From Paenibacillus thiaminolyticus (GTDB taxonomy: Bacteria; Bacillota; Bacilli; Paenibacillales; Paenibacillaceae), in the NCBI RefSeq assembly GCF_007066085.1, contig NZ_CP041405.1:6355501-6419500 (forward strand): a stretch of DNA of 64,000 nt, given 5' to 3'. Position numbers and translations under genes: made by a program. A model generated the notes under the pieces. The model made no database searches. It saw nothing but the letters and a program-made list of their open reading frames with translations, and was not told where the DNA came from. Shown here piece by piece: positions 1 through 64,000 of the stretch. Position 1 is the stretch's first letter; each line of letters opens with the position of its first letter.

Positions 1-819
1 TACCCGCCGGGAACGAAGGGGACGGAGAAGCTGGCGGAATACGCCAAGCGGTTCCCTGTCGTCGAGATGGACAGCTCCTTCTACGCGATCCCGTCGCCGG
101 AGCGGATGGAGAGCTGGGCCGCCCAGACTCCGGACGGATTCCGCTTCGTCGTCAAGGCGTACCAGGGGATGACGGGCCATACGCGGGGCCGCATTCCGTA
201 TGATAATGCGCAAGCGATGTTCCAAGCCTGCCGCGAGGCGGTCGAGGTGCTGCATGCCGCCGGGAAGCTGCACTCCGTGCTGTTCCAGTACCCCCCCTGG
301 TTCCACTGCGTGCGCAGGCATGTCGACATCCTGCGGCGCACCCGCCAATGGATGGGATCGCTGCCAGTGACACTCGAGTTCCGGCACCAGAGCTGGTTCA
401 CCCCGGAGATGCGCGAGCGGACGTTGGCGTTCATGCGCGAGGAAGGCTGGATTCACAGCGTCTGCGACGAGCCGCAAGCCGGAGAAGGCTCGATTCCTAT
501 CGTGCCGGTGCCGACTGACAAAGGGCAAACGCTGATTCGCCTGCACGGCCGGAACGCATCCGGCTGGCAATCGCAGGGACAGGCGAACTGGCGGGATGTC
601 CGCTATTTGTACCGCTACAACGAGCAGGAGCTGCTGGAATGGAAGGAGCGGCTGTTGGCGATGCTGGCCGAGACGGAGCAGTGCTGCGTTATTTTCAATA
701 ATAATTCCGGCGGCGACGCCGCTCCGAATGCGCTTCAGCTGATGCGTCTGCTCGATATGATACCTCCGTCTATCGGACCGGAGTGGGAGCAGATGAGCTT
801 GTTCGGGGATACGCCGTAA
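1..819 (+). CDS. DUF72 family protein (YecE-like), 5'-truncated
   Basis: The reading frame is open from the first base of the window, so the true start lies upstream and the protein is N-terminally partial. The visible part carries the DUF72 signature: a VEMDSSFYAIPS segment near the start, a VKAYQGMTGH stretch, LFQYPPWFHC, a VTLEFRHQSW motif and the late FNNNSGGDAAPNA segment. DUF72 proteins form a TIM-barrel-like fold and have no settled biochemical role. A strong hairpin follows 35 bp after the stop, so this is the end of a transcription unit. The family call is secure; the function is not known. Confidence 0.9.
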   Translation, partial: YPPGTKGTEKLAEYAKRFPVVEMDSSFYAIPSPERMESWAAQTPDGFRFVVKAYQGMTGHTRGRIPYDNAQAMFQACREAVEVLHAAGKLHSVLFQYPPWFHCVRRHVDILRRTRQWMGSLPVTLEFRHQSWFTPEMRERTLAFMREEGWIHSVCDEPQAGEGSIPIVPVPTDKGQTLIRLHGRNASGWQSQGQANWRDVRYLYRYNEQELLEWKERLLAMLAETEQCCVIFNNNSGGDAAPNALQLMRLLDMIPPSIGPEWEQMSLFGDTP

Positions 820-853
820 CCGAAGCGGCGGCAGTGATACGCAATAGGGGGAG

Positions 854-878
854 GGGATGGCCTGAGGGCCATCCCTTT
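854..878 (+). terminator. Rho-independent terminator after the DUF72 gene
   Basis: A nine-base-pair stem (GGGATGGCC pairing with GGCCATCCC) with a four-base loop is followed by a short TTT run. It lies between the DUF72 stop and the next ribosome binding site. Confidence 0.65.
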
Positions 879-1006
879 GCCGCGTGGCCAGGTTTGCGGG
901 ATGGAGGAGGAGGTCTCATGTTCGGATACATGGTGTAAAACGACATAGGCGCGATGACGAAGCCGCACCACGGAATGAGACAGCCATGAACAGGAGGCCT
1001 GGCCAT

Positions 1007-1339
1007 ATGAATACCGAACAGATGATGACATGCATCCGGGAATGCCTCGAATGCATGAAGAAGTGCAACCAGTGCTATGATGCATACCTTCAGGAGGATG
1101 AGGTGAATCCGATGACCGCCTGTATCCGGCTGACGCGGGATTGCGCGGACGTGTGCGTCCTGGCGGACCAATTCATGACCCGGAACAGCGAGCATATGAA
1201 AGAGGCTTGCGTGCTGGGCGCGAACATTTGCACTCGATGCGCGGAGGAATGCCGGAACCATGCTTATGAACATTGCCAGGCATGCGCCGCAGCCTGTGGG
1301 GCTTGTGCGAAGAAATGCCGCGCGATGGCGGCCGCATAG
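1007..1339 (+). CDS. Four-helix-bundle copper-binding protein (Csp/DUF326 family)
   Basis: A 110-residue, cysteine-rich, all-helical protein. Cysteines recur in helical CxxxC-type spacing (CIRECLECMKKCNQC near the start, CVLGANICTRCAEEC in the middle, CQACAAACGACAKKC at the end), which is the hallmark of the Csp copper storage proteins, where Cys side chains lining a four-helix bundle bind many Cu(I) ions. No signal peptide is visible, so a cytosolic Csp3-like form is likely. The ATG at 1007 is chosen because CAGGAGG lies nine bases upstream; an upstream in-frame start at 884 has no such site and would add an unrelated extension. Copper storage is inferred from the family. Confidence 0.85.
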   Translation: MNTEQMMTCIRECLECMKKCNQCYDAYLQEDEVNPMTACIRLTRDCADVCVLADQFMTRNSEHMKEACVLGANICTRCAEECRNHAYEHCQACAAACGACAKKCRAMAAA

Positions 1340-1350
1340 GCGAAATGGTG

Positions 1351-2063
1351 TTAGGGATGCGGACAGTTGCAAGTCTGCAGCCCCGGCTCATTCCAAAACT
1401 CGAACTTCTAGGTCTCTACTTCCTCCGCGCCGTAACGATTCAAGCAGTGACGCCGGAATCGGTCCCACGAGAAGGCACCAGTAGTCGATCGATTGCGGCG
1501 GACTGACGCAGCTTGCCTGGTAGAACACCTACTTGCCCGGATCGGCCCGCCAGCAAGGAAGGCATGAAGCCCAGTTCCACGAAGGGCTTGAGGCCGCCGG
1601 ACAGCAAGAAGTCGAACAGTTGATCCGCGAAGCCGAACAACTGGTCCACGAACCGGAAATGGAACCTGGGCCGCCCAGCCTCGTCCTCATCGCAGACCAT
1701 CATCTCCTCGTCGAAGATGCCATGAAATCGCAAATAGCGGAAGAGGTACCCCCGCTGCACATGCCGCAGTTGATCCTGAACATCGACATGAATACCTTCC
1801 TTGGCTTTGCCGATCGTGATCTACTGCTTCCACGGATGCCGGATCGACTCGTCAGGGACGGGCAGGTCGACATCACAGGCGGTCTCTCCCGCCTCGCAAA
1901 TATCATCATCCGCTGCACCAAGCGATTGTCTGCGCTGCAAAAACGGATTGATCATCCTCAGCACGCTGGATGGATTGAACGCCAAATAGTTGGCCGATGC
2001 CTTTTTCATTTGCTCCACCAAAGCTGCAGCATCTCTCGCACCTCCGGTCATCTGCTCCACCAA
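1351..2063 (-). pseudogene. Decayed GH39 glycosidase (possibly an AraC/GH39 fusion)
   Basis: Reading the minus strand, pieces of a GH39 enzyme appear in order but in different frames. First comes ESIRHPWKQ, a stop codon (TAG at 1821-1823), then ITIGKAKEGIHVDVQDQL, RYLRFHGIFDEEMMV and KPFVELGFMPSLLA in the same frame. VFYQASCVSPPQSIDYWC follows in a second frame, and RYGAEEVET-stop-KFEFWNEP in a third. WNEP is the GH39 acid/base motif; the stop at 1408-1410 sits where the family has Trp. At least two frameshifts and two nonsense codons make it nonfunctional. The upstream residues have no clear assignment. The 3' end of the gene, past the catalytic motif, is gone. Confidence 0.75.
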
Positions 2064-2343
2064 TACTGCAAGAATGCAGCAATTTCATTGACACGAGTAT
2101 GCAAAAATAGGATTGCTGCAAAAATACAGCAATTCCCCTACGGCAAGGCGTAGATAGCGTTCAAAGTGGCGAAATGATGCAGGTTTGCAGGATTTTCGCG
2201 GAATTTTGCCTCTTCAGGCTAAAAATGCTGCGCCTGTGCAGCAATTTCATGCGGGGACCCGCTTGTTGCACGCGCGGTCCAGCCTGCTGCATGCGGGACC
2301 TGCTTGCCCTAACCTTTTCTGCTTTCCCGGCCCCACCCTTCCT
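2064..2343. other. Intergenic stretch with degenerate short repeats
   Basis: No gene is supported here. The stretch repeats short words: GCAGCAATTTCAT occurs near 2075 and near 2238, and GCTCCACCAA followed by a CTGCA word occurs twice just before. The in-frame translations look like repeat noise rather than protein. Confidence 0.4.
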
Positions 2344-2380
2344 AAGAAAAAGACGGACGACAGGACTTTGTCGACCGTCT
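2344..2380 (-). terminator. Rho-independent terminator of the NAD(P)-binding reductase gene
   Basis: On the minus strand AGACGGTCGAC pairs with GTCGTCCGTCT (eleven positions, one mismatch) around an eight-base loop and runs into TTTTCTT. It lies about 40 bp downstream of the minus-strand stop at 2420. Confidence 0.75.
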
Positions 2381-2419
2381 GGAACAAGATGGGCATGCCG
2401 CCCCCCTTGTCTAGGTGTG

Positions 2420-3061
2420 TTATTTCGATTCCGAGCCGACGGTGAAACGTTGCTTCAGATGACGAGACTGCTCGAGCTCGTCCACGACGGCGATCGCATA
2501 GTCTGCATAGCTAACATAGCTTTGTCCCGCCGCGTTGATGAGAAGCTGGTCTTTCCCTGTCACGTACTTGCCGGTGCGCGGTCCTTCCGGATCGAAGAAG
2601 GCGGAAGGGCTGATGAACGTCCAGTTGATGGAGCTGGCCCGCAGATCCTCCAGATTTTGTCCTTGATTTTGGGCGGTCGGGAGGTATTCCGCCGGGAAGT
2701 CCGGCGTATCCATGACGCGGACCGTTCCTTGCTCATCGGCGAACAGGCTGCCTGCTCCGCCCACGACGATCAATCTGGTGTTCGGCACATCCTTCAGCGC
2801 TTCAATCAGCACACGTCCGGCTTCGACATGAAGATGCTCGCTGCCCGGTGCCGCCCCGAATGCATTGATGACAATGTCGAAGGGACGCAGGTCGTCTGCG
2901 GTAAGGTGCAACACGTCTTTCTCCAATACGCGCGGCGTGGACAAATCCGCAAGCTTCGACGCGTCTCTTACAATCGCGGTTACTTGATGTCCGCGCTCCA
3001 ATGCTTCTGCCATAATCAGGCTGCCGGATTTGCCGGTTGCTCCGATAATTCCGATATTCAT
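2420..3061 (-). CDS. NAD(P)-dependent oxidoreductase, NmrA/atypical-SDR type
   Basis: A 213-residue protein opening with the Rossmann dinucleotide-binding motif IGIIGATGKSGS, followed by VTAIVRDASKL, the VINAFGAA strand-turn and LIVVGGAGSL, the usual order in NAD(P)H-binding atypical short-chain dehydrogenases (YwnB/NmrA-like). No classical YxxxK pair stands out, so it may be a redox sensor or quinone/flavin-type reductase rather than an alcohol dehydrogenase. The start at 3061 is preferred over 3085 because AAGGAG sits just upstream and the Rossmann strand begins at residue 2. Two palindromic operators lie upstream, so it is probably induced by a repressor-sensed signal. A terminator follows. 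Confidence 0.82.
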   Translation of the reverse strand: MNIGIIGATGKSGSLIMAEALERGHQVTAIVRDASKLADLSTPRVLEKDVLHLTADDLRPFDIVINAFGAAPGSEHLHVEAGRVLIEALKDVPNTRLIVVGGAGSLFADEQGTVRVMDTPDFPAEYLPTAQNQGQNLEDLRASSINWTFISPSAFFDPEGPRTGKYVTGKDQLLINAAGQSYVSYADYAIAVVDELEQSRHLKQRFTVGSESK

Positions 3062-3104
3062 GGAAATCACTCCTTTTCTTGTCATCGATTCATCATGCTA
3101 CTTA

Positions 3105-3129
3105 TGTTGTAACCTATTCAGGTACAACA
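3105..3129. promoter_or_regulatory. Operator palindrome 1 upstream of the reductase gene
   Basis: TGTTGTAACC and GGTACAACA face each other across six bases. This is an imperfect version of the second palindrome 66 bp away (centre to centre). HxlR-type or similar winged-helix repressors are the likely binders, by analogy with other such reductase genes. Confidence 0.6.
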
Positions 3130-3170
3130 TATTCACAAAATCACTTTGCATCAGGCCTATGAAAGTCATC

Positions 3171-3195
3171 TGTTGTAACCATTATAGTTACAACA
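3171..3195. promoter_or_regulatory. Operator palindrome 2 upstream of the reductase gene
   Basis: TGTTGTAAC and GTTACAACA form a perfect nine-base inverted repeat with a seven-base spacer. It has the same sequence as the palindrome at 3105-3129. No regulator gene is encoded next to it. Confidence 0.6.
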
Positions 3196-3330
3196 CTTCG
3201 CTGCTGTCAAGCTTGATTTTCAATCCTATTCTCGGATGCGGGGTACAGGGCGATGCAGGGCAGCTTCGGTTCGGTCTCCCGGACAAGCGCATCATGCGGG
3301 CGTCATTCATTGATTTTCAGAAATTTTCTC

Positions 3331-3359
3331 TTCCCATTCCAGCGAACTTGTTGTATACT
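3331..3359 (+). promoter_or_regulatory. Probable sigma-A promoter of xpt-pbuX
   Basis: TTCCCA (3331-3336) and TATACT (3354-3359) are spaced by 17 bp. The start point would fall about 80 nt before the guanine aptamer. The -35 match is only moderate. Confidence 0.45.
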
Positions 3360-3443
3360 TCTCGACATATTCGATCGACACAATGCGACTTTCAGTGCCG
3401 ATGCTGGCAGGGGAAGACGCCTATTATTAGCAGCGACTCTTTA

Positions 3444-3513
3444 TTCTCGTATATGTGCAGGAATCGGCCTGCATGTTTCTACCCGATCACCGGAAATGAT
3501 TGGACTACGGGAA
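3444..3513 (+). ncRNA. Guanine (purine) riboswitch aptamer
   Basis: All parts of the purine riboswitch core can be read in order. P1 is TTCTCGT pairing with ACGGGAA. Then follow the TATAT junction, P2 with an AATCGG loop, the invariant TTTCTACC joining segment, P3 with a CCGGAAA loop, and the GACTACG closing junction. The discriminating base in that junction is C (the adenine class has U), so guanine or hypoxanthine is the expected ligand. It lies 220 bp before xpt, with a terminator at 3617-3662. The 3' P1 strand can also pair with GGTTCTC (3607-3613), a possible antiterminator. Ligand binding should therefore stop transcription. Confidence 0.92.
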
Positions 3514-3616
3514 CCCGATTCGACAGCTTGCCGCGAAGGGCGCGCCGCGCCGTTTATCGGTCTGCTGCCGTGATCGATCATGCCGCAAGCCGGCATGATT
3601 CGGAGCGGTTCTCCAA

Positions 3617-3662
3617 GCCTGTGGCTCTCATTTCCTTGTGAAATGCGTGGCACGGGCTTTTT
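3617..3662 (+). terminator. Riboswitch-controlled terminator
   Basis: GCCTGTGGCTCTCATTTC pairs with GAAATGCGTGGCACGGGC around CTTGT, with internal mismatches, followed by TTTTT. Placed between the guanine aptamer and xpt, it is the expression platform. Confidence 0.75.
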
Positions 3663-3730
3663 GCCATTGGCATGGTGCATCGAATGCGGAAAAAGACGGA
3701 CAGGCTGCCATTATCGAAAGGGGAACGTAA

Positions 3731-5676
<1,946 letters not shown>

Positions 5677-5696
5677 GCCTATCAAATAAAAGCAAT

Positions 5697-5727
5697 GCCC
5701 CGCTTCCTTCCGGAGCGGGGCTTCTGT
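5697..5727. terminator. Terminator shared by convergent pbuX and degV
   Basis: GCCCCGCTTCC pairs with GGAGCGGGGC (one bulge). On the plus strand TTCTGTT follows, and on the minus strand the flank is T-rich as well. It separates two convergent genes. Confidence 0.75.
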
Positions 5728-5737
5728 TATTGCCGGA

Positions 5738-6613
5738 TTAATCGGCTTCCGTATAGTTGCGGCTGCGGAAGAACAGGGCGAGCGTGCCCGGACCGGAATG
5801 GGCGCCGATCGCGCAGCCGATCGATCCGGTCATAATGTTATGCATGCCGAACCGTTCGTTGATGATTTGCTTCAGCATCTCCATCGCTTCCGTGTCGTCG
5901 CCGTGAGCGATGCCGATCAGTTGATCCTTGTCCTCCAGATTGGCGCGCTGCTCCATCAGGTCGGCCAGCCGCTGGATCGACTTCTTCCTTCCTCTGACCT
6001 TGTCTACAGGGATAAGCTTGCCTTCCTCCACGTGCAGTACCGGCTTAATGTTCAGCAAGCCCCCGATGACGGCGGAAGATTTGCTTACCCGCCCCCCGCG
6101 GTACAAGTATTCCAGATCATCCACGGTAAATACATGCTCCAGTTCTGCTGCCAAGGCACGTACCTTGGATACGAGACGCTCGCGGGACATGCCATCGGCC
6201 GCCCAGCGCGCCGCTTGTTCGACGACGAGGCCGAAGCCCATGGAGGCGCATTTGGAATCGATGATATCTATCGCTGCGTCAGGATAATCATCCTTCACCA
6301 TGTCGAGCATCATCCGTGAGGACGCGTATGTACCCGATAACTCGGAAGAGAAGGCGATGTAGATCGCATCTTCGCCGGCTTCCGCGATGGCCGTGAAGGT
6401 CTGCTGGAACCGCTCCATCGGAACCTGGGAAGTCTTGTACACCAGCCCTTGGCGCATGCCGTCGAACATTTGCTTCGGTTGTATAGTAACGCCGTCCTCG
6501 TATTGATTCTGATCGAGAGTTACGATTATCGGCAGCACCGTGATGTTCAGCTCCTCGAGGACGGACGGGGGAAGGTCGATCGCGCTGTCTGTAAGGATAC
6601 GAACTTGATTCAT
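5738..6613 (-). CDS. DegV family fatty-acid-binding protein
   Basis: A 291-residue DegV protein. It has the N-terminal ILTDSAIDLP motif, SQVPMERF, the AFSSELSGTYASS lipid-carboxylate loop, DSKCASMG, the DDLEYLYRGGRVSK signature and a C-terminal HGDD segment. In Firmicutes these proteins hold a fatty acid and deliver it to the FakA kinase for phosphorylation; no fakA gene is in the window. The start at 6613 is chosen because AAGGAGAGG lies just upstream and the first strand begins at residue 3. The gene is convergent with pbuX and monocistronic. Confidence 0.93.
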   Translation of the reverse strand: MNQVRILTDSAIDLPPSVLEELNITVLPIIVTLDQNQYEDGVTIQPKQMFDGMRQGLVYKTSQVPMERFQQTFTAIAEAGEDAIYIAFSSELSGTYASSRMMLDMVKDDYPDAAIDIIDSKCASMGFGLVVEQAARWAADGMSRERLVSKVRALAAELEHVFTVDDLEYLYRGGRVSKSSAVIGGLLNIKPVLHVEEGKLIPVDKVRGRKKSIQRLADLMEQRANLEDKDQLIGIAHGDDTEAMEMLKQIINERFGMHNIMTGSIGCAIGAHSGPGTLALFFRSRNYTEAD

Positions 6614-6796
6614 GAGGATACCTCTCCTTAACAAGCTTTTTCTTTTATCATACCATGTCTTGGCCGGATACGATGCGAAAAATGCGCGCCCCCGAAATCC
6701 TGCGGCATATTTGACGCTCCTTCGTCATACCCGTAAACGAACCGGTTGCGGGGGTGTCCTCGCGCGGAGCATGAGGGAGGGAAGGTGAAAGGAAGC

Positions 6797-6985
6797 ATGG
6801 CGAAAAATAAACGGGGAAAATCGCTGTGGAAGCTGCCGGCGCGCGGGAGAGGAACCTGCCCCGTCTGTGCAAGCACGCGAACCAAGCTGCTCTACAGCCG
6901 GACGAAGTCCGACGGGCAGACATTGAATGTATGCAAGAAATGCTATCCAGCTGTGCAGGAACGAATTGACGCCTGCACCGGCTGA
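6797..6985 (+). CDS. Small zinc-ribbon protein of unknown function
   Basis: A 62-residue basic protein with one CPVC and one CKKC knuckle 24 residues apart, a treble-clef or zinc-ribbon pattern. The N-terminal part (KNKRGKSLWK) is positively charged, which would suit RNA or ribosome contact. The ATG at 6797 is preceded by AAAGGA. An earlier in-frame GTG is 11 bp upstream, so the exact start is uncertain. The family is not recognised beyond the metal-binding pattern. Confidence 0.65.
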   Translation: MAKNKRGKSLWKLPARGRGTCPVCASTRTKLLYSRTKSDGQTLNVCKKCYPAVQERIDACTG

Positions 6986-7090
6986 AGGCGCGCAACGGCA
7001 ATACGGCAATGTGTAACGGAGGCATAGCATGGAAGCGCGCGGAGGGTTTGCCTTCCGGGGAAGGTATGCTTCCTGGCGGCGCTTAGCATC

Positions 7091-7122
7091 ATTCTCCCCT
7101 CGGCTCAGCCTGAAGCGGCACG
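7091..7122. repeat. Dispersed intergenic repeat, copy 1
   Basis: ATTCTCCCCTCGGCTCAGC followed by CTGAAGCGGCACG resembles segments at 28406-28442 and 51500-51530. The surrounding 6986-7220 stretch holds no supported gene. Confidence 0.45.
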
Positions 7123-7220
7123 AGGAGAAGAGCAGGAGCGGCGGGATTCGTTCGGAATTCCGCTGCCTCTGTCCTATATGTACAAGTGCCTAGTAAGAAG
7201 CATGCTGATGCCTCAGATCT

Positions 7221-7859
7221 TCAATGTGAGATGAAAGGCGTTTGTCTTATCCAAGCAGGGACCTCTAGCTCACGGATGAGAAAAGCCGCAATATCCGAGT
7301 TCGTTATCGACGACCCGGGCATATCGTACAGATTGACTTTGATATTGCCTTTGCAGGGTCCTTCTTTGACGAACGGCAAGCGAACAAGCGACCAATCGAT
7401 ATGCTGGCTCTGCAAGAGGATGTCCAGCTCTTTGCACTTATCCGCCATCAACTGGGGAAAAAACAGCTCGAACGCCCGGGCACCGATCCGGTTGACGAGG
7501 CGCTTCTTGTCTCCCGGAACGTCCAGCGAGCCCCCGCTGACTCCGATGTAGCGCCGCATCCCGTATTCCTGCATCACTTCAAGAAGGTGCGAAGTAACGA
7601 TGCTGTAAATCGGAACGGCCCTCACGGGCTGCCCCAATGTATTGATGACGGCATCACAATCCTGCAGCAGCTCGCGAATCGTCTGGATGTCCTGCGCGTC
7701 TCCCTCTCTGATTTCGATAAGCTTATCCGCTGAAGGCATGTTGGCAGGCCGTCTAGTCAGCATCCGTACATGATACCCTTTTTCCGCTGCGGTGCGAGCA
7801 ATATGGCGCCCGACCTTTCCGTTGCCGCCGATCAATGCGATGCTTCGAATCTGTTCCAT
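7221..7859 (-). CDS. NAD(P)H-binding protein, NmrA/atypical-SDR type
   Basis: A 212-residue protein with an N-terminal Rossmann motif IALIGGNGKVGRHIA, then VRMLTRRP, a GDAQD segment where the family often binds the adenine, DAVINTLGQP and the RYIGVSGG strand. It belongs to the same broad family as the gene at 2420-3061 but is clearly distinct in sequence. The start has GGAGGAATT directly upstream. It stands alone, behind an 18-bp tandem repeat at 7906-7942 that may be a regulator site. The substrate is unknown. Confidence 0.82.
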   Translation of the reverse strand: MEQIRSIALIGGNGKVGRHIARTAAEKGYHVRMLTRRPANMPSADKLIEIREGDAQDIQTIRELLQDCDAVINTLGQPVRAVPIYSIVTSHLLEVMQEYGMRRYIGVSGGSLDVPGDKKRLVNRIGARAFELFFPQLMADKCKELDILLQSQHIDWSLVRLPFVKEGPCKGNIKVNLYDMPGSSITNSDIAAFLIRELEVPAWIRQTPFISH

Positions 7860-7905
7860 AATTCCTCCTTCTGGTGCGTTATTATGAAGCGTTAAGTCCT
7901 TCCGA

Positions 7906-7942
7906 TTATGATAATTACGTCAATTTATGATAATTACGTCAA
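7906..7942. promoter_or_regulatory. Tandem 18-bp direct repeat upstream of the NAD(P)-binding gene
   Basis: TTATGATAATTACGTCAA occurs twice without a mismatch, at 7906-7923 and 7925-7942. It lies about 50-80 bp upstream of the start codon. On the minus strand each copy begins TTGACG, a -35-like word. A regulator binding site or duplicated promoter element is inferred. Confidence 0.5.
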
Positions 7943-8136
7943 TGCCAGATTTCATAGTGCTAGATTATTAAGCAATGGATAGCTTACATCTATAGCAGTT
8001 AGGTACGATCCTGCAGGGAGAAAGGTTCCGATAAATTCTCCGGGGGGCTATGCCGGGATCCGGCTGCTTCATTCATCCATAACAGTCCCAAATCAATGGG
8101 TGGTCGCGCATACCGTTTATCTCTGTGAAAGGCTGG

Positions 8137-8248
8137 GCTGACTGAGCGGGATAGTGAACGTATAGCTGACCGAATGGGATAGTGAACGTATGTCTGACTG
8201 AATGGGATAGTGAACGCATAGCTGACTGTGCGGGATAGTGAACGTATG
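8137..8248. repeat. Four tandem 28-bp repeats (GGGATAGTGA family)
   Basis: Four exact-length 28-bp units start at 8137, 8165, 8193 and 8221. Each has the pattern CTGACTGAATGGGATAGTGA followed by ACGTATA, with a few substitutions per unit. There is no spacer, so this is not a CRISPR. It lies in a gene-free stretch (7943-8382). The GGGATAGTGA core recurs near 28.6 and 53.4 kb. Confidence 0.8.
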
Positions 8249-8382
8249 GAGGCGGGACCACGGAGGAGAGGAGCTGAATCTAAAGCCGATCGAACCGATT
8301 TGCCTGTGCGGCCGCCCTGTGTGCTTCGAATGAGCGGCAAGGAGCCAGAGATGCTGCTGAAGCGGAGGAGACACTTTTTTTA

Positions 8383-8411
8383 TTGACTATGGAAAGGATT
8401 TCAGATAAAAT
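8383..8411 (+). promoter_or_regulatory. Sigma-A promoter of the glycan-use cluster
   Basis: TTGACT (8383-8388) and TAAAAT (8406-8411) are spaced by 17 bp. Transcription would start near 8418, leaving a leader of about 190 nt that holds a cre site and a LacI-type operator. Confidence 0.7.
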
Positions 8412-8419
8412 GAGGCAAA

Positions 8420-8433
8420 GGAAAGCGCTTACG
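8420..8433. promoter_or_regulatory. Catabolite-responsive element (cre) candidate
   Basis: GGAAAGCGCTTACG fits the CcpA consensus TGWAANCGNTNWCA except at the outermost positions. It lies immediately after the promoter, where CcpA binding would block transcription. Confidence 0.55.
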
Positions 8434-8505
8434 AGGCAAAAAGTAGTAAAAATGCGGTTGGAAACAGAATTGAATAGCAGAATCACTCGTTTTTTTTATC
8501 ATTTT

Positions 8506-8523
8506 TATGGAATCGATACCATA
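8506..8523. promoter_or_regulatory. LacI-type operator 1
   Basis: TATGGAATCGATACCATA is an inverted repeat with a central CG. Its core TGGAATCGATACCA matches two more palindromes in the cluster (9550 and 14374). The LacI-family regulator at 13349 is the obvious candidate binder. Confidence 0.7.
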
Positions 8524-8604
8524 CGATTTTCGACCGAGAAGACATATGGAGGTGAGCCTCGCTTATCCAACGACATCCTAGATGATAAGGGAAGGACTGA
8601 TGGA

Positions 8605-9555
8605 ATGCACACGAATGCTCACGCGTCCGGAATCCATTCGGGAAGATGGCGGAAGCTGTGGAAAAAAATTTTGCTGCACAAATATTTATATTTTATGCTG
8701 CTGCCTTGCATTGTGTACTTTATCATTTTCAATTACATTCCGATGGGCGGCCTCATCCTGGCCTTCAAAGAGTACAAGTTCAATATGGGCATCCTGGGCA
8801 GTCCCTGGATTGGCTTTCATTACTTTGAAACCTTTTTCAATGACTATCAATTTTGGACCCTGATTAAAAACACGCTCATCATCAGTTCGCTGAAGCTGTT
8901 TGTCGGCATGCCTTTTCCGATTGTGTTGGCGCTCATGTTCAACGAAGTGAGACATAAGCGGTTCAAAGGCATTGCGCAAAGCATTTCTTATTTGCCTCAT
9001 TTTATCTCCTGGGTGGTCGTGGTCGGCATGCTGCAACGCATCTTGGCGCCGGACACCGGGCTGCTCAATCAGGCCATCGGCGCTATGGGCGGAGACGGCT
9101 CCACTTTTTACCTAATGGAAGGCGATTATTTTTACTCTATCATGTTTTGGAGTTACATATGGAAAGGGATCGGCTGGGAATCGATTATTTATTTGGCGGC
9201 CATATCCGGCATCAATCCTGAACTGTATGAAGCCGGAAAAATTGACGGAACGAACAAATGGAACGAGATTTGGAGCATTACGCTTCCCTCGATACTGCCG
9301 ACGATCGTCATCTTATTCATCTTGTCGCTTGGCAACATCTTATCAGCGGGCTTCGATCAGATTTATCTGTTACGAACACCCGGGAATATGCATTTGGCGG
9401 AAATATTGGATACGTATATTATTCGCGTCGGGTTGCAGAACGGCCAGTTCGGCTATGCGACCGCAGTCGGGATGGTTCAGGGGGTTATTGGCCTGATTCT
9501 TGTCATTGTTGCCAATAAAATATCCCGCAAAGTTTCCGACACTTCTTTATGGTAA
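8605..9555 (+). CDS. ABC sugar transporter permease (LplB-like)
   Basis: A 316-residue inner-membrane permease with six or so transmembrane helices. It carries the EAA coupling motif (ELYEAGKIDGTNKWNEIWSI), which docks the ATPase; no ATPase gene is in the cluster, so a shared MsmX-type ATPase is likely. N-terminal IPMGGLILAFKEY is typical of the LplB group for oligosaccharides. The ATG at 8605 is preferred because AAGGA lies upstream. Earlier in-frame codons fall inside the promoter and leader. The operator at 9550 overlaps its stop codon. Confidence 0.9.
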   Translation: MHTNAHASGIHSGRWRKLWKKILLHKYLYFMLLPCIVYFIIFNYIPMGGLILAFKEYKFNMGILGSPWIGFHYFETFFNDYQFWTLIKNTLIISSLKLFVGMPFPIVLALMFNEVRHKRFKGIAQSISYLPHFISWVVVVGMLQRILAPDTGLLNQAIGAMGGDGSTFYLMEGDYFYSIMFWSYIWKGIGWESIIYLAAISGINPELYEAGKIDGTNKWNEIWSITLPSILPTIVILFILSLGNILSAGFDQIYLLRTPGNMHLAEILDTYIIRVGLQNGQFGYATAVGMVQGVIGLILVIVANKISRKVSDTSLW

Positions 9556-9563
9556 CGTTACCA
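9550..9563. promoter_or_regulatory. LacI-type operator 2
   Basis: TGGTAACGTTACCA is a perfect 14-bp palindrome overlapping the permease stop codon and lying 82 bp before the binding-protein gene. It suggests a second, separately controlled promoter for the solute-binding protein. A weak GCGCC/GGCGT hairpin followed by TTTTT sits downstream at about 9596-9613. Confidence 0.7.
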
Positions 9564-9644
9564 GATTCCATGTCTTGCTATGCATCATATGAACGGCGCC
9601 GAAAGGCGTTTTTCATAAACCTATTTGAAAAAAGGGGTGTAGGC

Positions 9645-11375
9645 ATGAAAAGAAAGTGGGGAAAGAGGACGGCATTATTGCTTGCGATCATCATGTTGCT
9701 AAGCGCTTGCAGCGGAGGAGGGAGTAGCAGCAAGTCAGCGGAAGGCGGCGGTTCGGCGGATGCGGACCAGGGAGAGAAGCCGGCCACCTGGATCGCGGAC
9801 CGCACGATTAAAGGGCGGATTTTCATGAACGGCGTCATGAATGACATTTCCCAGAATCAGATTGATAACGAGGTCGCCAAAAAGATAAAAGAGCTGACCG
9901 GCATTACACTGGAGTGGGAGAACACGCCGGCCAACAGCTCCCTGGAAGGCTTGACGGCCGGGCTGGCCACCGGGGATTTGCCGGATGTTATCGTCAGCTA
10001 TTTGAATCATAGCGGCCGGCCGGAAATGCCGGTTCTGCTCAAGGCGGCGCGTGAAGGGATGTTTACGGACCTTACGCCTTATTTGAAGGATACGAAAATT
10101 TACAGCAAATATTTCGAAGACGGCTATTTGCCGGTCGATACGAAAAACGGCGTCATGTTCCGCCCGGAATTCAACGGCTCATCGTATTTCGTGCATATGC
10201 GGATCAACCGCGAGGGCGGACAGGAAACCCGGAAATGGGTAGGGGGCCCGCATATCCGCAAAGATATTGCAGAAGCACTGAATGTGGATCCGAAGTCGAT
10301 TACAACCTCCGAGCAATTGTATGAATTGGCGAAAAAAATTAAAGCCGGCAACTTCAAAGACGAGAACGGCAAAGATATATACCCGATCGGGCCTCGTTAT
10401 TGGGGCGGCAATGACAACAGTTACCTTTACTCCGATCTGTGGTGGGGAGATGAAGGATTTTTCCGGGACAGCGACGGCGCAATCAAGCACGAGAGCCAGA
10501 CCGAGTACTCGATGAAGCGGATCGAATTCGTTCAGAAGCTGCTCAATGAAGGCTTGATTCATCCTGAGTACTATACGATGGACGAGACGCGAGCGACAGA
10601 AGGGGCGCTGAACGGATCGTTCGCCATTATTTCCGATATGCATAACTATCTGGAGTTCAATAAAGATATGCATTACTTGCCGATCGGGCCGTTGGACAGC
10701 GTGGAAGGCCCGTATCAGATGGAATTGACTTATAAATCCGGCTACAACATCTGGGCGATCCCGGCTACGACGGAGCGGCCAGAGGAGATCGTGAAGTTCG
10801 CTGATTTCCTGGCCAGCCGTGAAGGCAAGCTGTTGTGGCAGTACGGGATCGAAGGCCGCGATTACACGCTGGACGAGAACGGCAATCCGATCGTGAAGCA
10901 GGAAGTCATCGATCTGAAGAAGCAGGATCCGAAGGCCGCGCAGCAGCTTGCCTTCCAGGGCGCTGGCGACACATGGGGCGAATACCTCGGCAATACGGAT
11001 CTCGATCCGGTAGCCGACTTCGGCGAAGCGGAATATGGCAACGCCGCATTCCCGGCAGAAAATGAAGGCCCGAACAACATCGCCGATTATTTCGGCTGGG
11101 ACGAGAAATATAAAAACGCTAAAATCCAAGACGGCTACGGTCCGCTCTCCTTCCTGGGCGAATATGAAAAGGGCACGGAGCTGAAAACGGCATTGGACAA
11201 CTATAATGAGAGCTTAATCCGGGCGTATTATTCGAAGTCGAAGGCCGAAGCGGCCAAAATTATGGAGTCCGTGAATAAGCAGCTGGAAGCGGCCGATCTG
11301 CAAGGCTATATTCAACTGCTGGAGCAAAAGAGCAAGGATCCGGCCACGCCGATCGTGCTGAGTCCTTCGCAGTAA
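9645..11375 (+). CDS. Extracellular sugar-binding lipoprotein (LplA-like)
   Basis: A 576-residue secreted lipoprotein. A basic N terminus and hydrophobic core end in the lipobox LLSAC, so Cys22 would be lipid-anchored outside the membrane. The mature part is a family-1-type periplasmic-binding fold of the long Paenibacillus LplA class, with a conserved YWGGNDNSYLYSDLWWGDEGF stretch near residues 250-270. It captures the substrate and passes it to the flanking permeases at 8605 and 11475. The start at 9645 has AAAGGGG upstream and is the only one that gives a signal peptide. The exact sugar is not visible. Confidence 0.9.
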   Translation: MKRKWGKRTALLLAIIMLLSACSGGGSSSKSAEGGGSADADQGEKPATWIADRTIKGRIFMNGVMNDISQNQIDNEVAKKIKELTGITLEWENTPANSSLEGLTAGLATGDLPDVIVSYLNHSGRPEMPVLLKAAREGMFTDLTPYLKDTKIYSKYFEDGYLPVDTKNGVMFRPEFNGSSYFVHMRINREGGQETRKWVGGPHIRKDIAEALNVDPKSITTSEQLYELAKKIKAGNFKDENGKDIYPIGPRYWGGNDNSYLYSDLWWGDEGFFRDSDGAIKHESQTEYSMKRIEFVQKLLNEGLIHPEYYTMDETRATEGALNGSFAIISDMHNYLEFNKDMHYLPIGPLDSVEGPYQMELTYKSGYNIWAIPATTERPEEIVKFADFLASREGKLLWQYGIEGRDYTLDENGNPIVKQEVIDLKKQDPKAAQQLAFQGAGDTWGEYLGNTDLDPVADFGEAEYGNAAFPAENEGPNNIADYFGWDEKYKNAKIQDGYGPLSFLGEYEKGTELKTALDNYNESLIRAYYSKSKAEAAKIMESVNKQLEAADLQGYIQLLEQKSKDPATPIVLSPSQ

Positions 11376-11474
11376 GCGGCACGCAGACAAGATCCGCAGA
11401 GGCTCTTGTCCCTGGGGACAGGAGCTTCCGCGGGGATGTATTCCCGCCTAATTCATGAGGAAAGGGGAACGACT

Positions 11475-12383
11475 GTGAACGATTTCTATAAAGTTTCTAC
11501 AGGCGAAAAAATATACCGCATCGTCATCTATGTCGTCATTATCTTGCTATGCCTGTCGATTATTCTTCCGTTTCTTAATATATTTGCGCTGTCGTTCAAT
11601 GCGGGGAAAGATGCGGAACGAGGAGGCATTTTCTTCTGGCCTCGGGTATGGACGTTGGAGAATTATCAAGAAGTGTTCAGCTCGTCCAATATTTTGGGCG
11701 CGTACGCGATCACGCTTTTCAGAACGGTTGTGGGCACCTTCTTCAGCGTATTCCTGACGGCGATGGCCGCCTACACCTTGAAGAGCAAGACGCTCCCGGG
11801 GGTCAAATTTTTTACGCTGATGATTTTCTTCACGATGCTGTTCAGCGGCGGCGTCATTCCGTACTATATGCTGTTGAAGCAGCTGCATCTCGTCAATACG
11901 ATCTGGGTCTATGTCATTCCCGGGTTGTACAGCGCGTGGAATATTATCATTATGAGGACGTTCTTCTCGCAGATTAGCGTCAGTCTGGAAGAGTCAGCGA
12001 AGCTGGACGGCTGCAACGATTTTACGACCTTCATCCGCATTATTATGCCGCTCAGCAAGCCGGTCATTGCGGTCATCAGTCTGTTCAACGCGGTCGGCCA
12101 TTGGAATGATTGGTTCACCGGAGCGTTCTATGTCCAAAAGACGAATCTGAGGCCGGTATCGACGCTTCTGCAAGAGATGCTGACAAGGCAAGACGCGATT
12201 CGCGCCGCATTAATGCAAAACGCGGGCACGACCTCGTATGAGATTTTGGAGAAGATGCAGGTGACGGGCAATTCATTGAAGATGGCTACCATTATCGTTG
12301 TCGTCACGCCGATCATTTGCGTGTATCCGTTTGTGCAGAAGTTTTTTGCCGAAGGCGTCATGATCGGATCGGTCAAAGAATAA
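11475..12383 (+). CDS. ABC sugar transporter permease (LplC-like)
   Basis: A 302-residue MalG-type permease, partner of the permease at 8605. It has six predicted helices and the EAA loop LEESAKLDGCNDFTTFIRIIMPLSKP near residues 190-215. The C-terminal VQKFFAEGVMIGSVKE is the usual end of this subfamily. Translation starts at a GTG with AAAGGGG eight bases upstream; earlier in-frame starts lack such a site. Gene order permease-binding protein-permease is less common than binding protein first. Confidence 0.9.
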   Translation: MNDFYKVSTGEKIYRIVIYVVIILLCLSIILPFLNIFALSFNAGKDAERGGIFFWPRVWTLENYQEVFSSSNILGAYAITLFRTVVGTFFSVFLTAMAAYTLKSKTLPGVKFFTLMIFFTMLFSGGVIPYYMLLKQLHLVNTIWVYVIPGLYSAWNIIIMRTFFSQISVSLEESAKLDGCNDFTTFIRIIMPLSKPVIAVISLFNAVGHWNDWFTGAFYVQKTNLRPVSTLLQEMLTRQDAIRAALMQNAGTTSYEILEKMQVTGNSLKMATIIVVVTPIICVYPFVQKFFAEGVMIGSVKE

Positions 12384-12405
12384 GGAGAAAGCGAGGCTGT
12401 TCACC

Positions 12406-13305
12406 GTGGTAACGATCAAAAATCCATATGACAAGCAAGGAGTATGGCTGAAAGGCAGCTTTCACAATCATACGACCAACAGCCAATGCGGCACGCAGCC
12501 GCTTGAAGTTGTCTATCAGATGTACGGGCAGTATGATTATTTGGGCATCTCGGATCATGATGTCATTACGGCTCATGAAGGAGAGCGGCGTATTCCGACG
12601 GTATTCGAAGCGATGGAGGTGAGCAGTCCCGAGGCGCATATGCTGCTTGTCCAGCCGCCGCATTCGATTATGGAAGGCTATCATAATACGTTTACGATCG
12701 ATAACTATCAGCGTTTGTCCGATGCCTGCCTTGCCAATGGCGGGATCAGCATTTTGGCGCATCCGAACCGGTATTTTTCGCAATTTTGGCGATTGGAGGA
12801 TATGCTGAGCATGAGCGGCTATACGGGCATTGAGATTGTGAACGGCGACGGCAACCCGGAGTATGACGTGGCCTTCGACAAGTGGGATCAGCTGCTAAGT
12901 GCGGGCCGGACCGTATGGGGCTTCGGCAACGATGACTTCCATGTATATGGTCAGGAGAAGCGCGCCTGGAATATGGTGCTCGCGGAGCGGAATACGAACG
13001 ACAGCATTTTGGAAGCCGTCAAGGCGGGCAGCTTCTATGTATCTACCGGGTTTGATTTCGCCGCGATCCATGCCGAGGACGGGCTGATTACCGTTGATCT
13101 GCCTGCGAATGAGAGATTGAATCGAATATATAAATATGTTACGCTGATTGGAAAAGAAGGCCAAGTATTACATGAAGAAACAGGCCGCCTGAACCGCGTC
13201 CAGTACCAATGCAGCGGGGATGAAGGCTATGTTCGCATCGCGGCATATCTCGAAGGAGGCTATGGAGCGTTCTCCCAACCTTTATTCGTGGAACAACATG
13301 CCTAG
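12406..13305 (+). CDS. PHP-domain metal-dependent phosphoesterase
   Basis: A 299-residue PHP protein. Metal ligands are visible as HNHT (the HxH pair) near residue 23, ISDHD near residue 50, ILAHPNR in the middle and the late GNDDFH motif. PHP enzymes hydrolyse phosphoesters with a trinuclear metal centre. Within a sugar cluster it may dephosphorylate a catabolic intermediate. GTG start; GCGAGG lies nine bases upstream. It follows the permease by 22 bp and is surely co-transcribed. Confidence 0.85.
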   Translation: MVTIKNPYDKQGVWLKGSFHNHTTNSQCGTQPLEVVYQMYGQYDYLGISDHDVITAHEGERRIPTVFEAMEVSSPEAHMLLVQPPHSIMEGYHNTFTIDNYQRLSDACLANGGISILAHPNRYFSQFWRLEDMLSMSGYTGIEIVNGDGNPEYDVAFDKWDQLLSAGRTVWGFGNDDFHVYGQEKRAWNMVLAERNTNDSILEAVKAGSFYVSTGFDFAAIHAEDGLITVDLPANERLNRIYKYVTLIGKEGQVLHEETGRLNRVQYQCSGDEGYVRIAAYLEGGYGAFSQPLFVEQHA

Positions 13306-13348
13306 CAGGAACAATATATTTCGTATGGGGTAAAGGAATCGGTGGACT

Positions 13349-14356
13349 ATGGCAGTGCGAATTAAAGACGTGGCCCGGAAAGCGGGCGTATCGGTTACGA
13401 CGGTATCGCGAGTATTGAATAATGAGAAGTATGTAACGGATGAATTGAAGCAAAAAGTGCTGGCGGCCATTGAGGAGCTCGATTACAGTCCGAATCATAT
13501 CGCCAGAAGTCTGGTGCGCCAGAAAACGAACTTAATCGGGGTGATTGTGCCCGATCTCGCAACCAGCTTCTACTCGACCATTGTGAGCAGCGTGGAGGAA
13601 GAGGCGAGCGAGAACGGCTACAATCTGCTTGTCTGTAATATTATCGAAGATATCGACAAGGAATTGAAATATTTGAACGTGTTCCAGGAGATGCGCGTCG
13701 AAGGCATCATTATTATGCATGAGAAGATCAATAACGAAATCAAGCAATTTTTAGATAAATCGAATATTCCTGTCATCTTCTCGAGCGTGAAGCCGGTGAA
13801 CCGGAAGTTCCATTCCGTAATTATCGACGATTACGAGGCTGCTTATGAAGCGACGGAATATTTAATCTCGCTCGGCCACACCCGGATTGGGTTCATCGGG
13901 GGTGACATGAGGGATATTACGTCCGGTCAAAATCGATACGCCGCGTACCGCAATGCGTTAGCCAACTATGAGATTCCGATTGTATATGAATATATCAAAT
14001 TCGGCGATTACAAGCTTCAGAGCGGATATGCCTTGATGGAGGAGCTGCTGCAATGCGATCCGCTGCCGACGGCGGTATTCGCCGTCAGCGACGACATGGC
14101 GCTGGGAGCGATGAATTGCATCAGCGACCACCAGTTGAAGGTACCGGAGCATATCTCGATTATCGGCTTCGACGGAAGTCCGTTCACCGAGATCATTCGC
14201 CCGCGGCTCACTTCGATGCAGCAGCCGATTCAGCGGATGGGCTCGGAATCGGTCAAGGCTTTGCTCCGTCTGATCACGGAACCGTCCAGTCTGAATCAGG
14301 ATATCATTTTACCGCATGAGCTTGTTATCCGGGACAGTACCAGAAAGATAAAGTAA
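13349..14356 (+). CDS. LacI-family transcriptional regulator
   Basis: A 335-residue regulator. Residues 1-50 form the LacI helix-turn-helix and hinge (IKDVARKAGVSVTTVSRVLNN, then YSPNHIARSL). The rest is a periplasmic-binding-like effector domain with VPDLATSFYS and the late ISIIGFDGSP motif. It most likely represses the cluster through the three TGGWAWCGWTACCA palindromes at 8508, 9550 and 14374, the last directly after its own gene. The inducer would be a sugar imported by the neighbouring transporter. Confidence 0.93.
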   Translation: MAVRIKDVARKAGVSVTTVSRVLNNEKYVTDELKQKVLAAIEELDYSPNHIARSLVRQKTNLIGVIVPDLATSFYSTIVSSVEEEASENGYNLLVCNIIEDIDKELKYLNVFQEMRVEGIIIMHEKINNEIKQFLDKSNIPVIFSSVKPVNRKFHSVIIDDYEAAYEATEYLISLGHTRIGFIGGDMRDITSGQNRYAAYRNALANYEIPIVYEYIKFGDYKLQSGYALMEELLQCDPLPTAVFAVSDDMALGAMNCISDHQLKVPEHISIIGFDGSPFTEIIRPRLTSMQQPIQRMGSESVKALLRLITEPSSLNQDIILPHELVIRDSTRKIK

Positions 14357-14373
14357 TTTTTTTTATCCTGTTC

Positions 14374-14387
14374 TGGTAACGATACCA
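14374..14387. promoter_or_regulatory. LacI-type operator 3
   Basis: TGGTAACGATACCA is a near-perfect palindrome 34 bp before the PfkB-type gene. The region 14339-14378 can also fold, ACCAGAA and GATAAA pairing with TTTATC and TTCTGGT, so a terminator of the regulator gene may overlap the operator. Confidence 0.7.
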
Positions 14388-14421
14388 TATCTATCATGAC
14401 AACATTTCGAGAGAGGCAGAG

Positions 14422-15369
14422 ATGAGGGGAAGGCTATTGAAAAAATATGACGCAGTCGTCATTGGAGACGCGAATATCGATCTGGTCGTGGTAGGCTGTC
14501 ACGAGCTGCCGGCTCCAGGAGAAGAAGTCTTCGCTGACCAGATGCAGGTCCATGTAGGCGGAGGAGCGGCGCTGTTCACCCTGTCCCTGGCGAAGCTGGG
14601 ATTGAAGCTGGCTTTCAATGGCGTATTGGGAAAAGACGGCGACGGGCGATACATTTTGAACGAGTTCCATAAGCATGGCGTGGATACGCAATATATTCAA
14701 CTGAGCGAACGGAATCGCACCGGCATATCGATTGCGTTGAATTCGGACAAAGACCGCTCGTTCATCACGTATATGGGGACGAACCAAGAACTTGAGCTGC
14801 GGCAGCTTAATCTGAGGAGCGTCGAGCTGGCAAGACATGTGCATTTGACCGGCTACCGCGGACGCAGCAATCATGACGATTATATGCAGATGGCAGCCAA
14901 GCTGAAAGCGATGGGCGTAACCTTGTCCTGCGATGTCGGCTGGGATGATACGGGCGAGTGGTATGAAGGCATCTATGAATTGATGAAGATGGTTGATATC
15001 TTTTTCATGAACGAAACGGAAGCGTCGCACTATACCCGTTGTTCTCGCGAAGAGGACAGCATCGCGAAGCTAAGTCAGCACTCCCCGCATTTTGTCATCA
15101 AGATGAGCTCCAAAGGAGCGGTCGCTTGCATTGACGGTCAGATGACGCGCCGCGCGGGCTTTCAGGTGAATTCCGTGGACACGACCGGTGCCGGCGACGC
15201 TTTCAATGCCGGATATATGTTCGGTTACTTGGCGGGCAAGCCGGTGGAGGAATGCTTGTTGTACGGCAATGCGTGCGGTGCTTGCTCCGTTATGGATTAT
15301 GGGGGAAGCACAGGCATTTCGGATATTGATACGCTAGAGCAATTCATCGCGGCCGCATCGGCCGGGTAA
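14422..15369 (+). CDS. PfkB-family carbohydrate kinase
   Basis: A 315-residue ribokinase-like kinase. It has the N-terminal GDANIDLVV strand, the VHVGGGAALFTLSLAKLG motif (substrate-binding GG) and the C-terminal anion-hole motif VDTTGAGDAFNAGY with the catalytic Asp. It would phosphorylate a sugar or sugar acid released inside the cell. The ATG at 14422 has GAGAGAGG upstream; a TTG at 14437 with AGGGG before it would also fit and drop five residues. The operator at 14374 suggests direct LacI control. Confidence 0.87.
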   Translation: MRGRLLKKYDAVVIGDANIDLVVVGCHELPAPGEEVFADQMQVHVGGGAALFTLSLAKLGLKLAFNGVLGKDGDGRYILNEFHKHGVDTQYIQLSERNRTGISIALNSDKDRSFITYMGTNQELELRQLNLRSVELARHVHLTGYRGRSNHDDYMQMAAKLKAMGVTLSCDVGWDDTGEWYEGIYELMKMVDIFFMNETEASHYTRCSREEDSIAKLSQHSPHFVIKMSSKGAVACIDGQMTRRAGFQVNSVDTTGAGDAFNAGYMFGYLAGKPVEECLLYGNACGACSVMDYGGSTGISDIDTLEQFIAAASAG

Positions 15370-15393
15370 TCCATAAGGCGGGAGGAGCTATCT

Positions 15394-16764
15394 ATGAAAC
15401 TGGCATTAATTGGCGGGGGCGGCGTGCGGGCCGTCTTGTTCACGAAAAGTCTGACCTTAAAAGCGGAGCAGACCGGGATTACGCAGCTTGTGCTCCATGA
15501 TACTGATGAGGAGCAGCTGGCGATTATCGGCAAGCTGTGCCGGATCGTCATCGAGCAGAGCGGCATCGTTCTTCAGCTCGACACGACGATGGACGCCCGC
15601 GCGGCGCTGCGAGGAGCGGATTATATCGTCACGACAATCCGCGTCGGGAAGGAGCAATCGCGGTATATCGATGAGAAGATTGCGCTCGATCGCGGCTTGC
15701 TCGGGCAGGAGACGACTGGGCCGGCCGGCTTCTCCATGGCATTGCGAACGATTCCGGTGTTGCGGGATTATTGCGAATTAGCGAAGGAGGTCGCGCCGGA
15801 TGCGTGGATCTTCAACTTCTCGAATCCTTCGGGTCTGGTGACGCAAGCGCTGCGAAGCTATGGCTATGACCGCGTCATCGGGATTTGCGATACGCCGAGC
15901 CATACGAAGCTTCGCATTGCGGAGGCGCTAGGTATAGATGAACGGAAGCTGCGCACCGAAGTGTTCGGCCTGAACCATCTGTCCTGGATCAGCAAGCTGA
16001 TGGTTGAAGGCAAGGATCTGCTGCCCGAATTGAAGAATGATCCGGCTTTCGTGAACGCGGTCGAGGAATTGAAAATGTTCGATCCGGATTTGCTGCGGGA
16101 GCTGCCTTATTTGCCGAATGAGTACTTATATTATTACTACCATCGCGAAAAATCGCTCGCGAACATTCAACAGGCGGCAATGACGCGCGGACAAATGATT
16201 GCGCTGAACAATCAGGCGATGCTGGACGAACTGAAGCGGATGGATATCGACGCCAACCCGCAATTGGCGCTTCAAACGTATCTGTACTACACGCAAAAGC
16301 GGGAAGCGTCCTATATGGCAGCGGAAACGAACTCCGAGGCGAAGGAGATGCTGCCGATGGAGGAGTTGACGCTTCCCGAGACACTCGGCTATGCGGGCGT
16401 CATGCTTGATTTCGTGGAATCGCTGCAGACCGGATGCGAGAACAATATCGTGCTGTCGGTGCCGAACGAGGGGAGCATTGCCGGGTTCGAGGATGACGAT
16501 GTCGTCGAGATTTCGTGCACGATTGATCAGGACGGGGCTCATCCGGTCCCAATAGGTGCCGTTCCCGAAGATATGCATCTGTTGATGAAATCGGTGAAGC
16601 TGTTCGAACGGCTGACGGTGGAGGCGGTCGCGAAGAAATCTCGAAGTCTGGCAGTGAAAGCGCTCTCGGTTCACCCGCTGGTGAATTCCTATTCTCTGGC
16701 GAAGGAGCTTGTAGACGATTACTTGGAAGCTTATCGCGATATGTTAGGAGAATGGAACCAATGA
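15394..16764 (+). CDS. Family 4 glycoside hydrolase (NAD- and metal-dependent)
   Basis: A 456-residue GH4 enzyme. It starts with a Rossmann GGGGVRA loop for NAD, continues with GADYIVTTIRVG and FNFSNPSGLVTQA, and has the metal ligands in GICDTPSH (Cys165) and GLNHLSW (His195). GH4 enzymes cleave glycosides by a redox-elimination route, often acting on 6-phospho-beta-glucosides. Because the cluster has an ABC importer and not a PTS, either the substrate is unphosphorylated or the PfkB kinase acts first. It overlaps the next gene by four bases. Confidence 0.92.
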   Translation: MKLALIGGGGVRAVLFTKSLTLKAEQTGITQLVLHDTDEEQLAIIGKLCRIVIEQSGIVLQLDTTMDARAALRGADYIVTTIRVGKEQSRYIDEKIALDRGLLGQETTGPAGFSMALRTIPVLRDYCELAKEVAPDAWIFNFSNPSGLVTQALRSYGYDRVIGICDTPSHTKLRIAEALGIDERKLRTEVFGLNHLSWISKLMVEGKDLLPELKNDPAFVNAVEELKMFDPDLLRELPYLPNEYLYYYYHREKSLANIQQAAMTRGQMIALNNQAMLDELKRMDIDANPQLALQTYLYYTQKREASYMAAETNSEAKEMLPMEELTLPETLGYAGVMLDFVESLQTGCENNIVLSVPNEGSIAGFEDDDVVEISCTIDQDGAHPVPIGAVPEDMHLLMKSVKLFERLTVEAVAKKSRSLAVKALSVHPLVNSYSLAKELVDDYLEAYRDMLGEWNQ

Positions 16765-19613
16765 CTACGAACGAACTTCATGGCAAGCTGACGGCGTTGA
16801 AGGAGAGAACTCCCTCGGGTTACTGGGGAGAACGAATCGTATCGCAACTGGAGTATATGAACCGCGTCTCGCTCGTTCAGGAGCGCCAGTGGGATGAGGC
16901 CCTGATCCCTGTCGTCGAATGGCTCCATGCCCGCCTCGATGACGAAGGCGTCATCGCGGAGCGGAGCGCGCGCCAGGCGGAGAGCATGCTGGCCGCATGC
17001 GGGCCGGCTGCCAAGAGCTATACGCTTCATTGCGCGGCCCATGCGCATCTCGACATGAACTTCCTGTGGGGCTGGGCAGAGACGGTATCCGCGACGTTGA
17101 ACACGTTCCGCACGATGCTCGATCTGCTAGAAGAATATCCGGACTATATTTTCTCTCATTCGCAGGCGGCCGCATATCAGATCGTGGAGCAATACGATCC
17201 CGAGATGCTGGAGGAGATTAAGGCCCGGGTCAAGGAGGGGCGGTGGGAGGTCACGGCTTCCACCTGGGTCGAAGCGGACAAGAACATGCCGAGCGGCGAG
17301 AGTATGGCCAGACAATTGCTGTATGCCAAGACTTATCTGTCCGGCCTGTTCGGTCTCGATCCGGACAGCCTCCAAATCGATTTCGAGCCAGACACGTTCG
17401 GGCATAGCATCAACGTTCCGGAAGCGCTGCATCATGCCGGCGTGAAGTATTACTATTATTGCCGGGGCCACAACGATAACGGCCACCCGCTGTTCCGGTG
17501 GGAATCTCCGTCAGGCCGCTCCGTCATCGCGTACAAGGAGCCGCACTGGTATGATTCCCGCATCGAGCCGGCGATGGCGCTTACAGTGCCGGAGTTCTGC
17601 GCGCGGACGAAGATGACGACGATGTTGAAGGTGTACGGCGTCGGCGATCATGGCGGCGGGCCGACGCGCCGCGACATCGAACGGATATTGGATATGCAGA
17701 CCTGGCCGATTTTCCCGCGCATTCAATTCGGAACGTACCGCGACTTTTTTGCGTTGACGGAATCTGTGGCGGACAGCTTGCCGGTCATTCGCGATGAGCT
17801 GAATTTTATATTTACCGGGTGCTACAGCTCGGAATCGAGAATCAAGCTGGCGAACCGGGTGTCGGAACGGTTGCTCGGCGAAGCGGAGCTGTTCGGCAGC
17901 ATCGCTTCTTTATATACTCGGGCCCGCTATTTCGGCGAGGAACTGGGCGCGGCATGGAAGCAAGCCTGCTTCAATCAATTCCATGATATTTTGCCCGGCT
18001 CATGCGTGGTGGAGACGAGAGAGCATGCAATGGCTTCGTTCCAGGAGATTATGGCGATGGCGGGGAGCAAGAAAAGCTACGCCATCCGCAAGCTGGCCGA
18101 GCTCATCGATACGTCGGCTTATATTGTCGCCGATGAGGATGTGCGCGAGAGCATGTCCGAAGGAGCCGGTCCAGGCGTAGGCGTTCATTTGTTCCGGATG
18201 GGGGCGAGCGAACGCGGCCGCGGGAAGACGCGCATCTTCCATCTGTTCAATTCCTCCATCCGCGATCGCGAAGAGCTGGCGGACATTGTGATCTGGGATT
18301 GGAACGGTCATGTGGACAGCATTCAATTCCATGACAGCGAAGGGCGGAGCGTTCCGTTTCAGTATATCGACAGAGGCTTCATTGAGCATTGGGGCCATTA
18401 CTTTTTGCGGGTGCTGCTGAAGGTGAACGTGCCCGCGATCGGTTACAGCACCTATGTCATGACCGAGAAGGAAGGCGATATGAAGCGGTTGTCCGCCAAT
18501 GACTTTTATTTGGCCGGGCAGAATTTGCCGCCGAATGAGAAGTACGAATTCGGGCTGGAGAACGAGCATATTGCCGTCCGGTTCGATCCGCAGCAATTCA
18601 CGATCGCTTCGCTGATCGACAAGCGTACGAACCGCGACTATGCCGATCCGGCGCAACCGGCGGGCGTGTTCCGATTCGTGGAGGAGGATACGTTTAACGG
18701 GGGCGGTAATGCCTGGCTCGTCGGCAGATACCGCCATGTGGAGCCCCTGGCGACGTGGACGTTGGACAGCTGCGAGCTTGGCGATCATTTGCTTCGTCAG
18801 TCTCTAACATTCCGGACGAGCTTCCGGGATTCGACGCTGAAGGTGACCGTGTCGCTGGATCGCGATAGCCAGGCCTTGGTGTATAACGTCGAATGCGACT
18901 GGCATGAGAGCGGGAGCAAGGACAGCTTTACGCCGCAGTTGAATTTCTATCTGCCGGTACCATATGACTGCAGGTCTTATCAATATGACGTTCCCTTCGG
19001 CACGCTGGAGAGAGAGGGCATCGATCTGGACGTGCCGGCTAACAGCTTCGCCGCGGCCGTTCCGGCGGACAGCGGCATCGATCGCGCGGTGATGCTGCTC
19101 GCCGATGCGAAGCATGGCTTCCGGAGCGGCAGCCGATCGCTGGCGCTCACTCTGCTGCGCGGCTCCTACAGCCCGGATCCGTACCCGGAAATCGGCAAGC
19201 ATCAATTCCGGTTCGCCGTAGGGCTGACCGATTATCAGGATACGCAGCAGATGCTGGAGCAGTCCTATCATTTTCAGAATCCGATCGAAGCCGTATCCGT
19301 GCGCGCCCGCAAGGGGACGCTGCCGCAGAGGGGCAGCTTCGTCACGCTGGAGCGGGGACAGGTGGCGCTGTCGGCGATTAAAATGGCGGAAGGCTCCGCG
19401 GCGAACCGTTGGATCGTGCGCCTGTATGAGACGGAAGGAGAACGGACGAGCGTCACGCTGGCGTTCGGGCAAGCGGTGAGAAGAGCTTATTTTGTATCGA
19501 TCGTCGAGCAGCCGATCGATGGACCGGACATTGCCGTCCATGGCAGCAAAATTACATTCGATGTCGGCGCAGCCGCGATGGCGACCGTATGCATTGAATT
19601 CGAGGGGAGATAG
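16761..19613 (+). CDS. Family 38 alpha-mannosidase
   Basis: A 950-residue GH38 protein without a signal peptide. The zinc ligands are in HAHLDMNFLWGW (residues near 94-105), and the nucleophile is Asp211 in EPDTFGHS. A C-terminal beta-sandwich region follows. GH38 cytosolic enzymes trim alpha-mannosides from imported oligosaccharides. The ATG at 16761 is chosen because AGGAG ends ten bases before it; the in-frame ATG at 16752 is too close to that site. The start overlaps the GH4 stop (ATGA), so the two are coupled. Linkage specificity is not predictable. Confidence 0.92.
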   Translation: MTTNELHGKLTALKERTPSGYWGERIVSQLEYMNRVSLVQERQWDEALIPVVEWLHARLDDEGVIAERSARQAESMLAACGPAAKSYTLHCAAHAHLDMNFLWGWAETVSATLNTFRTMLDLLEEYPDYIFSHSQAAAYQIVEQYDPEMLEEIKARVKEGRWEVTASTWVEADKNMPSGESMARQLLYAKTYLSGLFGLDPDSLQIDFEPDTFGHSINVPEALHHAGVKYYYYCRGHNDNGHPLFRWESPSGRSVIAYKEPHWYDSRIEPAMALTVPEFCARTKMTTMLKVYGVGDHGGGPTRRDIERILDMQTWPIFPRIQFGTYRDFFALTESVADSLPVIRDELNFIFTGCYSSESRIKLANRVSERLLGEAELFGSIASLYTRARYFGEELGAAWKQACFNQFHDILPGSCVVETREHAMASFQEIMAMAGSKKSYAIRKLAELIDTSAYIVADEDVRESMSEGAGPGVGVHLFRMGASERGRGKTRIFHLFNSSIRDREELADIVIWDWNGHVDSIQFHDSEGRSVPFQYIDRGFIEHWGHYFLRVLLKVNVPAIGYSTYVMTEKEGDMKRLSANDFYLAGQNLPPNEKYEFGLENEHIAVRFDPQQFTIASLIDKRTNRDYADPAQPAGVFRFVEEDTFNGGGNAWLVGRYRHVEPLATWTLDSCELGDHLLRQSLTFRTSFRDSTLKVTVSLDRDSQALVYNVECDWHESGSKDSFTPQLNFYLPVPYDCRSYQYDVPFGTLEREGIDLDVPANSFAAAVPADSGIDRAVMLLADAKHGFRSGSRSLALTLLRGSYSPDPYPEIGKHQFRFAVGLTDYQDTQQMLEQSYHFQNPIEAVSVRARKGTLPQRGSFVTLERGQVALSAIKMAEGSAANRWIVRLYETEGERTSVTLAFGQAVRRAYFVSIVEQPIDGPDIAVHGSKITFDVGAAAMATVCIEFEGR

Positions 19614-19616
19614 GGC

Positions 19617-20519
19617 ATGGCGAACCATTTATCATTTCGGGAAGACGGCACATTCAAAATATTGCAGTTCACCGACGTTCATATCGGTGACGGCACGGAT
19701 GGGGCGGAGCAAGACAGGCAATCCGTCGCCTTGATGGAACGGCTGATCGAGCAGGAGCAGCCCGATCTTATCGTGTACACGGGAGATCTGTGCTGGAGCC
19801 ACGGCGTGGACGATCCGAGGAATGGCTTGCGCCTCGCTATTTCCCCCGCTGTGCGATCCGGCCTTCCCTGGGCGGCCGTGTTCGGCAATCATGACGCGGA
19901 AGGAAGCGTCACCCGCGAGCAGTTAATGGATGTGATGCGTGAGAGCGCCACATGCCTGGCCGAGCCGGGACCGGCCGATCTAAGCGGCGTTGGCAATTAC
20001 GCGCTGCCCGTTCACGGTTCGGCCGGGGAGAAGGAGGCGGCGATGCTGTATTTTCTTGATTCCGGCTGCGAAGCGCCGAAGCATATCGGCGGCTACGAAT
20101 GGATTCACAGCGATCAGGTGGAATGGTACGCGCAGGTGTCGAGAGAGACGACGCAGCGCAGCGGGGAGCAGCTGCCTTCCTTGGCCTTCTTCCATATTCC
20201 GCTGCCGGAATATGACGAGGTGTGGCGCGCCGGGAGTATCAGCGGCAATAAATTTGAAAAGGTGTGCGCGCCCAAATTAAACTCCGGCCTGTTCGCGAAA
20301 ATGGTGGAGATGGGCGATGTGATGGCTACTTTCGTGGGCCATGATCACGATAACGACTATATCGGAGCGCTACAAGGCATATCGCTCTGCTTCGGCCGCA
20401 CGACGGGCTATAACTGCTACGGCCGCCTGCAGCGCGGCGCGCGGGTCATTGAATTGGCGGAAGGCAAGCGGGACTTCCGTACCTGGCTCCGGCTAGAAGA
20501 TGGCACGGTGCTGTCATGA
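19617..20519 (+). CDS. Calcineurin-like metallophosphoesterase
   Basis: A 300-residue enzyme with the full set of metallophosphoesterase motifs in order: FTDVHIGD, YTGDLCW, FGNHD, HIPL and VGHDHDND. It resembles the DcrH/purple-acid-phosphatase-like group. No signal peptide is seen, so it should act in the cytosol, possibly on a phosphorylated intermediate of the sugar pathway. It starts three bases after the GH38 stop with GAGGGGAGA upstream and overlaps the next gene by four bases. Confidence 0.9.
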   Translation: MANHLSFREDGTFKILQFTDVHIGDGTDGAEQDRQSVALMERLIEQEQPDLIVYTGDLCWSHGVDDPRNGLRLAISPAVRSGLPWAAVFGNHDAEGSVTREQLMDVMRESATCLAEPGPADLSGVGNYALPVHGSAGEKEAAMLYFLDSGCEAPKHIGGYEWIHSDQVEWYAQVSRETTQRSGEQLPSLAFFHIPLPEYDEVWRAGSISGNKFEKVCAPKLNSGLFAKMVEMGDVMATFVGHDHDNDYIGALQGISLCFGRTTGYNCYGRLQRGARVIELAEGKRDFRTWLRLEDGTVLS

Positions 20520-21946
20520 AGTTCACTATAGGCAGCACAGAAGCGGCGCAAGTCATTATTTATCCTATTTTCCTGGAAACGGCGGCCGCGCCCTTTCAAT
20601 CGCTTCCGCTCCATCAACATATGGGCGAGCGCGGGGCCGTCACCTGGTATTACGACAAGCAAGACGAGCAGCATCTGCTGCTCACCGGGCTCGGAAGCCA
20701 GCAGTCGTTCGAACCGGAACGTCTGCGCGAGGCTGCCGGCAATGCGGCGCGCGCCGCGGAGCAGCACAAGCTGCGCACCGCCGCGGTATGCCTGGACGGA
20801 TGCGAGGGCGTCGGCGACATGCGGGAGGCGGTGGCCGCCTGGGTCGAAGGCTGGCTGCTGGGGACGTATGCCTTCGACAAATATAAATCGAAGCAAGCGG
20901 TCCGATATGTGGAGACCGTCCGCTTCGATCTCGAGCCTCATCCCGGCTTGGAGGAGGCGATTGCGCTTGGGGAGGCGCGCGCCGCAGGCATCGCGTTTGC
21001 GCGCGATATCGGCAACGAGCCGGCCAATCATATGCGGCCGAAGACGCTCGCAGAGCGCGTGGCCGCACGGTTCGCCGCCAGCGGCGTGCAGGTGGCATGC
21101 TACGAAGGCGAGGAGCTGGCGGCGCGGCAGATGTGCGGGTTGATCGGCGTCGGTCAAGGAAGCCCCCATCCGCCCGTCCTGATCGAAATGCGCTATTGCA
21201 CCGACCCGTCCAAGGAGCTTATCGCGCTCGTAGGGAAAGGAATAACCTTCGATACGGGCGGAATCAGTCTGAAGCGGGATCATGATATTAGCGATATGAG
21301 AATCGATATGGGCGGGGCGGCCGCCGTCATCGGCGCGATTGAGATTATCCGCCGCAGCGGAATGCGGGCCAATGTGGCGGCGATCATCCCCGCCGCCGAA
21401 AATATGCCGGACGGCAGCGCGCTGCTGCCGGGAGATGTATTGGCGTATCCGAACGGCGTCTCGGTTCAGGTCGGCAATACCGATTCGGAAGGCCGGCTTG
21501 TGCTGGCGGACGCGTTGATTTATGCGCATGCTATCGGAGCGAAGGAAGTAGTCGATATGGCGACGCTGACGTACTCCTGCCAAGGCGCGCTCGGCTCGAA
21601 GTATGCGGGGATCTGGGGAGACGAGACCACCGTGTCGGCGCTCCGGAGCCTGGGCCGTCTCACGGGGGAAAAGGTATGGGAGCTTCCGCTCGCGGAGGAA
21701 TATGCGGGCTACTTGGCAAGCGATTATGCGGATATATGCAATATCAGCCGGGTTGGCGAGGCCGGAGCGATTACGGCGGCGTTGTTCTTGCGCCGCTTCG
21801 TGCATCCGTCCATAAGATGGGCTCATATTGATATGGCGGCCATGAAGGAGGCCACGTCCACGGCCGGGTACGTCGCTGCCGGCGCCACAGGCTACGGGGC
21901 CCGCTTGCTGGCCGAATTTGTGGCGGAGCGTTCGTGCTTGTCGTAA
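20516..21946 (+). CDS. M17-family leucyl aminopeptidase
   Basis: A 476-residue metallopeptidase. The catalytic half has the M17 motifs VGKGITFDTGGISLK and NTDSEGRLVLADAL, the second being the family signature that binds two zinc ions, plus DMGGAAAV. It removes N-terminal residues from peptides as a cytosolic hexamer. It is coupled by a four-base overlap to the phosphoesterase. A peptidase inside a glycosidase operon would fit use of glycopeptides or glycoproteins, but that is inference. Confidence 0.92.
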   Translation: MKFTIGSTEAAQVIIYPIFLETAAAPFQSLPLHQHMGERGAVTWYYDKQDEQHLLLTGLGSQQSFEPERLREAAGNAARAAEQHKLRTAAVCLDGCEGVGDMREAVAAWVEGWLLGTYAFDKYKSKQAVRYVETVRFDLEPHPGLEEAIALGEARAAGIAFARDIGNEPANHMRPKTLAERVAARFAASGVQVACYEGEELAARQMCGLIGVGQGSPHPPVLIEMRYCTDPSKELIALVGKGITFDTGGISLKRDHDISDMRIDMGGAAAVIGAIEIIRRSGMRANVAAIIPAAENMPDGSALLPGDVLAYPNGVSVQVGNTDSEGRLVLADALIYAHAIGAKEVVDMATLTYSCQGALGSKYAGIWGDETTVSALRSLGRLTGEKVWELPLAEEYAGYLASDYADICNISRVGEAGAITAALFLRRFVHPSIRWAHIDMAAMKEATSTAGYVAAGATGYGARLLAEFVAERSCLS

Positions 21947-22016
21947 AATTTGTTCACAGCAAAGCTCGTTATAGTAAAGCTCGTTCACGAGAGGGAGAGA
22001 CAGGTGGGGAGAAGCG

Positions 22017-22679
22017 GTGATTAAAGCAATCTTGTTTGATTTTGACGGACTTATTCTGGATACGGAAACGACCGAATTTATCGCTTTTCAAGAAATATGC
22101 AGGCAATATGATTATGAGATGCCCCTGGACGTATGGAGTCAATGGACGGGATCGACCGACTCGGTGCAGCGCGCTTGCCGCCATTTGGAACAGGTGATCG
22201 GTACTCCGCTTGATCACGACGAGATTCAGTCCCGCCACGGAGAAGTCTTTCGCGGCATAATCGCCACGGCAGACTTGTTGCCGGGCGTCGTTGAGAAGCT
22301 GGAGGAGGGCAAGCGGCGCGGCCTGCGGATCGGATTGGCGACCAGCGCCCATTATGATTGGGCCGTCGGCTATGTGAAGAAGTACGGGCTTCTGGATTAT
22401 TTCGATTGCATTCGCACGAAGGAGGACGTGATCCGCTCCAAGCCGGATCCCCAAATCTATCGCGAGGCCCTAGCCGGACTGAGCATCCAGCCGCAGGAGG
22501 CGATCACGTTCGAGGATTCGTTGTTCGGGCTCCAGGCCGCCAAAGCCGCGGGCGTCTATTGCGTTATGGTGCCGAATGCGCTCACACAAGGATTTACGTT
22601 TGAGCAAGCCGATTTGCGGCTGCAGTCGCTCCTTGAGATGAATCTGGAGCAGATCATTGCCCGCGTGACTCGGCACTAA
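22017..22679 (+). CDS. HAD-superfamily phosphatase/phosphomutase
   Basis: A 220-residue HAD hydrolase of the beta-phosphoglucomutase subgroup. Motif I is LFDFDGLILDTE, motif II is LATSAHY, motif III is the Lys in RSKPDPQIY, and motif IV is ITFEDSLFG. A small helical cap lies after motif I. It starts at a GTG with GGGGAG upstream. It sits in the sugar cluster after the aminopeptidase and before GDPD, and may dephosphorylate a sugar phosphate or interconvert its isomers. Confidence 0.87.
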   Translation: MIKAILFDFDGLILDTETTEFIAFQEICRQYDYEMPLDVWSQWTGSTDSVQRACRHLEQVIGTPLDHDEIQSRHGEVFRGIIATADLLPGVVEKLEEGKRRGLRIGLATSAHYDWAVGYVKKYGLLDYFDCIRTKEDVIRSKPDPQIYREALAGLSIQPQEAITFEDSLFGLQAAKAAGVYCVMVPNALTQGFTFEQADLRLQSLLEMNLEQIIARVTRH

Positions 22680-22694
22680 AAGGGAGGGACATCC

Positions 22695-23420
22695 GTGACA
22701 CGAAAATTTCCTATGGTTGGCGCGCATACCGGGGGAGGAGCGGCTCCGGACAATACGCTGGAGTCCTTCTGGGAAGGTGTGCAATCGGGTGCCGATATCG
22801 TCGAGATTGATCTGAGGGCGGCCGCGGACGGCACCGCCGTTCTGCTGCACGACGCGTCCCCGTTGCTGCGCCAGTATACGTATGAGCAATTGAACCGGGT
22901 GGAGAACCGGATTCAATTAAGCCCTGTCTATGAACATCGGGATATCGTGAAGCTCGACCACATTTTCGACATCGCCGAGCAGCAGAGCATCAAGCTCAAT
23001 CTGGATATCAAAAATGAGGAAACGGTGGCTCCTGCGATGGAATGCGTTCTCCGGCACGGCATGGAGAATCAGGTGTTCGTAACGGGGTGCAGCACAGGGA
23101 TTGCAGGCAATTATAAAGGGATCCGCGTCGTATACAATACGCCGGATGAGTTAAGCGAAGCGGATATCGCCGATTATGGGGCGTTCGCGCAGCGGATATG
23201 CGACGAAGCGCTGCAATACGGCGCCTACGGATTGAACATGGATTACCGGACATGCCGCAGGGAGCTGGTGGAAGCGGCGCATGAGCGTCAATTGGCGGTC
23301 TGGGTGTATACGGTGAACGCGGCAGATGAATTGAAGCGATATATCGGTATGGGTGTCGATGCGATTACGACGCGAAGACCTCTTGCGCTGCTGGAATTGA
23401 AGCCGTCGGCCGGACGATAA
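22695..23420 (+). CDS. Glycerophosphodiester phosphodiesterase family protein
   Basis: A 241-residue TIM-barrel GDPD. It shows PDNTLESF, GADIVEIDLR and the LLHDASPL motif; the usual HRG near the start is HTG, so one phosphate-contact Arg is replaced. There is no signal peptide. It would split glycerophosphodiesters to glycerol-3-phosphate and an alcohol, or a related sugar phosphodiester. GTG start with AAGGGAGGG upstream, 15 bp after the HAD gene. It is the last gene of the cluster. Confidence 0.85.
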   Translation: MTRKFPMVGAHTGGGAAPDNTLESFWEGVQSGADIVEIDLRAAADGTAVLLHDASPLLRQYTYEQLNRVENRIQLSPVYEHRDIVKLDHIFDIAEQQSIKLNLDIKNEETVAPAMECVLRHGMENQVFVTGCSTGIAGNYKGIRVVYNTPDELSEADIADYGAFAQRICDEALQYGAYGLNMDYRTCRRELVEAAHERQLAVWVYTVNAADELKRYIGMGVDAITTRRPLALLELKPSAGR

Positions 23421-23463
23421 CGGGACGGAATGCCCCTGTCCCGCCCATATGTGAATGGAACTG

Positions 23464-23492
23464 TTGCTTTCTCGGCTCGCGCACGATATAAT
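23464..23492 (+). promoter_or_regulatory. Sigma-A promoter of the T-box-argS unit
   Basis: TTGCTT (23464-23469) and TATAAT (23487-23492) are spaced by exactly 17 bp, giving a start near 23499 at the foot of the T-box leader. Confidence 0.75.
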
Positions 23493-23498
23493 GTACGA

Positions 23499-23788
23499 CA
23501 TTAACCGCATATCAGAAGACGATGATCGGGAGAGTACCGAACGTACAGCCGTCAGCAGAGAGCCGGAACAGGTGGAAGCCGGCACGGCAGCGTCAGGGAA
23601 GCGGACCCGGGAGTTGAAGGCCTGAACCGAAGCCGCCGCGCAATGTAGCGGAGAGGCGGGAAGTAGGGCATTCCGGCGCAGCCGTTATTCGGGAATAAGG
23701 GGAATCAGGCATCAGCATGCCCGGTTCAATGAGAGTGGTACCACGGATCCAATGCCTCCGTCTCTTTGCAGACGGGGGCTTTTTCTAT
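23499..23788 (+). ncRNA. T-box leader, Arg (CGG specifier)
   Basis: The invariant T-box sequence is read at 23728-23746 as AATGAGAGTGGTACCACGG, followed by a terminator (GCCTCCGTCT pairing with AGACGGGGGC, then TTTTT, 23754-23784). The Stem I specifier loop has AGAGTA on its 5' side. On its 3' side is GAAG-CGG-A, where CGG at 23602-23604 is the specifier codon for arginine with the usual purine after it. Uncharged tRNA-Arg would stabilise the antiterminator and switch on argS. Confidence 0.92.
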
Positions 23789-23818
23789 TTTCATGAAAAT
23801 GTAATGGAGGTTGTTGTC

Positions 23819-25552
23819 ATGTTAAAACACGATACAGCCGAGCTGCTGCAACCCTTCGTGCAATTGCCGATGGAGGAGCTGCTGCGCAGTCTGGAGCTGC
23901 CGCCGAAGCCGGAACTGGGCGATTATGCGTATCCTTGCTTTCCGTTGGCGAAGCAGCGGAGACAAGCCCCGCACCAGATTGCGGCCGCGATCGCTACGCA
24001 GGTGAACGAGCAGGGCGGGGACGGCGTCCGCGCCGAAGCGGCTGGCGGATATGTCAATCTGTACTTCGATCCGGCCGCGCAGGTGCCGAAGCTGCTCGAG
24101 CGCATGCTCCAGCCCGATTATGGACGCTTGCAGACCGGATCCGGCAAGCGAGTCGTCATTGACATGTCGTCCCCGAATATCGCGAAGCCGTTCGGCATCG
24201 GGCATTTGCGTTCCACCGTTATCGGCAACGCGCTGGCCAATCTGTATAAGCAGGCCGGGTATGAGGTGGAAAAGGTGAATCATCTCGGTGATTGGGGCAC
24301 CCAATTCGGCAAGCTGATCGCGGCCTACAAGCATTGGGGTGATGAAGAGGCGCTCCGCCGCCAGCCGATTGAAGAGAGTCTGAAGCTGTATGTGAAGTTC
24401 CATGAGGAAGCGGAGCAGCAGCCGGAACTGGAGGACGAGGCGCGCGAATGGTTCCGCAAGCTGGAGCAGGGAGATGCGGAGACGCAGGCCTTATGGTCGT
24501 ATTTTGTCGATGTGAGCATGGAGGAATTCAACCGGGTGTATGAGCGGCTGGGCGTTCAGTTCGATCATGTGCTCGGCGAGAGCTTTTACAATGACAAGAT
24601 GGGGGCGGTCGTAGAGCGGCTGACGGAACTGAACCTGCTGGAAGAGAGCGATGGCGCCATGGTCGTCCGTCTTGATGAGGAAGGTATGCCCCCTTGTCTT
24701 ATTCTGAAATCGAACGGCACGACCATCTATCCGACACGCGATCTGGCTACGGCGATCTACCGGAAGGAAGTGATGGGCGCCGACAAGCTGCTGTATGTGG
24801 TCGGTGCAGAGCAGCAGCTTCATTTCCGCCAAGTGTATGCGGTGCTTCGTAAGATGGGGTATGCCTGGGCGGAGGATTGCGAGCATGTCGCTTTCGGCTT
24901 AATGACCTTCAACGGCAAGAAGATGTCGACGCGAAGAGGCAAGGTTGTCTTTCTGGATGAAGTGCTGAATGAGGCGGTCGGCAAGGCGATGGCGATCGTC
25001 GAGGAGAAGAACCCGCAGTCTCCGGACAAAAAGAGCATCGCGGAGGCGATCGGTGTTGGAGCGATCGTGTTCGGCGACGTGAAGAACAGCCGGATGCTGA
25101 GTGTGGACTTCCAGCTGGACGAGGCGCTGCGCTTCGAAGGGGAGACCGCCCCTTATATGCAGTACACGTACGCCCGCACACTGCGTTTGTTGGAGAAGGG
25201 GCAGGAGATGAACGGAACGGGTGCACAGGACGGTGCACAGGATGCTGACGAAGCAGCCTCTGCGCCGCTTCAGGGCCTGCACCTGTCCGGCCCGGAAGCA
25301 TGGGCCTGTGTGAAGACACTGTCTCTGTTCGAGGAAACGGTAGCAGCCGCCGTCCAGCACAATGAGCCTTCGCTGTTCGTACGCATGCTGCTGGAAGTGG
25401 CGAAGCAGTTCAACCGTTTCTATCACAATGAGCCGATTCTGGTGGCTGATCCGGAAGCGAGAAGAGCGAAGCTGGCGCTGACCGCCGCCGTCTCCCGCAT
25501 CCTCCGTCAAGGGCTCCACATTATCGGAATTCAGACGCCCGCACGAATTTAG
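23819..25552 (+). CDS. argS: Arginyl-tRNA synthetase
   Basis: A 577-residue class I synthetase that charges tRNA-Arg. The N-terminal add-1 domain shows ELGDYAYPCFPLAK. The HIGH-type motif is FGIGHLRST around residue 125, and the KMSKS-type motif is KKMSTRRG near residue 367. The C-terminal DALR anticodon-binding domain covers about the last 120 residues. The ATG at 23819 has GGAGG eight bases upstream and lies just after the T-box terminator; the frame extends upstream into the leader but has no start with a binding site there. An Ala/Asp-rich insert near residues 465-480 looks like a lineage extension. Confidence 0.96.
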   Translation: MLKHDTAELLQPFVQLPMEELLRSLELPPKPELGDYAYPCFPLAKQRRQAPHQIAAAIATQVNEQGGDGVRAEAAGGYVNLYFDPAAQVPKLLERMLQPDYGRLQTGSGKRVVIDMSSPNIAKPFGIGHLRSTVIGNALANLYKQAGYEVEKVNHLGDWGTQFGKLIAAYKHWGDEEALRRQPIEESLKLYVKFHEEAEQQPELEDEAREWFRKLEQGDAETQALWSYFVDVSMEEFNRVYERLGVQFDHVLGESFYNDKMGAVVERLTELNLLEESDGAMVVRLDEEGMPPCLILKSNGTTIYPTRDLATAIYRKEVMGADKLLYVVGAEQQLHFRQVYAVLRKMGYAWAEDCEHVAFGLMTFNGKKMSTRRGKVVFLDEVLNEAVGKAMAIVEEKNPQSPDKKSIAEAIGVGAIVFGDVKNSRMLSVDFQLDEALRFEGETAPYMQYTYARTLRLLEKGQEMNGTGAQDGAQDADEAASAPLQGLHLSGPEAWACVKTLSLFEETVAAAVQHNEPSLFVRMLLEVAKQFNRFYHNEPILVADPEARRAKLALTAAVSRILRQGLHIIGIQTPARI

Positions 25553-25573
25553 CGCTTGGGACGCTGTGAATTA

Positions 25574-25603
25574 CGGGCCGCTTCCTCACCGAGGAGCGGC
25601 CCG
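25574..25603 (+). terminator. Terminator hairpin after argS
   Basis: CGGGCCGCTTCCTC pairs with GAGGAGCGGCCCG (one bulged T). It has no T tract on the plus strand. It lies between convergent argS and the coiled-coil gene and may serve both. Confidence 0.55.
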
Positions 25604-25623
25604 ATTGATGCGGCGAACCGGCA

Positions 25624-25956
25624 TTAGTAGGCGCGATTCGTATAGGATGTCGCCGCGTGGGACGGCTGAACATAGCTAAGGTTGCTGACGCTTTGCATCG
25701 ATTGCTCCATTTGCTGGCAGAGTTGGGTCACATGCTGCATTTGCTGCATTGCCGTCTGATGGCCTTGCAGCGCCGTCTGGATAATTTGTACCGCTTGGCG
25801 CTCGCGCTGAGCCAGTTCTTCCAGACGGGAAGCGTTTTGCTGCTCCTGCTGCATCAGCTGTTGGTACATTTGCGATGCTTGCTGCGTTTGGCGCATCATT
25901 TGAGCAATGATTTGCTCGCATTGATTGATTTGAGATGAGATGGATGTATTGTACAT
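25624..25956 (-). CDS. Gln-rich coiled-coil protein of unknown function
   Basis: A 110-residue protein, about a quarter glutamine, that should be almost wholly helical from residues 5 to 90 with heptad-like hydrophobic spacing (IIAQMMRQTQQASQMYQQLM). It ends in a Ser/Thr/Tyr-rich tail. GAGGAGG precedes the ATG. There is no signal peptide or catalytic motif. Similar small Gln-rich proteins occur near spore genes in Bacillales, but no role can be claimed from the sequence. Confidence 0.7.
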   Translation of the reverse strand: MYNTSISSQINQCEQIIAQMMRQTQQASQMYQQLMQQEQQNASRLEELAQRERQAVQIIQTALQGHQTAMQQMQHVTQLCQQMEQSMQSVSNLSYVQPSHAATSYTNRAY

Positions 25957-26066
25957 CGTTATTGCCTCCTCGGTGTTGTTAATTGTTGCATACTTGGTTA
26001 GTGTTGCGCATACATGAGAAATTATGCATAAATCGATTTTTTCCGTTTCAAATCATTACATACAGA

Positions 26067-26080
26067 TGAAAACGCTTTTA
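26067..26080. promoter_or_regulatory. cre-like site
   Basis: TGAAAACGCTTTTA differs from the CcpA consensus at one position. It lies about 90 bp upstream of the Gfo/Idh remnant, which would have been a plausible target when intact. Confidence 0.4.
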
Positions 26081-26172
26081 TAGATTTTGGGCAGACCATC
26101 CCCTATAACAGCTAAACACTGATTTAGTCATCATGATTTCATAACCATGATATGGATGGAGGAATGACAATC

Positions 26173-26325
26173 ATGACCGACAAACTGCGTTGGGGCATAC
26201 TCGGGTGCGCCAGCATTGCGATGCGCGCCGTCATCCCCGGCATCCGCGCTTCCGGGACGGGGGCGGTCGACGCCTGCTTGGCCTCCGCCCGAGAGCGGCG
26301 GCGGGTTGCCATTCACGATATGTGA
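26173..26325 (+). pseudogene. N-terminal remnant of a Gfo/Idh/MocA oxidoreductase
   Basis: Fifty codons begin with a good start (ATG after GGAGGAATGACAATC) and read KLRWGILGCASIAMRAVIPGI, the NAD-binding N terminus of a Gfo/Idh/MocA dehydrogenase. After GTGAVDACLASARE the sequence leaves the family and stops. The other 300 or so residues are missing, so a deletion has removed most of the gene. Confidence 0.75.
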
Positions 26326-26351
26326 CGGACAGGGAGGAGGAGACCGAATGA

Positions 26352-26645
26352 AGATGCTGGACATTCACGGGCCGTTACACGAGAGAAGATTGCCTGGACC
26401 CGGATCTGGTGCGCGTCTTCTACAATGACGCCAACTGGGAACGTTACGATCGGGCCAGCAAGTTCGCCGCGAGCAAAGGAGTAGAGACGATACAGATTGC
26501 CCTGGCCTACGTCCTGCATCAGCCGTTCCCGACGGGAGCCATTATCGGCGCCCGCAACCGCAAGGAGCTGGAGTCCTGCTTTGCGGCAGCACGGCTGTCG
26601 CTAACCGAACAGGAGATTGCATGGCTTGATTTACTGCCTGCATGA
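26352..26645 (+). pseudogene. C-terminal remnant of an aldo/keto reductase
   Basis: The frame from 26352 reads YTREDCLDPDLVRVFYND, then SKFAASKGVETIQIALAYVL, TGAIIGARN and LSLTEQEIAWLDL. This is the C-terminal third of an aldo/keto reductase, including the NADPH-binding IIGARN segment. An in-frame stop at 26349 and the lack of the catalytic N-terminal two thirds make it a remnant. It lies 26 bp after the Gfo/Idh remnant, so one deletion may have joined the ends of two neighbouring genes. Confidence 0.75.
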
Positions 26646-26821
26646 AGTTACTTCCATGAATCACCCGCTATCCCGTGAGGGGGCGGGTGATTTGACGTCT
26701 AGAGGCGGAATTACGGAAGCGGCCTGGGAATCCGGGAGTCGCTGCTCCTTGAATAGATGCCTGAGCGGGGAGACGGTCATCTGATGCAGACGGCGCTTCC
26801 GGAGAACATTATGCATAAAGC

Positions 26822-26868
26822 TTGACAATGAATCGCGAATGTGAAAGGATCTAACTAACGTTCGTTAG
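26822..26868 (+). promoter_or_regulatory. Promoter and TetR-type operator of the SMR efflux operon
   Basis: TTGACA (26822-26827) and AAGGAT (26845-26850) are spaced by 17 bp. Just downstream lies the palindrome CTAACG-TT-CGTTAG (26855-26868), with perfect six-base arms. The TetR regulator directly below would bind it and repress its own operon. Confidence 0.65.
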
Positions 26869-26892
26869 GTAAAAAGAATGGGGGATTAATAC

Positions 26893-27471
26893 ATGACGGC
26901 TAATCGTATTTTGGGAGCCGCACTGGAGCATTTCGCAGAGAGCGGCTACGAAGGAGCTGCTTTGTCCGATATCGCCCGTCAGGTCGGTATTCGAACGCCA
27001 TCGATTTACGCGCATTTCAAGAATAAGGATGATCTATTCTTGAGTGTCATCGACAAGGCGGTAGCGGATCAATTGGAACGGCTGGCGGCTTATTTTGCTC
27101 AACAGGGGGAGCAGAATACCATTCAGGATCAGTTGTATGGGCTGGTTATCGATTACGAGGAACGGTATAAGAGCGACAGTAATGTGAAATTCCTGCTTCG
27201 CATGATGTTCTTCCCGCCGCCGCCTCTGCTGGAGCCGGTTATGGAGCGGGTGAATGGCTACCTGGACGAGATGGAACGCATGCTGGCCGGAGTGTGCGAA
27301 CAGGGGATGGCGAACGGGCAACTGGCCAAGCTTGACTTGAATACCGTCACCGCCGCCTTCATGTGCTTGCTGGACGGGGTGCTGGTGGAGATGCTGTTGG
27401 GCGGCCCGGTGCGTTTCAAGAAGAGACTGGATGCATCGTGGACGATGTTCCGGCGGAGCATCTCCCCGTAA
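26893..27471 (+). CDS. TetR-family transcriptional regulator
   Basis: A 192-residue repressor. The N-terminal helix-turn-helix reads ALSDIARQVGIRTPSIYAHFKNKDDLF. The C-terminal two thirds form the ligand-binding helical domain. It lies directly upstream of two SMR pump genes and downstream of a perfect six-base-arm palindrome, the standard layout of a self-repressed multidrug efflux operon in which the pump substrate is the inducer. Confidence 0.9.
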   Translation: MTANRILGAALEHFAESGYEGAALSDIARQVGIRTPSIYAHFKNKDDLFLSVIDKAVADQLERLAAYFAQQGEQNTIQDQLYGLVIDYEERYKSDSNVKFLLRMMFFPPPPLLEPVMERVNGYLDEMERMLAGVCEQGMANGQLAKLDLNTVTAAFMCLLDGVLVEMLLGGPVRFKKRLDASWTMFRRSISP

Positions 27472-27531
27472 TCGGCTGGGAATGGATAAGACATACTACG
27501 CATAGAGACGGGCAACAGGAGAGGTGAGACT

Positions 27532-27873
27532 TTGAATATTCATTGGATCAAAGTATTTATCGCTGCATTTTTTGAAGTGTTTTGGGTCATTGGCTTGAAG
27601 TATGCCAGCAATGTATGGGAATGGATAGGCACAATCATTGCCATTATCATCAGCTTCTACATCATGATTATGGCGGGAAAGAAGCTGCCGGTGGGCACCG
27701 TATATGCGGTGTTCGTCGGCCTCGGTACCGCCGGAACGGTATTCTCCGATATTGTCTTCTTCGGCGAACCGTTCAGCGTCCCGAAGGTTCTCCTTATTCT
27801 CTTGCTCCTGGGCGGAGTCATTGGTCTGAAAATGGTTACGAAGGAGAAGGGCGAGGAAGGAGCTGCGTCATAA
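27532..27873 (+). CDS. Small multidrug resistance (SMR) efflux subunit 1
   Basis: A 113-residue protein with four transmembrane helices. The essential membrane Glu is in [12 protein letters not shown] of helix 1; the [16 protein letters not shown] segment is the SMR helix 3 signature. It starts at TTG after AGGAGAGGTG. The next gene begins right after its stop (TAA then ATG), so the two likely form a heteromeric pump of the YkkCD/EbrAB kind. It exports cationic drugs or guanidinium-like compounds; which of the two is not decidable here. Confidence 0.9.
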
Positions 27874-28188
27874 ATGGCATGGATCTCGCTGCTGTTGGCA
27901 GGAATATGCGAAATGGTTGGGGTAACGATGATTAACAAATTCCATGTGGAAAGAACATGGCAATCCGTAGTGTACATGATGATCGCATTCGGAGCGAGCT
28001 TCGCCTTTTTGGCTTTTGCGATGGAGACCCTGCCGATGGGGACCGCCTATGCTATCTGGACCGGTATCGGCGCATCGGGCGGCGCAATTGTCGGGATGCT
28101 GGTCTACGGCGAATCGAAGGACTGGAAGCGGCTAGTCTTTATTGGCATGGTGCTGGGAGCCGCTATCGGATTGAAGCTTGTATCTTGA
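27874..28188 (+). CDS. Small multidrug resistance (SMR) efflux subunit 2
   Basis: A 104-residue four-helix protein, partner of the SMR protein just upstream. The conserved Glu is in GICEMVGVTMIN, and PMGTAYAIWTGIGASG matches the SMR signature. It has no separate binding site: its ATG follows the upstream stop with no gap, so it is translated by coupling. A terminator lies at 28256. Confidence 0.9.
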   Translation: MAWISLLLAGICEMVGVTMINKFHVERTWQSVVYMMIAFGASFAFLAFAMETLPMGTAYAIWTGIGASGGAIVGMLVYGESKDWKRLVFIGMVLGAAIGLKLVS

Positions 28189-28255
28189 TATTATTATGTT
28201 ATGTGCTCTTCTGATATGATGTTGTTGATTTCGAGCGTTTTTGCGCTGTGGGAAG

Positions 28256-28283
28256 TCCCGGTCGATATGGCCGGGATTTTTTT
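28256..28283 (+). terminator. Rho-independent terminator of the SMR operon
   Basis: TCCCGG and CCGGGA flank a nine-base loop and are followed by TTTTTTT. Confidence 0.8.
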
Positions 28284-28405
28284 GTTGGAGCAATAAATGA
28301 CTCAGAAGCATGAATCATCTGCTAGTCGGGCAAGGCCTGACAGAGACCGATCGTGCATTTTGGTTTTGTCGAATGAGTCGGGTGCTCTGTTTGATCCCTT
28401 ATGTT

Positions 28406-28442
28406 CATTCTCCCCTTGACTCAGCAACCTGCATGAAAGCGG
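28406..28442. repeat. Dispersed intergenic repeat, copy 2
   Basis: CATTCTCCCCTTGACTCAGC followed, after a short insert, by TGAAAGCGGG resembles segments at 7091-7122 and 51500-51530. Confidence 0.4.
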
Positions 28443-28550
28443 GATCAAGACTCAATTAGACGGTGGTGCGCCATGTTTTTTCCATCAATCAGCATACTTA
28501 GACTTCCATGATTAGCGGCAACCGGTTACATAACCTTGCAGGAACAGGAT

Positions 28551-28748
28551 AGTTTGCTGACGGAGTGGGATAGTGATGCAATTGTGCTTGCTGAGAGAAG
28601 GGGATAGCGATGAGACGGGCTTGCTGATGTAGAGGGATGGCGAAGCAAGGGGTTCGCTGATGGAGGGGGATCGCGATACAAATGTACTTGCTGATAGAAG
28701 GGGATAGTGAAGCAATGAGCTTGCTGAGAGACAGGGATAGCGGCATAA
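28551..28748. repeat. Six tandem 33-34-bp repeats (GGGATAGTGA family)
   Basis: Six degenerate units each open with TTGCTGA or TTCGCTGA and then carry a GGGATAGTGA-like word (GGGATAGTGATGC, GGGATAGCGATGA, GGGATGGCGAAGC and so on). The period is 33-34 bp. No spacer and no gene. The same core forms a 28-bp array near 8.2 kb. The gap 28284-28888 holds nothing else that can be supported. Confidence 0.7.
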
Positions 28749-28888
28749 AAGGGCAGGAAACGAGAACATGATGTGAACATAATGTGAACCTGGCGAAAAT
28801 CGAGAAGAAAAATTTGGTCACAAGCAAACTTTTTCCTTATCTCATGAATCTATTTAAGTAGGTACATAAATGAGGAGGAAATCATACT

Positions 28889-29635
28889 ATGGCATCCTAT
28901 CAAAAAATGAGTGCCGTACTGGCCGTATTATGCATGCTGGTCATAACAGCGCCGGCGGGCCAGTATGCCGCTTTGGTTACACCTGTCGCGGCGGAGCAGA
29001 GTGACCGGGATGTACGGATAAAGCCGGAGCAATTGGACAAAGAGATCCTGAAAAAGCTGGATTGCGTTTATCAGGAATTGTCCGGTTCGCCGGATAGGAA
29101 CATGTCGTGGGAGAGTGTTAGCGAAGGACCGAACGGACTGTACGTTCTAACGGATGAGGCAGGCAATTACGCGCAGGTGAAGCGAGAGACCGGGGAAGTA
29201 TTCATGGCGGTCCTGTATATGAAGGCGGAGCAAGTCAGCGAGGCACTCCGTGTCGCCGCTGCCAAGGCTTTGAAGGAGCTCGATCCGTCATGGAACGGGG
29301 CATTCGATCAAGCGAAGCGTACCTATCACAAAGAACGCGATGTATTCACCTCCTTGAGCGGGGATTCGTTTTCGGTAACTTTTGATGACGGCATTGTAAC
29401 GGGGATTGACGTGACGTGCTCATATGCGAATATGCCTCAGGCGGTGAAAGAAGGCGCAGAGCGTCTGCTGCAAGTACTGAGTAACAAATCTTATTCTATC
29501 AAGAAAGCGGTGATGTACTCCTCGCAGAATAAGCTGGAATGGAGGCTCGAAGCAATGAATAATCGCAACAAGGAAAGTATTCTTATATCACTCAACGCCG
29601 TAACCGGCGAAGTGGACGGCTATCATCCATTCTAA
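28889..29635 (+). CDS. Secreted protein of unknown function
   Basis: A 248-residue protein with a clear signal peptide: a Lys near residue 6, a hydrophobic core (VLAVLCMLVITAPA) and a likely cleavage after VAA near residue 35. The mature part has two similar halves of about 90 residues with alternating helix and strand, of the kind seen in PepSY-like domains (ALKELDPSWNGAFDQAK, then SVTFDDGIVTGIDV). It would lie outside the membrane. AGGAGGAAA precedes the start. A terminator follows, and the pseudogene just downstream has comparable character. No enzymatic motif is seen. Confidence 0.7.
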   Translation: MASYQKMSAVLAVLCMLVITAPAGQYAALVTPVAAEQSDRDVRIKPEQLDKEILKKLDCVYQELSGSPDRNMSWESVSEGPNGLYVLTDEAGNYAQVKRETGEVFMAVLYMKAEQVSEALRVAAAKALKELDPSWNGAFDQAKRTYHKERDVFTSLSGDSFSVTFDDGIVTGIDVTCSYANMPQAVKEGAERLLQVLSNKSYSIKKAVMYSSQNKLEWRLEAMNNRNKESILISLNAVTGEVDGYHPF

Positions 29636-29783
29636 AGTCCGTCGATTGCGCTGGCTGCCCCGTAGTAAGCGGGCAAGGGGGAAACGGCAAGCGAGGTCAT
29701 GTTGGAAAAAGGGTGACAAAGGCTTCATCAATGAGAAGCAGAACTCTAGCAGCTTCGTATGGTCACATAAGAAAACACGGTAC

Positions 29784-29819
29784 GCACGCACTTGCTTTCC
29801 GGCAGGTGTGTGCTTTTTT
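29784..29819 (+). terminator. Rho-independent terminator
   Basis: GCACGCACTTGC pairs with GCAGGTGTGTGC (with wobble pairs) around TTTCCG, followed by TTTTTT. Confidence 0.75.
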
Positions 29820-29908
29820 ATATGAGAAAAAATTGAAAAAAATAAAAAAACTATTCCATCTCTACTCGTATCTAAGAAATGAAATCACATCATTACTAAG
29901 GGGTCAAC

Positions 29909-31584
29909 ATGAACACGAACAAAAAAGTTATCGCGGCGCTGGCTGTATCCGGCATGATGCTTGCCCCATTCGGAGCGCAGTCAGGGCACATTGTCATTAA
30001 CGGAAAGACAGGCCAAGTAACAAGCGCCCGTGCCGAGTTGTCGTATGCGAATTGAGTGCTACGATGCAGAAGCAGGCAATGGATTTTCCAATTCCTATGA
30101 CTCGACTTTGATGGATGGGGAGATGAATAAGCAATCGTGCGCAGCAAGGCGATACGAACAGCTTCGCGCTTGCGGTGCAGCAAAATTCAAGACCGATCAT
30201 TTCGCATCGCATACAGCTATTTGCATGATGAGGGTGCCAGTATGGACGCGGTGTGCGATGAAAAGATTGTATGTGACCGATGCCAAGCCAACGAGTGCGT
30301 TCCACGTTCGTCCGGACGAGAAGTTCCCGCAGAAGATTCAATATGAAGGCAACGATATTACGATATTGGGCGCCGAATATGACGCCAAAGGGATTCTTCA
30401 TCTGAAGGTGCAGCCGGACGATGCCGGGAACAATCCTTGGCGCAGCGTCTTCCTGACGTATGAACCTTATTATTTGAAGCCGCAGGAGACAGCCTCAATG
30501 AAACATGGAAGCAAAACGGGTTGAACCTGAAGAGCACGGAGGCGAGAGCGATCCCGCTGACGGGATTCCAATTGAAGGACCAGTACGAAGACGTGCCCGG
30601 CATAACGTTCAGCCCGGAATTGGGCATTACTTTCGAGAATGCGTACCGATGGGAGCCAAGTCCGGAGAAGCCGAAGGAGTACGATATTGCCATCATGGCG
30701 CCGGAGCTGGATGAATATGAAATCTCGATTCGCCGGTATAACGCTCCGGTAGAGATGAATCAGAAGAATGAATTCACCATCCCTCCGCTGGCGGAAGAGC
30801 ATGAACGGGTCGGAAGCTTGACGGACCCGAAATATAGCAAGACAGTGCAAGAATTGGATGCTTCGCTATTGGAACGGGCGAAGCAGTCTAACCGGGAAGC
30901 GGCCGGACGCGACATTGAGTTATACGGAGTCGAGGAATATGAGGGATCGGCTTTTCATGACGCTATCGTATACAGCAAAGACGATAAGAGCCGCGTCGCG
31001 CTGGATGTGGCCCACGGAACATCAGATATAAGCCTTGCGATGTCTTGTGCCGAGCTTCTTGCCAACATCAAGCGCATCGTGGAGACCGATACGGGGTTGA
31101 GCGGTCAACAGATTGCCGATCTCGCCACAGAGGTTGTACTTACGGGGGGAAGGCATGAGCGGGAGGGATAACAGGTCCGGAATTCAAAGTCGAGATGGTT
31201 GGCAGCCGGATTACGAGCATGGGGCATGATATTCCGATAGAACAGGTTGATGCGAAGGCGCTTGAAGCGGCAAAGGAAGCCGTACTGGTGACGTTAGGCA
31301 AGCCTGTGCCGCTCGTTCAGGCGAGCCGATCCTATAATGTGGATAGGCGCGACAGCAGTTCAAGCGATGTGTACAGATTCAAGGATGAGCAGCAGGACTT
31401 CCTTGTCGAGATCGGTTATACGTCCAGACGGGTTCTCCCTGTGTATGCGTCCGGGCTATTAGAGACGGGGACGAACTTTTATACGTTCACGAAGGAAGGC
31501 AGCCCGAACATTGAAGGAGAAATGAACCGACACTTCCAGTTCTATCGCTTCGATATGCCACGCAGCAACGGAACGATACAGTAA
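29909..31584 (+). pseudogene. Multiply frameshifted secreted-protein gene
   Basis: A signal-peptide-like start (MNTNKKVIAALAVSGMMLAP) ends at a TGA near 30052. Coding-like sequence continues in other frames: RPDEKFPQKIQYEGNDITIL up to about 30490, then a shift into NETWKQNGLNLKSTEARA through EVVLTGG near 31155, then a further shift into GPEFKVEMVG through the stop at 31584. The middle part (ELDEYEISIRRYNAPVEM) resembles DUF4179/DUF5643 domains of anti-sigma-factor-like membrane proteins, with low certainty; the last part looks PepSY-like. It is best read as one gene broken by at least three lesions. A terminator follows. Confidence 0.65.
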
Positions 31585-31605
31585 AGATAGAAAAAGGTTA
31601 GAAGG

Positions 31606-31643
31606 GCTGGCCTGTAAGCAAGTTGCTTATAGGTCAGCTTTTT
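31606..31643 (+). terminator. Rho-independent terminator
   Basis: GCTGGCCTGTAAGC pairs with GCTTATAGGTCAGC around a short loop, followed by TTTTT. It closes the broken gene upstream. Confidence 0.8.
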
Positions 31644-31775
31644 CGTTGCATATACTATTCCGGGCTCCCCCGCGTACATAATATAGAAGAGTATCCGAAG
31701 TACGGATGTCGGCATCGGAAGGTGGAAGGACTCAGACGTCTGCAGCAAGGTGCAACGCGACAGGAGGGATGCTTG

Positions 31776-31943
31776 ATGATTGGCTTTTTGATCTGGGTGC
31801 TGAGCTGGGTGTGCTTGTTCTGGATATGGGGGGAAGCGACGGAACGCAAGGGGAAGCAGGTCGGCTGCCTGTGGGCGATCGTCGTCTTTTTGCTTGGTCC
31901 GATCGGCATCATTGTGTACCTTATTCTTCGCAATCTTGATTAG
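31776..31943 (+). CDS. Small two-helix membrane protein (PLDc_N-like)
   Basis: A 55-residue protein made of two hydrophobic helices (MIGFLIWVLSWVCLFWIWG and LWAIVVFLLGPIGIIVYLIL) joined by a charged turn. The GPIGxxxYL segment recalls the short PLDc_N membrane module. The ATG at 31776 has AGGAGGG eight bases upstream, which the longer upstream frame lacks. Function unknown. Confidence 0.7.
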   Translation: MIGFLIWVLSWVCLFWIWGEATERKGKQVGCLWAIVVFLLGPIGIIVYLILRNLD

Positions 31944-32131
31944 CAGACGGACTTCTAGGAGTGAGCACGGCTTTAGGAATGATCACATTGGGAAGAGCTG
32001 TCTCCAGCCCACAATGAGGCGCCGGGGATGGTTCTTTTGATTTGTTCGGGATGGACTTCGTTACTGTTTTTCTGAAAAAGACTAAATATGCGCTTGACGG
32101 AGCGGCCGGAGCGTGATACGCTTTGTTTCGG

Positions 32132-32154
32132 TTAATCGTAATAATTACTAATAA
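32132..32154. promoter_or_regulatory. Zur box upstream of ycgR-ycgQ
   Basis: The inverted repeat centred at 32143 reads TTAATCGTAAT-A-ATTACTAATAA, close to the Bacillus Zur consensus (AATCGTAATNATTACGATT). Zur would repress the downstream pair when zinc is plentiful. Confidence 0.75.
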
Positions 32155-32233
32155 ATTGGAATAGGATAGGACATGCTCTCCATTCGGCCTTCGTCGTCCC
32201 GGAGAGAAGCGGGAAAAGAGGAGGTAACTGTTG

Positions 32234-33274
32234 ATGAACGTCCTGTTCCGTTATGGCACATACGCGGTGACTATTGTGTGCGCTGCCGTGCTGTATCTTT
32301 TGTTCACGAATCAGCGCCTGGCTGATGTATCTGTTCCGGTGGACCCGGAATTCCTGCGCAGTGTGCCCACGATCGGAATCAGTCTGGTCATCGAGGCGCT
32401 GCCCTTCCTTATGCTTGGCGTTGCGGTGTCGGCCATTTTACATGAATTTGTGCCGGAAGGGTTCATTCCGCGCTGGATACCGCGCCATCCGCTGGCCGGT
32501 GTCGTGGCGGCCTCTCTAATCGGCGTGCTCCTGCCCCTGTGCGAATGCGGGATGGTGCCTGTCGTCAGGCGGCTCATTCAGAAAGGAATGCCCGTCTACG
32601 TCGGGGTAACGTACATACTGGCTTCACCGATCATCAATCCGATCGTGTTCGCCTCGACGTCGATGGCTTTCCGCAGCCAGCCGGAAATGGCATATTACCG
32701 GATGGGGCTAGCGTTCGTCATCACGGTCATCATCGGTCTCGTGCTGTACGCGACCGTGAAGCGCAATCCTCTCAAGGAAGCGCCGGGAGACCATACGGGG
32801 GGCTGCCGGCACGGGGATCATGAACCGCATCATGCCGGACATCCGCATCCGGCGAAGGCCTCGCTGCGAACCAAGCTGCAAGCGAGCGTCTACCATATGG
32901 GGGACGAGTTCCTTGATATGGGCAAATATTTGTTAATGGGCGCGTTCATTACGGCATTTATCCAGAGCGGCATCGGGCGGGATTGGCTGGCGTCTGCCGT
33001 GCCCGAAGGAGTCGGCTCCCATCTGTTCATGATGGGCTTCGCGTATCTTATCTCGCTCTGCTCGACATCTGACGCATTCATCGCCGCTTCGTTCAGTTCC
33101 ATGTTGGCGGCGGGGCCGCTGCTGACCTTTCTCGTCTTCGGACCGATGCTGGATCTGAAGACATCGCTCATGCTGGCCGGCGTATTCCGGACCCGGTTCG
33201 TCGCCGGACTCAGCCTCCTGATAGCGGTCACGGTGTTGGCCTGCTCGCTTCTATGGCAAGCTCTGTTCATGTAA
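32234..33274 (+). CDS. ycgR: YcgR/YraQ-family permease
   Basis: A 346-residue DUF318 (UPF0718) membrane protein with about eight helices. Family motifs are LLPLCECGMVPVVRRL, LASPIINPIVFAST and the late LCSTSDAFIAASF. A His-rich cytosolic or lumenal loop (GGCRHGDHEPHHAGHPHP) between the two halves could bind zinc. The ATG at 32234 has GAGGAGG nine bases upstream; the TTG at 32231 is less well spaced. The upstream Zur box and downstream ycgQ match the zinc-controlled B. subtilis pair. A role in metal or nucleotide-linked transport is not proven. Confidence 0.88.
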   Translation: MNVLFRYGTYAVTIVCAAVLYLLFTNQRLADVSVPVDPEFLRSVPTIGISLVIEALPFLMLGVAVSAILHEFVPEGFIPRWIPRHPLAGVVAASLIGVLLPLCECGMVPVVRRLIQKGMPVYVGVTYILASPIINPIVFASTSMAFRSQPEMAYYRMGLAFVITVIIGLVLYATVKRNPLKEAPGDHTGGCRHGDHEPHHAGHPHPAKASLRTKLQASVYHMGDEFLDMGKYLLMGAFITAFIQSGIGRDWLASAVPEGVGSHLFMMGFAYLISLCSTSDAFIAASFSSMLAAGPLLTFLVFGPMLDLKTSLMLAGVFRTRFVAGLSLLIAVTVLACSLLWQALFM

Positions 33275-33339
33275 TATTCCGCCGGATACATCATGCCTAG
33301 CCGGCGTCTATATTTCATCCTGAAAAGGAGTGATTTCGC

Positions 33340-34398
33340 ATGTCCATACAGAAGCGCCCATGGCGGCAGGCGCTGGTCTATTTGCTGCAGTCGGTCACGA
33401 TGTTCGCCTGGTCCTTATTCATTTTGTCCCTGTTCTGGCAGGACAAGGTGCAGTATTATATCGCCCCTCGCATGGAAATCTGGGTGCAGTGGGGAACTGC
33501 TGCCCTCTATGTATTGGCTGCCTTCCAGCTTTATCGGTCGCTGATCCTATTCTTCTCGCCGGAGGACGGAGGCGGGCATGCCGGCTGCGGCTGCGATCAT
33601 CACCCGGGCGGCTTCCGCCTCGGAAGGCAGGCGGGATGGTCCCTCGTGTTTGTGCTCCCGCTGGCGGCTGCCGTGTTGCTGCCGGTCTCCTCGCTCGGCA
33701 GTGCGATGGCGGAGAAGAAGGGCGTGCAATATTCTATCGCCCAGGAGCGGACGGGCGGCCAGGAGCAGAAGCGGATGCCGGGAACGGTGGAACGGTCCTC
33801 CGGGACGCAGGCGGACGGAACGCCTGCATCAGAGCTTCCGCTCGTGATGGTGGATTCGCCTGGCGCGACGCGGCAGGAAGCAGGAGAGCCGGGGGCTGCG
33901 GGACAAGCGGTGCAGCAGGAGGAAGAGATGCTGTGGGACGGACGATTTCCTTATGACCGGTACACGATGATCTATGCGAAGCATGCGGCCAAGCTTGTCC
34001 AAGAGAAGAAGATCGAGATTCCGGAGAAGCTGTTCATCGAGACGATTACGACGCTCGATCTGTATAAGGAACAGTTCCAAGGCAAGACGGTTACGCTGCG
34101 GGGCTTCGTGCACCGGGGCGAGGGGATGGGGCAGAACCGGTTCGCCGTCGTGCGCTTCGCCCTGGAATGCTGCGCGGCCGATGCGTTCCCGTACGGCATC
34201 ATGACCGAAGTGCCCGCTGCGGGACGGTTCACCGACGACAGCTGGGTTGAAGTGACCGGGACGTTGTCGAAGCTGAAGCTGGACGAGGATACGGAAGTGA
34301 TGAAGCTGGAAGCGGACAACGCGGGCATTCGGCTCATCGAGGCCCCGCAAGATCCTTATGTGTATATGAACCCAGATTTTTATTTTGATAAAAAATAA
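33340..34398 (+). CDS. ycgQ: YcgQ-family (TIGR03943/DUF1980) membrane protein
   Basis: A 352-residue partner of YcgR. Two N-terminal helices and a Cys/His cluster (HAGCGCDHHPGG) are followed by a third helix and a C-terminal soluble domain (ITTLDLYKEQFQGKTVTLRGFV, ALECCAADAFPYGI) that looks like an OB-like fold. The potential metal ligands agree with a zinc-linked role. AAAAGGAG precedes the ATG. It lies 65 bp after ycgR and ends in a strong hairpin. Confidence 0.85.
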   Translation: MSIQKRPWRQALVYLLQSVTMFAWSLFILSLFWQDKVQYYIAPRMEIWVQWGTAALYVLAAFQLYRSLILFFSPEDGGGHAGCGCDHHPGGFRLGRQAGWSLVFVLPLAAAVLLPVSSLGSAMAEKKGVQYSIAQERTGGQEQKRMPGTVERSSGTQADGTPASELPLVMVDSPGATRQEAGEPGAAGQAVQQEEEMLWDGRFPYDRYTMIYAKHAAKLVQEKKIEIPEKLFIETITTLDLYKEQFQGKTVTLRGFVHRGEGMGQNRFAVVRFALECCAADAFPYGIMTEVPAAGRFTDDSWVEVTGTLSKLKLDEDTEVMKLEADNAGIRLIEAPQDPYVYMNPDFYFDKK

Positions 34399-34402
34399 TG
34401 CG

Positions 34403-34429
34403 GAGGCGGGCCATGTGAAGGCCCGCCTC
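34403..34429 (+). terminator. Terminator hairpin after ycgQ
   Basis: GAGGCGGGCC and GGCCCGCCTC form a perfect ten-base-pair stem with a seven-base loop. There is no T tract. Confidence 0.6.
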
Positions 34430-34430
34430 A

Positions 34431-34511
34431 GGTCGTATCTCCGATGGAGGCTCGCCTGAGGCCGTGTCTGCGATGGAGGTCCGCCTGATCCGTGTCTCCG
34501 ATGGAAGCCAA
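34431..34511. repeat. Short tandem repeat, 29-bp period
   Basis: About 2.7 units of the pattern GTGTCTCCGATGGAGG then TCCGCCTGAGGCC follow the ycgQ hairpin. Unit 1 is 34431-34459 and unit 2 is 34460-34488, differing at a few positions. No coding role. Confidence 0.6.
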
Positions 34512-34534
34512 CGGGGACAGGCTGGGCTTCCGCA

Positions 34535-34578
34535 TTGACGCAGCGAGGGAATGGTGGTAATATACCCATAGGGGTATA
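34535..34578 (+). promoter_or_regulatory. Promoter with CsoR/CstR-type operator (rhodanese gene)
   Basis: TTGACG (34535-34540) and TAATAT (34558-34563) are spaced by 17 bp. TATACCC-ATAG-GGGTATA (34561-34578) overlaps the -10 box. This A/T-flanked CCC-GGG dyad is the operator type bound by CsoR-family repressors such as the persulfide sensor CstR. The repressor gene is not in the window. Confidence 0.75.
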
Positions 34579-34603
34579 TGGAAACAACAAAGGAGGGGCA
34601 GCG

Positions 34604-34936
34604 ATGTTCGGATGGTTATTCAAGTCACGAGCGAACAAGTCTTCTTCGATAACGGCGCAGCAGCTGGAAGCGCTGCTGCCGCTGCAGGATGCGGTCATCG
34701 TCGATGTGCGCGAGCCTGCGGAGTATTCCCAAGGCCATATTCCGTCCGCACTGAACCGGCCTCTGTCCCGGCTTGCGGCTAAGGTGAGCGGCATCCCGCA
34801 GGGGAAGAAGCTATATGTCATCTGCCAGAGCGGGATGCGAAGCGCCCGGGCGGCAGGGCTGCTGCGGCGGCATGGTTATGCGGATGTCGTCAATGTGCGC
34901 GGCGGCATGAACCGGTGGACGGGACCGCGGAAATAA
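34604..34936 (+). CDS. Single-domain rhodanese (sulfurtransferase)
   Basis: A 110-residue rhodanese. The fold motifs VIVDVREPAEYSQGHIPSA and the active-site loop CQSGMRS, with Cys74 as the persulfide carrier, are intact. It ends in the family VRGGMNRW. It moves sulfane sulfur between thiols in the cytosol. AGGAGGGG lies eight bases before the ATG. Together with the next gene, which has the same operator, it forms a persulfide-handling pair. Confidence 0.92.
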   Translation: MFGWLFKSRANKSSSITAQQLEALLPLQDAVIVDVREPAEYSQGHIPSALNRPLSRLAAKVSGIPQGKKLYVICQSGMRSARAAGLLRRHGYADVVNVRGGMNRWTGPRK

Positions 34937-34957
34937 GCTCTTTTTTTACATTAAAAT

Positions 34958-34973
34958 ATACCCTATAGGGTAT
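34958..34973. promoter_or_regulatory. CsoR/CstR-type operator (CoA-disulfide reductase gene)
   Basis: ATACCCTATAGGGTAT is a perfect 16-bp palindrome 18 bp before the start codon and shares its arms with the dyad at 34561. It argues that the second gene also has its own controlled promoter. Confidence 0.75.
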
Positions 34974-34991
34974 TAGGGGAGTGGATGGTTA

Positions 34992-36671
34992 ATGAAACAG
35001 CGCAAAATTGTGATTGTCGGCGGAGTCGCGGGCGGCGCGACGGCGGCTGCCCGGCTGCGACGTCTGGACGAGCATGCGGAGATCATCATGTTCGAGCGAG
35101 GGGAGTATATTTCGTACGCGAACTGCGGGCTTCCCTATTATATTGGAGGCGTCATTCCGAAGCGGCAGTCTTTGCTCGTGCAGACCCCCCAAGGCATGTC
35201 GAAGCGGTTCCGGCTCGATATTCGGACAGAGCAGGAAGTAACGGCCATCGATCGGGAGCGCCATATTGTCTCCATTCGGAATGGCAAGACGGGGGAGGAG
35301 TACGAGGAATCGTATGATACGTTGATTCTGTCTCCGGGGGCGAAGCCTATCGTGCCGCCGATCGAAGGGTTGAACGAGGCGAAGCAGACGTTCACCCTGC
35401 GAAGCATCCCGGATACGGACCGGATTAAGGCATATGTTGACGAGACGTCGCCGCAGCAGGCCGTTATTATCGGCGGCGGCTTCATCGGCCTGGAGATGGC
35501 GGACAGTCTGGCCCACCGCGGCATCGCGGTGACCGTCGTGGAAATGGCCGATCAAGTCATGGCTCCGCTCGATCCGGAAATGGCAGCCATCGTGCACCAT
35601 CATCTGCGGGAAAAAGGAATTGAGCTTATACTGGGAGACGGGGTCAGCGCGTTCCAGGACGAGGGGCGTTCCATCGTTCTCGCCAGCGGGCGCGTGCTGC
35701 CGACAGATATGACGATTCTGTCCATCGGTGTCCGGCCGGAGAATGAGCTTGCCCGTTCGGCCGGGCTGGCGCTCGGCGAGAGAGGCGGCATTCTCGTCGA
35801 TGAATATTTGCGCACGGCGGATCCTGACATTTGGGCCATCGGCGACGCGATTGAAGTGAAGGATTATATTCACGGCACGCCGGCGATGGTGCCGCTCGCC
35901 TGGCCGGCGAACCGACAGGGCAGACTGGTCGCAGATAACATATACGGGAAGGGCCAGTCATACCGGGGCACGCTCGGGACCGCGGTGGCGAAGGTGTTCG
36001 ATCTGACGGTTGCGGTGGCAGGCAGTAATGCGAAGACGCTCCAGAAGCTGGGCGTACCGTATGAATCCGTTCATATTCATCCGGCTTCTCATGCCGGGTA
36101 CTACCCTGGCGGATCTCCTATCTCGCTCAAGCTGACCTTCCATCCGGAGACCGGCGCCATTTACGGAGTTCAGGGCGTCGGCATGCAGGGGGTGGACAAG
36201 CGGATCGACGTAGTCGCCACCGCCATCAAGGGCAAGCTGACCGTGCATGATCTGCCCGATCTCGAATTGGCCTATGCTCCTCCCTATTCGTCGGCGAAGG
36301 ATCCGGTCAATATGCTAGGCTATGTCGCCTCGCATGTCGTCGACGGCGATGTGAAGGTTGTTCACTACGACCAGATCGACCGGATGGTGCGCGAGGGTGC
36401 CTGCCTCATCGATGTGCGGGAATCCGCCGAGCGGGAAGCAGGCTATATCGAAGGCTCAATCCATATTCCGCTTGGCGATCTGCGCAGCCGGCTGGATGAG
36501 CTGCCGCAGGATCGGCCGATTGTCGTTAGCTGCCAGGTCGGGCTGCGCGGCTATCTGGCGACCCGCATCCTGGATCAGCACGGCTTCGAGAGCATGAATC
36601 TGAGCGGCGGGTACAAGACGTATGCGGCTTACTATGGGAGCCGTAATCCGGCAACCGCCTGCGCGAAGTAA
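34992..36671 (+). CDS. CoA-disulfide/persulfide reductase with C-terminal rhodanese
   Basis: A 559-residue two-domain enzyme. Residues 1 to about 445 form an FAD/NAD(P)H pyridine-nucleotide disulfide reductase: GGVAGGATAAARLRR for FAD, redox-active Cys45 in ANCGLPYY, IIGGGFIGLEMADSL for NAD(P)H, and DIWAIGDA for FAD. Residues 460 to 559 form a rhodanese domain with active-site Cys514 in SCQVGLRG. Such fusions reduce CoA persulfide and polysulfide using NAD(P)H. It works with the rhodanese upstream in sulfide/persulfide stress under probable CstR control. Confidence 0.93.
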   Translation: MKQRKIVIVGGVAGGATAAARLRRLDEHAEIIMFERGEYISYANCGLPYYIGGVIPKRQSLLVQTPQGMSKRFRLDIRTEQEVTAIDRERHIVSIRNGKTGEEYEESYDTLILSPGAKPIVPPIEGLNEAKQTFTLRSIPDTDRIKAYVDETSPQQAVIIGGGFIGLEMADSLAHRGIAVTVVEMADQVMAPLDPEMAAIVHHHLREKGIELILGDGVSAFQDEGRSIVLASGRVLPTDMTILSIGVRPENELARSAGLALGERGGILVDEYLRTADPDIWAIGDAIEVKDYIHGTPAMVPLAWPANRQGRLVADNIYGKGQSYRGTLGTAVAKVFDLTVAVAGSNAKTLQKLGVPYESVHIHPASHAGYYPGGSPISLKLTFHPETGAIYGVQGVGMQGVDKRIDVVATAIKGKLTVHDLPDLELAYAPPYSSAKDPVNMLGYVASHVVDGDVKVVHYDQIDRMVREGACLIDVRESAEREAGYIEGSIHIPLGDLRSRLDELPQDRPIVVSCQVGLRGYLATRILDQHGFESMNLSGGYKTYAAYYGSRNPATACAK

Positions 36672-36718
36672 GCGGGAGGCACGGTCCATCATACCATCGT
36701 AGAAGTGTCTTATAAGAC

Positions 36719-36745
36719 AGGGGCGTGATGACTGATCACGCCCCT
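36719..36745 (+). terminator. Perfect hairpin after the reductase gene
   Basis: AGGGGCGTGAT pairs with ATCACGCCCCT around GACTG. A 12-bp palindrome GTCTTATAAGAC sits immediately before it. No T tract follows, so it may be a processed or weak terminator. Confidence 0.55.
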
Positions 36746-36826
36746 GCTGGCGTTGTGGGAAAAACCGGGACGAACACAGCAATCTGTGGTAGGATGTGGA
36801 AAAGGGGAGATGGAGGAAAGCACACG

Positions 36827-37735
36827 ATGAAAGCGGAGCTGTCATATGACGCCAGAGCGGAGCTCGGCGAAGGGCCGGTATGGGATGAACGCACGCAGCG
36901 CCTGTACTGGGTTGATATTACGGGAAGAGCGATCCATTTTGCAGAGCCTGCATCCGGGAAGCGGGAGACGCTCGCCATGCCGAGCTATGTCGGCGCGGTC
37001 GCCTTGACGGAATCGGGACGCCGACTTCTGTGCGTGCTGCAGGACGGGTTCTATTTTGTTCATCCGGATACGAAGGAGGTTGACCGCATCGGCGAGCCGG
37101 TTCTCCGTACGGGACAGATGCGGTTCAATGACGCGAAATGCGATCCGGCGGGACGTCTGGTAGCAGGGACGCTAAGCCTGTTCGATGGAAAGCTGAGCCT
37201 GTCCAAGGGAGAAGGGGAAGCTTCCCTGTACCGGCTGGACCCGGATGGCAGAGTCGTCATACTGCGGGAAGGCATCACGCTGTCGAACGGGATGGGCTGG
37301 AGTCCGGACGGCGGAACGATGTATTATATCGATACCCCGACGATGCGGGTCGACGCATTCGACTATGATGTGGGGCGCGGCGAGCTCGGCAACCGCCGTC
37401 CCGTCATCCGCATCTCCGATGGAGAAGGGATTCCCGACGGGATGACCGTCGACGCCGATGGTATGGTATGGGTAGCCCATTGGGGAGGAGCGCGGATTAC
37501 GCGCTGGAATCCGGAGACGGGAGCGCAGCTTGCAGCCGTGCCGATTCCGGCGGCGAATACGACCTCGCTCTGCTTCGGCGGCCCGTCGTACCGCGAGCTG
37601 TACGTCACGACAGCACGCACAGGGATGAAGGTGGAGCAGCTCGAGCAGCAGCCCTATGCGGGCGGCGTGTTCCGCGTCGAGCCCGGAGTGGCCGGACTGC
37701 CCCCGAGCCGCTTCGATGACCGGCTGCTGCCGTGA
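36827..37735 (+). CDS. SMP-30/gluconolactonase/regucalcin family protein
   Basis: A 302-residue six-bladed beta-propeller hydrolase. Family motifs are ELGEGPVWDE (a metal-ligand Glu), RFNDAKCDPAGRLVAGT (with Asn ligand), TLSNGMGWSPDG and the IPDGMTVDADGMVWVAHW segment that supplies the catalytic Asp. It opens sugar lactones. The ATG at 36827 is chosen for the GGAGG upstream. It lies near a DapA-family aldolase, which suggests a sugar-acid pathway. Confidence 0.9.
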   Translation: MKAELSYDARAELGEGPVWDERTQRLYWVDITGRAIHFAEPASGKRETLAMPSYVGAVALTESGRRLLCVLQDGFYFVHPDTKEVDRIGEPVLRTGQMRFNDAKCDPAGRLVAGTLSLFDGKLSLSKGEGEASLYRLDPDGRVVILREGITLSNGMGWSPDGGTMYYIDTPTMRVDAFDYDVGRGELGNRRPVIRISDGEGIPDGMTVDADGMVWVAHWGGARITRWNPETGAQLAAVPIPAANTTSLCFGGPSYRELYVTTARTGMKVEQLEQQPYAGGVFRVEPGVAGLPPSRFDDRLLP

Positions 37736-38094
37736 ATCGAGGAGCAAGAACCGATTCCGCGAAGGATTGGGGCTCGCTCGGTCGGGAGAGAGGCTCCACG
37801 AGGCCGCGGCGGCATGGCGAATGTCATCAGATGTCCATAATGAAGCATGGCATCGGTCTGGCCGCTGTGCTAGAGTTACAGTAGAAAGGACAGCGCCGGC
37901 CTGGCCGCCTCACAGGGCTCCCGAATCGGGGGAGTTCATGTTGGCGGCGCGATGCGAATGCGGGGAAGGGGAGTTTCTTTTCGGAGAAAATTGTTACCGA
38001 TAACCCTATCCCAGCTTAGATGTTCATTTCGTATTGCGGCCGCCTCGTCCTAACCAGCTACGCAGATATACAGCAGATGAAGGAGCGATTACGC
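37736..38094 (+). promoter_or_regulatory. Gene-free leader with a small operator-like dyad
   Basis: No gene is supported. Near the end, GTTACCGATAAC (37993-38004) is an inverted repeat of the LacI/GntR kind about 90 bp before the aldolase start. Promoter hexamers are weak. Confidence 0.35.
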
Positions 38095-39024
38095 ATGAAG
38101 CAGCGCAGTAAATTGCAAGGCATTATTCCGCCGGTCATTACCGTACTCGATGAACACGGTCAGCTCGATACGGCAGGCATGGGGCGGATGATTGATTTTT
38201 TGACGGAAGCCGGAGTTCATGGCTTGTTTTTTCTTGGATCGGCGGGTGAATTCTTTCACATGTCAGCTGATCAGCGTAAGCAGGTCGCTGAATTCGCAGT
38301 CCGGCATACGAACGGCCGCCTTCCGGTTCTCATTGGAACCGGATCCAGCCGGACGGATGAAGCGATCGAGCTGAGCCGCCATGCCAAGTCGGCCGGCGCA
38401 GATGCGGTCGTCGTCCTTAATCCGTACGCCGCGAAGCTGAGCGACGAGCAGTTGTATCGTCATTTTGCCGACATCGCCGAATCGGTGTCGCTGCCGATAT
38501 ATATTTATAATTATCCGGGTCTGACCGGTCAGGAAGTGAAGCCGTCCATCGTGGCGGCATTAGCCGCAGCGTATCCGAACATTGCCGGAATCAAGCAGAC
38601 GGTGCAGCAGATCGAACCGATTTTGGAGGTCATCCGCGATGTGAAAGGGCAGCGGCCGGAGTTCGCGGTGTTCGCGGGCTACGACCATCTTCTGCTGGAG
38701 ACGCTCATCGCGGGAGGCGACGGCGCGGTTCCGGCGAGTGCCAACTTCGCCCCGCATCTGACCTGCGGGCTGTACGAGGCATACCGATGCCGCGATCTGG
38801 CGGCCATCACCGGCATTCAGCGCAAGCTGTTCCGGATCGTGACGGAGGTGTATCCGCTTGACGCCCCGTTCTTCCACACGATTAAGGAAGCGGTTCGCGC
38901 TTCCGGCGTCGAGATTCCAACTCATGTCATGCCACCGGCCCGGCCGCTGTCCCCGGAGCTGCGTCGGGAATTGCTGCAGCTGCTGGAGCGCCATGAGCTG
39001 CTGCGCATCCTGCAAGGGAGCTGA
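38095..39024 (+). CDS. DapA-family aldolase/dehydratase
   Basis: A 309-residue class I TIM-barrel aldolase of the DHDPS/N-acetylneuraminate lyase superfamily. The Schiff-base Lys is in NIAGIKQT and the catalytic Tyr in IYIYNYPG. The substrate carboxylate loop reads FFLGSAGEF where DapA itself has GTTGE. This points to a sugar-acid (2-keto-3-deoxy type) aldolase rather than lysine synthesis. The ATG at 38095 has GAAGGAG upstream. It may act after the lactonase encoded upstream, though a 360-bp gap separates them. Confidence 0.85.
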   Translation: MKQRSKLQGIIPPVITVLDEHGQLDTAGMGRMIDFLTEAGVHGLFFLGSAGEFFHMSADQRKQVAEFAVRHTNGRLPVLIGTGSSRTDEAIELSRHAKSAGADAVVVLNPYAAKLSDEQLYRHFADIAESVSLPIYIYNYPGLTGQEVKPSIVAALAAAYPNIAGIKQTVQQIEPILEVIRDVKGQRPEFAVFAGYDHLLLETLIAGGDGAVPASANFAPHLTCGLYEAYRCRDLAAITGIQRKLFRIVTEVYPLDAPFFHTIKEAVRASGVEIPTHVMPPARPLSPELRRELLQLLERHELLRILQGS

Positions 39025-39113
39025 ACGAAATGCCGGCTACTGACAGCTAGGGGCCGGCCTGTCAGCGTGCCGGGTTCTGAGCTGCGGCGCCGTGAATCTG
39101 ACCGCATTGCGGC

Positions 39114-39152
39114 AGCCCTTGTCCTCTCCCATTGGAGCAGGACAGGGGCTTT
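39114..39152 (+). terminator. Rho-independent terminator of the aldolase gene
   Basis: AGCCCTTGTCCT pairs with AGGACAGGGGCT around a 13-base loop, followed by TT. One mismatch is present. Confidence 0.65.
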
Positions 39153-39329
39153 GGCTGCGTTCAGGGAAGGTAGGCGCTAGAACTATCACAATTGTTAAGC
39201 TCTTCTTCACCTTTTCTTCATGAAATGTTAGCAGGCTGTTCATCAGCGGCAGCTATACTGGTACTCATATTCCAGCTGCTGAAGGTATCTGTTCTGTTCG
39301 GAACAAGCAAGGGAGAAAGGGAGAAGCTT

Positions 39330-40553
39330 ATGAATCGGAGTATACGAAGTCGGATAGGGGATCGTCAGCCTCGGGAAGCTCGGGAAGCCGGCCGCTTGTC
39401 AACGGGACGAGGGGGAGACGGTCCAGACGCGACTCGCTTCCTGTGGAAGCTGCTGTTTATTGTGGGAATTTGCTTGTGCGGCGCATTTGCGCTCACCATG
39501 TGTGTATTGGTTGCCTTGCGATTCATTATGCATACGATCGATATTCCGCCGCTGTGGAAGTTGTACCGGCTATTGTCTTCAACCATTGGTCTGGAAGGAA
39601 TGGTGCTGCTGGCGACGGGGGTGCTGTTCCTCGCAAGCCTGCTGTGGCTCATCGGCACCGAGGCGGTATATTACGGGCAGATCAAGGACAGTCTCGTCCG
39701 CCTCGCCGATGGGGAAGAAGCGATGCCGCTTCCTGTCAAGCGATCGGCGGCGGAGCTGGACGAAGCGGCAGATGCCGTCAACCGCCTGTCGCGGCAGATG
39801 TCTGCGGCCAGGGAGAAGGAGGAGGCGACGTCCGAGCGGATGAACGGGCTAATGACCGCACTGTCGCATGATGTGCGCACGCCGCTGACTTCGATTCTGG
39901 GCTATTTGCAGCTGATCGCGGAAGACGGCTACCGGGATGAAGTGGAGCTGCGCCACTATGTTCAGATTGCGCGCGATAAGGCGCTGTGCTTGAGCCGGGC
40001 CGTCGATCGGCGGTTCGAATTATCGAGACTGCCGCAGGTTCCCGAACGGGAAGGGTGGCATCCCGTCGATGTGCGCCGGCTGCTGATGCAGTTGGCGGAA
40101 GAGTACCGGTTCCGCCCGAAGCAGCCGGGGATCACGATAGCGTTGGACTTCGCTGAGCCGGATGGACAGCCGATGATGATTTACGGGAACGGGAGCCGGC
40201 TCATGGAAGCGTTCGAGATGCTGATTGCCGAAGCGGCGCGGACGGGACGGCCTTCGGGGCCGATCCGAATCAGGCTATTCGGTGCGGTGGAGGCGGCCGT
40301 CGTGCACATTCGGAACGATGGGCAGCCCGTTCCCGGAACGGATACGCCCCGCCGGGAGGACGGCGTGTTCCGGCCGGCTGCCGGAACGTATGCCTCGCCT
40401 GCGGAGGATGAACGGCCCGGCGGCAGATGGGCTGACGCCCGGGGCATTGTGGCAGCGCATGGCGGAACGGTTGCCGTGTTCGGCCATCCTCCGCGAGCCG
40501 CCTATGAGGTCCGCCTGCCTTTATGTCGCACCGGGGATGCCGCCGAGGCTTGA
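39330..40553 (+). CDS. Sensor histidine kinase with degraded ATPase domain
   Basis: A 407-residue membrane sensor. Two transmembrane helices (near residues 43-68 and 88-112) enclose a short outer loop. A HAMP-like linker leads to an intact HisKA H-box (ALSHDVRTPLTSILGYL, His180). The ATPase domain is abnormal: where kinases have NLLxNA it reads MLIAEA, and the GLGL loop is replaced by GRWADARGI, although HGGTV follows. ATP binding may therefore be lost. No response regulator gene adjoins it. The ATG at 39330 has GGGAGAAG upstream. Confidence 0.8.
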   Translation: MNRSIRSRIGDRQPREAREAGRLSTGRGGDGPDATRFLWKLLFIVGICLCGAFALTMCVLVALRFIMHTIDIPPLWKLYRLLSSTIGLEGMVLLATGVLFLASLLWLIGTEAVYYGQIKDSLVRLADGEEAMPLPVKRSAAELDEAADAVNRLSRQMSAAREKEEATSERMNGLMTALSHDVRTPLTSILGYLQLIAEDGYRDEVELRHYVQIARDKALCLSRAVDRRFELSRLPQVPEREGWHPVDVRRLLMQLAEEYRFRPKQPGITIALDFAEPDGQPMMIYGNGSRLMEAFEMLIAEAARTGRPSGPIRIRLFGAVEAAVVHIRNDGQPVPGTDTPRREDGVFRPAAGTYASPAEDERPGGRWADARGIVAAHGGTVAVFGHPPRAAYEVRLPLCRTGDAAEA

Positions 40554-40650
40554 ACGATTCGCCTCAGGCCGCGTCGGCGGCATCTTTTCCCGTCCAAGAG
40601 GTCAATGTTATAATGGAACCCAACTTAAGATAATGAGGTGAATCACCCAA

Positions 40651-41736
40651 TTGCTTAATGAATGGATTCCTGGCATGTTAGAGACTATGGATTGGAGCCG
40701 GTGGCTGAGCGCCGCCGGGGTATTGCTGCTGTTTTTGCTGTTCCGCAAGCTGTTCACGAACTATCTGTTCGCCCTGCTGATGCGCGGACTGTCGCGCTCA
40801 AAGGGGGCCACGCATTTTTTGGCGGCGTTCGAGAAGCCGATGCAATTTTTTTTCGTCCTGATCGGTATATATCTGGCCTGCAAAATGGTTATTCCTCCAG
40901 GCGGAGCCTTGCTGCCCGCCATCGATAAAATTTACCGTAACGCCTTCATCGTCCTCATCGCTTGGGGACTCTACCATACGGCGGCCCGCTCTTCCAGCAT
41001 ATTCAGCGGGCTGTCGGCGAGGCTCGGGCTCGATGAGTCGAGCATGCTGATTCCTTTCTTATCCAAGGTGCTGCGCTTCCTCGTGGTCGTCATTGCGATA
41101 ACGATGATCGCCTCGGAGTGGGGGTACAGCATTAATGGCGTTGTCGCGGGACTTGGCCTGGGCAGTCTGGCGATAGCGCTGGCCGCTCAGGACACGCTCA
41201 GCAATTTTCTGGGCGGCATCGTCATTATTACGGAGAAGCCCTTCTCCAAGGGCGATTGGATTATGACTCCGACCGTCGAAGGGACGGTCGAAGATATTAC
41301 GTTCCGCAGCTCGAAAATCCGCACCTTCGCCCATTCGCTCGTTACGGTGCCGAATGCGACGCTGGCGGGCCAGGCGATTACGAATTGGAGCCGGATGGGC
41401 AAGCGGCGGGTCACGTTCACCTTGAACGTCGCGCTCGATTCGGATCGCGAGCAGCTGCAGGCGGCCATCGCCAAAATGGACGCGCGCCTGCGGGAGAACG
41501 AAGCGGTAGACCCGGACGTTATTATGGTACGGTTCAGCGAATTCAACGAAAGCAGTCTGGGCATCTTTTTCTATTATTTCACCAAGACGACGGTATGGGC
41601 CGAATATTTGAAGCATAAGGAGCAGATCAATCTGATGATTATGGAGGTGCTTGAGGAAGAGGGAATTTTGCTCGCGCTGCCAAGCCAGCGGCTCTATGTG
41701 GAAGCGGGCCCTTCGCCTCAGCGTTTTCCGTTGTAG
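40651..41736 (+). CDS. MscS-family mechanosensitive channel
   Basis: A 361-residue small-conductance mechanosensitive channel. Four hydrophobic helices precede the pore-lining helix (NGVVAGLGLGSLAIALAAQDTLSNFLGG, rich in Gly/Ala) and a beta domain (KPFSKGDWIMTPTVEGTVEDI), followed by a C-terminal mixed domain. It releases solutes on hypo-osmotic shock. Translation probably begins at TTG 40651 with GAGGTG upstream, since the nearest in-frame ATG (40675) would cut the first helix. TATAAT at 40610-40615 is a likely -10 box. Confidence 0.93.
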   Translation: MLNEWIPGMLETMDWSRWLSAAGVLLLFLLFRKLFTNYLFALLMRGLSRSKGATHFLAAFEKPMQFFFVLIGIYLACKMVIPPGGALLPAIDKIYRNAFIVLIAWGLYHTAARSSSIFSGLSARLGLDESSMLIPFLSKVLRFLVVVIAITMIASEWGYSINGVVAGLGLGSLAIALAAQDTLSNFLGGIVIITEKPFSKGDWIMTPTVEGTVEDITFRSSKIRTFAHSLVTVPNATLAGQAITNWSRMGKRRVTFTLNVALDSDREQLQAAIAKMDARLRENEAVDPDVIMVRFSEFNESSLGIFFYYFTKTTVWAEYLKHKEQINLMIMEVLEEEGILLALPSQRLYVEAGPSPQRFPL

Positions 41737-41873
41737 GCTGTTAGGTCCGGCCATTTGCTCAGCATGGAGATGCCGGAGTATGTCAATCAGAGAGTGCTTC
41801 GGTTCCTGGAAGCTTGAGAGGATGCAGGGCCATAGGGAATCGCCATAATGGATGGAAAAAGGGGGGGCCAGCG

Positions 41874-42398
41874 ATGGAAACGGTCGTCATTGTGGACTAT
41901 GACCCGGACTGGGTACGCGACTACGAGCAGGAGAAGCGGGTTATCGAGGAGGCGCTGTCGGATATCGTCGCCGCGGTGGAGCATATCGGCAGCACCTCGG
42001 TTCCCGGTCTGGGTGCCAAGCCGATCATTGATATTATGGCCGGCATTCATCGGTTGGAGGCGCTGACCGAGGTGCATATCGAGCGCCTGGCCGCGATCGG
42101 CTACGAGTACGTGCCGAAGCCGGAATGGCCGGAACGCCGATTTTTCAGGCGTGGACGCTGGCGGGCCGGTACGCATCATCTGCATATATACCGGTATCGG
42201 GATCCCCATTGGGAAGCGCACTTGCTGTTCCGCGATTATGTAAGAGCCCACCCGGATGTCCGGGAGCAATATAGGCAATTGAAGCTTGAATTGGCCAGCC
42301 TGCATCCGTATGATCGCGTCGAATATACGCGGCGGAAGGCGCCGTTCATTGAGCGTGTGCTGCGTCTAGCGCGTGAGGAAGACCGAAGCCCGTCCTGA
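41874..42398 (+). CDS. GrpB/UPF0157 family protein
   Basis: A 174-residue member of the GrpB family, which has a nucleotidyltransferase-like fold. Typical segments are VEHIGSTSVPGLGAKPIIDI (the GSTS/D pair of the fold) and HHLHIYRY, then LLFRDYVRAHP. The ATG at 41874 has AAAAAGGGGGGG upstream. Function in the cell is not known; some relatives are found fused to CoaE. Its stop codon lies in the loop of the terminator hairpin. Confidence 0.88.
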   Translation: METVVIVDYDPDWVRDYEQEKRVIEEALSDIVAAVEHIGSTSVPGLGAKPIIDIMAGIHRLEALTEVHIERLAAIGYEYVPKPEWPERRFFRRGRWRAGTHHLHIYRYRDPHWEAHLLFRDYVRAHPDVREQYRQLKLELASLHPYDRVEYTRRKAPFIERVLRLAREEDRSPS

Positions 42399-42412
42399 TC
42401 CGGACGGGCTTC
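42385..42412 (+). terminator. Hairpin enclosing the grpB-family stop codon
   Basis: GAAGCCCGTCC and GGACGGGCTTC form a perfect 11-bp stem whose six-base loop contains the TGA stop of the gene upstream. Confidence 0.7.
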
Positions 42413-42532
42413 GCCATGTGCGGCCGTCCCTGCCTGGCTTGCAGGGGCTGCTTGCAGATTCATACAGATATCCCCCCTCGATCGCGCGTTGGAGACAGCT
42501 CTCCGAGGCGTTTTTTATGATTATCCCTTTTG

Positions 42533-42564
42533 TTCAGTTATTGTTTAGTATATTTGACTAAGAT
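42533..42564 (+). promoter_or_regulatory. SARP-type promoter: 11-bp-spaced direct heptamers
   Basis: TTCAGTT (42533) and TTTAGTA (42544) are direct heptamers exactly 11 bp apart, ending 8 bp before TAAGAT (42559-42564), a -10-like box. No -35 match is seen at the right place, as expected for an activator-dependent promoter. The same layout occurs at 44038-44069. It lies 280 bp before the BTAD regulator gene, so autoregulation is inferred. Confidence 0.6.
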
Positions 42565-42843
42565 GAAAGCGTTCGTGCCTTTCGAATTAGGTCTCAGGTC
42601 TGAAGTAAAAGGCGCAGGCTGTTTCTTTTTCTCCCCCGCCGCTTTATAGTGAAGATGACCGTATGGGTCTAGCGGCGAGATCCATGGAGGAGCAGCAGGC
42701 TGCGCGATCCGCTTCGGCATCGTCGATGCGGGAGGCAGGAAGGGGACGAGCCGGCCGTTCCGCCACGGGGACATGCATGATTCCGGCGTGTCCGGTGGAT
42801 GAGGGGGAGGCCGCTGCGGTCAAGATTGCAAGGGGGAAGGAAT

Positions 42844-43980
42844 ATGAAAGCGATCCTTGTCGATGATGAAATGCTAGCGCTGCGACGTATGGAAAAGCTA
42901 TTGAAGGAGCAGGATGGAAAGGAAGTGCCTATTGAAATTGTCGGTTCATTTCAAAATCCGCATCTGGCCCTGGAAGTGGCGGAACGGGAGACGTTCCATC
43001 TTGTCTTCCTTGATATCGAGATGCCGGAAATGGATGGAATGGAACTGGCGGAACGTCTGTTGCGCATTCAACCCCACCTTCATATTGTATTTGTGACGGC
43101 ATATAACGAATATGCGGTTGAGGCATTCGAGCTGAATGCGTTAGACTATTTATTGAAGCCGGTGCAGCGGACCCGCATCGAGAAGACGCTGAAGCGGCTT
43201 GCTAAGCCGGTGCAAGCGAACGATGAAGGGAAGCACAGCCAGCTTGAGGGGATGCTGTGCACATTGTCTTATCTGCATTATATTACTCCCCAACAGGAGC
43301 TGAAGACTTTCCACTGGCGGACGGTCAAAGCACAGGAGCTATTTGCTTATCTGCTTCACCATCGGGAGCAGACGCTGCGCAAAGATACGATTCTCGATTT
43401 GCTGTGGCCGAATTACCGCATTGAAAAGTCATCAGCCCATTTACATACGACGATTTACCAGATTAGGCAGGTCATTAAGCAGAGGGCATTACGAATCCAC
43501 ATCAAATATATGGATGAGGGGTACCGGCTCGAATTGGGCGGCATGAAGCTGGACAAGGAGGAATGGGAGAAGGCGATGCGTCTGGCCCCGCAGGTCTCTC
43601 CCGAGACGATCCAGGAGCATCAGAAGCTGCTGAACGCCTATCGGGGCGATTATTTGGCGGAGCATCAATATTTGTGGGCGGAAGGCGAACAGGAGAGGCT
43701 TCGGTTAATCTGGTTCAATCATGCGAAGCAGGTGGCCGAATGCTTGATGCGGATGAACGCATATACGGAAGCGATGCCCCTTTACAAGAAGATTCAGGAG
43801 AAATATCCATACACCGAAGATAGTTATTTCGGACTGATGAAAATTCATGCGCAGTTGGGCAATTACGGGGAAGTCATCAAGCAATTTCAACTGTTAAGCC
43901 ACAATTTAAAAGGAGAATTAGGCATTGAACCCAGCAGAGAAGTATTTGCTTGGTACATGGAATGGAAAAACAGCATTTAA
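42844..43980 (+). CDS. Response regulator with BTAD (SARP-like) output domain
   Basis: A 378-residue protein. Residues 1-125 form a receiver with acidic pocket DDE, phospho-acceptor Asp57 in VFLDIEMPEMDG, TAYNEYAVEAFELNALDYLLKP and its Lys. Residues about 150-235 form a winged helix (AQELFAYLLHHREQTLRKDTILDLLWP, HTTIYQIRQVIK). Residues about 235-378 form the TPR-like bacterial transcriptional activation domain (AYRGDYLAEHQYLWAEGEQERLR, ELGIEPSREVF). It is the likely target of the sensor at 44839 and a candidate binder of the repeats at 42533 and 44038. The start at 42844 has AAGGAAT upstream. Confidence 0.93.
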   Translation: MKAILVDDEMLALRRMEKLLKEQDGKEVPIEIVGSFQNPHLALEVAERETFHLVFLDIEMPEMDGMELAERLLRIQPHLHIVFVTAYNEYAVEAFELNALDYLLKPVQRTRIEKTLKRLAKPVQANDEGKHSQLEGMLCTLSYLHYITPQQELKTFHWRTVKAQELFAYLLHHREQTLRKDTILDLLWPNYRIEKSSAHLHTTIYQIRQVIKQRALRIHIKYMDEGYRLELGGMKLDKEEWEKAMRLAPQVSPETIQEHQKLLNAYRGDYLAEHQYLWAEGEQERLRLIWFNHAKQVAECLMRMNAYTEAMPLYKKIQEKYPYTEDSYFGLMKIHAQLGNYGEVIKQFQLLSHNLKGELGIEPSREVFAWYMEWKNSI

Positions 43981-44037
43981 TCGCGCCGACCGTCGTGGAT
44001 TCTGCTTCCGCGGCGGTTATTTTTCTTGGGAGGACGA

Positions 44038-44069
44038 TTCAGTATTTGTTCAGTAGGCCATCATAGAAT
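44038..44069 (+). promoter_or_regulatory. SARP-type promoter: 11-bp-spaced direct heptamers
   Basis: TTCAGTA occurs at 44038 and at 44049, 11 bp apart, and ends 8 bp before TAGAAT (44064-44069). Spacing and sequence match the promoter at 42533-42564. It would drive the GGDEF gene and the large sensor kinase under control of the BTAD regulator. Confidence 0.62.
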
Positions 44070-44144
44070 AGTCGATGTTTATGAGAAAAAGTCGAAATTT
44101 TAGGTAAAAAATCCAATTCATTGTGGGAGTGAAAACCAATCAAC

Positions 44145-44825
44145 ATGAAATATACGGGCAGAATAATAATGACTGCCATGACGCTGTGCGGATGGGTCGC
44201 ACTCATCGCATACCTCATGTCGGCAAAAATGATGAATCCGATGTTGGCCGTGCTCACCATTATGATGCTTGGCGTATCTTGGCGATGCGGCAAACGGTAT
44301 GATGTCGTGAAGTATGAATCGGAAATCGACCCTATGACATTGGCGTATAACCGCAGAAGTGCCGATGTAATATTTCAGAGGCTGGCTGGCAAACACCGCA
44401 AAAATGGACAAAAAACCGCCGTCTTTTTCTTCGACGTGGATCGGTTCAAAGAAATTAATGATACGTATGGCCACAATGCGGGAGATCGGGTGCTGCGGCT
44501 CATTTCGACCGTGCTGCTGAATACATCCGGCAGCGAGACCGCGGTCGTTCGCTGGGGAGGCGATGAATTTGTGTTCATGGTGCCCTGCTCTGACCGGTGC
44601 GAGCTGCGGAGCATCCGCAGCCGCATAATGAACAAGCTGGCCTTGACTGCAGAGCAGGCCTCGGTTCCTTTTGCGGTATCTTATGGCTATGCGGTATATC
44701 CGGAGGAGGGGACATTATTAAGCGATATTGTGGAGATGGCGGACAGACATATGATGCGAATCAAACGAAGCAAGCTCCGCTGCGGCTCTCAGGATACCGC
44801 CAAAATGCAGCTTTCACTACAGTAG
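44145..44825 (+). CDS. Membrane diguanylate cyclase (GGDEF)
   Basis: A 226-residue protein. Two N-terminal hydrophobic helices (residues about 5-25 and 30-47) anchor a GGDEF domain with DPMTLAYNRR, FFFDVDRFKEINDTYGH (metal ligands) and an intact WGGDEF active site at residues 138-142. It should make c-di-GMP. The RxxD inhibitory site that would precede GGDEF is absent, so product inhibition through it is not expected. It lies 13 bp before the sensor kinase gene and is co-transcribed with it. Confidence 0.92.
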   Translation: MKYTGRIIMTAMTLCGWVALIAYLMSAKMMNPMLAVLTIMMLGVSWRCGKRYDVVKYESEIDPMTLAYNRRSADVIFQRLAGKHRKNGQKTAVFFFDVDRFKEINDTYGHNAGDRVLRLISTVLLNTSGSETAVVRWGGDEFVFMVPCSDRCELRSIRSRIMNKLALTAEQASVPFAVSYGYAVYPEEGTLLSDIVEMADRHMMRIKRSKLRCGSQDTAKMQLSLQ

Positions 44826-44838
44826 GGAGATTGGGCAA

Positions 44839-47800
44839 ATGGCAAAACGATATGTTGTTCGACTCGTCTTTGCACTCGTGACCATTCTGTATGTTGTGTT
44901 GGCCGGCGGTTTCTTCCGGGAATGTGAGGCATTTCCGAAGCCGGTGCAGGGGGTGCTTGATCTTAGCGGCAGCGGATGGGAACAGGAGGGCCTTATCAAG
45001 TTGAAGGGGGAATGGGAATTTTATCCGGACAGGATATTCTCGAACGCTTCACAGATTGCGGCCCTCGGTGCCAAGCCCGTCTTCATCCAAGTGCCGGGCC
45101 CCTGGAGAATCGACAGCGCATGGACGGGACCCCGGCCATTCTCTACATACGGCACGTACCGATTGCGAATTATACTTGACAACAGCTCGGAACAGATATT
45201 TTCTTTTTATGTGAAATCCATTATGAGTTCCCACAGCATGATCGTCAATGGCCTGCGCATTGGCAGCAGCGGGCTCTCCCCGGACGATTTCCATTCAAAT
45301 ACGCTATACAACACCTCTTATGTTGCCTATGCGCATACGAATAGCAATGTTATCGATCTGATGATCCAGATCGACAGGTCAGACTCCGTCTGGCACGGGG
45401 CCATCACCAGGCCGATATCGTTTGGACTGCCGCAGCAAGTGAACTTGGAGCGGAACCTTGAGCTCATGCTGGAAATGGGCATTCTGCTGACCTTATTGTT
45501 GGGCGCTTTTCATACGATACTTATTTATCTGTTCCGATTGCCGCAGCCCGGGTGGCAATATTTTGTTCTTTTTTGCATGTCTGCGATAGTGTTCGTTCTT
45601 ATTTTCGGAGAAAGATGGGGAGCGATGCTATTCCCGATGCTGTCCTTCTATTGGCGCTACAAGCTGATGATAGTGACGTCGATCGGCATGAATCTGTTCC
45701 TGCTGCTCTATGCATCGCGAAGGCGCCGATGCTATGTGCATCCGCAGATAGCCCAATTCGCGGCATACGTCTCCATGCTGGGAACCGTTGCCGTTTTTCT
45801 AGTGAAGCATACCCGCGGCATCATTGCCGTGTCTGCGGTAACTCATGGAATATTTCTAGCCTTATATCTTTATTTATTCTATAGGCTGGTGCGCGGTTCA
45901 TTGGTTGCCGGGAAGACATTTCCCTTCTTGCTGACAATCGCATTCGCGGCGGGAGGATTTGCGGTATACGGTGGAGTATTCGGCGTCCATGAGTCGCTGT
46001 ATTGGTGGTATTTGAACTTTATCATCTTTATTTGCGTGCTTGTCTTCCTTCAGGCAAGGCAGCATTACGCCGCCTATCGAAGAGAGAAGGAATTGGCCGA
46101 AGCATTGGCGAACCATAGGCGCTCGAATGAAGAATTTATGGCAGCGACAGCCAAGGAATTGAAGACGCCGCTGCTTGCGATTACGAATTTGGCGCAATCC
46201 CTGCTGGAAGGCAACCGTGGCAACTTGTCGGTCAAGCAAGAGGAAGATTTGCATATTGTTGTATTTGTCGCGAAGCATATGACCCGATTGGTTAGCGATC
46301 TGCAGGATTGGTCAGAATTGAAGGAAGGAAGGATGCTCATCCATGTGAAAGTACTTGATCTGAGGAGAACCGTCACCGCTGTGATAGAGATTACCCGTTA
46401 TATTACAATGCCTCGAGACATTGTAATATGCAACAAGCTGGATGACAATCTGCCGCCGGTGCTGGCTGATGAGCAGCGATTGATGCAGATTATGTCCCAA
46501 CTGCTGCACAACGCGGTGAAGAATACGAAGAAGGGCACAGTGACGGTATCGGCCCTAGCATTGAAGGAAGCAGTGGAGGTTCGGATCTCGGATTCGGGAG
46601 GCGGAATGACGCAGGCGGAGATGGAAGGCATCTTTGATGCGTACGAGCAGGATGTGCCGCATCGTTCTTCTTTTTTTGACAGAAGGCTCGGTCTCAATGT
46701 CACGAAGCGGTTGGTAGAGCTTCATGGCGGAACCATTGGCGTGACTTCAGCCATAGGCCGCGGCTCAACGTTCTATTTCCGTCTGCCAATCGCTGAACAA
46801 CAGCAGGGGGATGAGGGGGAACTTATGAGGAAGGAGGATGGCAAGGCGGCAATTCCCGTGCGGATGCCGCTGGAATATCAGGAGCAGTTCGGCTGGGAGA
46901 TTGCAGAAGAGATCGTGTTCGATGCGCCTTCTCCTTCTTTCACGGTTGACGAGATTGGCGAGGCCTGCATTCTAATCGTCGACGATGATCCGATTCATCA
47001 GAAGGTATTGGAAAATCTGCTCTCCCCAGATCGATTCCGGCTTACCACGGTCTCCAGCGGGGAAGAAGCGTTATTGCAGATTCGGCACATCCGGAACTGG
47101 GATCTGGTACTGCTCAATCTGATGATGTCTGGCATGTCGGGCTTGGAAGTATGCCGGCGCATTCGGGAGATGCATTCCTTGTTCGAGCTGCCGGTACTGA
47201 TGTTAACGGGAAGGGGGCGTACCGATGACGCACTCGCCGCTTACTCGGCCGGAGCGAATGACTTTGTGGCGAAGCCGATCGACTCCGCCGAGCTGCGGGC
47301 CCGCGTGCGGACGCTGTTGCTGATGAAGCATTCGGCGAATGAGCGGTTCCGTATGGAGATGGCTTTTTTGCAGGCGCAAATCAAGCCCCATTTTATTTTC
47401 AATACGTTGAACTCGCTTGTCTCGCTCAGTGAAGACGATCCAGAGCAGATGCGCGAGCTGCTAGTCGAATTCAGCAATTATTTGCGGCAGAGCTTCCGCT
47501 TCGATAATGTGGAGCCATTGGTACCGCTCGAACGGGAGCTTCAACTGGTACGTTCTTATTTATACATAGAAAAAATCAGGTTCGGGGACCGGCTGCAATT
47601 TACGATTGATCTGCCTGAATCGCATCGGTTGCGTATCCCGCCGCTATCCATTCAGCCGATCGTGGAGAACGCCGTTCACCACGGGATTATGAAACGGATG
47701 GGCGGGGGCACGATTCATATTCGCGTCTATGCGGAGGACAAACATTATTGCATCGAAGTCTGCGATGATGGGGTCGGCATCTCGGCCGATCGGCAGGAGC

Positions 47801-47952
47801 AGCTGTTGGCGAAGAGCGCGACCGGCGGAATCGGGCTCAAAAATATTGATTACCGATTGCGGCAGCTGTTCGGCACGGGCATATCGGTGCGCAGCGCCCC
47901 GATGGAGGGGACCTGCGTCAAATTTTGTATTCCGTGCGAGACAGATAACTAA
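44839..47952 (+). CDS. 7TM hybrid sensor with two kinase modules, first inactive
   Basis: A 1037-residue sensor. A signal-like first helix and an outer jelly-roll domain (7TMR-DISM extracellular type, residues about 30-200) precede seven helices (about 210-405). A HisKA/HATPase module follows, but its H-box reads ATAKELKTPL with Lys439 where the His belongs. Its N-box (LLHNAVKNT) and DSGGGM loop are kept. A receiver (about 712-830) has Asn760 where Asp is phosphorylated (VLLNLMMSGMSG), though DDD and Lys are kept. The C-terminal LytS-type kinase is intact (QIKPHFIFNTLN, His851; IVENAVHHG; GGIGLKN). Only the last module can autophosphorylate. A strong hairpin ends the operon. Confidence 0.9.
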   Translation: MAKRYVVRLVFALVTILYVVLAGGFFRECEAFPKPVQGVLDLSGSGWEQEGLIKLKGEWEFYPDRIFSNASQIAALGAKPVFIQVPGPWRIDSAWTGPRPFSTYGTYRLRIILDNSSEQIFSFYVKSIMSSHSMIVNGLRIGSSGLSPDDFHSNTLYNTSYVAYAHTNSNVIDLMIQIDRSDSVWHGAITRPISFGLPQQVNLERNLELMLEMGILLTLLLGAFHTILIYLFRLPQPGWQYFVLFCMSAIVFVLIFGERWGAMLFPMLSFYWRYKLMIVTSIGMNLFLLLYASRRRRCYVHPQIAQFAAYVSMLGTVAVFLVKHTRGIIAVSAVTHGIFLALYLYLFYRLVRGSLVAGKTFPFLLTIAFAAGGFAVYGGVFGVHESLYWWYLNFIIFICVLVFLQARQHYAAYRREKELAEALANHRRSNEEFMAATAKELKTPLLAITNLAQSLLEGNRGNLSVKQEEDLHIVVFVAKHMTRLVSDLQDWSELKEGRMLIHVKVLDLRRTVTAVIEITRYITMPRDIVICNKLDDNLPPVLADEQRLMQIMSQLLHNAVKNTKKGTVTVSALALKEAVEVRISDSGGGMTQAEMEGIFDAYEQDVPHRSSFFDRRLGLNVTKRLVELHGGTIGVTSAIGRGSTFYFRLPIAEQQQGDEGELMRKEDGKAAIPVRMPLEYQEQFGWEIAEEIVFDAPSPSFTVDEIGEACILIVDDDPIHQKVLENLLSPDRFRLTTVSSGEEALLQIRHIRNWDLVLLNLMMSGMSGLEVCRRIREMHSLFELPVLMLTGRGRTDDALAAYSAGANDFVAKPIDSAELRARVRTLLLMKHSANERFRMEMAFLQAQIKPHFIFNTLNSLVSLSEDDPEQMRELLVEFSNYLRQSFRFDNVEPLVPLERELQLVRSYLYIEKIRFGDRLQFTIDLPESHRLRIPPLSIQPIVENAVHHGIMKRMGGGTIHIRVYAEDKHYCIEVCDDGVGISADRQEQLLAKSATGGIGLKNIDYRLRQLFGTGISVRSAPMEGTCVKFCIPCETDN

Positions 47953-47955
47953 GCA

Positions 47956-47996
47956 GGGGGCTGCCTTAAGGTTTTGTTGACCTTAAGGCAGCCCCC
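47956..47996. terminator. 16-bp perfect hairpin, bidirectional terminator
   Basis: GGGGGCTGCCTTAAGG pairs fully with CCTTAAGGCAGCCCCC around a nine-base loop. It lies between the sensor gene and a convergent small gene. T-rich sequence follows only loosely. Confidence 0.75.
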
Positions 47997-48004
47997 AAGC
48001 TATT

Positions 48005-48187
48005 TTATCGATGCAATTGAACGATTCGTTCAAGGTCAGGAGTGACAGGGATATCATCATTTTTCTTTTTTTGTGCTGCCCGTCTCATTTGATGATAATG
48101 GCGCTTGCACAAATTTTTCGCATAGTGACGTTCCTTGCAGCCTTCTTCACTGCACAATCGTTGTGTTGCCATTCTAGGTCTGCCCAT
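48005..48187 (-). CDS. Small Cys/His zinc-binding protein
   Basis: A 60-residue basic protein. The centre reads CSEEGCKERHYAKNLCKRHY, a C-x4-C-x9-C-x2-H pattern that should hold one zinc ion, followed by a Lys/Arg-rich helix. Similar short domains occur in phage-related and HNH-associated proteins and probably bind nucleic acid. AGGGGAGG lies seven bases before the ATG on the minus strand. Function unknown. Confidence 0.7.
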   Translation of the reverse strand: MGRPRMATQRLCSEEGCKERHYAKNLCKRHYHQMRRAAQKKKNDDIPVTPDLERIVQLHR

Positions 48188-48553
48188 GAGTACCTCCCCT
48201 TTTGACTATGTATTTATACCTAATTGTAGATGTTAAGAATGAACAATTTCTGAACGAAATAAGCCAAAAGATACTGGAAAACATAAAAAAAGGATTTATT
48301 TGAATAAAAATTTAAACTTTTTTTATATCGTTAACTATAATAATAAGTTTTTCAGTTGTCCTTTTACAAGGAGTAAATAAAAAGTTGTGGTTCCAAGGTC
48401 TCTGGAAACGGGTGTTCCCAAAATATGCCTTTGGTTTTGGATCGGCAGGTGCGATTCGAGGTTTCCCCTGGCCGCAATTTCTGATAGGATAGTTCGTGGA
48501 AGCCTTTCCACAATAAATATTAGAGGCGATGGATGAAAGAGAGGTGCAGTGCG
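48188..48553 (+). promoter_or_regulatory. AT-rich intergenic region before the GH85 gene
   Basis: This 360-bp gap is much more AT-rich than its surroundings near 48230-48350 and has TTGAAT- and TATAAT-like words but no unique promoter call. No gene is supported. Confidence 0.3.
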
Positions 48554-51373
48554 ATGAGTGCAGATTATTCATCACGCAGCAGCAATGACAAGCAGCATGT
48601 ACTGGAAGATTGGTCAGCGGCCCGGGAGACACCGAAAGGTCCGGGGCAGCCATACCTCCATGGCTACAATGCCAAGGAATTGAAAGCGTGGTCACCCGAC
48701 ACGGATCCGTATGCCCGCTTTTTTCGCTCACGGGTGCCGCTCGCGAAGCGGATAGAACCGTTCGCCCCGACTCAAGCGCATCCCGCGCTAACGTATCAGG
48801 CGAAGGTGATGAACTTGTCCGCCGATTATGACAAGGAGGAATGGTTCGGTGCCTACCGCTATAATGACAGCTTCAGCAGGAATGTCCTGAAGTTCTGGCA
48901 GTACCAAGATATTTATGCGGCATGGCATGGGCTGCCGGTATATGGTTCACCGGAGGAGGAGCGGCAATACGGCGTCGTGAATCTTCCGAATCCGGCGTAT
49001 ACCGACGCCGCGCACCGCAACGGCGTCATTAGCCTGGGCGGCTGGTTCTGGCCGCGTGACACCGATTTCGGCGAGCTGGTCGAGGAGACGGAAGACGGAC
49101 GCTTCCCGGTAGCCGACAAAATGATAGAGATGGCGGAGTATTTCGGGTTCGACGGCTATTTCGTCAACCAGGAGGCAAGCATTAGTGAAGAGCATGCCGC
49201 CCAACTGATGAAGATGCTGAAATATATGCGCGAGAGCGGGCTGTACTTCAGCTGGTACGATAGTCTGGCGCCGAATGGCGAATTGCAATATATCAATTTC
49301 TTCAATGAGATGAATGCGCCATGGGTTCTGGACCAGCGGGACGGCCGCCAGCCGAACGACAGCATATTCATTAACTACGCTTACACGCCGGAGCGGCTAG
49401 AGAAGAGCAATGCTTATGCGAAGGAGATTCGACTTGATCCGTACGAAGCGCTTTTTTCCGGTGTGGAAAATGATAAGTTCCGCTTCGAGCGCGGCAATGA
49501 GCTGAAATCCATTTTCCGGGATGACGAGGCCCGCACCCCGCGTACGAGCGTGGCGCTGTTCGGCACCGACATGGTATGGCACCGCGGACCGAATCCGTCG
49601 GATCCGAAGATGCAGCAATATATTGAGCACCGCGAGCGCATTTACTGGTCTGGCGCCAAAGGCAATCCTGCACGCAGCGGACGCGGCATCGGCTCGGAAG
49701 GAGAGAGCTGGGACGGATTGGCGCATTTTATACCGGAGCGTTCAGTTATCGGTTCGTATCCGTTTGTCACGCGCTTCAACAACGGGCATGGGCTCGCCTT
49801 CTTCTTGAACGGAGAAGTGGCAAGCCGCACAGGCTGGAACAATGTCAGCGCTCAAGAACTGCTTCCGACTTGGCAGTGGTGGGTTGCTTCCGCAGGGAAT
49901 CCGCTTGCCGTAGATTATGATTACAGCACAGCGTGGAATGGCGGCTCGTCTATCATTGCAGAAGGACTGCTGGAACCGGGAAGCAGCGCAGACATTCGCC
50001 TGTACAAGACGGATTTGCCGACAGACATGGACGTATTGTTATCGCTAACCTGCAAGCTCGGCTGGTCATATGCCGGGAATCATTCGCAGGCTAACGAGGT
50101 GGACTCAGATTTAGTACAGCTCTACATGCTCTTATATTATCAGGACGAGCCGGAGACGCCGGAAGTGTTGTCTTTCGATACGGCGCCTGGCAGAGATTGG
50201 ACTACGCTTGCGAAGCGGCTTGCCAGTGGGGTGAAGCGCCGGATCGCCGCCATTGGAGTCCGCATCGCGTCCCTAGCGGAGAAAAGCGTCGCCGTCAAGG
50301 TGAACCTGGGTGAACTGAAGCTGACCGCGGAAGCGGCACAATTGCCAGTGCTGAATGCCCCAGCCGGCTTCCAAGTAGAACAGGCATACTTCAGCGAGGA
50401 GCAGGCCTCCCTCATATTGTCCTGGAAATTCGCTGATGAAAGTGTTATCGATAACTTATGGTATTACGATCTATACCGTGTGAAGGGCGGGGAGCGGGAA
50501 GCGATAGGCAGAATCTTCGATGACGTGTACTACGTCAAATCCGTAGAGCGGCTCGGAGAGAACGAGCTTACCTTCGAAGCGGTGGCCGTGAACACAGAAG
50601 GAGTTGCAGGACAGCCGGCCGTCGCCGTATGGTCGTGGGGAGACGGCGAAGCCGTCGATGCTCCAACTGGGCCGCATCCGGCAGAGAGCCTGCAGCCTCA
50701 ATTCAACACGGAAGAGGATATTGTGATCGAGCCAGGCTGGAGCCGGTATTTGAATATTCGCGTCGAGCCGGCGTGGGCGGATAATCTGTCACTGATATGG
50801 ACCTCCAGCAATGAGCGCGCCGTGACCGTCAATGAGCGCGGCCAGATTACGGCCGTGGCACCGGGCGAGGCGGTTGTCACTGCGGCTACGGGTAACCTGG
50901 GTGGCCAAAAGGGCCCATCGCTGCAAATGAAAGTGAGTGTCGTAGCGCCAGGAGCGGCTCCGGAAGGCGGCGTCACGCTGGAAGCGGAGCAATACAACCG
51001 CTCGAACGGGCTGTTCATCCCAGGCACATATGTGCATGTACGCGATTTGCATTTTGCCAACTGGATGGCGTTCGATGATGTCGATTTCGGTGCGGAAGGC
51101 GTGAGCCGCATTACCGTACGCGCCGCCGTCTTGACGGAAGAGACTCGAATGTTGATCCACATCGGCGATGCGGAAGGTCCGCTGGTTGCGGATATGGAGC
51201 TGCCGTTGAAGGACGGTAAGTTGGCTCCGTTCTATCATAACTACTCGATGGAGTTGGCTCAACCGCTTACCGGGCGTCAGACGATCTATGTCACCTTCCA
51301 GAACCCGAATATCCGCCGTTGGCAGATCCGGGATACGGGGATTGCGGACATCGATTGGATCCACTTTTCATAA
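48554..51373 (+). CDS. GH85 endo-beta-N-acetylglucosaminidase
   Basis: A 939-residue enzyme that cuts the chitobiose core of N-glycans. The catalytic TIM barrel (about residues 30-380) shows GVISLGGWFWPR, the NQE pair (Asn205 and Glu207 in GYFVNQEAS, where Asn positions the acetamido group and Glu is the acid) and FSWYDSLAPNG. A beta-sandwich follows, then a BIG2-like Ig domain (TSSNERAVTVNERGQITAVAPG) and a CBM6-like domain to the end. No signal peptide is visible. ATG 48554 is preferred for the GAGAGGTG upstream; the ATG at 48533 adds seven residues and no signal either. Confidence 0.92.
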   Translation: MSADYSSRSSNDKQHVLEDWSAARETPKGPGQPYLHGYNAKELKAWSPDTDPYARFFRSRVPLAKRIEPFAPTQAHPALTYQAKVMNLSADYDKEEWFGAYRYNDSFSRNVLKFWQYQDIYAAWHGLPVYGSPEEERQYGVVNLPNPAYTDAAHRNGVISLGGWFWPRDTDFGELVEETEDGRFPVADKMIEMAEYFGFDGYFVNQEASISEEHAAQLMKMLKYMRESGLYFSWYDSLAPNGELQYINFFNEMNAPWVLDQRDGRQPNDSIFINYAYTPERLEKSNAYAKEIRLDPYEALFSGVENDKFRFERGNELKSIFRDDEARTPRTSVALFGTDMVWHRGPNPSDPKMQQYIEHRERIYWSGAKGNPARSGRGIGSEGESWDGLAHFIPERSVIGSYPFVTRFNNGHGLAFFLNGEVASRTGWNNVSAQELLPTWQWWVASAGNPLAVDYDYSTAWNGGSSIIAEGLLEPGSSADIRLYKTDLPTDMDVLLSLTCKLGWSYAGNHSQANEVDSDLVQLYMLLYYQDEPETPEVLSFDTAPGRDWTTLAKRLASGVKRRIAAIGVRIASLAEKSVAVKVNLGELKLTAEAAQLPVLNAPAGFQVEQAYFSEEQASLILSWKFADESVIDNLWYYDLYRVKGGEREAIGRIFDDVYYVKSVERLGENELTFEAVAVNTEGVAGQPAVAVWSWGDGEAVDAPTGPHPAESLQPQFNTEEDIVIEPGWSRYLNIRVEPAWADNLSLIWTSSNERAVTVNERGQITAVAPGEAVVTAATGNLGGQKGPSLQMKVSVVAPGAAPEGGVTLEAEQYNRSNGLFIPGTYVHVRDLHFANWMAFDDVDFGAEGVSRITVRAAVLTEETRMLIHIGDAEGPLVADMELPLKDGKLAPFYHNYSMELAQPLTGRQTIYVTFQNPNIRRWQIRDTGIADIDWIHFS

Positions 51374-51386
51374 GCTGGCACAGGCT

Positions 51387-51424
51387 GCCGGCCCTGGACA
51401 TGAATCCAGGGTTGGCGGCTTTCT
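51387..51424 (+). terminator. Terminator after the GH85 gene
   Basis: GCCGGCCCTGGA pairs with TCCAGGGTTGGCGGC (with a bulge) around CATGAA, followed by TTTCTT. Confidence 0.7.
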
Positions 51425-51499
51425 TGATGTATAGGGAGAGAATCGCACTTAGGAGTTGTTTGTCGAAGCTAGGAGCTTCCTTTTCGAGTCCTTTTCGTC

Positions 51500-51530
51500 A
51501 CTCTCCCCTCGACTCAGCTTATAGCGGCGC
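51500..51530. repeat. Dispersed intergenic repeat, copy 3
   Basis: ACTCTCCCCTCGACTCAGC followed by TTATAGCGGCGCGG matches copies near 7091 and 28406. Confidence 0.45.
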
Positions 51531-51716
51531 GGCATGATGACTGTATAGTCGGAACGTTAGCTGTCACCGATGCCCTTCATACCAACCTACCTAGTAAAGC
51601 GTCTTTTCTCCGGCATGCACAAAGCTCCTACTTCATAACAAGTTCGCATGACCCTATGTGAAATCACAAAACAAAGCTCATATAAAACAGCAGGAACACA
51701 AAGAACAAGCCCTTAT

Positions 51717-51970
51717 GACTCGAAGTAGTATCATCACAAATAAGGCAAGCCCATCTGACTGATGTAGTATCGGAATAAGTCAAGCTCATCTGACTCGATG
51801 TAATATCGGAATAAGTCAAGCTCATCTGACTCGATGTAGTATCGGAATAAGCTAAGCTCAACTGACTCGACGAAATATCGAAATATGCTAAGATCAACTG
51901 CTCGATGTAATATCGCAAATAAGGCAAGCTCAACTGACTCCATATAACATCGCAAAATAACGTAAACTCA
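51717..51970. repeat. Seven tandem 35-36-bp repeats
   Basis: Units start at 51717, 51757, 51792, 51828, 51864, 51900 and 51935. The consensus is GACTCGATGTAGTATCGGAA followed by TAAGTCAAGCTCATCT. Units drift toward the ends. There are no unique spacers, so it is not a CRISPR array. The minus strand is open across it and would give 12-residue repeats, but no start site or family supports a protein. The rest of 51425-52135 holds no gene. Confidence 0.8.
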
Positions 51971-52135
51971 TACAAAAAGCGGGAACACAAAAATAATAGA
52001 AGCACGTATGAGACTATAGAAAATCGCGAAAATAGAGGAGGCTCATATTACCGAAAAATCGGAAATCAAGCAGGCTCTTATGACAATGGGAGCTAACGGG
52101 ATATAGGAGTTCATAAGGTGCATAAGAGCGTCAAA

Positions 52136-53053
52136 TTAAGCAGCCTTCCGGTTGTATGGCTGACTACGAAGAGAATGTATGGAGTGGCCAGGAAGGAGTG
52201 GCCGGATTGCTATCGACATGCACAGATGAAGAAGCCGCTGCATGGTACAGGCCTGCTCAACGAGGGCATTATATCGAAAGCAATATTCGTCCAAATATGC
52301 CTGCAAATACTTTGATCCAATCCCGTGAAATGTATCGTTCATCCAGCGCCAAGCTTGACGGAAGGTCTGATATAAGCGACTGTTCCGGCGTACTTGGATA
52401 TGGAAGCGGTTGATATAGGTTTCGTCTGCATTTTCCGCATGCCACGTTGCAAAATGGTCACAGCCGATTGGCAGCAAAAGTTTTTTGCTACAATGTTTTG
52501 GATCGACTTTCTTCATTTTTAATTTGCCAGTATGGGTTGAAGAACCCGTCACCGACTCTGCGATAATCAATGGACATTCTTTCGGATGAAGCTGGATGGG
52601 AGACAAGATTGAATGTCCGTAGAACGCCACAATGCCCTGAACAATGCCGGGAAGGGGGTGATTGGCGTCGTTGTGACTGATTACAGCTCTAATCTTATGC
52701 AGGATTAACCAAGCTGTCTTGTAGGTGACTTGTATGATCGAGCGCAGTTGAACAGCGTTAATTCCTGCATCTGAACGGGAGACGAGCCACAGCGCGATAA
52801 GCCACTTCCGTAGAGACGTGCGGCTGCCCTCCATGATGGTTCCCGTTGTGATGGAGGCCTGATATCCGCAGGCGCTGCATTGATGGAGAGGGAGGCGGCG
52901 GGTTTGGATGAGATAGGCACGACGATGACTGCACCGAGGGCAGACAAAGCCTTGTGGCCATTTCAACTGGGTTAGAAATGCAGCACAGGCTGATTCCGTA
53001 GGGAATTGGCGCTCTAATTGCTCCACACTCTCGATTGACTCCCAATTGCACAT
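52136..53053 (-). CDS. IS1595-like (ISXO2-type) transposase
   Basis: A 305-residue protein with an N-terminal zinc ribbon (CPRCSHRR, then CSACGYQ) and helical LRKWLIALWLVSR, as in IS1595 transposases. It ends in a FHGIGSKYLQAYLDEYCFRYN segment typical of the family. The usual first catalytic motif (VEVDET) is not seen; GIVAFYGHS stands in its place, so activity is uncertain. No terminal inverted repeats were found. AAGGAGG lies eight bases before the ATG at 53053. A promoter with two LexA-type boxes drives it. Confidence 0.75.
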   Translation of the reverse strand: MCNWESIESVEQLERQFPTESACAAFLTQLKWPQGFVCPRCSHRRAYLIQTRRLPLHQCSACGYQASITTGTIMEGSRTSLRKWLIALWLVSRSDAGINAVQLRSIIQVTYKTAWLILHKIRAVISHNDANHPLPGIVQGIVAFYGHSILSPIQLHPKECPLIIAESVTGSSTHTGKLKMKKVDPKHCSKKLLLPIGCDHFATWHAENADETYINRFHIQVRRNSRLYQTFRQAWRWMNDTFHGIGSKYLQAYLDEYCFRYNALVEQACTMQRLLHLCMSIAIRPLLPGHSIHSLRSQPYNRKAA

Positions 53054-53091
53054 CAAGACAACCTCCTTATCTTTCTGAAATATAGAAGCGA

Positions 53092-53147
53092 ATAAGAACG
53101 AATGTTCCTGATAGTTTGATTATACCGAACATTCGTTCTTATGTCTA
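53092..53147 (-). promoter_or_regulatory. Transposase promoter flanked by two LexA-type boxes
   Basis: On the minus strand TAGACA (53147-53142) and TATAAT (53124-53119) are spaced by 17 bp. GAACGAATGTTC (53127-53138 read on minus) fills the spacer and GAACATTCGTTC (53096-53107 on minus) lies after the -10. Both fit the Gram-positive LexA core GAAC-N4-GTTC, and together they make a 16-bp inverted repeat. SOS control is inferred. Confidence 0.6.
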
Positions 53148-53307
53148 GCGTTAATCGGTAATTCAAGGAAAATCCTCATCTTTCAGATCGTGCACTATCC
53201 TTGATGACCATATCACTTCACTATCCCCTTAAGACAGGAAGCAGGCTTAAGTTCGCCAGCAAATAGTAAAGAACATATAACCTAAGTTAAAAGGGGACTG
53301 ATGCAAC

Positions 53308-53492
53308 GGGATAGTGAAGATAAGAGCGTCAGGATGATAGGTGACAATCCGATAGGAGCTGAGATGATGGGGTGCAGCAAAAAGAATATTAAGGTGATAC
53401 TCAACAGAGCGGTATTAAACTGAATGGATGGGATAGTGAATATAAGAGCGCGAAGATGATAGGTAACGATTCAATAGGGACAGAGATGATGG
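53308..53492. repeat. Diverged 63-bp direct repeats with GGGATAGTGA
   Basis: Copies at 53308-53370 and 53430-53492 both read GGGATAGTGAAGATAAGAGC or a close variant and end in GAGATGATGG. They differ at roughly a fifth of positions. A further GGATAGTGAAAACAAG follows. They belong to the same GGGATAGTGA family seen near 8.2 and 28.6 kb. Confidence 0.65.
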
Positions 53493-53530
53493 ATAGTGAA
53501 AACAAGGGCACCAAGTTGAGGGGGAACGGT

Positions 53531-54292
53531 GAAAAAGAGCTGAGGCAGTGGGGCACGAATCGTATTGTTTTGTCCGGGATCAGATACCGAATAGTGTCGA
53601 GCGTCAGGGGTGTCACTGCAGGACTAGAGTTTTGAGCAAGGAGGAGTAATTTTGGAGATGGTTAGGGAGTGCCAGGAGGAGATTCAGGAGTTTTTGGCGC
53701 ACGGGATGGGAGTGAAGTAATGAAAGGTAAATTTACCCTATGATAGGAATTGTTTCACTTGAAAAATTTGCTTAAATGGATGAAAAAACGCAATCGCGGA
53801 TGAAAACGGAGGAAAAGTTCTGTTTTAACGGCGGAAGACAGCGTATTTTGTTCGTTTTGTCGATTTGCAACGCTTTAATTTCATTTCGCTTTTTAATAGA
53901 ATGAAGGTAACGATCGACTAAGATCGCTTGGTCCTCACTTGATTCGATGAATGAGTTGTCCCTCCTTCACCTAATGCTCGTTCATCATTGTTCGTTCTTC
54001 TCTTCACGGCTTGAAGCCGATTCTTTTAGACAATGGTTTGCAACTCGATAACCTCATTGCAGCCAACCCTTTTGCGATATCAGATATCATTGAATCATTT
54101 CCAACAACGGCAGCTTAGACTGCCTTACTTTGCCGTTCAGACATGTAAGGGAGACGCCTGAAGCTGTTCACCCAGTGTATTTAAATTCAAAAAGAGACGG
54201 AAATTTATGGGCGGTTTTCATTAAAAATGAAGTGTCCATTTCTTTTGCGGGCACATTTTCATCAGGATGAAAAAGGAACGGGAGGAGCATAT
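53531..54292 (+). other. Gene-free region before the urease cluster
   Basis: About 760 bp without a supported gene. A poly-purine stretch and several TTGTTCG words occur, but no clear TnrA/GlnR site, riboswitch or complete promoter could be picked by eye. It presumably holds the urease promoter. Confidence 0.4.
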
Positions 54293-54595
54293 ATGAGATT
54301 GACACCTCGGGAACAGGAAAAGCTGATGATTGTGGTCGCAGCCGATCTGGCCCGCAGACGCAAAGATCGCGGCTTGAAGTTGAATTATCCGGAGGCTATC
54401 GCTTTGATTACATATGAAATTATCGAAGGCGCGCGGGATGGAAAAACCGTCGCGAAGTTAATGAGTGAGGGCGCGACCATCCTTACAAGGGATGATGTTA
54501 TGGATGGGATAGCGGAAATGATTCCTGATATTCAGGTTGAAGCGACGTTCCCTGACGGAACGAAGCTGGTCACGGTGCATGAGCCGATACGTTAA
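54293..54595 (+). CDS. ureA: Urease gamma subunit
   Basis: A 100-residue structural subunit of urease, which hydrolyses urea to ammonia and carbamate. Family segments are [31 protein letters not shown] and [23 protein letters not shown]. Length is standard. The ATG at 54293 has GGGAGG upstream; the longer upstream frame is not conserved. It is the first gene of ureABCEFGD and lies 112 bp before ureB. Confidence 0.96.
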
Positions 54596-54707
54596 GTCTG
54601 GAATGGACCGCTACGGTAGGTCCTGCATAGCGATGCGGTGGTCCGGCATGGGGAGTGAGAGTGGAAATGCCGCTTGTATCCTGTTCACATTGAAGGAGGA
54701 GTAAAGC

Positions 54708-55094
54708 TTGATACCAGGTGAGTTTATTTTACGGAGAGATGAAATCGTTTGCAATGAGGGACGCAGCACGATTACCGTCTCGGTGCTGAATCTCGGGGAC
54801 CGGCCGATTCAAGTCGGATCGCATTTTCATTTCTATGAAGCGAACAGCGCGCTTCAATTTGAACGGGAGCTGGCCTACGGCATGCATCTCAATATTCCGT
54901 CAGGCGCAGCCGTCCGCTTCGAGCCAGGGGACCGGAAGGATGTTGAACTCGTGCCATTTACGGGAACGCGGCATGTATATGGTTTGAACAACAAGACGGA
55001 TGGATCGCTGGATGAGCGGGTTGTGTTGAATACGATTGGCAAAGATTTCGAGCAGCGTGAGTCCGAGATAAAGAAGAAGGAGACATTATCATGA
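54708..55094 (+). CDS. ureB: Urease beta subunit
   Basis: A 128-residue beta subunit. The start [18 protein letters not shown] and the [12 protein letters not shown] motif are diagnostic, and GTRHVYGLN sits near the end of the conserved part. A Lys/Glu-rich tail of about 20 residues follows. It starts at TTG with AAGGAGGA seven bases upstream and overlaps ureC by four bases (ATGA), so the two are translated together. Confidence 0.96.
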
Positions 55095-56806
55095 GTTTTC
55101 GCATGAGCAGACGCCAGTATGCGGACATGTACGGACCAACGGTCGGCGATGCGGTCCGCTTGGCGGATACGGATTTGTTCATCGAGATTGAGAAGGACTT
55201 CACTCGATACGGGGATGAAGCGAAGTTCGGCGGCGGCAAGTCGATCCGTGACGGAATGGGCCAGCATCCGCTGATTACCCGCGATGAGGGTGCAATGGAT
55301 CTGGTGATCACGAACGCGATTATCATCGATTATACCGGCATCTATAAAGCGGATATCGGGATCCGCGACGGAAAAATCGCCGGAATCGGTAAGAGCGGCA
55401 ATCCCCTCGTCATGGATGGGGTTGATCTGATTATCGGAGCGTGCACGGAAATTCTCGCTGCGGAGGGTCTGATTGTCACGGCGGGGGGCATTGATACGCA
55501 TGTTCATTTTATTAATCCGGCGCAGGTCGAGCATGCTTTGGCCTCCGGCTTGACGACCTTGATCGGTGGCGGCACCGGCCCGGCGGAGGGCTCGAAGGCG
55601 ACGACCTGCACCCCGGGGCAATGGAACATGCACCGGATGCTGGAAGCCTCGGAAGGGCTGCCTATCAATGTCGGCTTCCTGGGCAAGGGAAGCGGCGCAA
55701 CGGAGGAGCCGATGGCTGAACAGATTCGTGCCGGAGCCATCGGCTTGAAGGTGCACGAGGATTGGGGAGCGACGGCATCCGCCATTGATTATGCGCTTCG
55801 TGTCGCTGACAAATATGATGTTCAGGTCGCACTCCACTCCGATACGCTTAACGAGGGCGGGTTCGTGGAAGATACGATTGCCGCCATCCGCGGCCGTATC
55901 ATTCACACGTATCATACCGAGGGCGCCGGCGGGGGCCATGCGCCGGACATGATCAAAATGGCCGGCCTCGCCAATGTGCTGCCGAGCTCGACCAATCCGA
56001 CCCGCCCGTTCACGGTAAATACGGTGGACGAGCATCTGGATATGCTGATGGTCTGCCATCATCTCGATCCGAGCGTGCCGGAGGATGTGGCCTTCGCGGA
56101 TTCCCGGATTCGCGCCGAGACGATTGCGGCGGAAGATATTTTGCATGATATCGGCGTATTCAGTATGGTTAGCTCCGATTCGCAGGCGATGGGCCGCGTC
56201 GGGGAAGTTGTCACGCGGACGTGGCAGACGGCGGACAAGATGAAGAAGCAGCGCGGCAAGCTGGCAGAGGATGCCGGCATGGCAGGAGACAACTACCGGG
56301 TGAGACGGTACGTGGCGAAATATACGATTAACCCGGCACTGACGCATGGCATCGCTGATTACGTCGGTTCGATCGAAGTCGGGAAAATGGCTGATCTGGT
56401 GCTGTGGAACCCGGCCTTTTTCGGAGTAAAGCCGGATCTTGTGTTGAAGAATGGCTTCGTAGTCATGAGCTTGATGGGGGACGCCAATGCTTCGATTCCG
56501 ACGCCGCAGCCGTACAATTATCGCCCGATGTATGCGGCGGCAGGCAAGGCGCTTGGCCGCAGCTCGGTGACTTTTATGTCCCAGGCTGCTCTTGACGAGG
56601 ATGTGCCCGGGAAGCTGGGCCTGAACAAGATCGTCCTGCCGGTAGGCGGCATTCGCCGCATCACGAAGCGGGATATGGCATTGAACGGAGAGACGCCGGA
56701 TATTTTCGTCGATCCGCAGACTTATGAGGTGCGGGTGAACGGAGAACTGCTGACTTGCGAGCCGGTAGATGTGGTGCCGATGGCGCAGCGGTATTTCTTG
56801 TTCTGA
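55091..56806 (+). CDS. ureC: Urease alpha (catalytic) subunit
   Basis: A 571-residue catalytic subunit. Nickel ligands are in [10 protein letters not shown] (HxH) and HSDTLNE plus [15 protein letters not shown]. The carbamylated bridging Lys220 lies in GLKVHEDWG. The mobile flap with catalytic His reads MVCHHLD. All known active-site positions look intact, so the enzyme should be functional once assembled. It overlaps ureB and is followed after 25 bp by ureE. Confidence 0.98.
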
Positions 56807-56831
56807 TACATAACGAGGATGAGGTGGATCT

Positions 56832-57284
56832 ATGATTATCGAACAAATCGCCGGCAGCTTGGCCGATTTGAGCCCCGAGGAGCGGGCAGGCCGTCATATG
56901 GAAAAAGTATTTATGGCGAGCGAAGACATGTTGAAGACGATTCAACGGGTGACGACGGATCACGGCAACGAGATTGGTATCCGGCTCGCGCAGCGGACCG
57001 AGCTCAAGGACGGAGACATTCTATATATGGATGACAATAATATGATCGTGATCGAAGTGATGCCTGATGATGTGCTTATCATTCAGCCGCGCTCGATCCG
57101 GGAGATGGGCGAGATCGCCCATAAGCTGGGCAACCGCCATTTGCCGGCGCAGTTCGAGGGTGACGCGATGGTCGTCCAGTATGACTATCTGGTGGAGGAA
57201 CAGTTGATGCAGGACGGTATTCCTTTTGCCCGCCAGAACAAGAAAATGAAGCAAGCGTTTCGCCATGTCGGACATAAGCACTAG
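56832..57284 (+). CDS. ureE: Urease accessory protein UreE (nickel chaperone)
   Basis: A 150-residue nickel metallochaperone. It has the N-terminal peptide-binding domain and the central ferredoxin-like domain with LGNRHLPAQF, where the conserved His at the dimer interface binds nickel. It ends HVGHKH, a short His-containing tail. It hands nickel to UreG. Its end overlaps ureF by 20 bp. Confidence 0.94.
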   Translation: MIIEQIAGSLADLSPEERAGRHMEKVFMASEDMLKTIQRVTTDHGNEIGIRLAQRTELKDGDILYMDDNNMIVIEVMPDDVLIIQPRSIREMGEIAHKLGNRHLPAQFEGDAMVVQYDYLVEEQLMQDGIPFARQNKKMKQAFRHVGHKH

Positions 57285-58038
57285 CTCGCTGCTCACGCTG
57301 CTGCAGTGGTGCGATTCGAACTTCCCGTCGGGCGCATTCAATCATTCGTTCGGCCTCGAGACGTATATGCAGGCCGGCCAGGTGACAGACAAGGCATCGT
57401 TCAAGCTCTGGCTGGAGGCGTATGTGCTCGAGCAGTTGGTATTCAATGATCTGCTGGCATGCCGTCTTGCCTATGAAGCGCTGGAGGGGAATGCGCTGAA
57501 TACAAATGAACTGAATGCAAATGAACTGAATGCAAATGTGCTTGAGGCAAACGAGCAGGAGGCAAATGAGTTGGAAGAGATATGGCGCCTGGATCGGCTG
57601 ATGGCGATCCAGTGCATGCCGCGGGAGACGCGGGAGGGCATGCGCCGTATCGGAGAGAGAATGGTGAAGCTGGCAACCGCTCTGTACGATTCCCCAGCTC
57701 TGGCGCAATACAGCAAGCGGCTGGCCGTAAAGGAATTGTTCGGGCATCCGGCCATAGCCTTCGCTATGATGGCATTCCACGTCGGCGTCGGAAAGGAAAG
57801 CGCCGTGCTGTCTTGTCTGTACTCCTCCGTCTCCGGCATGGTGCAGAACGGGGTGCGGGCGATTCCGCTCGGCCAGACGGACGGGCAGAAGCTGCTCCGG
57901 GAGCTGCAGCCGCTGCTGGAGCAGGCCGCGTATAAGGTGCAGACGCTGACGATCGACGATCTGGGCGTCGTCGCGCCCGGTCTGGAATGCGCCCAGATGA
58001 GGCATGAGCAGCTTCATATCCGGCTGTTCATGTCCTGA
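57265..58038 (+). CDS. ureF: Urease accessory protein UreF with low-complexity insert
   Basis: A 257-residue all-helical accessory protein that forms the UreDFG activation complex. LLTLLQWCDSNFPSGAFNHS and the late AIPLGQTDGQKLL match the family. Between residues about 77 and 103 there is an Asn/Glu/Leu-rich insert (NELNANELNANVLEANEQ) encoded by 15-bp tandem repeats near 57496-57570; normal UreF proteins are about 225-230 residues. It overlaps ureE. Confidence 0.94.
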   Translation: MSDISTSSLLTLLQWCDSNFPSGAFNHSFGLETYMQAGQVTDKASFKLWLEAYVLEQLVFNDLLACRLAYEALEGNALNTNELNANELNANVLEANEQEANELEEIWRLDRLMAIQCMPRETREGMRRIGERMVKLATALYDSPALAQYSKRLAVKELFGHPAIAFAMMAFHVGVGKESAVLSCLYSSVSGMVQNGVRAIPLGQTDGQKLLRELQPLLEQAAYKVQTLTIDDLGVVAPGLECAQMRHEQLHIRLFMS

Positions 58039-58087
58039 GGGGAGCCTGGACGGAGGAATAAATTGATATATAAGGAAGTGATGCAAG

Positions 58088-58699
58088 TTGAGTCTGATTA
58101 AAATCGGCGTGGGTGGCCCTGTAGGTGCAGGCAAAACGATGCTGGTCGAAAAGATCACCCGCATAATGGACGGGCAATACAGCATGGCTGTTATCACGAA
58201 TGATATTTATACGAAGGAAGACGCAAAGATTCTAATGCGCACCGGCGTTCTGCCGGAGGACCGAATTATCGGCGTGGAGACGGGCGGCTGCCCACATACC
58301 GCGATTCGGGAGGATGCATCGATGAATTTCGCGGCGATCGATGAGCTGCTGTCCCGCCATCCGGATCTGGAGATCATCTTCGTCGAGAGCGGCGGCGACA
58401 ATCTGGCCGCGACGTTCAGCCCCGAGCTCGTCGACTTCTCCATCTATATTATCGACGTGGCCCAGGGGGAGAAGATTCCGCGCAAAGGAGGACAAGGCAT
58501 GATTAAATCCGATTTGTTCATTATTAATAAAACGGACCTGGCTCCTTATGTCGGCGCGGATCTGAAGGTGATGGAGGCGGACACGCTGATGTTCCGCGGC
58601 AATAAGCCGTTTTTTTTCACGAATCTGAAGGATGAGCAGGGGCTCGATGAAGTCGTCGCCTGGATTGAAAAACATGCCCTGCTGTCCGGCTTGGAGTAA
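58088..58699 (+). CDS. ureG: Urease accessory GTPase UreG
   Basis: A 203-residue SIMIBI GTPase. The P-loop is [11 protein letters not shown], the metal-binding CPH motif is [13 protein letters not shown], and [13 protein letters not shown] and the [10 protein letters not shown] specificity motif follow. It delivers nickel to the apo-urease using GTP. It starts at TTG with AAGGAAGTG upstream and is spaced by one base from ureD. Confidence 0.96.
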
Positions 58700-58700
58700 G

Positions 58701-59522
58701 ATGGCGTCCTGGACAGGCCAACTGGAGCTGAAGGTTGAACATCGCGGCGGCCGTTCAGCCGCTTCCCGCCAATATCATCAGGGGGCATACAAAATCGCCC
58801 GTCCCATCTACCCGGACGGAAGCGGGCAAGTATATTATTATGTCATGAATCCGGGCGGTGGATATGTCGGCGGGGATCGGTACCGGATGGAGCTGGAGCT
58901 CGGGGAAGGCGCGTCCGCACTGATGACGACGCAATCTTCCACCAAAATCTATCGCACGCCGAAGGAGCCGGTATTCCAATTGACGCGCATCGCGCTGGAG
59001 GCAGGAAGCTATCTGGAGTGGCTGCCCGATTCGGTCATTGCCTACCGGGACTCCCGGTATCGGCAGCAGACCGAAATCCGGATGGACCGAAGCGCCGCGC
59101 TTATTCTGGGAGAAATCGTAACTCCGGGCTGGTCCCCGGATGGAGCGCATTTCTCGTATGATGAGATTACGTTGAAGACGATGATTGAGATGGACGGGGT
59201 ACCCGTGCTGTTCGATCATTTGAGGCTGCGCCCCGGCGAGCAGCCGATTCGCGGACTTGGCCGCATGGACGGGTATACGCATGTCGGATCGCTGTTCGTC
59301 ATCGGTCCGCTTGCGACCCGCACGTTCATCGAGGAGTTGGCCGAGACACTCGATCTGAACCGGATAGGCTGTATCGGGATGTCGGAGCTCATCATTCCCG
59401 GCTTCGGCGTCCGCATACTGGGAGATTCGTCCCAGGCTATTGAGACGCTGTTCGGGCGAATCGCCAATGCGGTGCGGGAGCGCTGGTTCGGTTGGGGGCC
59501 GATTTCTCTGCGCAAATATTGA
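58701..59522 (+). CDS. ureD: Urease accessory protein UreD (UreH)
   Basis: A 273-residue beta-rich scaffold protein. Recognisable segments are YVMNPGGGYVGGDRY, TTQSSTKIYRTP, YLEWLPDSVIAYRDSRY and a final RNAVRERWFGW-like end. It recruits UreF and UreG to apo-urease. The ATG at 58701 follows the ureG stop by one base with GGAG upstream, so translation is coupled. It is the last gene of the cluster; in other bacteria ureD often comes first, but this order is usual in Gram-positive lineages. Confidence 0.94.
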   Translation: MASWTGQLELKVEHRGGRSAASRQYHQGAYKIARPIYPDGSGQVYYYVMNPGGGYVGGDRYRMELELGEGASALMTTQSSTKIYRTPKEPVFQLTRIALEAGSYLEWLPDSVIAYRDSRYRQQTEIRMDRSAALILGEIVTPGWSPDGAHFSYDEITLKTMIEMDGVPVLFDHLRLRPGEQPIRGLGRMDGYTHVGSLFVIGPLATRTFIEELAETLDLNRIGCIGMSELIIPGFGVRILGDSSQAIETLFGRIANAVRERWFGWGPISLRKY

Positions 59523-59649
59523 TTCCTATTCCAGGCTGTTCCATGTACAATGTACAAAGGAGCAGCCTTCTTCGTGTCGAGATAACCCGTTGGTTCAGGT
59601 GATTCTCTTCACATGGAAAGGATACATAGAGAAAGGTGGTACTGCTTCC

Positions 59650-59913
59650 ATGAAGCCATTGATTTGTACATCATGCGAAAAACCTTTGAATGCGTCGCAA
59701 TGGAGCAGCGACGGAAAATATAAGTCTTGTCCGAGCTGCAGCACGCGCAACGGAACGGAACACGTATTTTTCCCTTATCCCGACAGTTTCGGCACGACGC
59801 CAAAACGGGCTACGGCCGCCCACCCCGAAGGGCCGCAGAGCCACTGCACAAGCTGCCGCGGCACCGGGTCTTCCGCGGGCGAACCGATACTGTGCAGCGC
59901 CGTTGAGCGCTAG
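59650..59913 (+). CDS. Small zinc-knuckle protein of unknown function
   Basis: An 87-residue protein with three Cys pairs: CTSCEK, CPSCSTRNG and CTSCRGTG. The first two should form a zinc ribbon. The third, near the C terminus, resembles a DnaJ-type CxxCxGxG half repeat. The ATG at 59650 has AAGGTGG upstream. Function and partners are unknown. Confidence 0.65.
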   Translation: MKPLICTSCEKPLNASQWSSDGKYKSCPSCSTRNGTEHVFFPYPDSFGTTPKRATAAHPEGPQSHCTSCRGTGSSAGEPILCSAVER

Positions 59914-59978
59914 GGTGGATCAAGCCCGCCGGGCGAGTAACCGGCATTGCGGCCGCCGCCATCGGCGTTGCTCCTTTT

Positions 59979-60024
59979 GGCCTTCTGCAACCGGATTCCT
60001 GCTCCGGTCCGCATGCAGAAGGCC
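59979..60024. other. Long imperfect hairpin, no T tract
   Basis: GGCCTTCTGCA pairs with TGCAGAAGGCC, and inside it ACCGGA pairs with TCCGGT around TTCCTGC. It could be a terminator for the small gene upstream or a structured RNA; no terminal U-run is present on either strand. Confidence 0.4.
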
Positions 60025-60200
60025 GTCCGTCCGGGAGTTCTCTGTTCCGCCCCTTTTTTACACACCTGCCGTCAACCGCCCGTCTCTTCGTATTTTCCCG
60101 CCAACGACAACTTTTCTGCATCCATTTTTTGATCAAAAGTAATAGTTGCTCCGCCTCCTCCGTTTAATTGGGGTGTGAATCTTACGGAGGAGGAAATGAC

Positions 60201-60816
60201 ATGCCGAATTTGGACGATGAATATGGTACTGTAGAAGGTGATCGAGCGAGTAGTAATAGTATAAAATCGCTTAAATATATAATAAAAGGAGACCGACCAT
60301 TGAGAAACTATATTATTTTCGGAGCCAGCCAAGGGCTGGGAGATGCTTTCGTCAAGGGAGTTCCCGAGCGGGGGGACCGAGTATGGATTGTATCCCGAAG
60401 CAGGCCGGACAGCATCGATTTGGTTGACGGCGTTCAAAGACACTGGATCGCGGCAGACTTGTCGCAACAGGATGCCGGCACCATCGTGGCGGAGGCAGTG
60501 CGGAGCGAGACGATAGATGTCCTTATTTATAATGTCGGGATATGGGAAAAAGAAGGCTTCGAGGATCACTGGCATCACCCATGCCTTGCGGGAACATGTT
60601 CGTAAAGACGGGATGGCCGTCACCTGCATCAATCCGGGGGAGCTTGCCGCGGAAATCCCCTATGAAGAAGGCGCCGAAAAGGCGATTGCCGAATACGACG
60701 GCACACGGATTCCGGTTCAAGACATCGTTGCTCTAGTCAAGTGTATCGTAAATCTATCCAAAGTGGCTTGCATAAAAGAAATTCACGTTCCCGCGATAAC
60801 TGATGTGAACGCTTGA
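60201..60816 (+). pseudogene. Short-chain dehydrogenase gene with internal deletion
   Basis: The N-terminal part reads YIIFGASQGLGDAFVKG (the TGxxxGxG cofactor motif of SDRs as GASQGLG) and VLIYNVGIWEKEGFED. The frame then changes and resumes with ITHALREHVRKDGMAVTCINPG and IPVQDIVALVKCI, the C-terminal third of the same enzyme. The middle of about 70 residues with the catalytic Ser-Tyr-Lys is missing. A TTG at 60300 behind AAAAGGAG is the probable original start. An in-frame ATG at 60201 behind GGAGGAGG could give a 33-residue leader. The product should be inactive. Confidence 0.72.
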
Positions 60817-60878
60817 CAGCCTTAGCATGTGGTCAGCGGCGCGGAGGCGCATATAAGCAATAAGGAAGGGGTGAGACG

Positions 60879-61175
60879 ATGATTGTGCATATGACGACAT
60901 TCTATGTCAAGCCGGGAACGGCGAACGACTTCGAGAGCAGCTTTCGGGAAGCGTCGGCGATTTTGGCGGATCGCCCGGGCTATATGAAGCACGAGCTCCA
61001 TAAATGTGTGGAGGTTGCGGATAAGTACATTATGATCGTCCAGTGGAATTCGTTCAAGGATCATCTGCCGGGCTTTACGGCATCGGAATCCTACCTCGAA
61101 TGGAGCATTCTGCTGCAGCCCTTTTTTGAGCGCCCTCCTGTCGCGGAGCATTATGTCGGCATTAGAGTGAAATGA
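60879..61175 (+). CDS. Antibiotic biosynthesis monooxygenase (ABM) fold protein
   Basis: A 98-residue ferredoxin-like ABM protein. The pattern VHMTTFYVKPGTANDFESSF, RPGYMKHELHKC and VQWNSFKDHLPGF is that of YgiN/IsdG-like small monooxygenases, which work as dimers without cofactor or with heme. The His/Asn pair needed for IsdG heme cleavage cannot be assigned, so a role in quinol oxidation or another oxidation is equally possible. AAGGAAGGGG precedes the ATG. Confidence 0.85.
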   Translation: MIVHMTTFYVKPGTANDFESSFREASAILADRPGYMKHELHKCVEVADKYIMIVQWNSFKDHLPGFTASESYLEWSILLQPFFERPPVAEHYVGIRVK

Positions 61176-61277
61176 GACGGCCGGACGGCGGATGTGACGC
61201 AGGAAAGGAGCTGATGCGGAGAGGGCATAGAATGCTGCGAAGGTGATCGATCATCATGCTTTGTTTTCATTTTATTT

Positions 61278-61291
61278 TGTAATCGCTTTCT
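61278..61291. promoter_or_regulatory. cre candidate before the GH8 gene
   Basis: TGTAATCGCTTTCT fits the CcpA consensus TGWAANCGNTNWCA except for the last base. It lies about 160 bp before the glycanase start, where carbon repression would be expected. Confidence 0.45.
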
Positions 61292-61452
61292 TCAAGATTG
61301 GAAATATTCAGTGAGGCGAGCAAGCCGAACGCGCGTTGGAGGAGAGCTTATGTACATAAATCGATTGCATCAATCACGAGGTTACGGATAGGTGTTCGCC
61401 TTGCTCCTGAATGGAATCGCAGGTCAATTTGATAAGGAATGAGGGGAAGAGC

Positions 61453-62847
61453 ATGCAGATGAGGAAATGGAGGCCAGGCAGCGCGCTGAAGCGGGCCATG
61501 GCGCTGATTGTGGCCTGTATGATGCTGCCGGTCCAATTATGGGGGACAGCGGATGCCGGCGCAAAGACGGAGGTTCTGAACGCAGGCGGTCCACAGCGGC
61601 CGTTCCCGCAGCATGTCACTTATGCGAGCGGCACGATCAAGCCGAATCATGTGTCGCAGGCGGCGATGGATAAGGAAGTGGCGTTGCTGTATGACGAATG
61701 GAAAAAGAAGTACCTCAAGCAAAATAAATACGCGGCCGATCAATACTACGTCTGGTATAACGACGGAGGATGGAACGGAGAGGCAATAACCGTCTCCGAA
61801 GCGCACGGGTACGGCATGATGATTACGGCCTTGATGGCGGGGCATGACCCGGATGCGAAGAAGCTGTTCGACGGGATGTATCGTTACTTCCGCGCCCATC
61901 CAAGCGAGATTAACAAGGACCTGATGGCATGGCAGCAGTCCGATACGAATGGCGCGATTATCGATTCGAACGGAGCGAATTCCGCGATTGACGGGGATAT
62001 GGATATCGCCTATGCGCTGCTGCTGGCCGACAAGCAATGGGGGAGTCATGGGGCGATTAATTATTTGGCCGAGGGGAAAAAGGTCATCAACGCCATCATG
62101 AAGAGCGAGGTGCACCCGACGGAATATCATCTGCAGTTGGGCGATTGGGTGCAGGCCTACGACAGCGATCCGGATTATAAGCGGGCGGCTCGGCCATCGG
62201 ACTTCATGCTGCAGCATATGAAGGATTTCCAGGCGGCGACCGGGGATGCGCGCTGGGGCAAGGTTGTGGACAATACGTACGGCATTATTCAACAAGTACA
62301 CAAGAACTTCAGCCCGAAGACGGGGCTGCTGCCGGACTTCCTGTACAAGGACGAGACAGACGGGCAATTCAAGCCGGTCAGCTACCGGAAGTGGAATACC
62401 GATGACGGCAATTTCCTCGAATCGGAGCTGGACGGGGAGTATAATTACAACTCCTGCCGGACGCCATGGCGCATCGCGACCGATTATCTGGTGACGGGGG
62501 ATAAGCGGGCGAAGGCTCAGCTGTCGGCGATGAATGCGTTCATTCGAAGCAACCATGATACGCCAGGGAGCATCTGGTCCGGCTACAAACTGGACGGATC
62601 GGAGCGGCTGAGCGAATGGGAAGGCGGTCTCGACTTCACGGCGCCATTCATGGTCAGCGCAATGATCGACCCTTCGAATCAGCAATGGCTGAATGATCTG
62701 TGGGATTATCACACGGATGCGGCCAACCCTACGGCCCAGGAATGGAAATATTATTACGGCAACACGATCCGCCTGCTGAGCATGATCGTCGTGTCCGGCA
62801 ACTGGTGGTCCCCGAGCACAACGGCAGCCGGCTCGGCAGCGTCCTGA
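61453..62847 (+). CDS. Secreted GH8 glycanase (chitosanase/endoglucanase type)
   Basis: A 464-residue secreted enzyme. A basic start and hydrophobic core (AMALIVACMMLPVQLW) with a probable cut after ADAGA near residue 37 form the signal peptide. The catalytic (alpha/alpha)6 barrel has the general acid Glu in TVSEAHGYGM and the Asp-containing IDGDMDIAYALLLAD, the GH8 signature. It resembles Bacillus/Paenibacillus chitosanase-glucanases; chitosan versus beta-1,4-glucan preference cannot be told. The ATG at 61453 has GAGGGGAAG upstream. A cre candidate and a terminator flank it. Confidence 0.92.
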   Translation: MQMRKWRPGSALKRAMALIVACMMLPVQLWGTADAGAKTEVLNAGGPQRPFPQHVTYASGTIKPNHVSQAAMDKEVALLYDEWKKKYLKQNKYAADQYYVWYNDGGWNGEAITVSEAHGYGMMITALMAGHDPDAKKLFDGMYRYFRAHPSEINKDLMAWQQSDTNGAIIDSNGANSAIDGDMDIAYALLLADKQWGSHGAINYLAEGKKVINAIMKSEVHPTEYHLQLGDWVQAYDSDPDYKRAARPSDFMLQHMKDFQAATGDARWGKVVDNTYGIIQQVHKNFSPKTGLLPDFLYKDETDGQFKPVSYRKWNTDDGNFLESELDGEYNYNSCRTPWRIATDYLVTGDKRAKAQLSAMNAFIRSNHDTPGSIWSGYKLDGSERLSEWEGGLDFTAPFMVSAMIDPSNQQWLNDLWDYHTDAANPTAQEWKYYYGNTIRLLSMIVVSGNWWSPSTTAAGSAAS

Positions 62848-62903
62848 ACGCAGTCTGACTTCCCTGCCGCTCCGCCAGCCGGTATAGCAAGCCCAAGCCA
62901 TCG

Positions 62904-62957
62904 ACAAGCCCAACGGGTTCGTTCTTCAGAGAAGGGAACGCCGTGTTGGGCTTGTTC
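62904..62957 (+). terminator. Terminator after the GH8 gene
   Basis: ACAAGCCCAAC pairs with GTTGGGCTTGT, with an inner GGGTTCGTTC/GGAACGCC arm, followed by TCT. Confidence 0.7.
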
Positions 62958-63096
62958 TATATCGTCGGGTGGGTCAAGGCGAAGGGCGGGCGATTGGCAC
63001 GCCTGCAAAAGTTTTCCTCCATTAGGCATAGTAATCGGGGCGGGTTGTTCAGTATAATGGAGGAGTAAGACTACCTTTGAAAGGTTGTGTAAGGGC

Positions 63097-64000
63097 ATGA
63101 CATTTAGCGAGTATCGTTATGAGCGACCCGATATCGCGCAGATCGGCAAGCAGTTCAAGGAGCATCTGCAGGCATTCAACGCGGCGGAGAGCCTTGAAGA
63201 TCAGGATCGGGCCATGGAGGCCATCAACAAGCTGCGCAGCGTGTTCGATACCCAGATTCAGCTCGTCGAAATTCGTCATTCTATCGACACGAATGATGAG
63301 TTCTACAAGGCGGAGCAGGATTATATGGACGAGATCACGCCGATGTTCCAAGAATACATAACAGATTATTACAAGGCATTGACCGGCTCGAAATTCCGCG
63401 TCGAGCTGGAACAGAAATGGGGCACCCAATTGTTCCAACTGGCGGAGCTGTCGGTGAAGACGTTCCATCCTGACATCATTGAAGATCTGCAGCAGGAGAA
63501 CAAGCTGGCGACGGAATATAACAAGCTGATCGCATCGGCCAAGATTCCATTCGAAGGCGAGGAGCGCACGCTGGCGCAGTTGACGCCGTTCGAGCAGTCG
63601 CCGGATCGGGAATTGAGGCAGCGCGCGTTCGAAGCGCGTTACCAGTTCATGGCGGAGCATGAGTCGGAGTTCGACCGGATCTATGACGAGCTAGTGAAGG
63701 TTCGCACGAAGATGGCGAAGAAGCTGGGGTATGCCAACTTCGTGGAGATGGGTTATGCGCGTATGTGCCGCACCGATTATAATGCCGAGATGGTCGCCAA
63801 CTTCCGCAAGCAGGTGTTGGATGGTATCGTGCCGATAGCGACCAAGCTGCGCGAGCGCCAGCGCAACCGGATTGGCGTCGATACGCTGCGCTTCTACGAC
63901 GAAGGTCTCAGCTTCAAGACGGGGAATGCGACGCCGAAGGGCGATCCGGACTGGATTATCGCGAACGGGGCGAAGATGTATGCCGAATTGTCGCCGGAGA
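63097..64000 (+). CDS. M3-family oligoendopeptidase (PepF-like), 3'-truncated
   Basis: The frame starts at an ATG (63097) and runs off the window, giving 301 residues of an expected 560-600. The N-terminal helical domain matches M3 oligoendopeptidases (YERPDIAQIGKQFKEHL, KTFHPDIIEDLQQENKLATEYNKLIASAKI, MAKKLGYANFVEMGYARM). The zinc-binding HEXXH lies beyond the window. It would cleave peptides in the cytosol. A TATAAT at 63054-63059 is a likely -10 box; the ribosome binding site is weak (AAAGG, 12 bases away). Confidence 0.9.
   Translation, partial: MTFSEYRYERPDIAQIGKQFKEHLQAFNAAESLEDQDRAMEAINKLRSVFDTQIQLVEIRHSIDTNDEFYKAEQDYMDEITPMFQEYITDYYKALTGSKFRVELEQKWGTQLFQLAELSVKTFHPDIIEDLQQENKLATEYNKLIASAKIPFEGEERTLAQLTPFEQSPDRELRQRAFEARYQFMAEHESEFDRIYDELVKVRTKMAKKLGYANFVEMGYARMCRTDYNAEMVANFRKQVLDGIVPIATKLRERQRNRIGVDTLRFYDEGLSFKTGNATPKGDPDWIIANGAKMYAELSPE

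Follow-up and report, generated by a model that had tools for sequence, protein, structure and literature searches.

SARPs (Streptomyces antibiotic regulatory proteins) are usually treated as antibiotic-cluster activators of actinomycetes. The PhoB, PhoP and OmpR response regulators combine a receiver with a winged helix and bind tandem repeats, to our knowledge without a BTAD module, and 11-bp direct repeats near a -10 box are common for the OmpR/PhoB superfamily. EmbR of Mycobacterium tuberculosis (2FEZ) has a winged helix and a BTAD domain, as does the regulator described here, and takes its input from a Ser/Thr kinase, versus a predicted histidine kinase input for our regulator; it carries an FHA domain (PMC10936776) where our protein has a receiver. 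According to the published rule for SARP promoters, direct repeats are spaced by 11 or 22 bp, and 8 bp separate the 3' one from the -10 box (PMC10936776). On the afsS promoter (PDB 8HVR, 8K60, 8JKE), the AfsR repeats span -40 to -19, and a poor -35 hexamer, TTCAGC at -38 to -33, overlaps the upstream repeat (PMC10936776). AfsR contacts DNA through W74, T88, R94 and K95, with a base contact by R92 (PMC10936776). A review gives the AfsR repeats as CGTT(T/C)ATCGNN and reports that Streptomyces PhoP binds them as well (PMC10972967), so the GTTYA half-site alone is not SARP-specific. GSU1771 of Geobacter sulfurreducens has, like the regulator described here, an N-terminal receiver and a SARP region, and belongs to a different phylum; its biofilm/polysaccharide regulon resembles the output that we predict here; it bound several promoters in gel shifts, including its own, and self-activation was suggested (PMC10599522). 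No promoter motif for GSU1771 was found in the available portions of PMC10599522, PMC7962754 and PMC12325454.

We have analyzed a window of 64,000 nucleotides from Paenibacillus thiaminolyticus (NZ_CP041405.1, positions 6,355,501 to 6,419,500). Our main reading, to which we assign a probability of roughly three in four, is that the gene at 42844 encodes a phosphorylation-driven, two-component SARP-type activator with positive feedback that acts on three sites in the window. The features of the locus are as follows:

42533..42564, plus strand: candidate site 1, TTCAGTT-ATTG-TTTAGTA-8 bp-TAAGAT, about 280 bp 5' of the regulator start; rank 3 in the genome profile search
42844..43981, plus strand: gene for a response regulator of 378 aa, with a receiver (4-116), a winged helix (160-228) and BTAD (253-372)
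43988..44018, plus strand: terminator-like hairpin, 3' of the regulator gene and just 5' of site 2, from a consensus scan only
44038..44069, plus strand: candidate site 2, TTCAGTA-TTTG-TTCAGTA-8 bp-TAGAAT, preceding the GGDEF-kinase gene pair; rank 1 in the genome profile search
44145..44825, plus strand: gene for a 226-aa GGDEF protein, the first to follow site 2; in relatives, too, the site is followed by similar GGDEF genes
44839..47952, plus strand: gene for a hybrid sensor kinase of 1037 aa with HisKA, HATPase, receiver and LytS-type His_kinase domains; the regulator's likely partner
47956..47996, no strand assigned: long inverted repeat, read from the sequence, that separates the kinase gene from the 60-aa ORF converging on it; likely a two-way terminator
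48005..48187, minus strand: 60-aa ORF with a CxxxGC...LCxxH zinc-finger-like motif, kept in the three close genomes examined
48223..48254, minus strand (48254-48223): candidate site 3, TTCAGAA-ATTG-TTCATTC-8 bp-TACAAT, weaker, about 35 bp 5' of the 60-aa ORF; rank 2 in the genome profile search

The initial annotation had assigned SARP DNA-binding and BTAD domains to the gene at 42844, and both Pfam and the AfsR-like fold of the predicted model bear this out. Trans_reg_C (160-228) and BTAD (253-372) each score over the cut-off, giving an OmpR-type DNA-binding domain followed by BTAD. A profile of this part searched against solved structures matched EmbR (8.8e-16) and AfsR (1.4e-12), and also many TPR proteins by way of its helical half. 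We compared the predicted model, whose mean pLDDT is 88.5, with known structures using Foldseek, and the first three ranks were AfsR chains of the transcription-complex entries 8K60 and 8HVR (TM 0.71-0.73 by target, 0.50-0.51 by query), followed by the plain OmpR-type regulator 1P2F and by EmbR at ranks 5, 6 and 9. Domain order and the modeled AfsR/EmbR fold would thus place the regulator in the SARP family in the protein sense. The receiver residues D7, D8, D57, T85 and K105 do not vary across an alignment of 32 sequences, that of the window included; together with the adjacent kinase gene, they mark the protein as a probable two-component response regulator. Compared with AfsR, the receiver is N-terminal here and a NOD/TPR region is C-terminal there. 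When mapped through the EmbR alignment, W188, T202 and R208 appear to keep the spacing of AfsR W74, T88 and R94, while R92 would correspond to Q206 and K95 to Q209 (alignment consensus K at 209), so that the DNA contacts cannot be identical to those of AfsR. Elsewhere in this genome (C1:4458522-4459196), another match to the regulator has an internal stop (TGA), and several other genomes of the genus have a second full-length copy.

Both heptamer pairs and their -10 boxes were found exactly where the initial annotation had put them. Site 1 consists of TTCAGTT (42533-42539), TTTAGTA (42544-42550), an 8-bp interval and TAAGAT (42559-42564); site 2 consists of TTCAGTA (44038-44044), TTCAGTA (44049-44055), 8 bp and TAGAAT (44064-44069). 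The repeats are 11 bp apart, start to start, in both, and this layout agrees with the published SARP rule, as had been claimed. A genome search for the spaced heptamers had been proposed as well; exact TTYAGTW-N4-TTYAGTW occurs at two places in the 6,612,442-bp genome, namely sites 1 and 2, and a reversed control pattern occurs at three. Site 3 came from a relaxed scan of the window on the minus strand. The two-promoter picture stands in that both elements are exact, and is amended by a third promoter and by related genomes, which point to a surface/matrix regulon and not to a single local switch. None of the three window sites has a good -35 hexamer at 16-18 bp, the best agreeing at 2, 1 and 3 of 6 bases. 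When placed in the afsS frame by our own arithmetic, the second heptamer falls at -27 and the -10 box at -12, the same register. The likeness to AfsR on the afsS promoter extends from the winged helix and BTAD fold to the 11-bp repeats, the 8 bp to the -10 box, the GTTYA core and the poor -35. A regulatory RNA in the leader of about 275 nt after site 1 was considered and dropped, since Rfam over 41800-48600 gave nothing above threshold.

The promoter layout also bears on the direction of control. GSU1771 is reported to repress some targets and to activate others (PMC10599522), and our regulator might similarly bind the sites and mainly repress, or work without phosphorylation. We consider this improbable: the sites occupy the -35 position by a good -10 box and lack a good -35, like the activated afsS promoter.

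In order to examine the geometry in relatives, pairs of the TTYAG core with a -10 box were counted over 140 combinations of repeat length and distance, with the core read off the window sites and the spacings left free. The 55 loci found with the regulator as query were reduced to 48 (382,721 bp) by leaving out seven near-duplicates (L011, L082-L086, L092). The cell for repeat 11 and distance 8 contained 30 sites, whereas the other 139 cells averaged 2.98 and reached 11 at most; related species remain among the 48 loci, so the 30 sites are not all independent. As a control, 55 loci (612,832 bp) surrounding relatives that are more distant and for the most part receiver-only gave 6 sites at 11/8 and no peak. 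An unbiased scan for exact 6-mer repeats also favored 11 bp, with 8, 15 and 11 sites at distances 8, 9 and 10, so that distance 8 is not singled out by it. At least one site was present in 32 of the 55 regulator-query loci and none in the other 23. Sites adjoin relatives of 31-55% identity, some of whose loci belong to a Peptococcaceae and to an actinobacterial MAG, and a TTYAG site 5' of the regulator's own gene was found only in the close clade of the window.

For ranking the whole genome, a profile was made from 20 sites that lie outside the clade of the window, thus without the window sites; for this and the second profile alike, training sites were chosen for sharing the TTYAG core and the 11/8 layout of the window sites. 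Sites 2, 3 and 1 were the top three matches (E 0.006, 0.026 and 0.056), with the next at 0.26. These single E-values are modest (0.006-0.06) and, given how the training sites were chosen, the ranking of sites 1 and 2 speaks for their uniqueness and is not an independent discovery. Site 3 is the informative case, because it is the best match besides the two given sites and lies 4.2 kb from site 2. Lower rows of the ranking are weak, and no further targets in this genome are claimed from them.

Among 295 sampled genomes of the family, a site was found at E<=0.01 in 150 and the regulator at E<=1e-60 in 244. A site was present in 149 of the 244 genomes with the regulator and in 1 of the 51 without it, leaving 95 and 50 site-less genomes, respectively; this cross-table ignores phylogeny and includes the training-site genomes, and, since filters were stricter here and 23 candidates were scored per genome, the 95 are an upper bound. 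Within the genus, 22 of 68 site matches lie at most 1 kb from a full-length receiver-BTAD gene, where 0.05 would be expected; they are spread over 14 of the 18 genomes that have such a gene. The count is partly built in, since these genomes also supplied several of the training sites. Regulator-positive genomes and regulator-query loci that lack a site weigh against our main reading, as do the changed contact residues, the restriction of own-gene sites to the close clade and the sharing of the half-site with PhoP.

This tracking of receiver-BTAD genes by the site, often at 1 kb or less, is the argument against a different OmpR/PhoB-type regulator occupying repeats that are themselves real. Two observations favor such a regulator: Streptomyces PhoP shares the AfsR repeats (PMC10972967), and profile searches match the winged helix of our own regulator to OmpR-type regulators too. 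We judge it unlikely, if slightly less so than repression or phosphorylation-independent action by the regulator itself. The BTAD module of the window protein and the 8-bp distance of the sites follow the SARP pattern, in distinction from PhoB, PhoP and OmpR.

Chance repeats in AT-rich intergenic DNA are a far weaker explanation. The exact-6-mer scan does show background at many spacings, and conservation of the sites in the close clade is no better than that of the near flanks. Of 32 positions, 1, 1 and 3 differ within this clade in the three window sites, and the nearest 40 columns also vary little (left/right 11/4, 2/7, and 8/4 of 35); the footprint is strong against distant flanks and not against these nearest columns, so that close-clade conservation adds little. 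Nevertheless, genome uniqueness, the geometry peak and co-occurrence across genomes contradict chance, and we have rejected it as extremely improbable. The initial annotation had named frequent spaced heptamers in unrelated DNA as one outcome that would speak against it, and neither the genome pattern, the geometry counts, the profile ranking nor the co-occurrence points to such frequency.

Returning to the activator reading, we hypothesize that the neighboring hybrid sensor kinase phosphorylates the receiver of the regulator. A pair of regulator molecules would then occupy the two neighboring GTTYAG heptamers, one for each turn of the helix, where a -35 box would otherwise lie, and would hold sigma region 4. 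RNA polymerase could thereby open the promoter with the -10 box alone in the manner of AfsR, which acts by sigma adaptation (PMC10936776), as suggested by the matching architecture, fold and promoter layout. The targets in this genome would be the regulator's own gene, the GGDEF-kinase pair and the gene for the 60-aa protein, and self-activation would form a positive feedback loop coupled to cyclic-di-GMP. From binding and sigma adaptation through phosphorylation by the kinase to feedback and a surface/matrix output, each step of this scheme is a prediction.

The genes behind the sites in relatives point to what the regulator may control. In 46 of 53 new site loci (L126-L130, L143 and L145 were left out as window-clade sites), we asked whether an ORF of at least 200 aa starts at most 200 bp downstream on the motif strand; this was so for 42 of the 46 site loci, compared with 6 in the opposite direction. 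At the family level, 15 downstream proteins from 24 loci were scanned with Pfam. Seven are surface or wall proteins (SLH, Collagen_bind, collagen repeats, Ig-like), two have GGDEF domains, one is a cellulose-synthase-like glycosyltransferase and one a sugar-nucleotide epimerase; the other four agree less with this picture, namely a protein with a weak FlgD_ig match, one with DUF6242, one with NHL repeats and the product of a MarR gene at a distance of 418 bp. The 11 proteins scanned at the genus level comprise six large surface proteins, two GGDEF proteins, one GDP-mannose-type enzyme and two lacking a Pfam match. Near the regulator in other species, sites precede genes for collagen-binding/SpaA, SLH and beta-helix proteins, or GGDEF, GGDEF-EAL or kinase genes. 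Surface/matrix remodeling is the most likely output, as the sites of relatives precede genes for surface adhesins and S-layer-type proteins and for diguanylate cyclases and enzymes of polysaccharide metabolism. In the narrow sense of an antibiotic-cluster activator we do not class the regulator as a SARP: the targets scanned in relatives are mostly surface, GGDEF and sugar genes, and Pfam placed none of the seven locus proteins scanned, regulator included, in an antibiotic-synthesis family. Host (Paenibacillaceae) and predicted targets (surface, c-di-GMP and matrix genes) are further differences from AfsR of Streptomyces.

A SARP-type switch with a receiver in a Firmicute had been flagged as worthy of note. 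Domains, fold and geometry support the switch; given GSU1771, the mere occurrence of a receiver-SARP beyond the actinomycetes is no novelty. Among the matches listed in open-licence PubMed Central, no title or opening of an abstract mentions SARP-type promoters or a receiver-SARP regulon in Firmicutes, and what appears new against those matches is the shared SARP promoter code and the surface regulon in Paenibacillaceae. A broader proposition, for and against which we see the balance as even, is that this code (GTTYAG direct repeats at an 11-bp spacing, 8 bp to the -10 box, no -35) is an old grammar common to Bacillota and Actinomycetota, that two-component SARPs, widespread in Paenibacillaceae, regulate surface adhesins, S-layer-type proteins, matrix polysaccharides and c-di-GMP there, and that antibiotic control is one later use. 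If a receiver-SARP does use the same grammar in Bacillota, sigma adaptation by SARPs would be an older and wider mechanism, and a searchable 32-bp element, present in about half of the 295 sampled family genomes, would predict an adhesin/matrix regulon in an area where, in our judgment, control of surface attachment is poorly mapped.

The window kinase has two kinase modules, HisKA/HATPase and a C-terminal LytS-type module, which flank an internal receiver, and the same module order recurs beside receiver-BTAD genes in relatives. Of seven neighboring large ORFs that were scanned, six encode hybrid kinases matching HisKA, HATPase, receiver, LytS-type His_kinase and 7TM (one 7TM and one HisKA match below cut-off), and the seventh (L001) is a glycoside hydrolase/glycosyltransferase protein. 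The 7TM domain was found by Pfam in kinases of relatives and was not reported for the window copy. In one close genome (L180, around 2343-2710) the GGDEF frame behind site 2 is shortened, with the site and the kinase gene kept. The 60-aa ORF has a good ribosome site and no Pfam match, and begins with an AT-hook-like sequence (GRPR); the product could be a small DNA- or RNA-binding effector. Finally, a Cohnella locus (L020) has elements at 329-360, 5281-5312 and 5886-5917 with the 11/8 geometry and TTAAG-type heptamers, one of them mixed TTCAG/TTAAG. The last of these lies directly 5' of a diverged receiver-BTAD gene, and the TTAAG elements may reflect co-variation of recognition helix and half-site.
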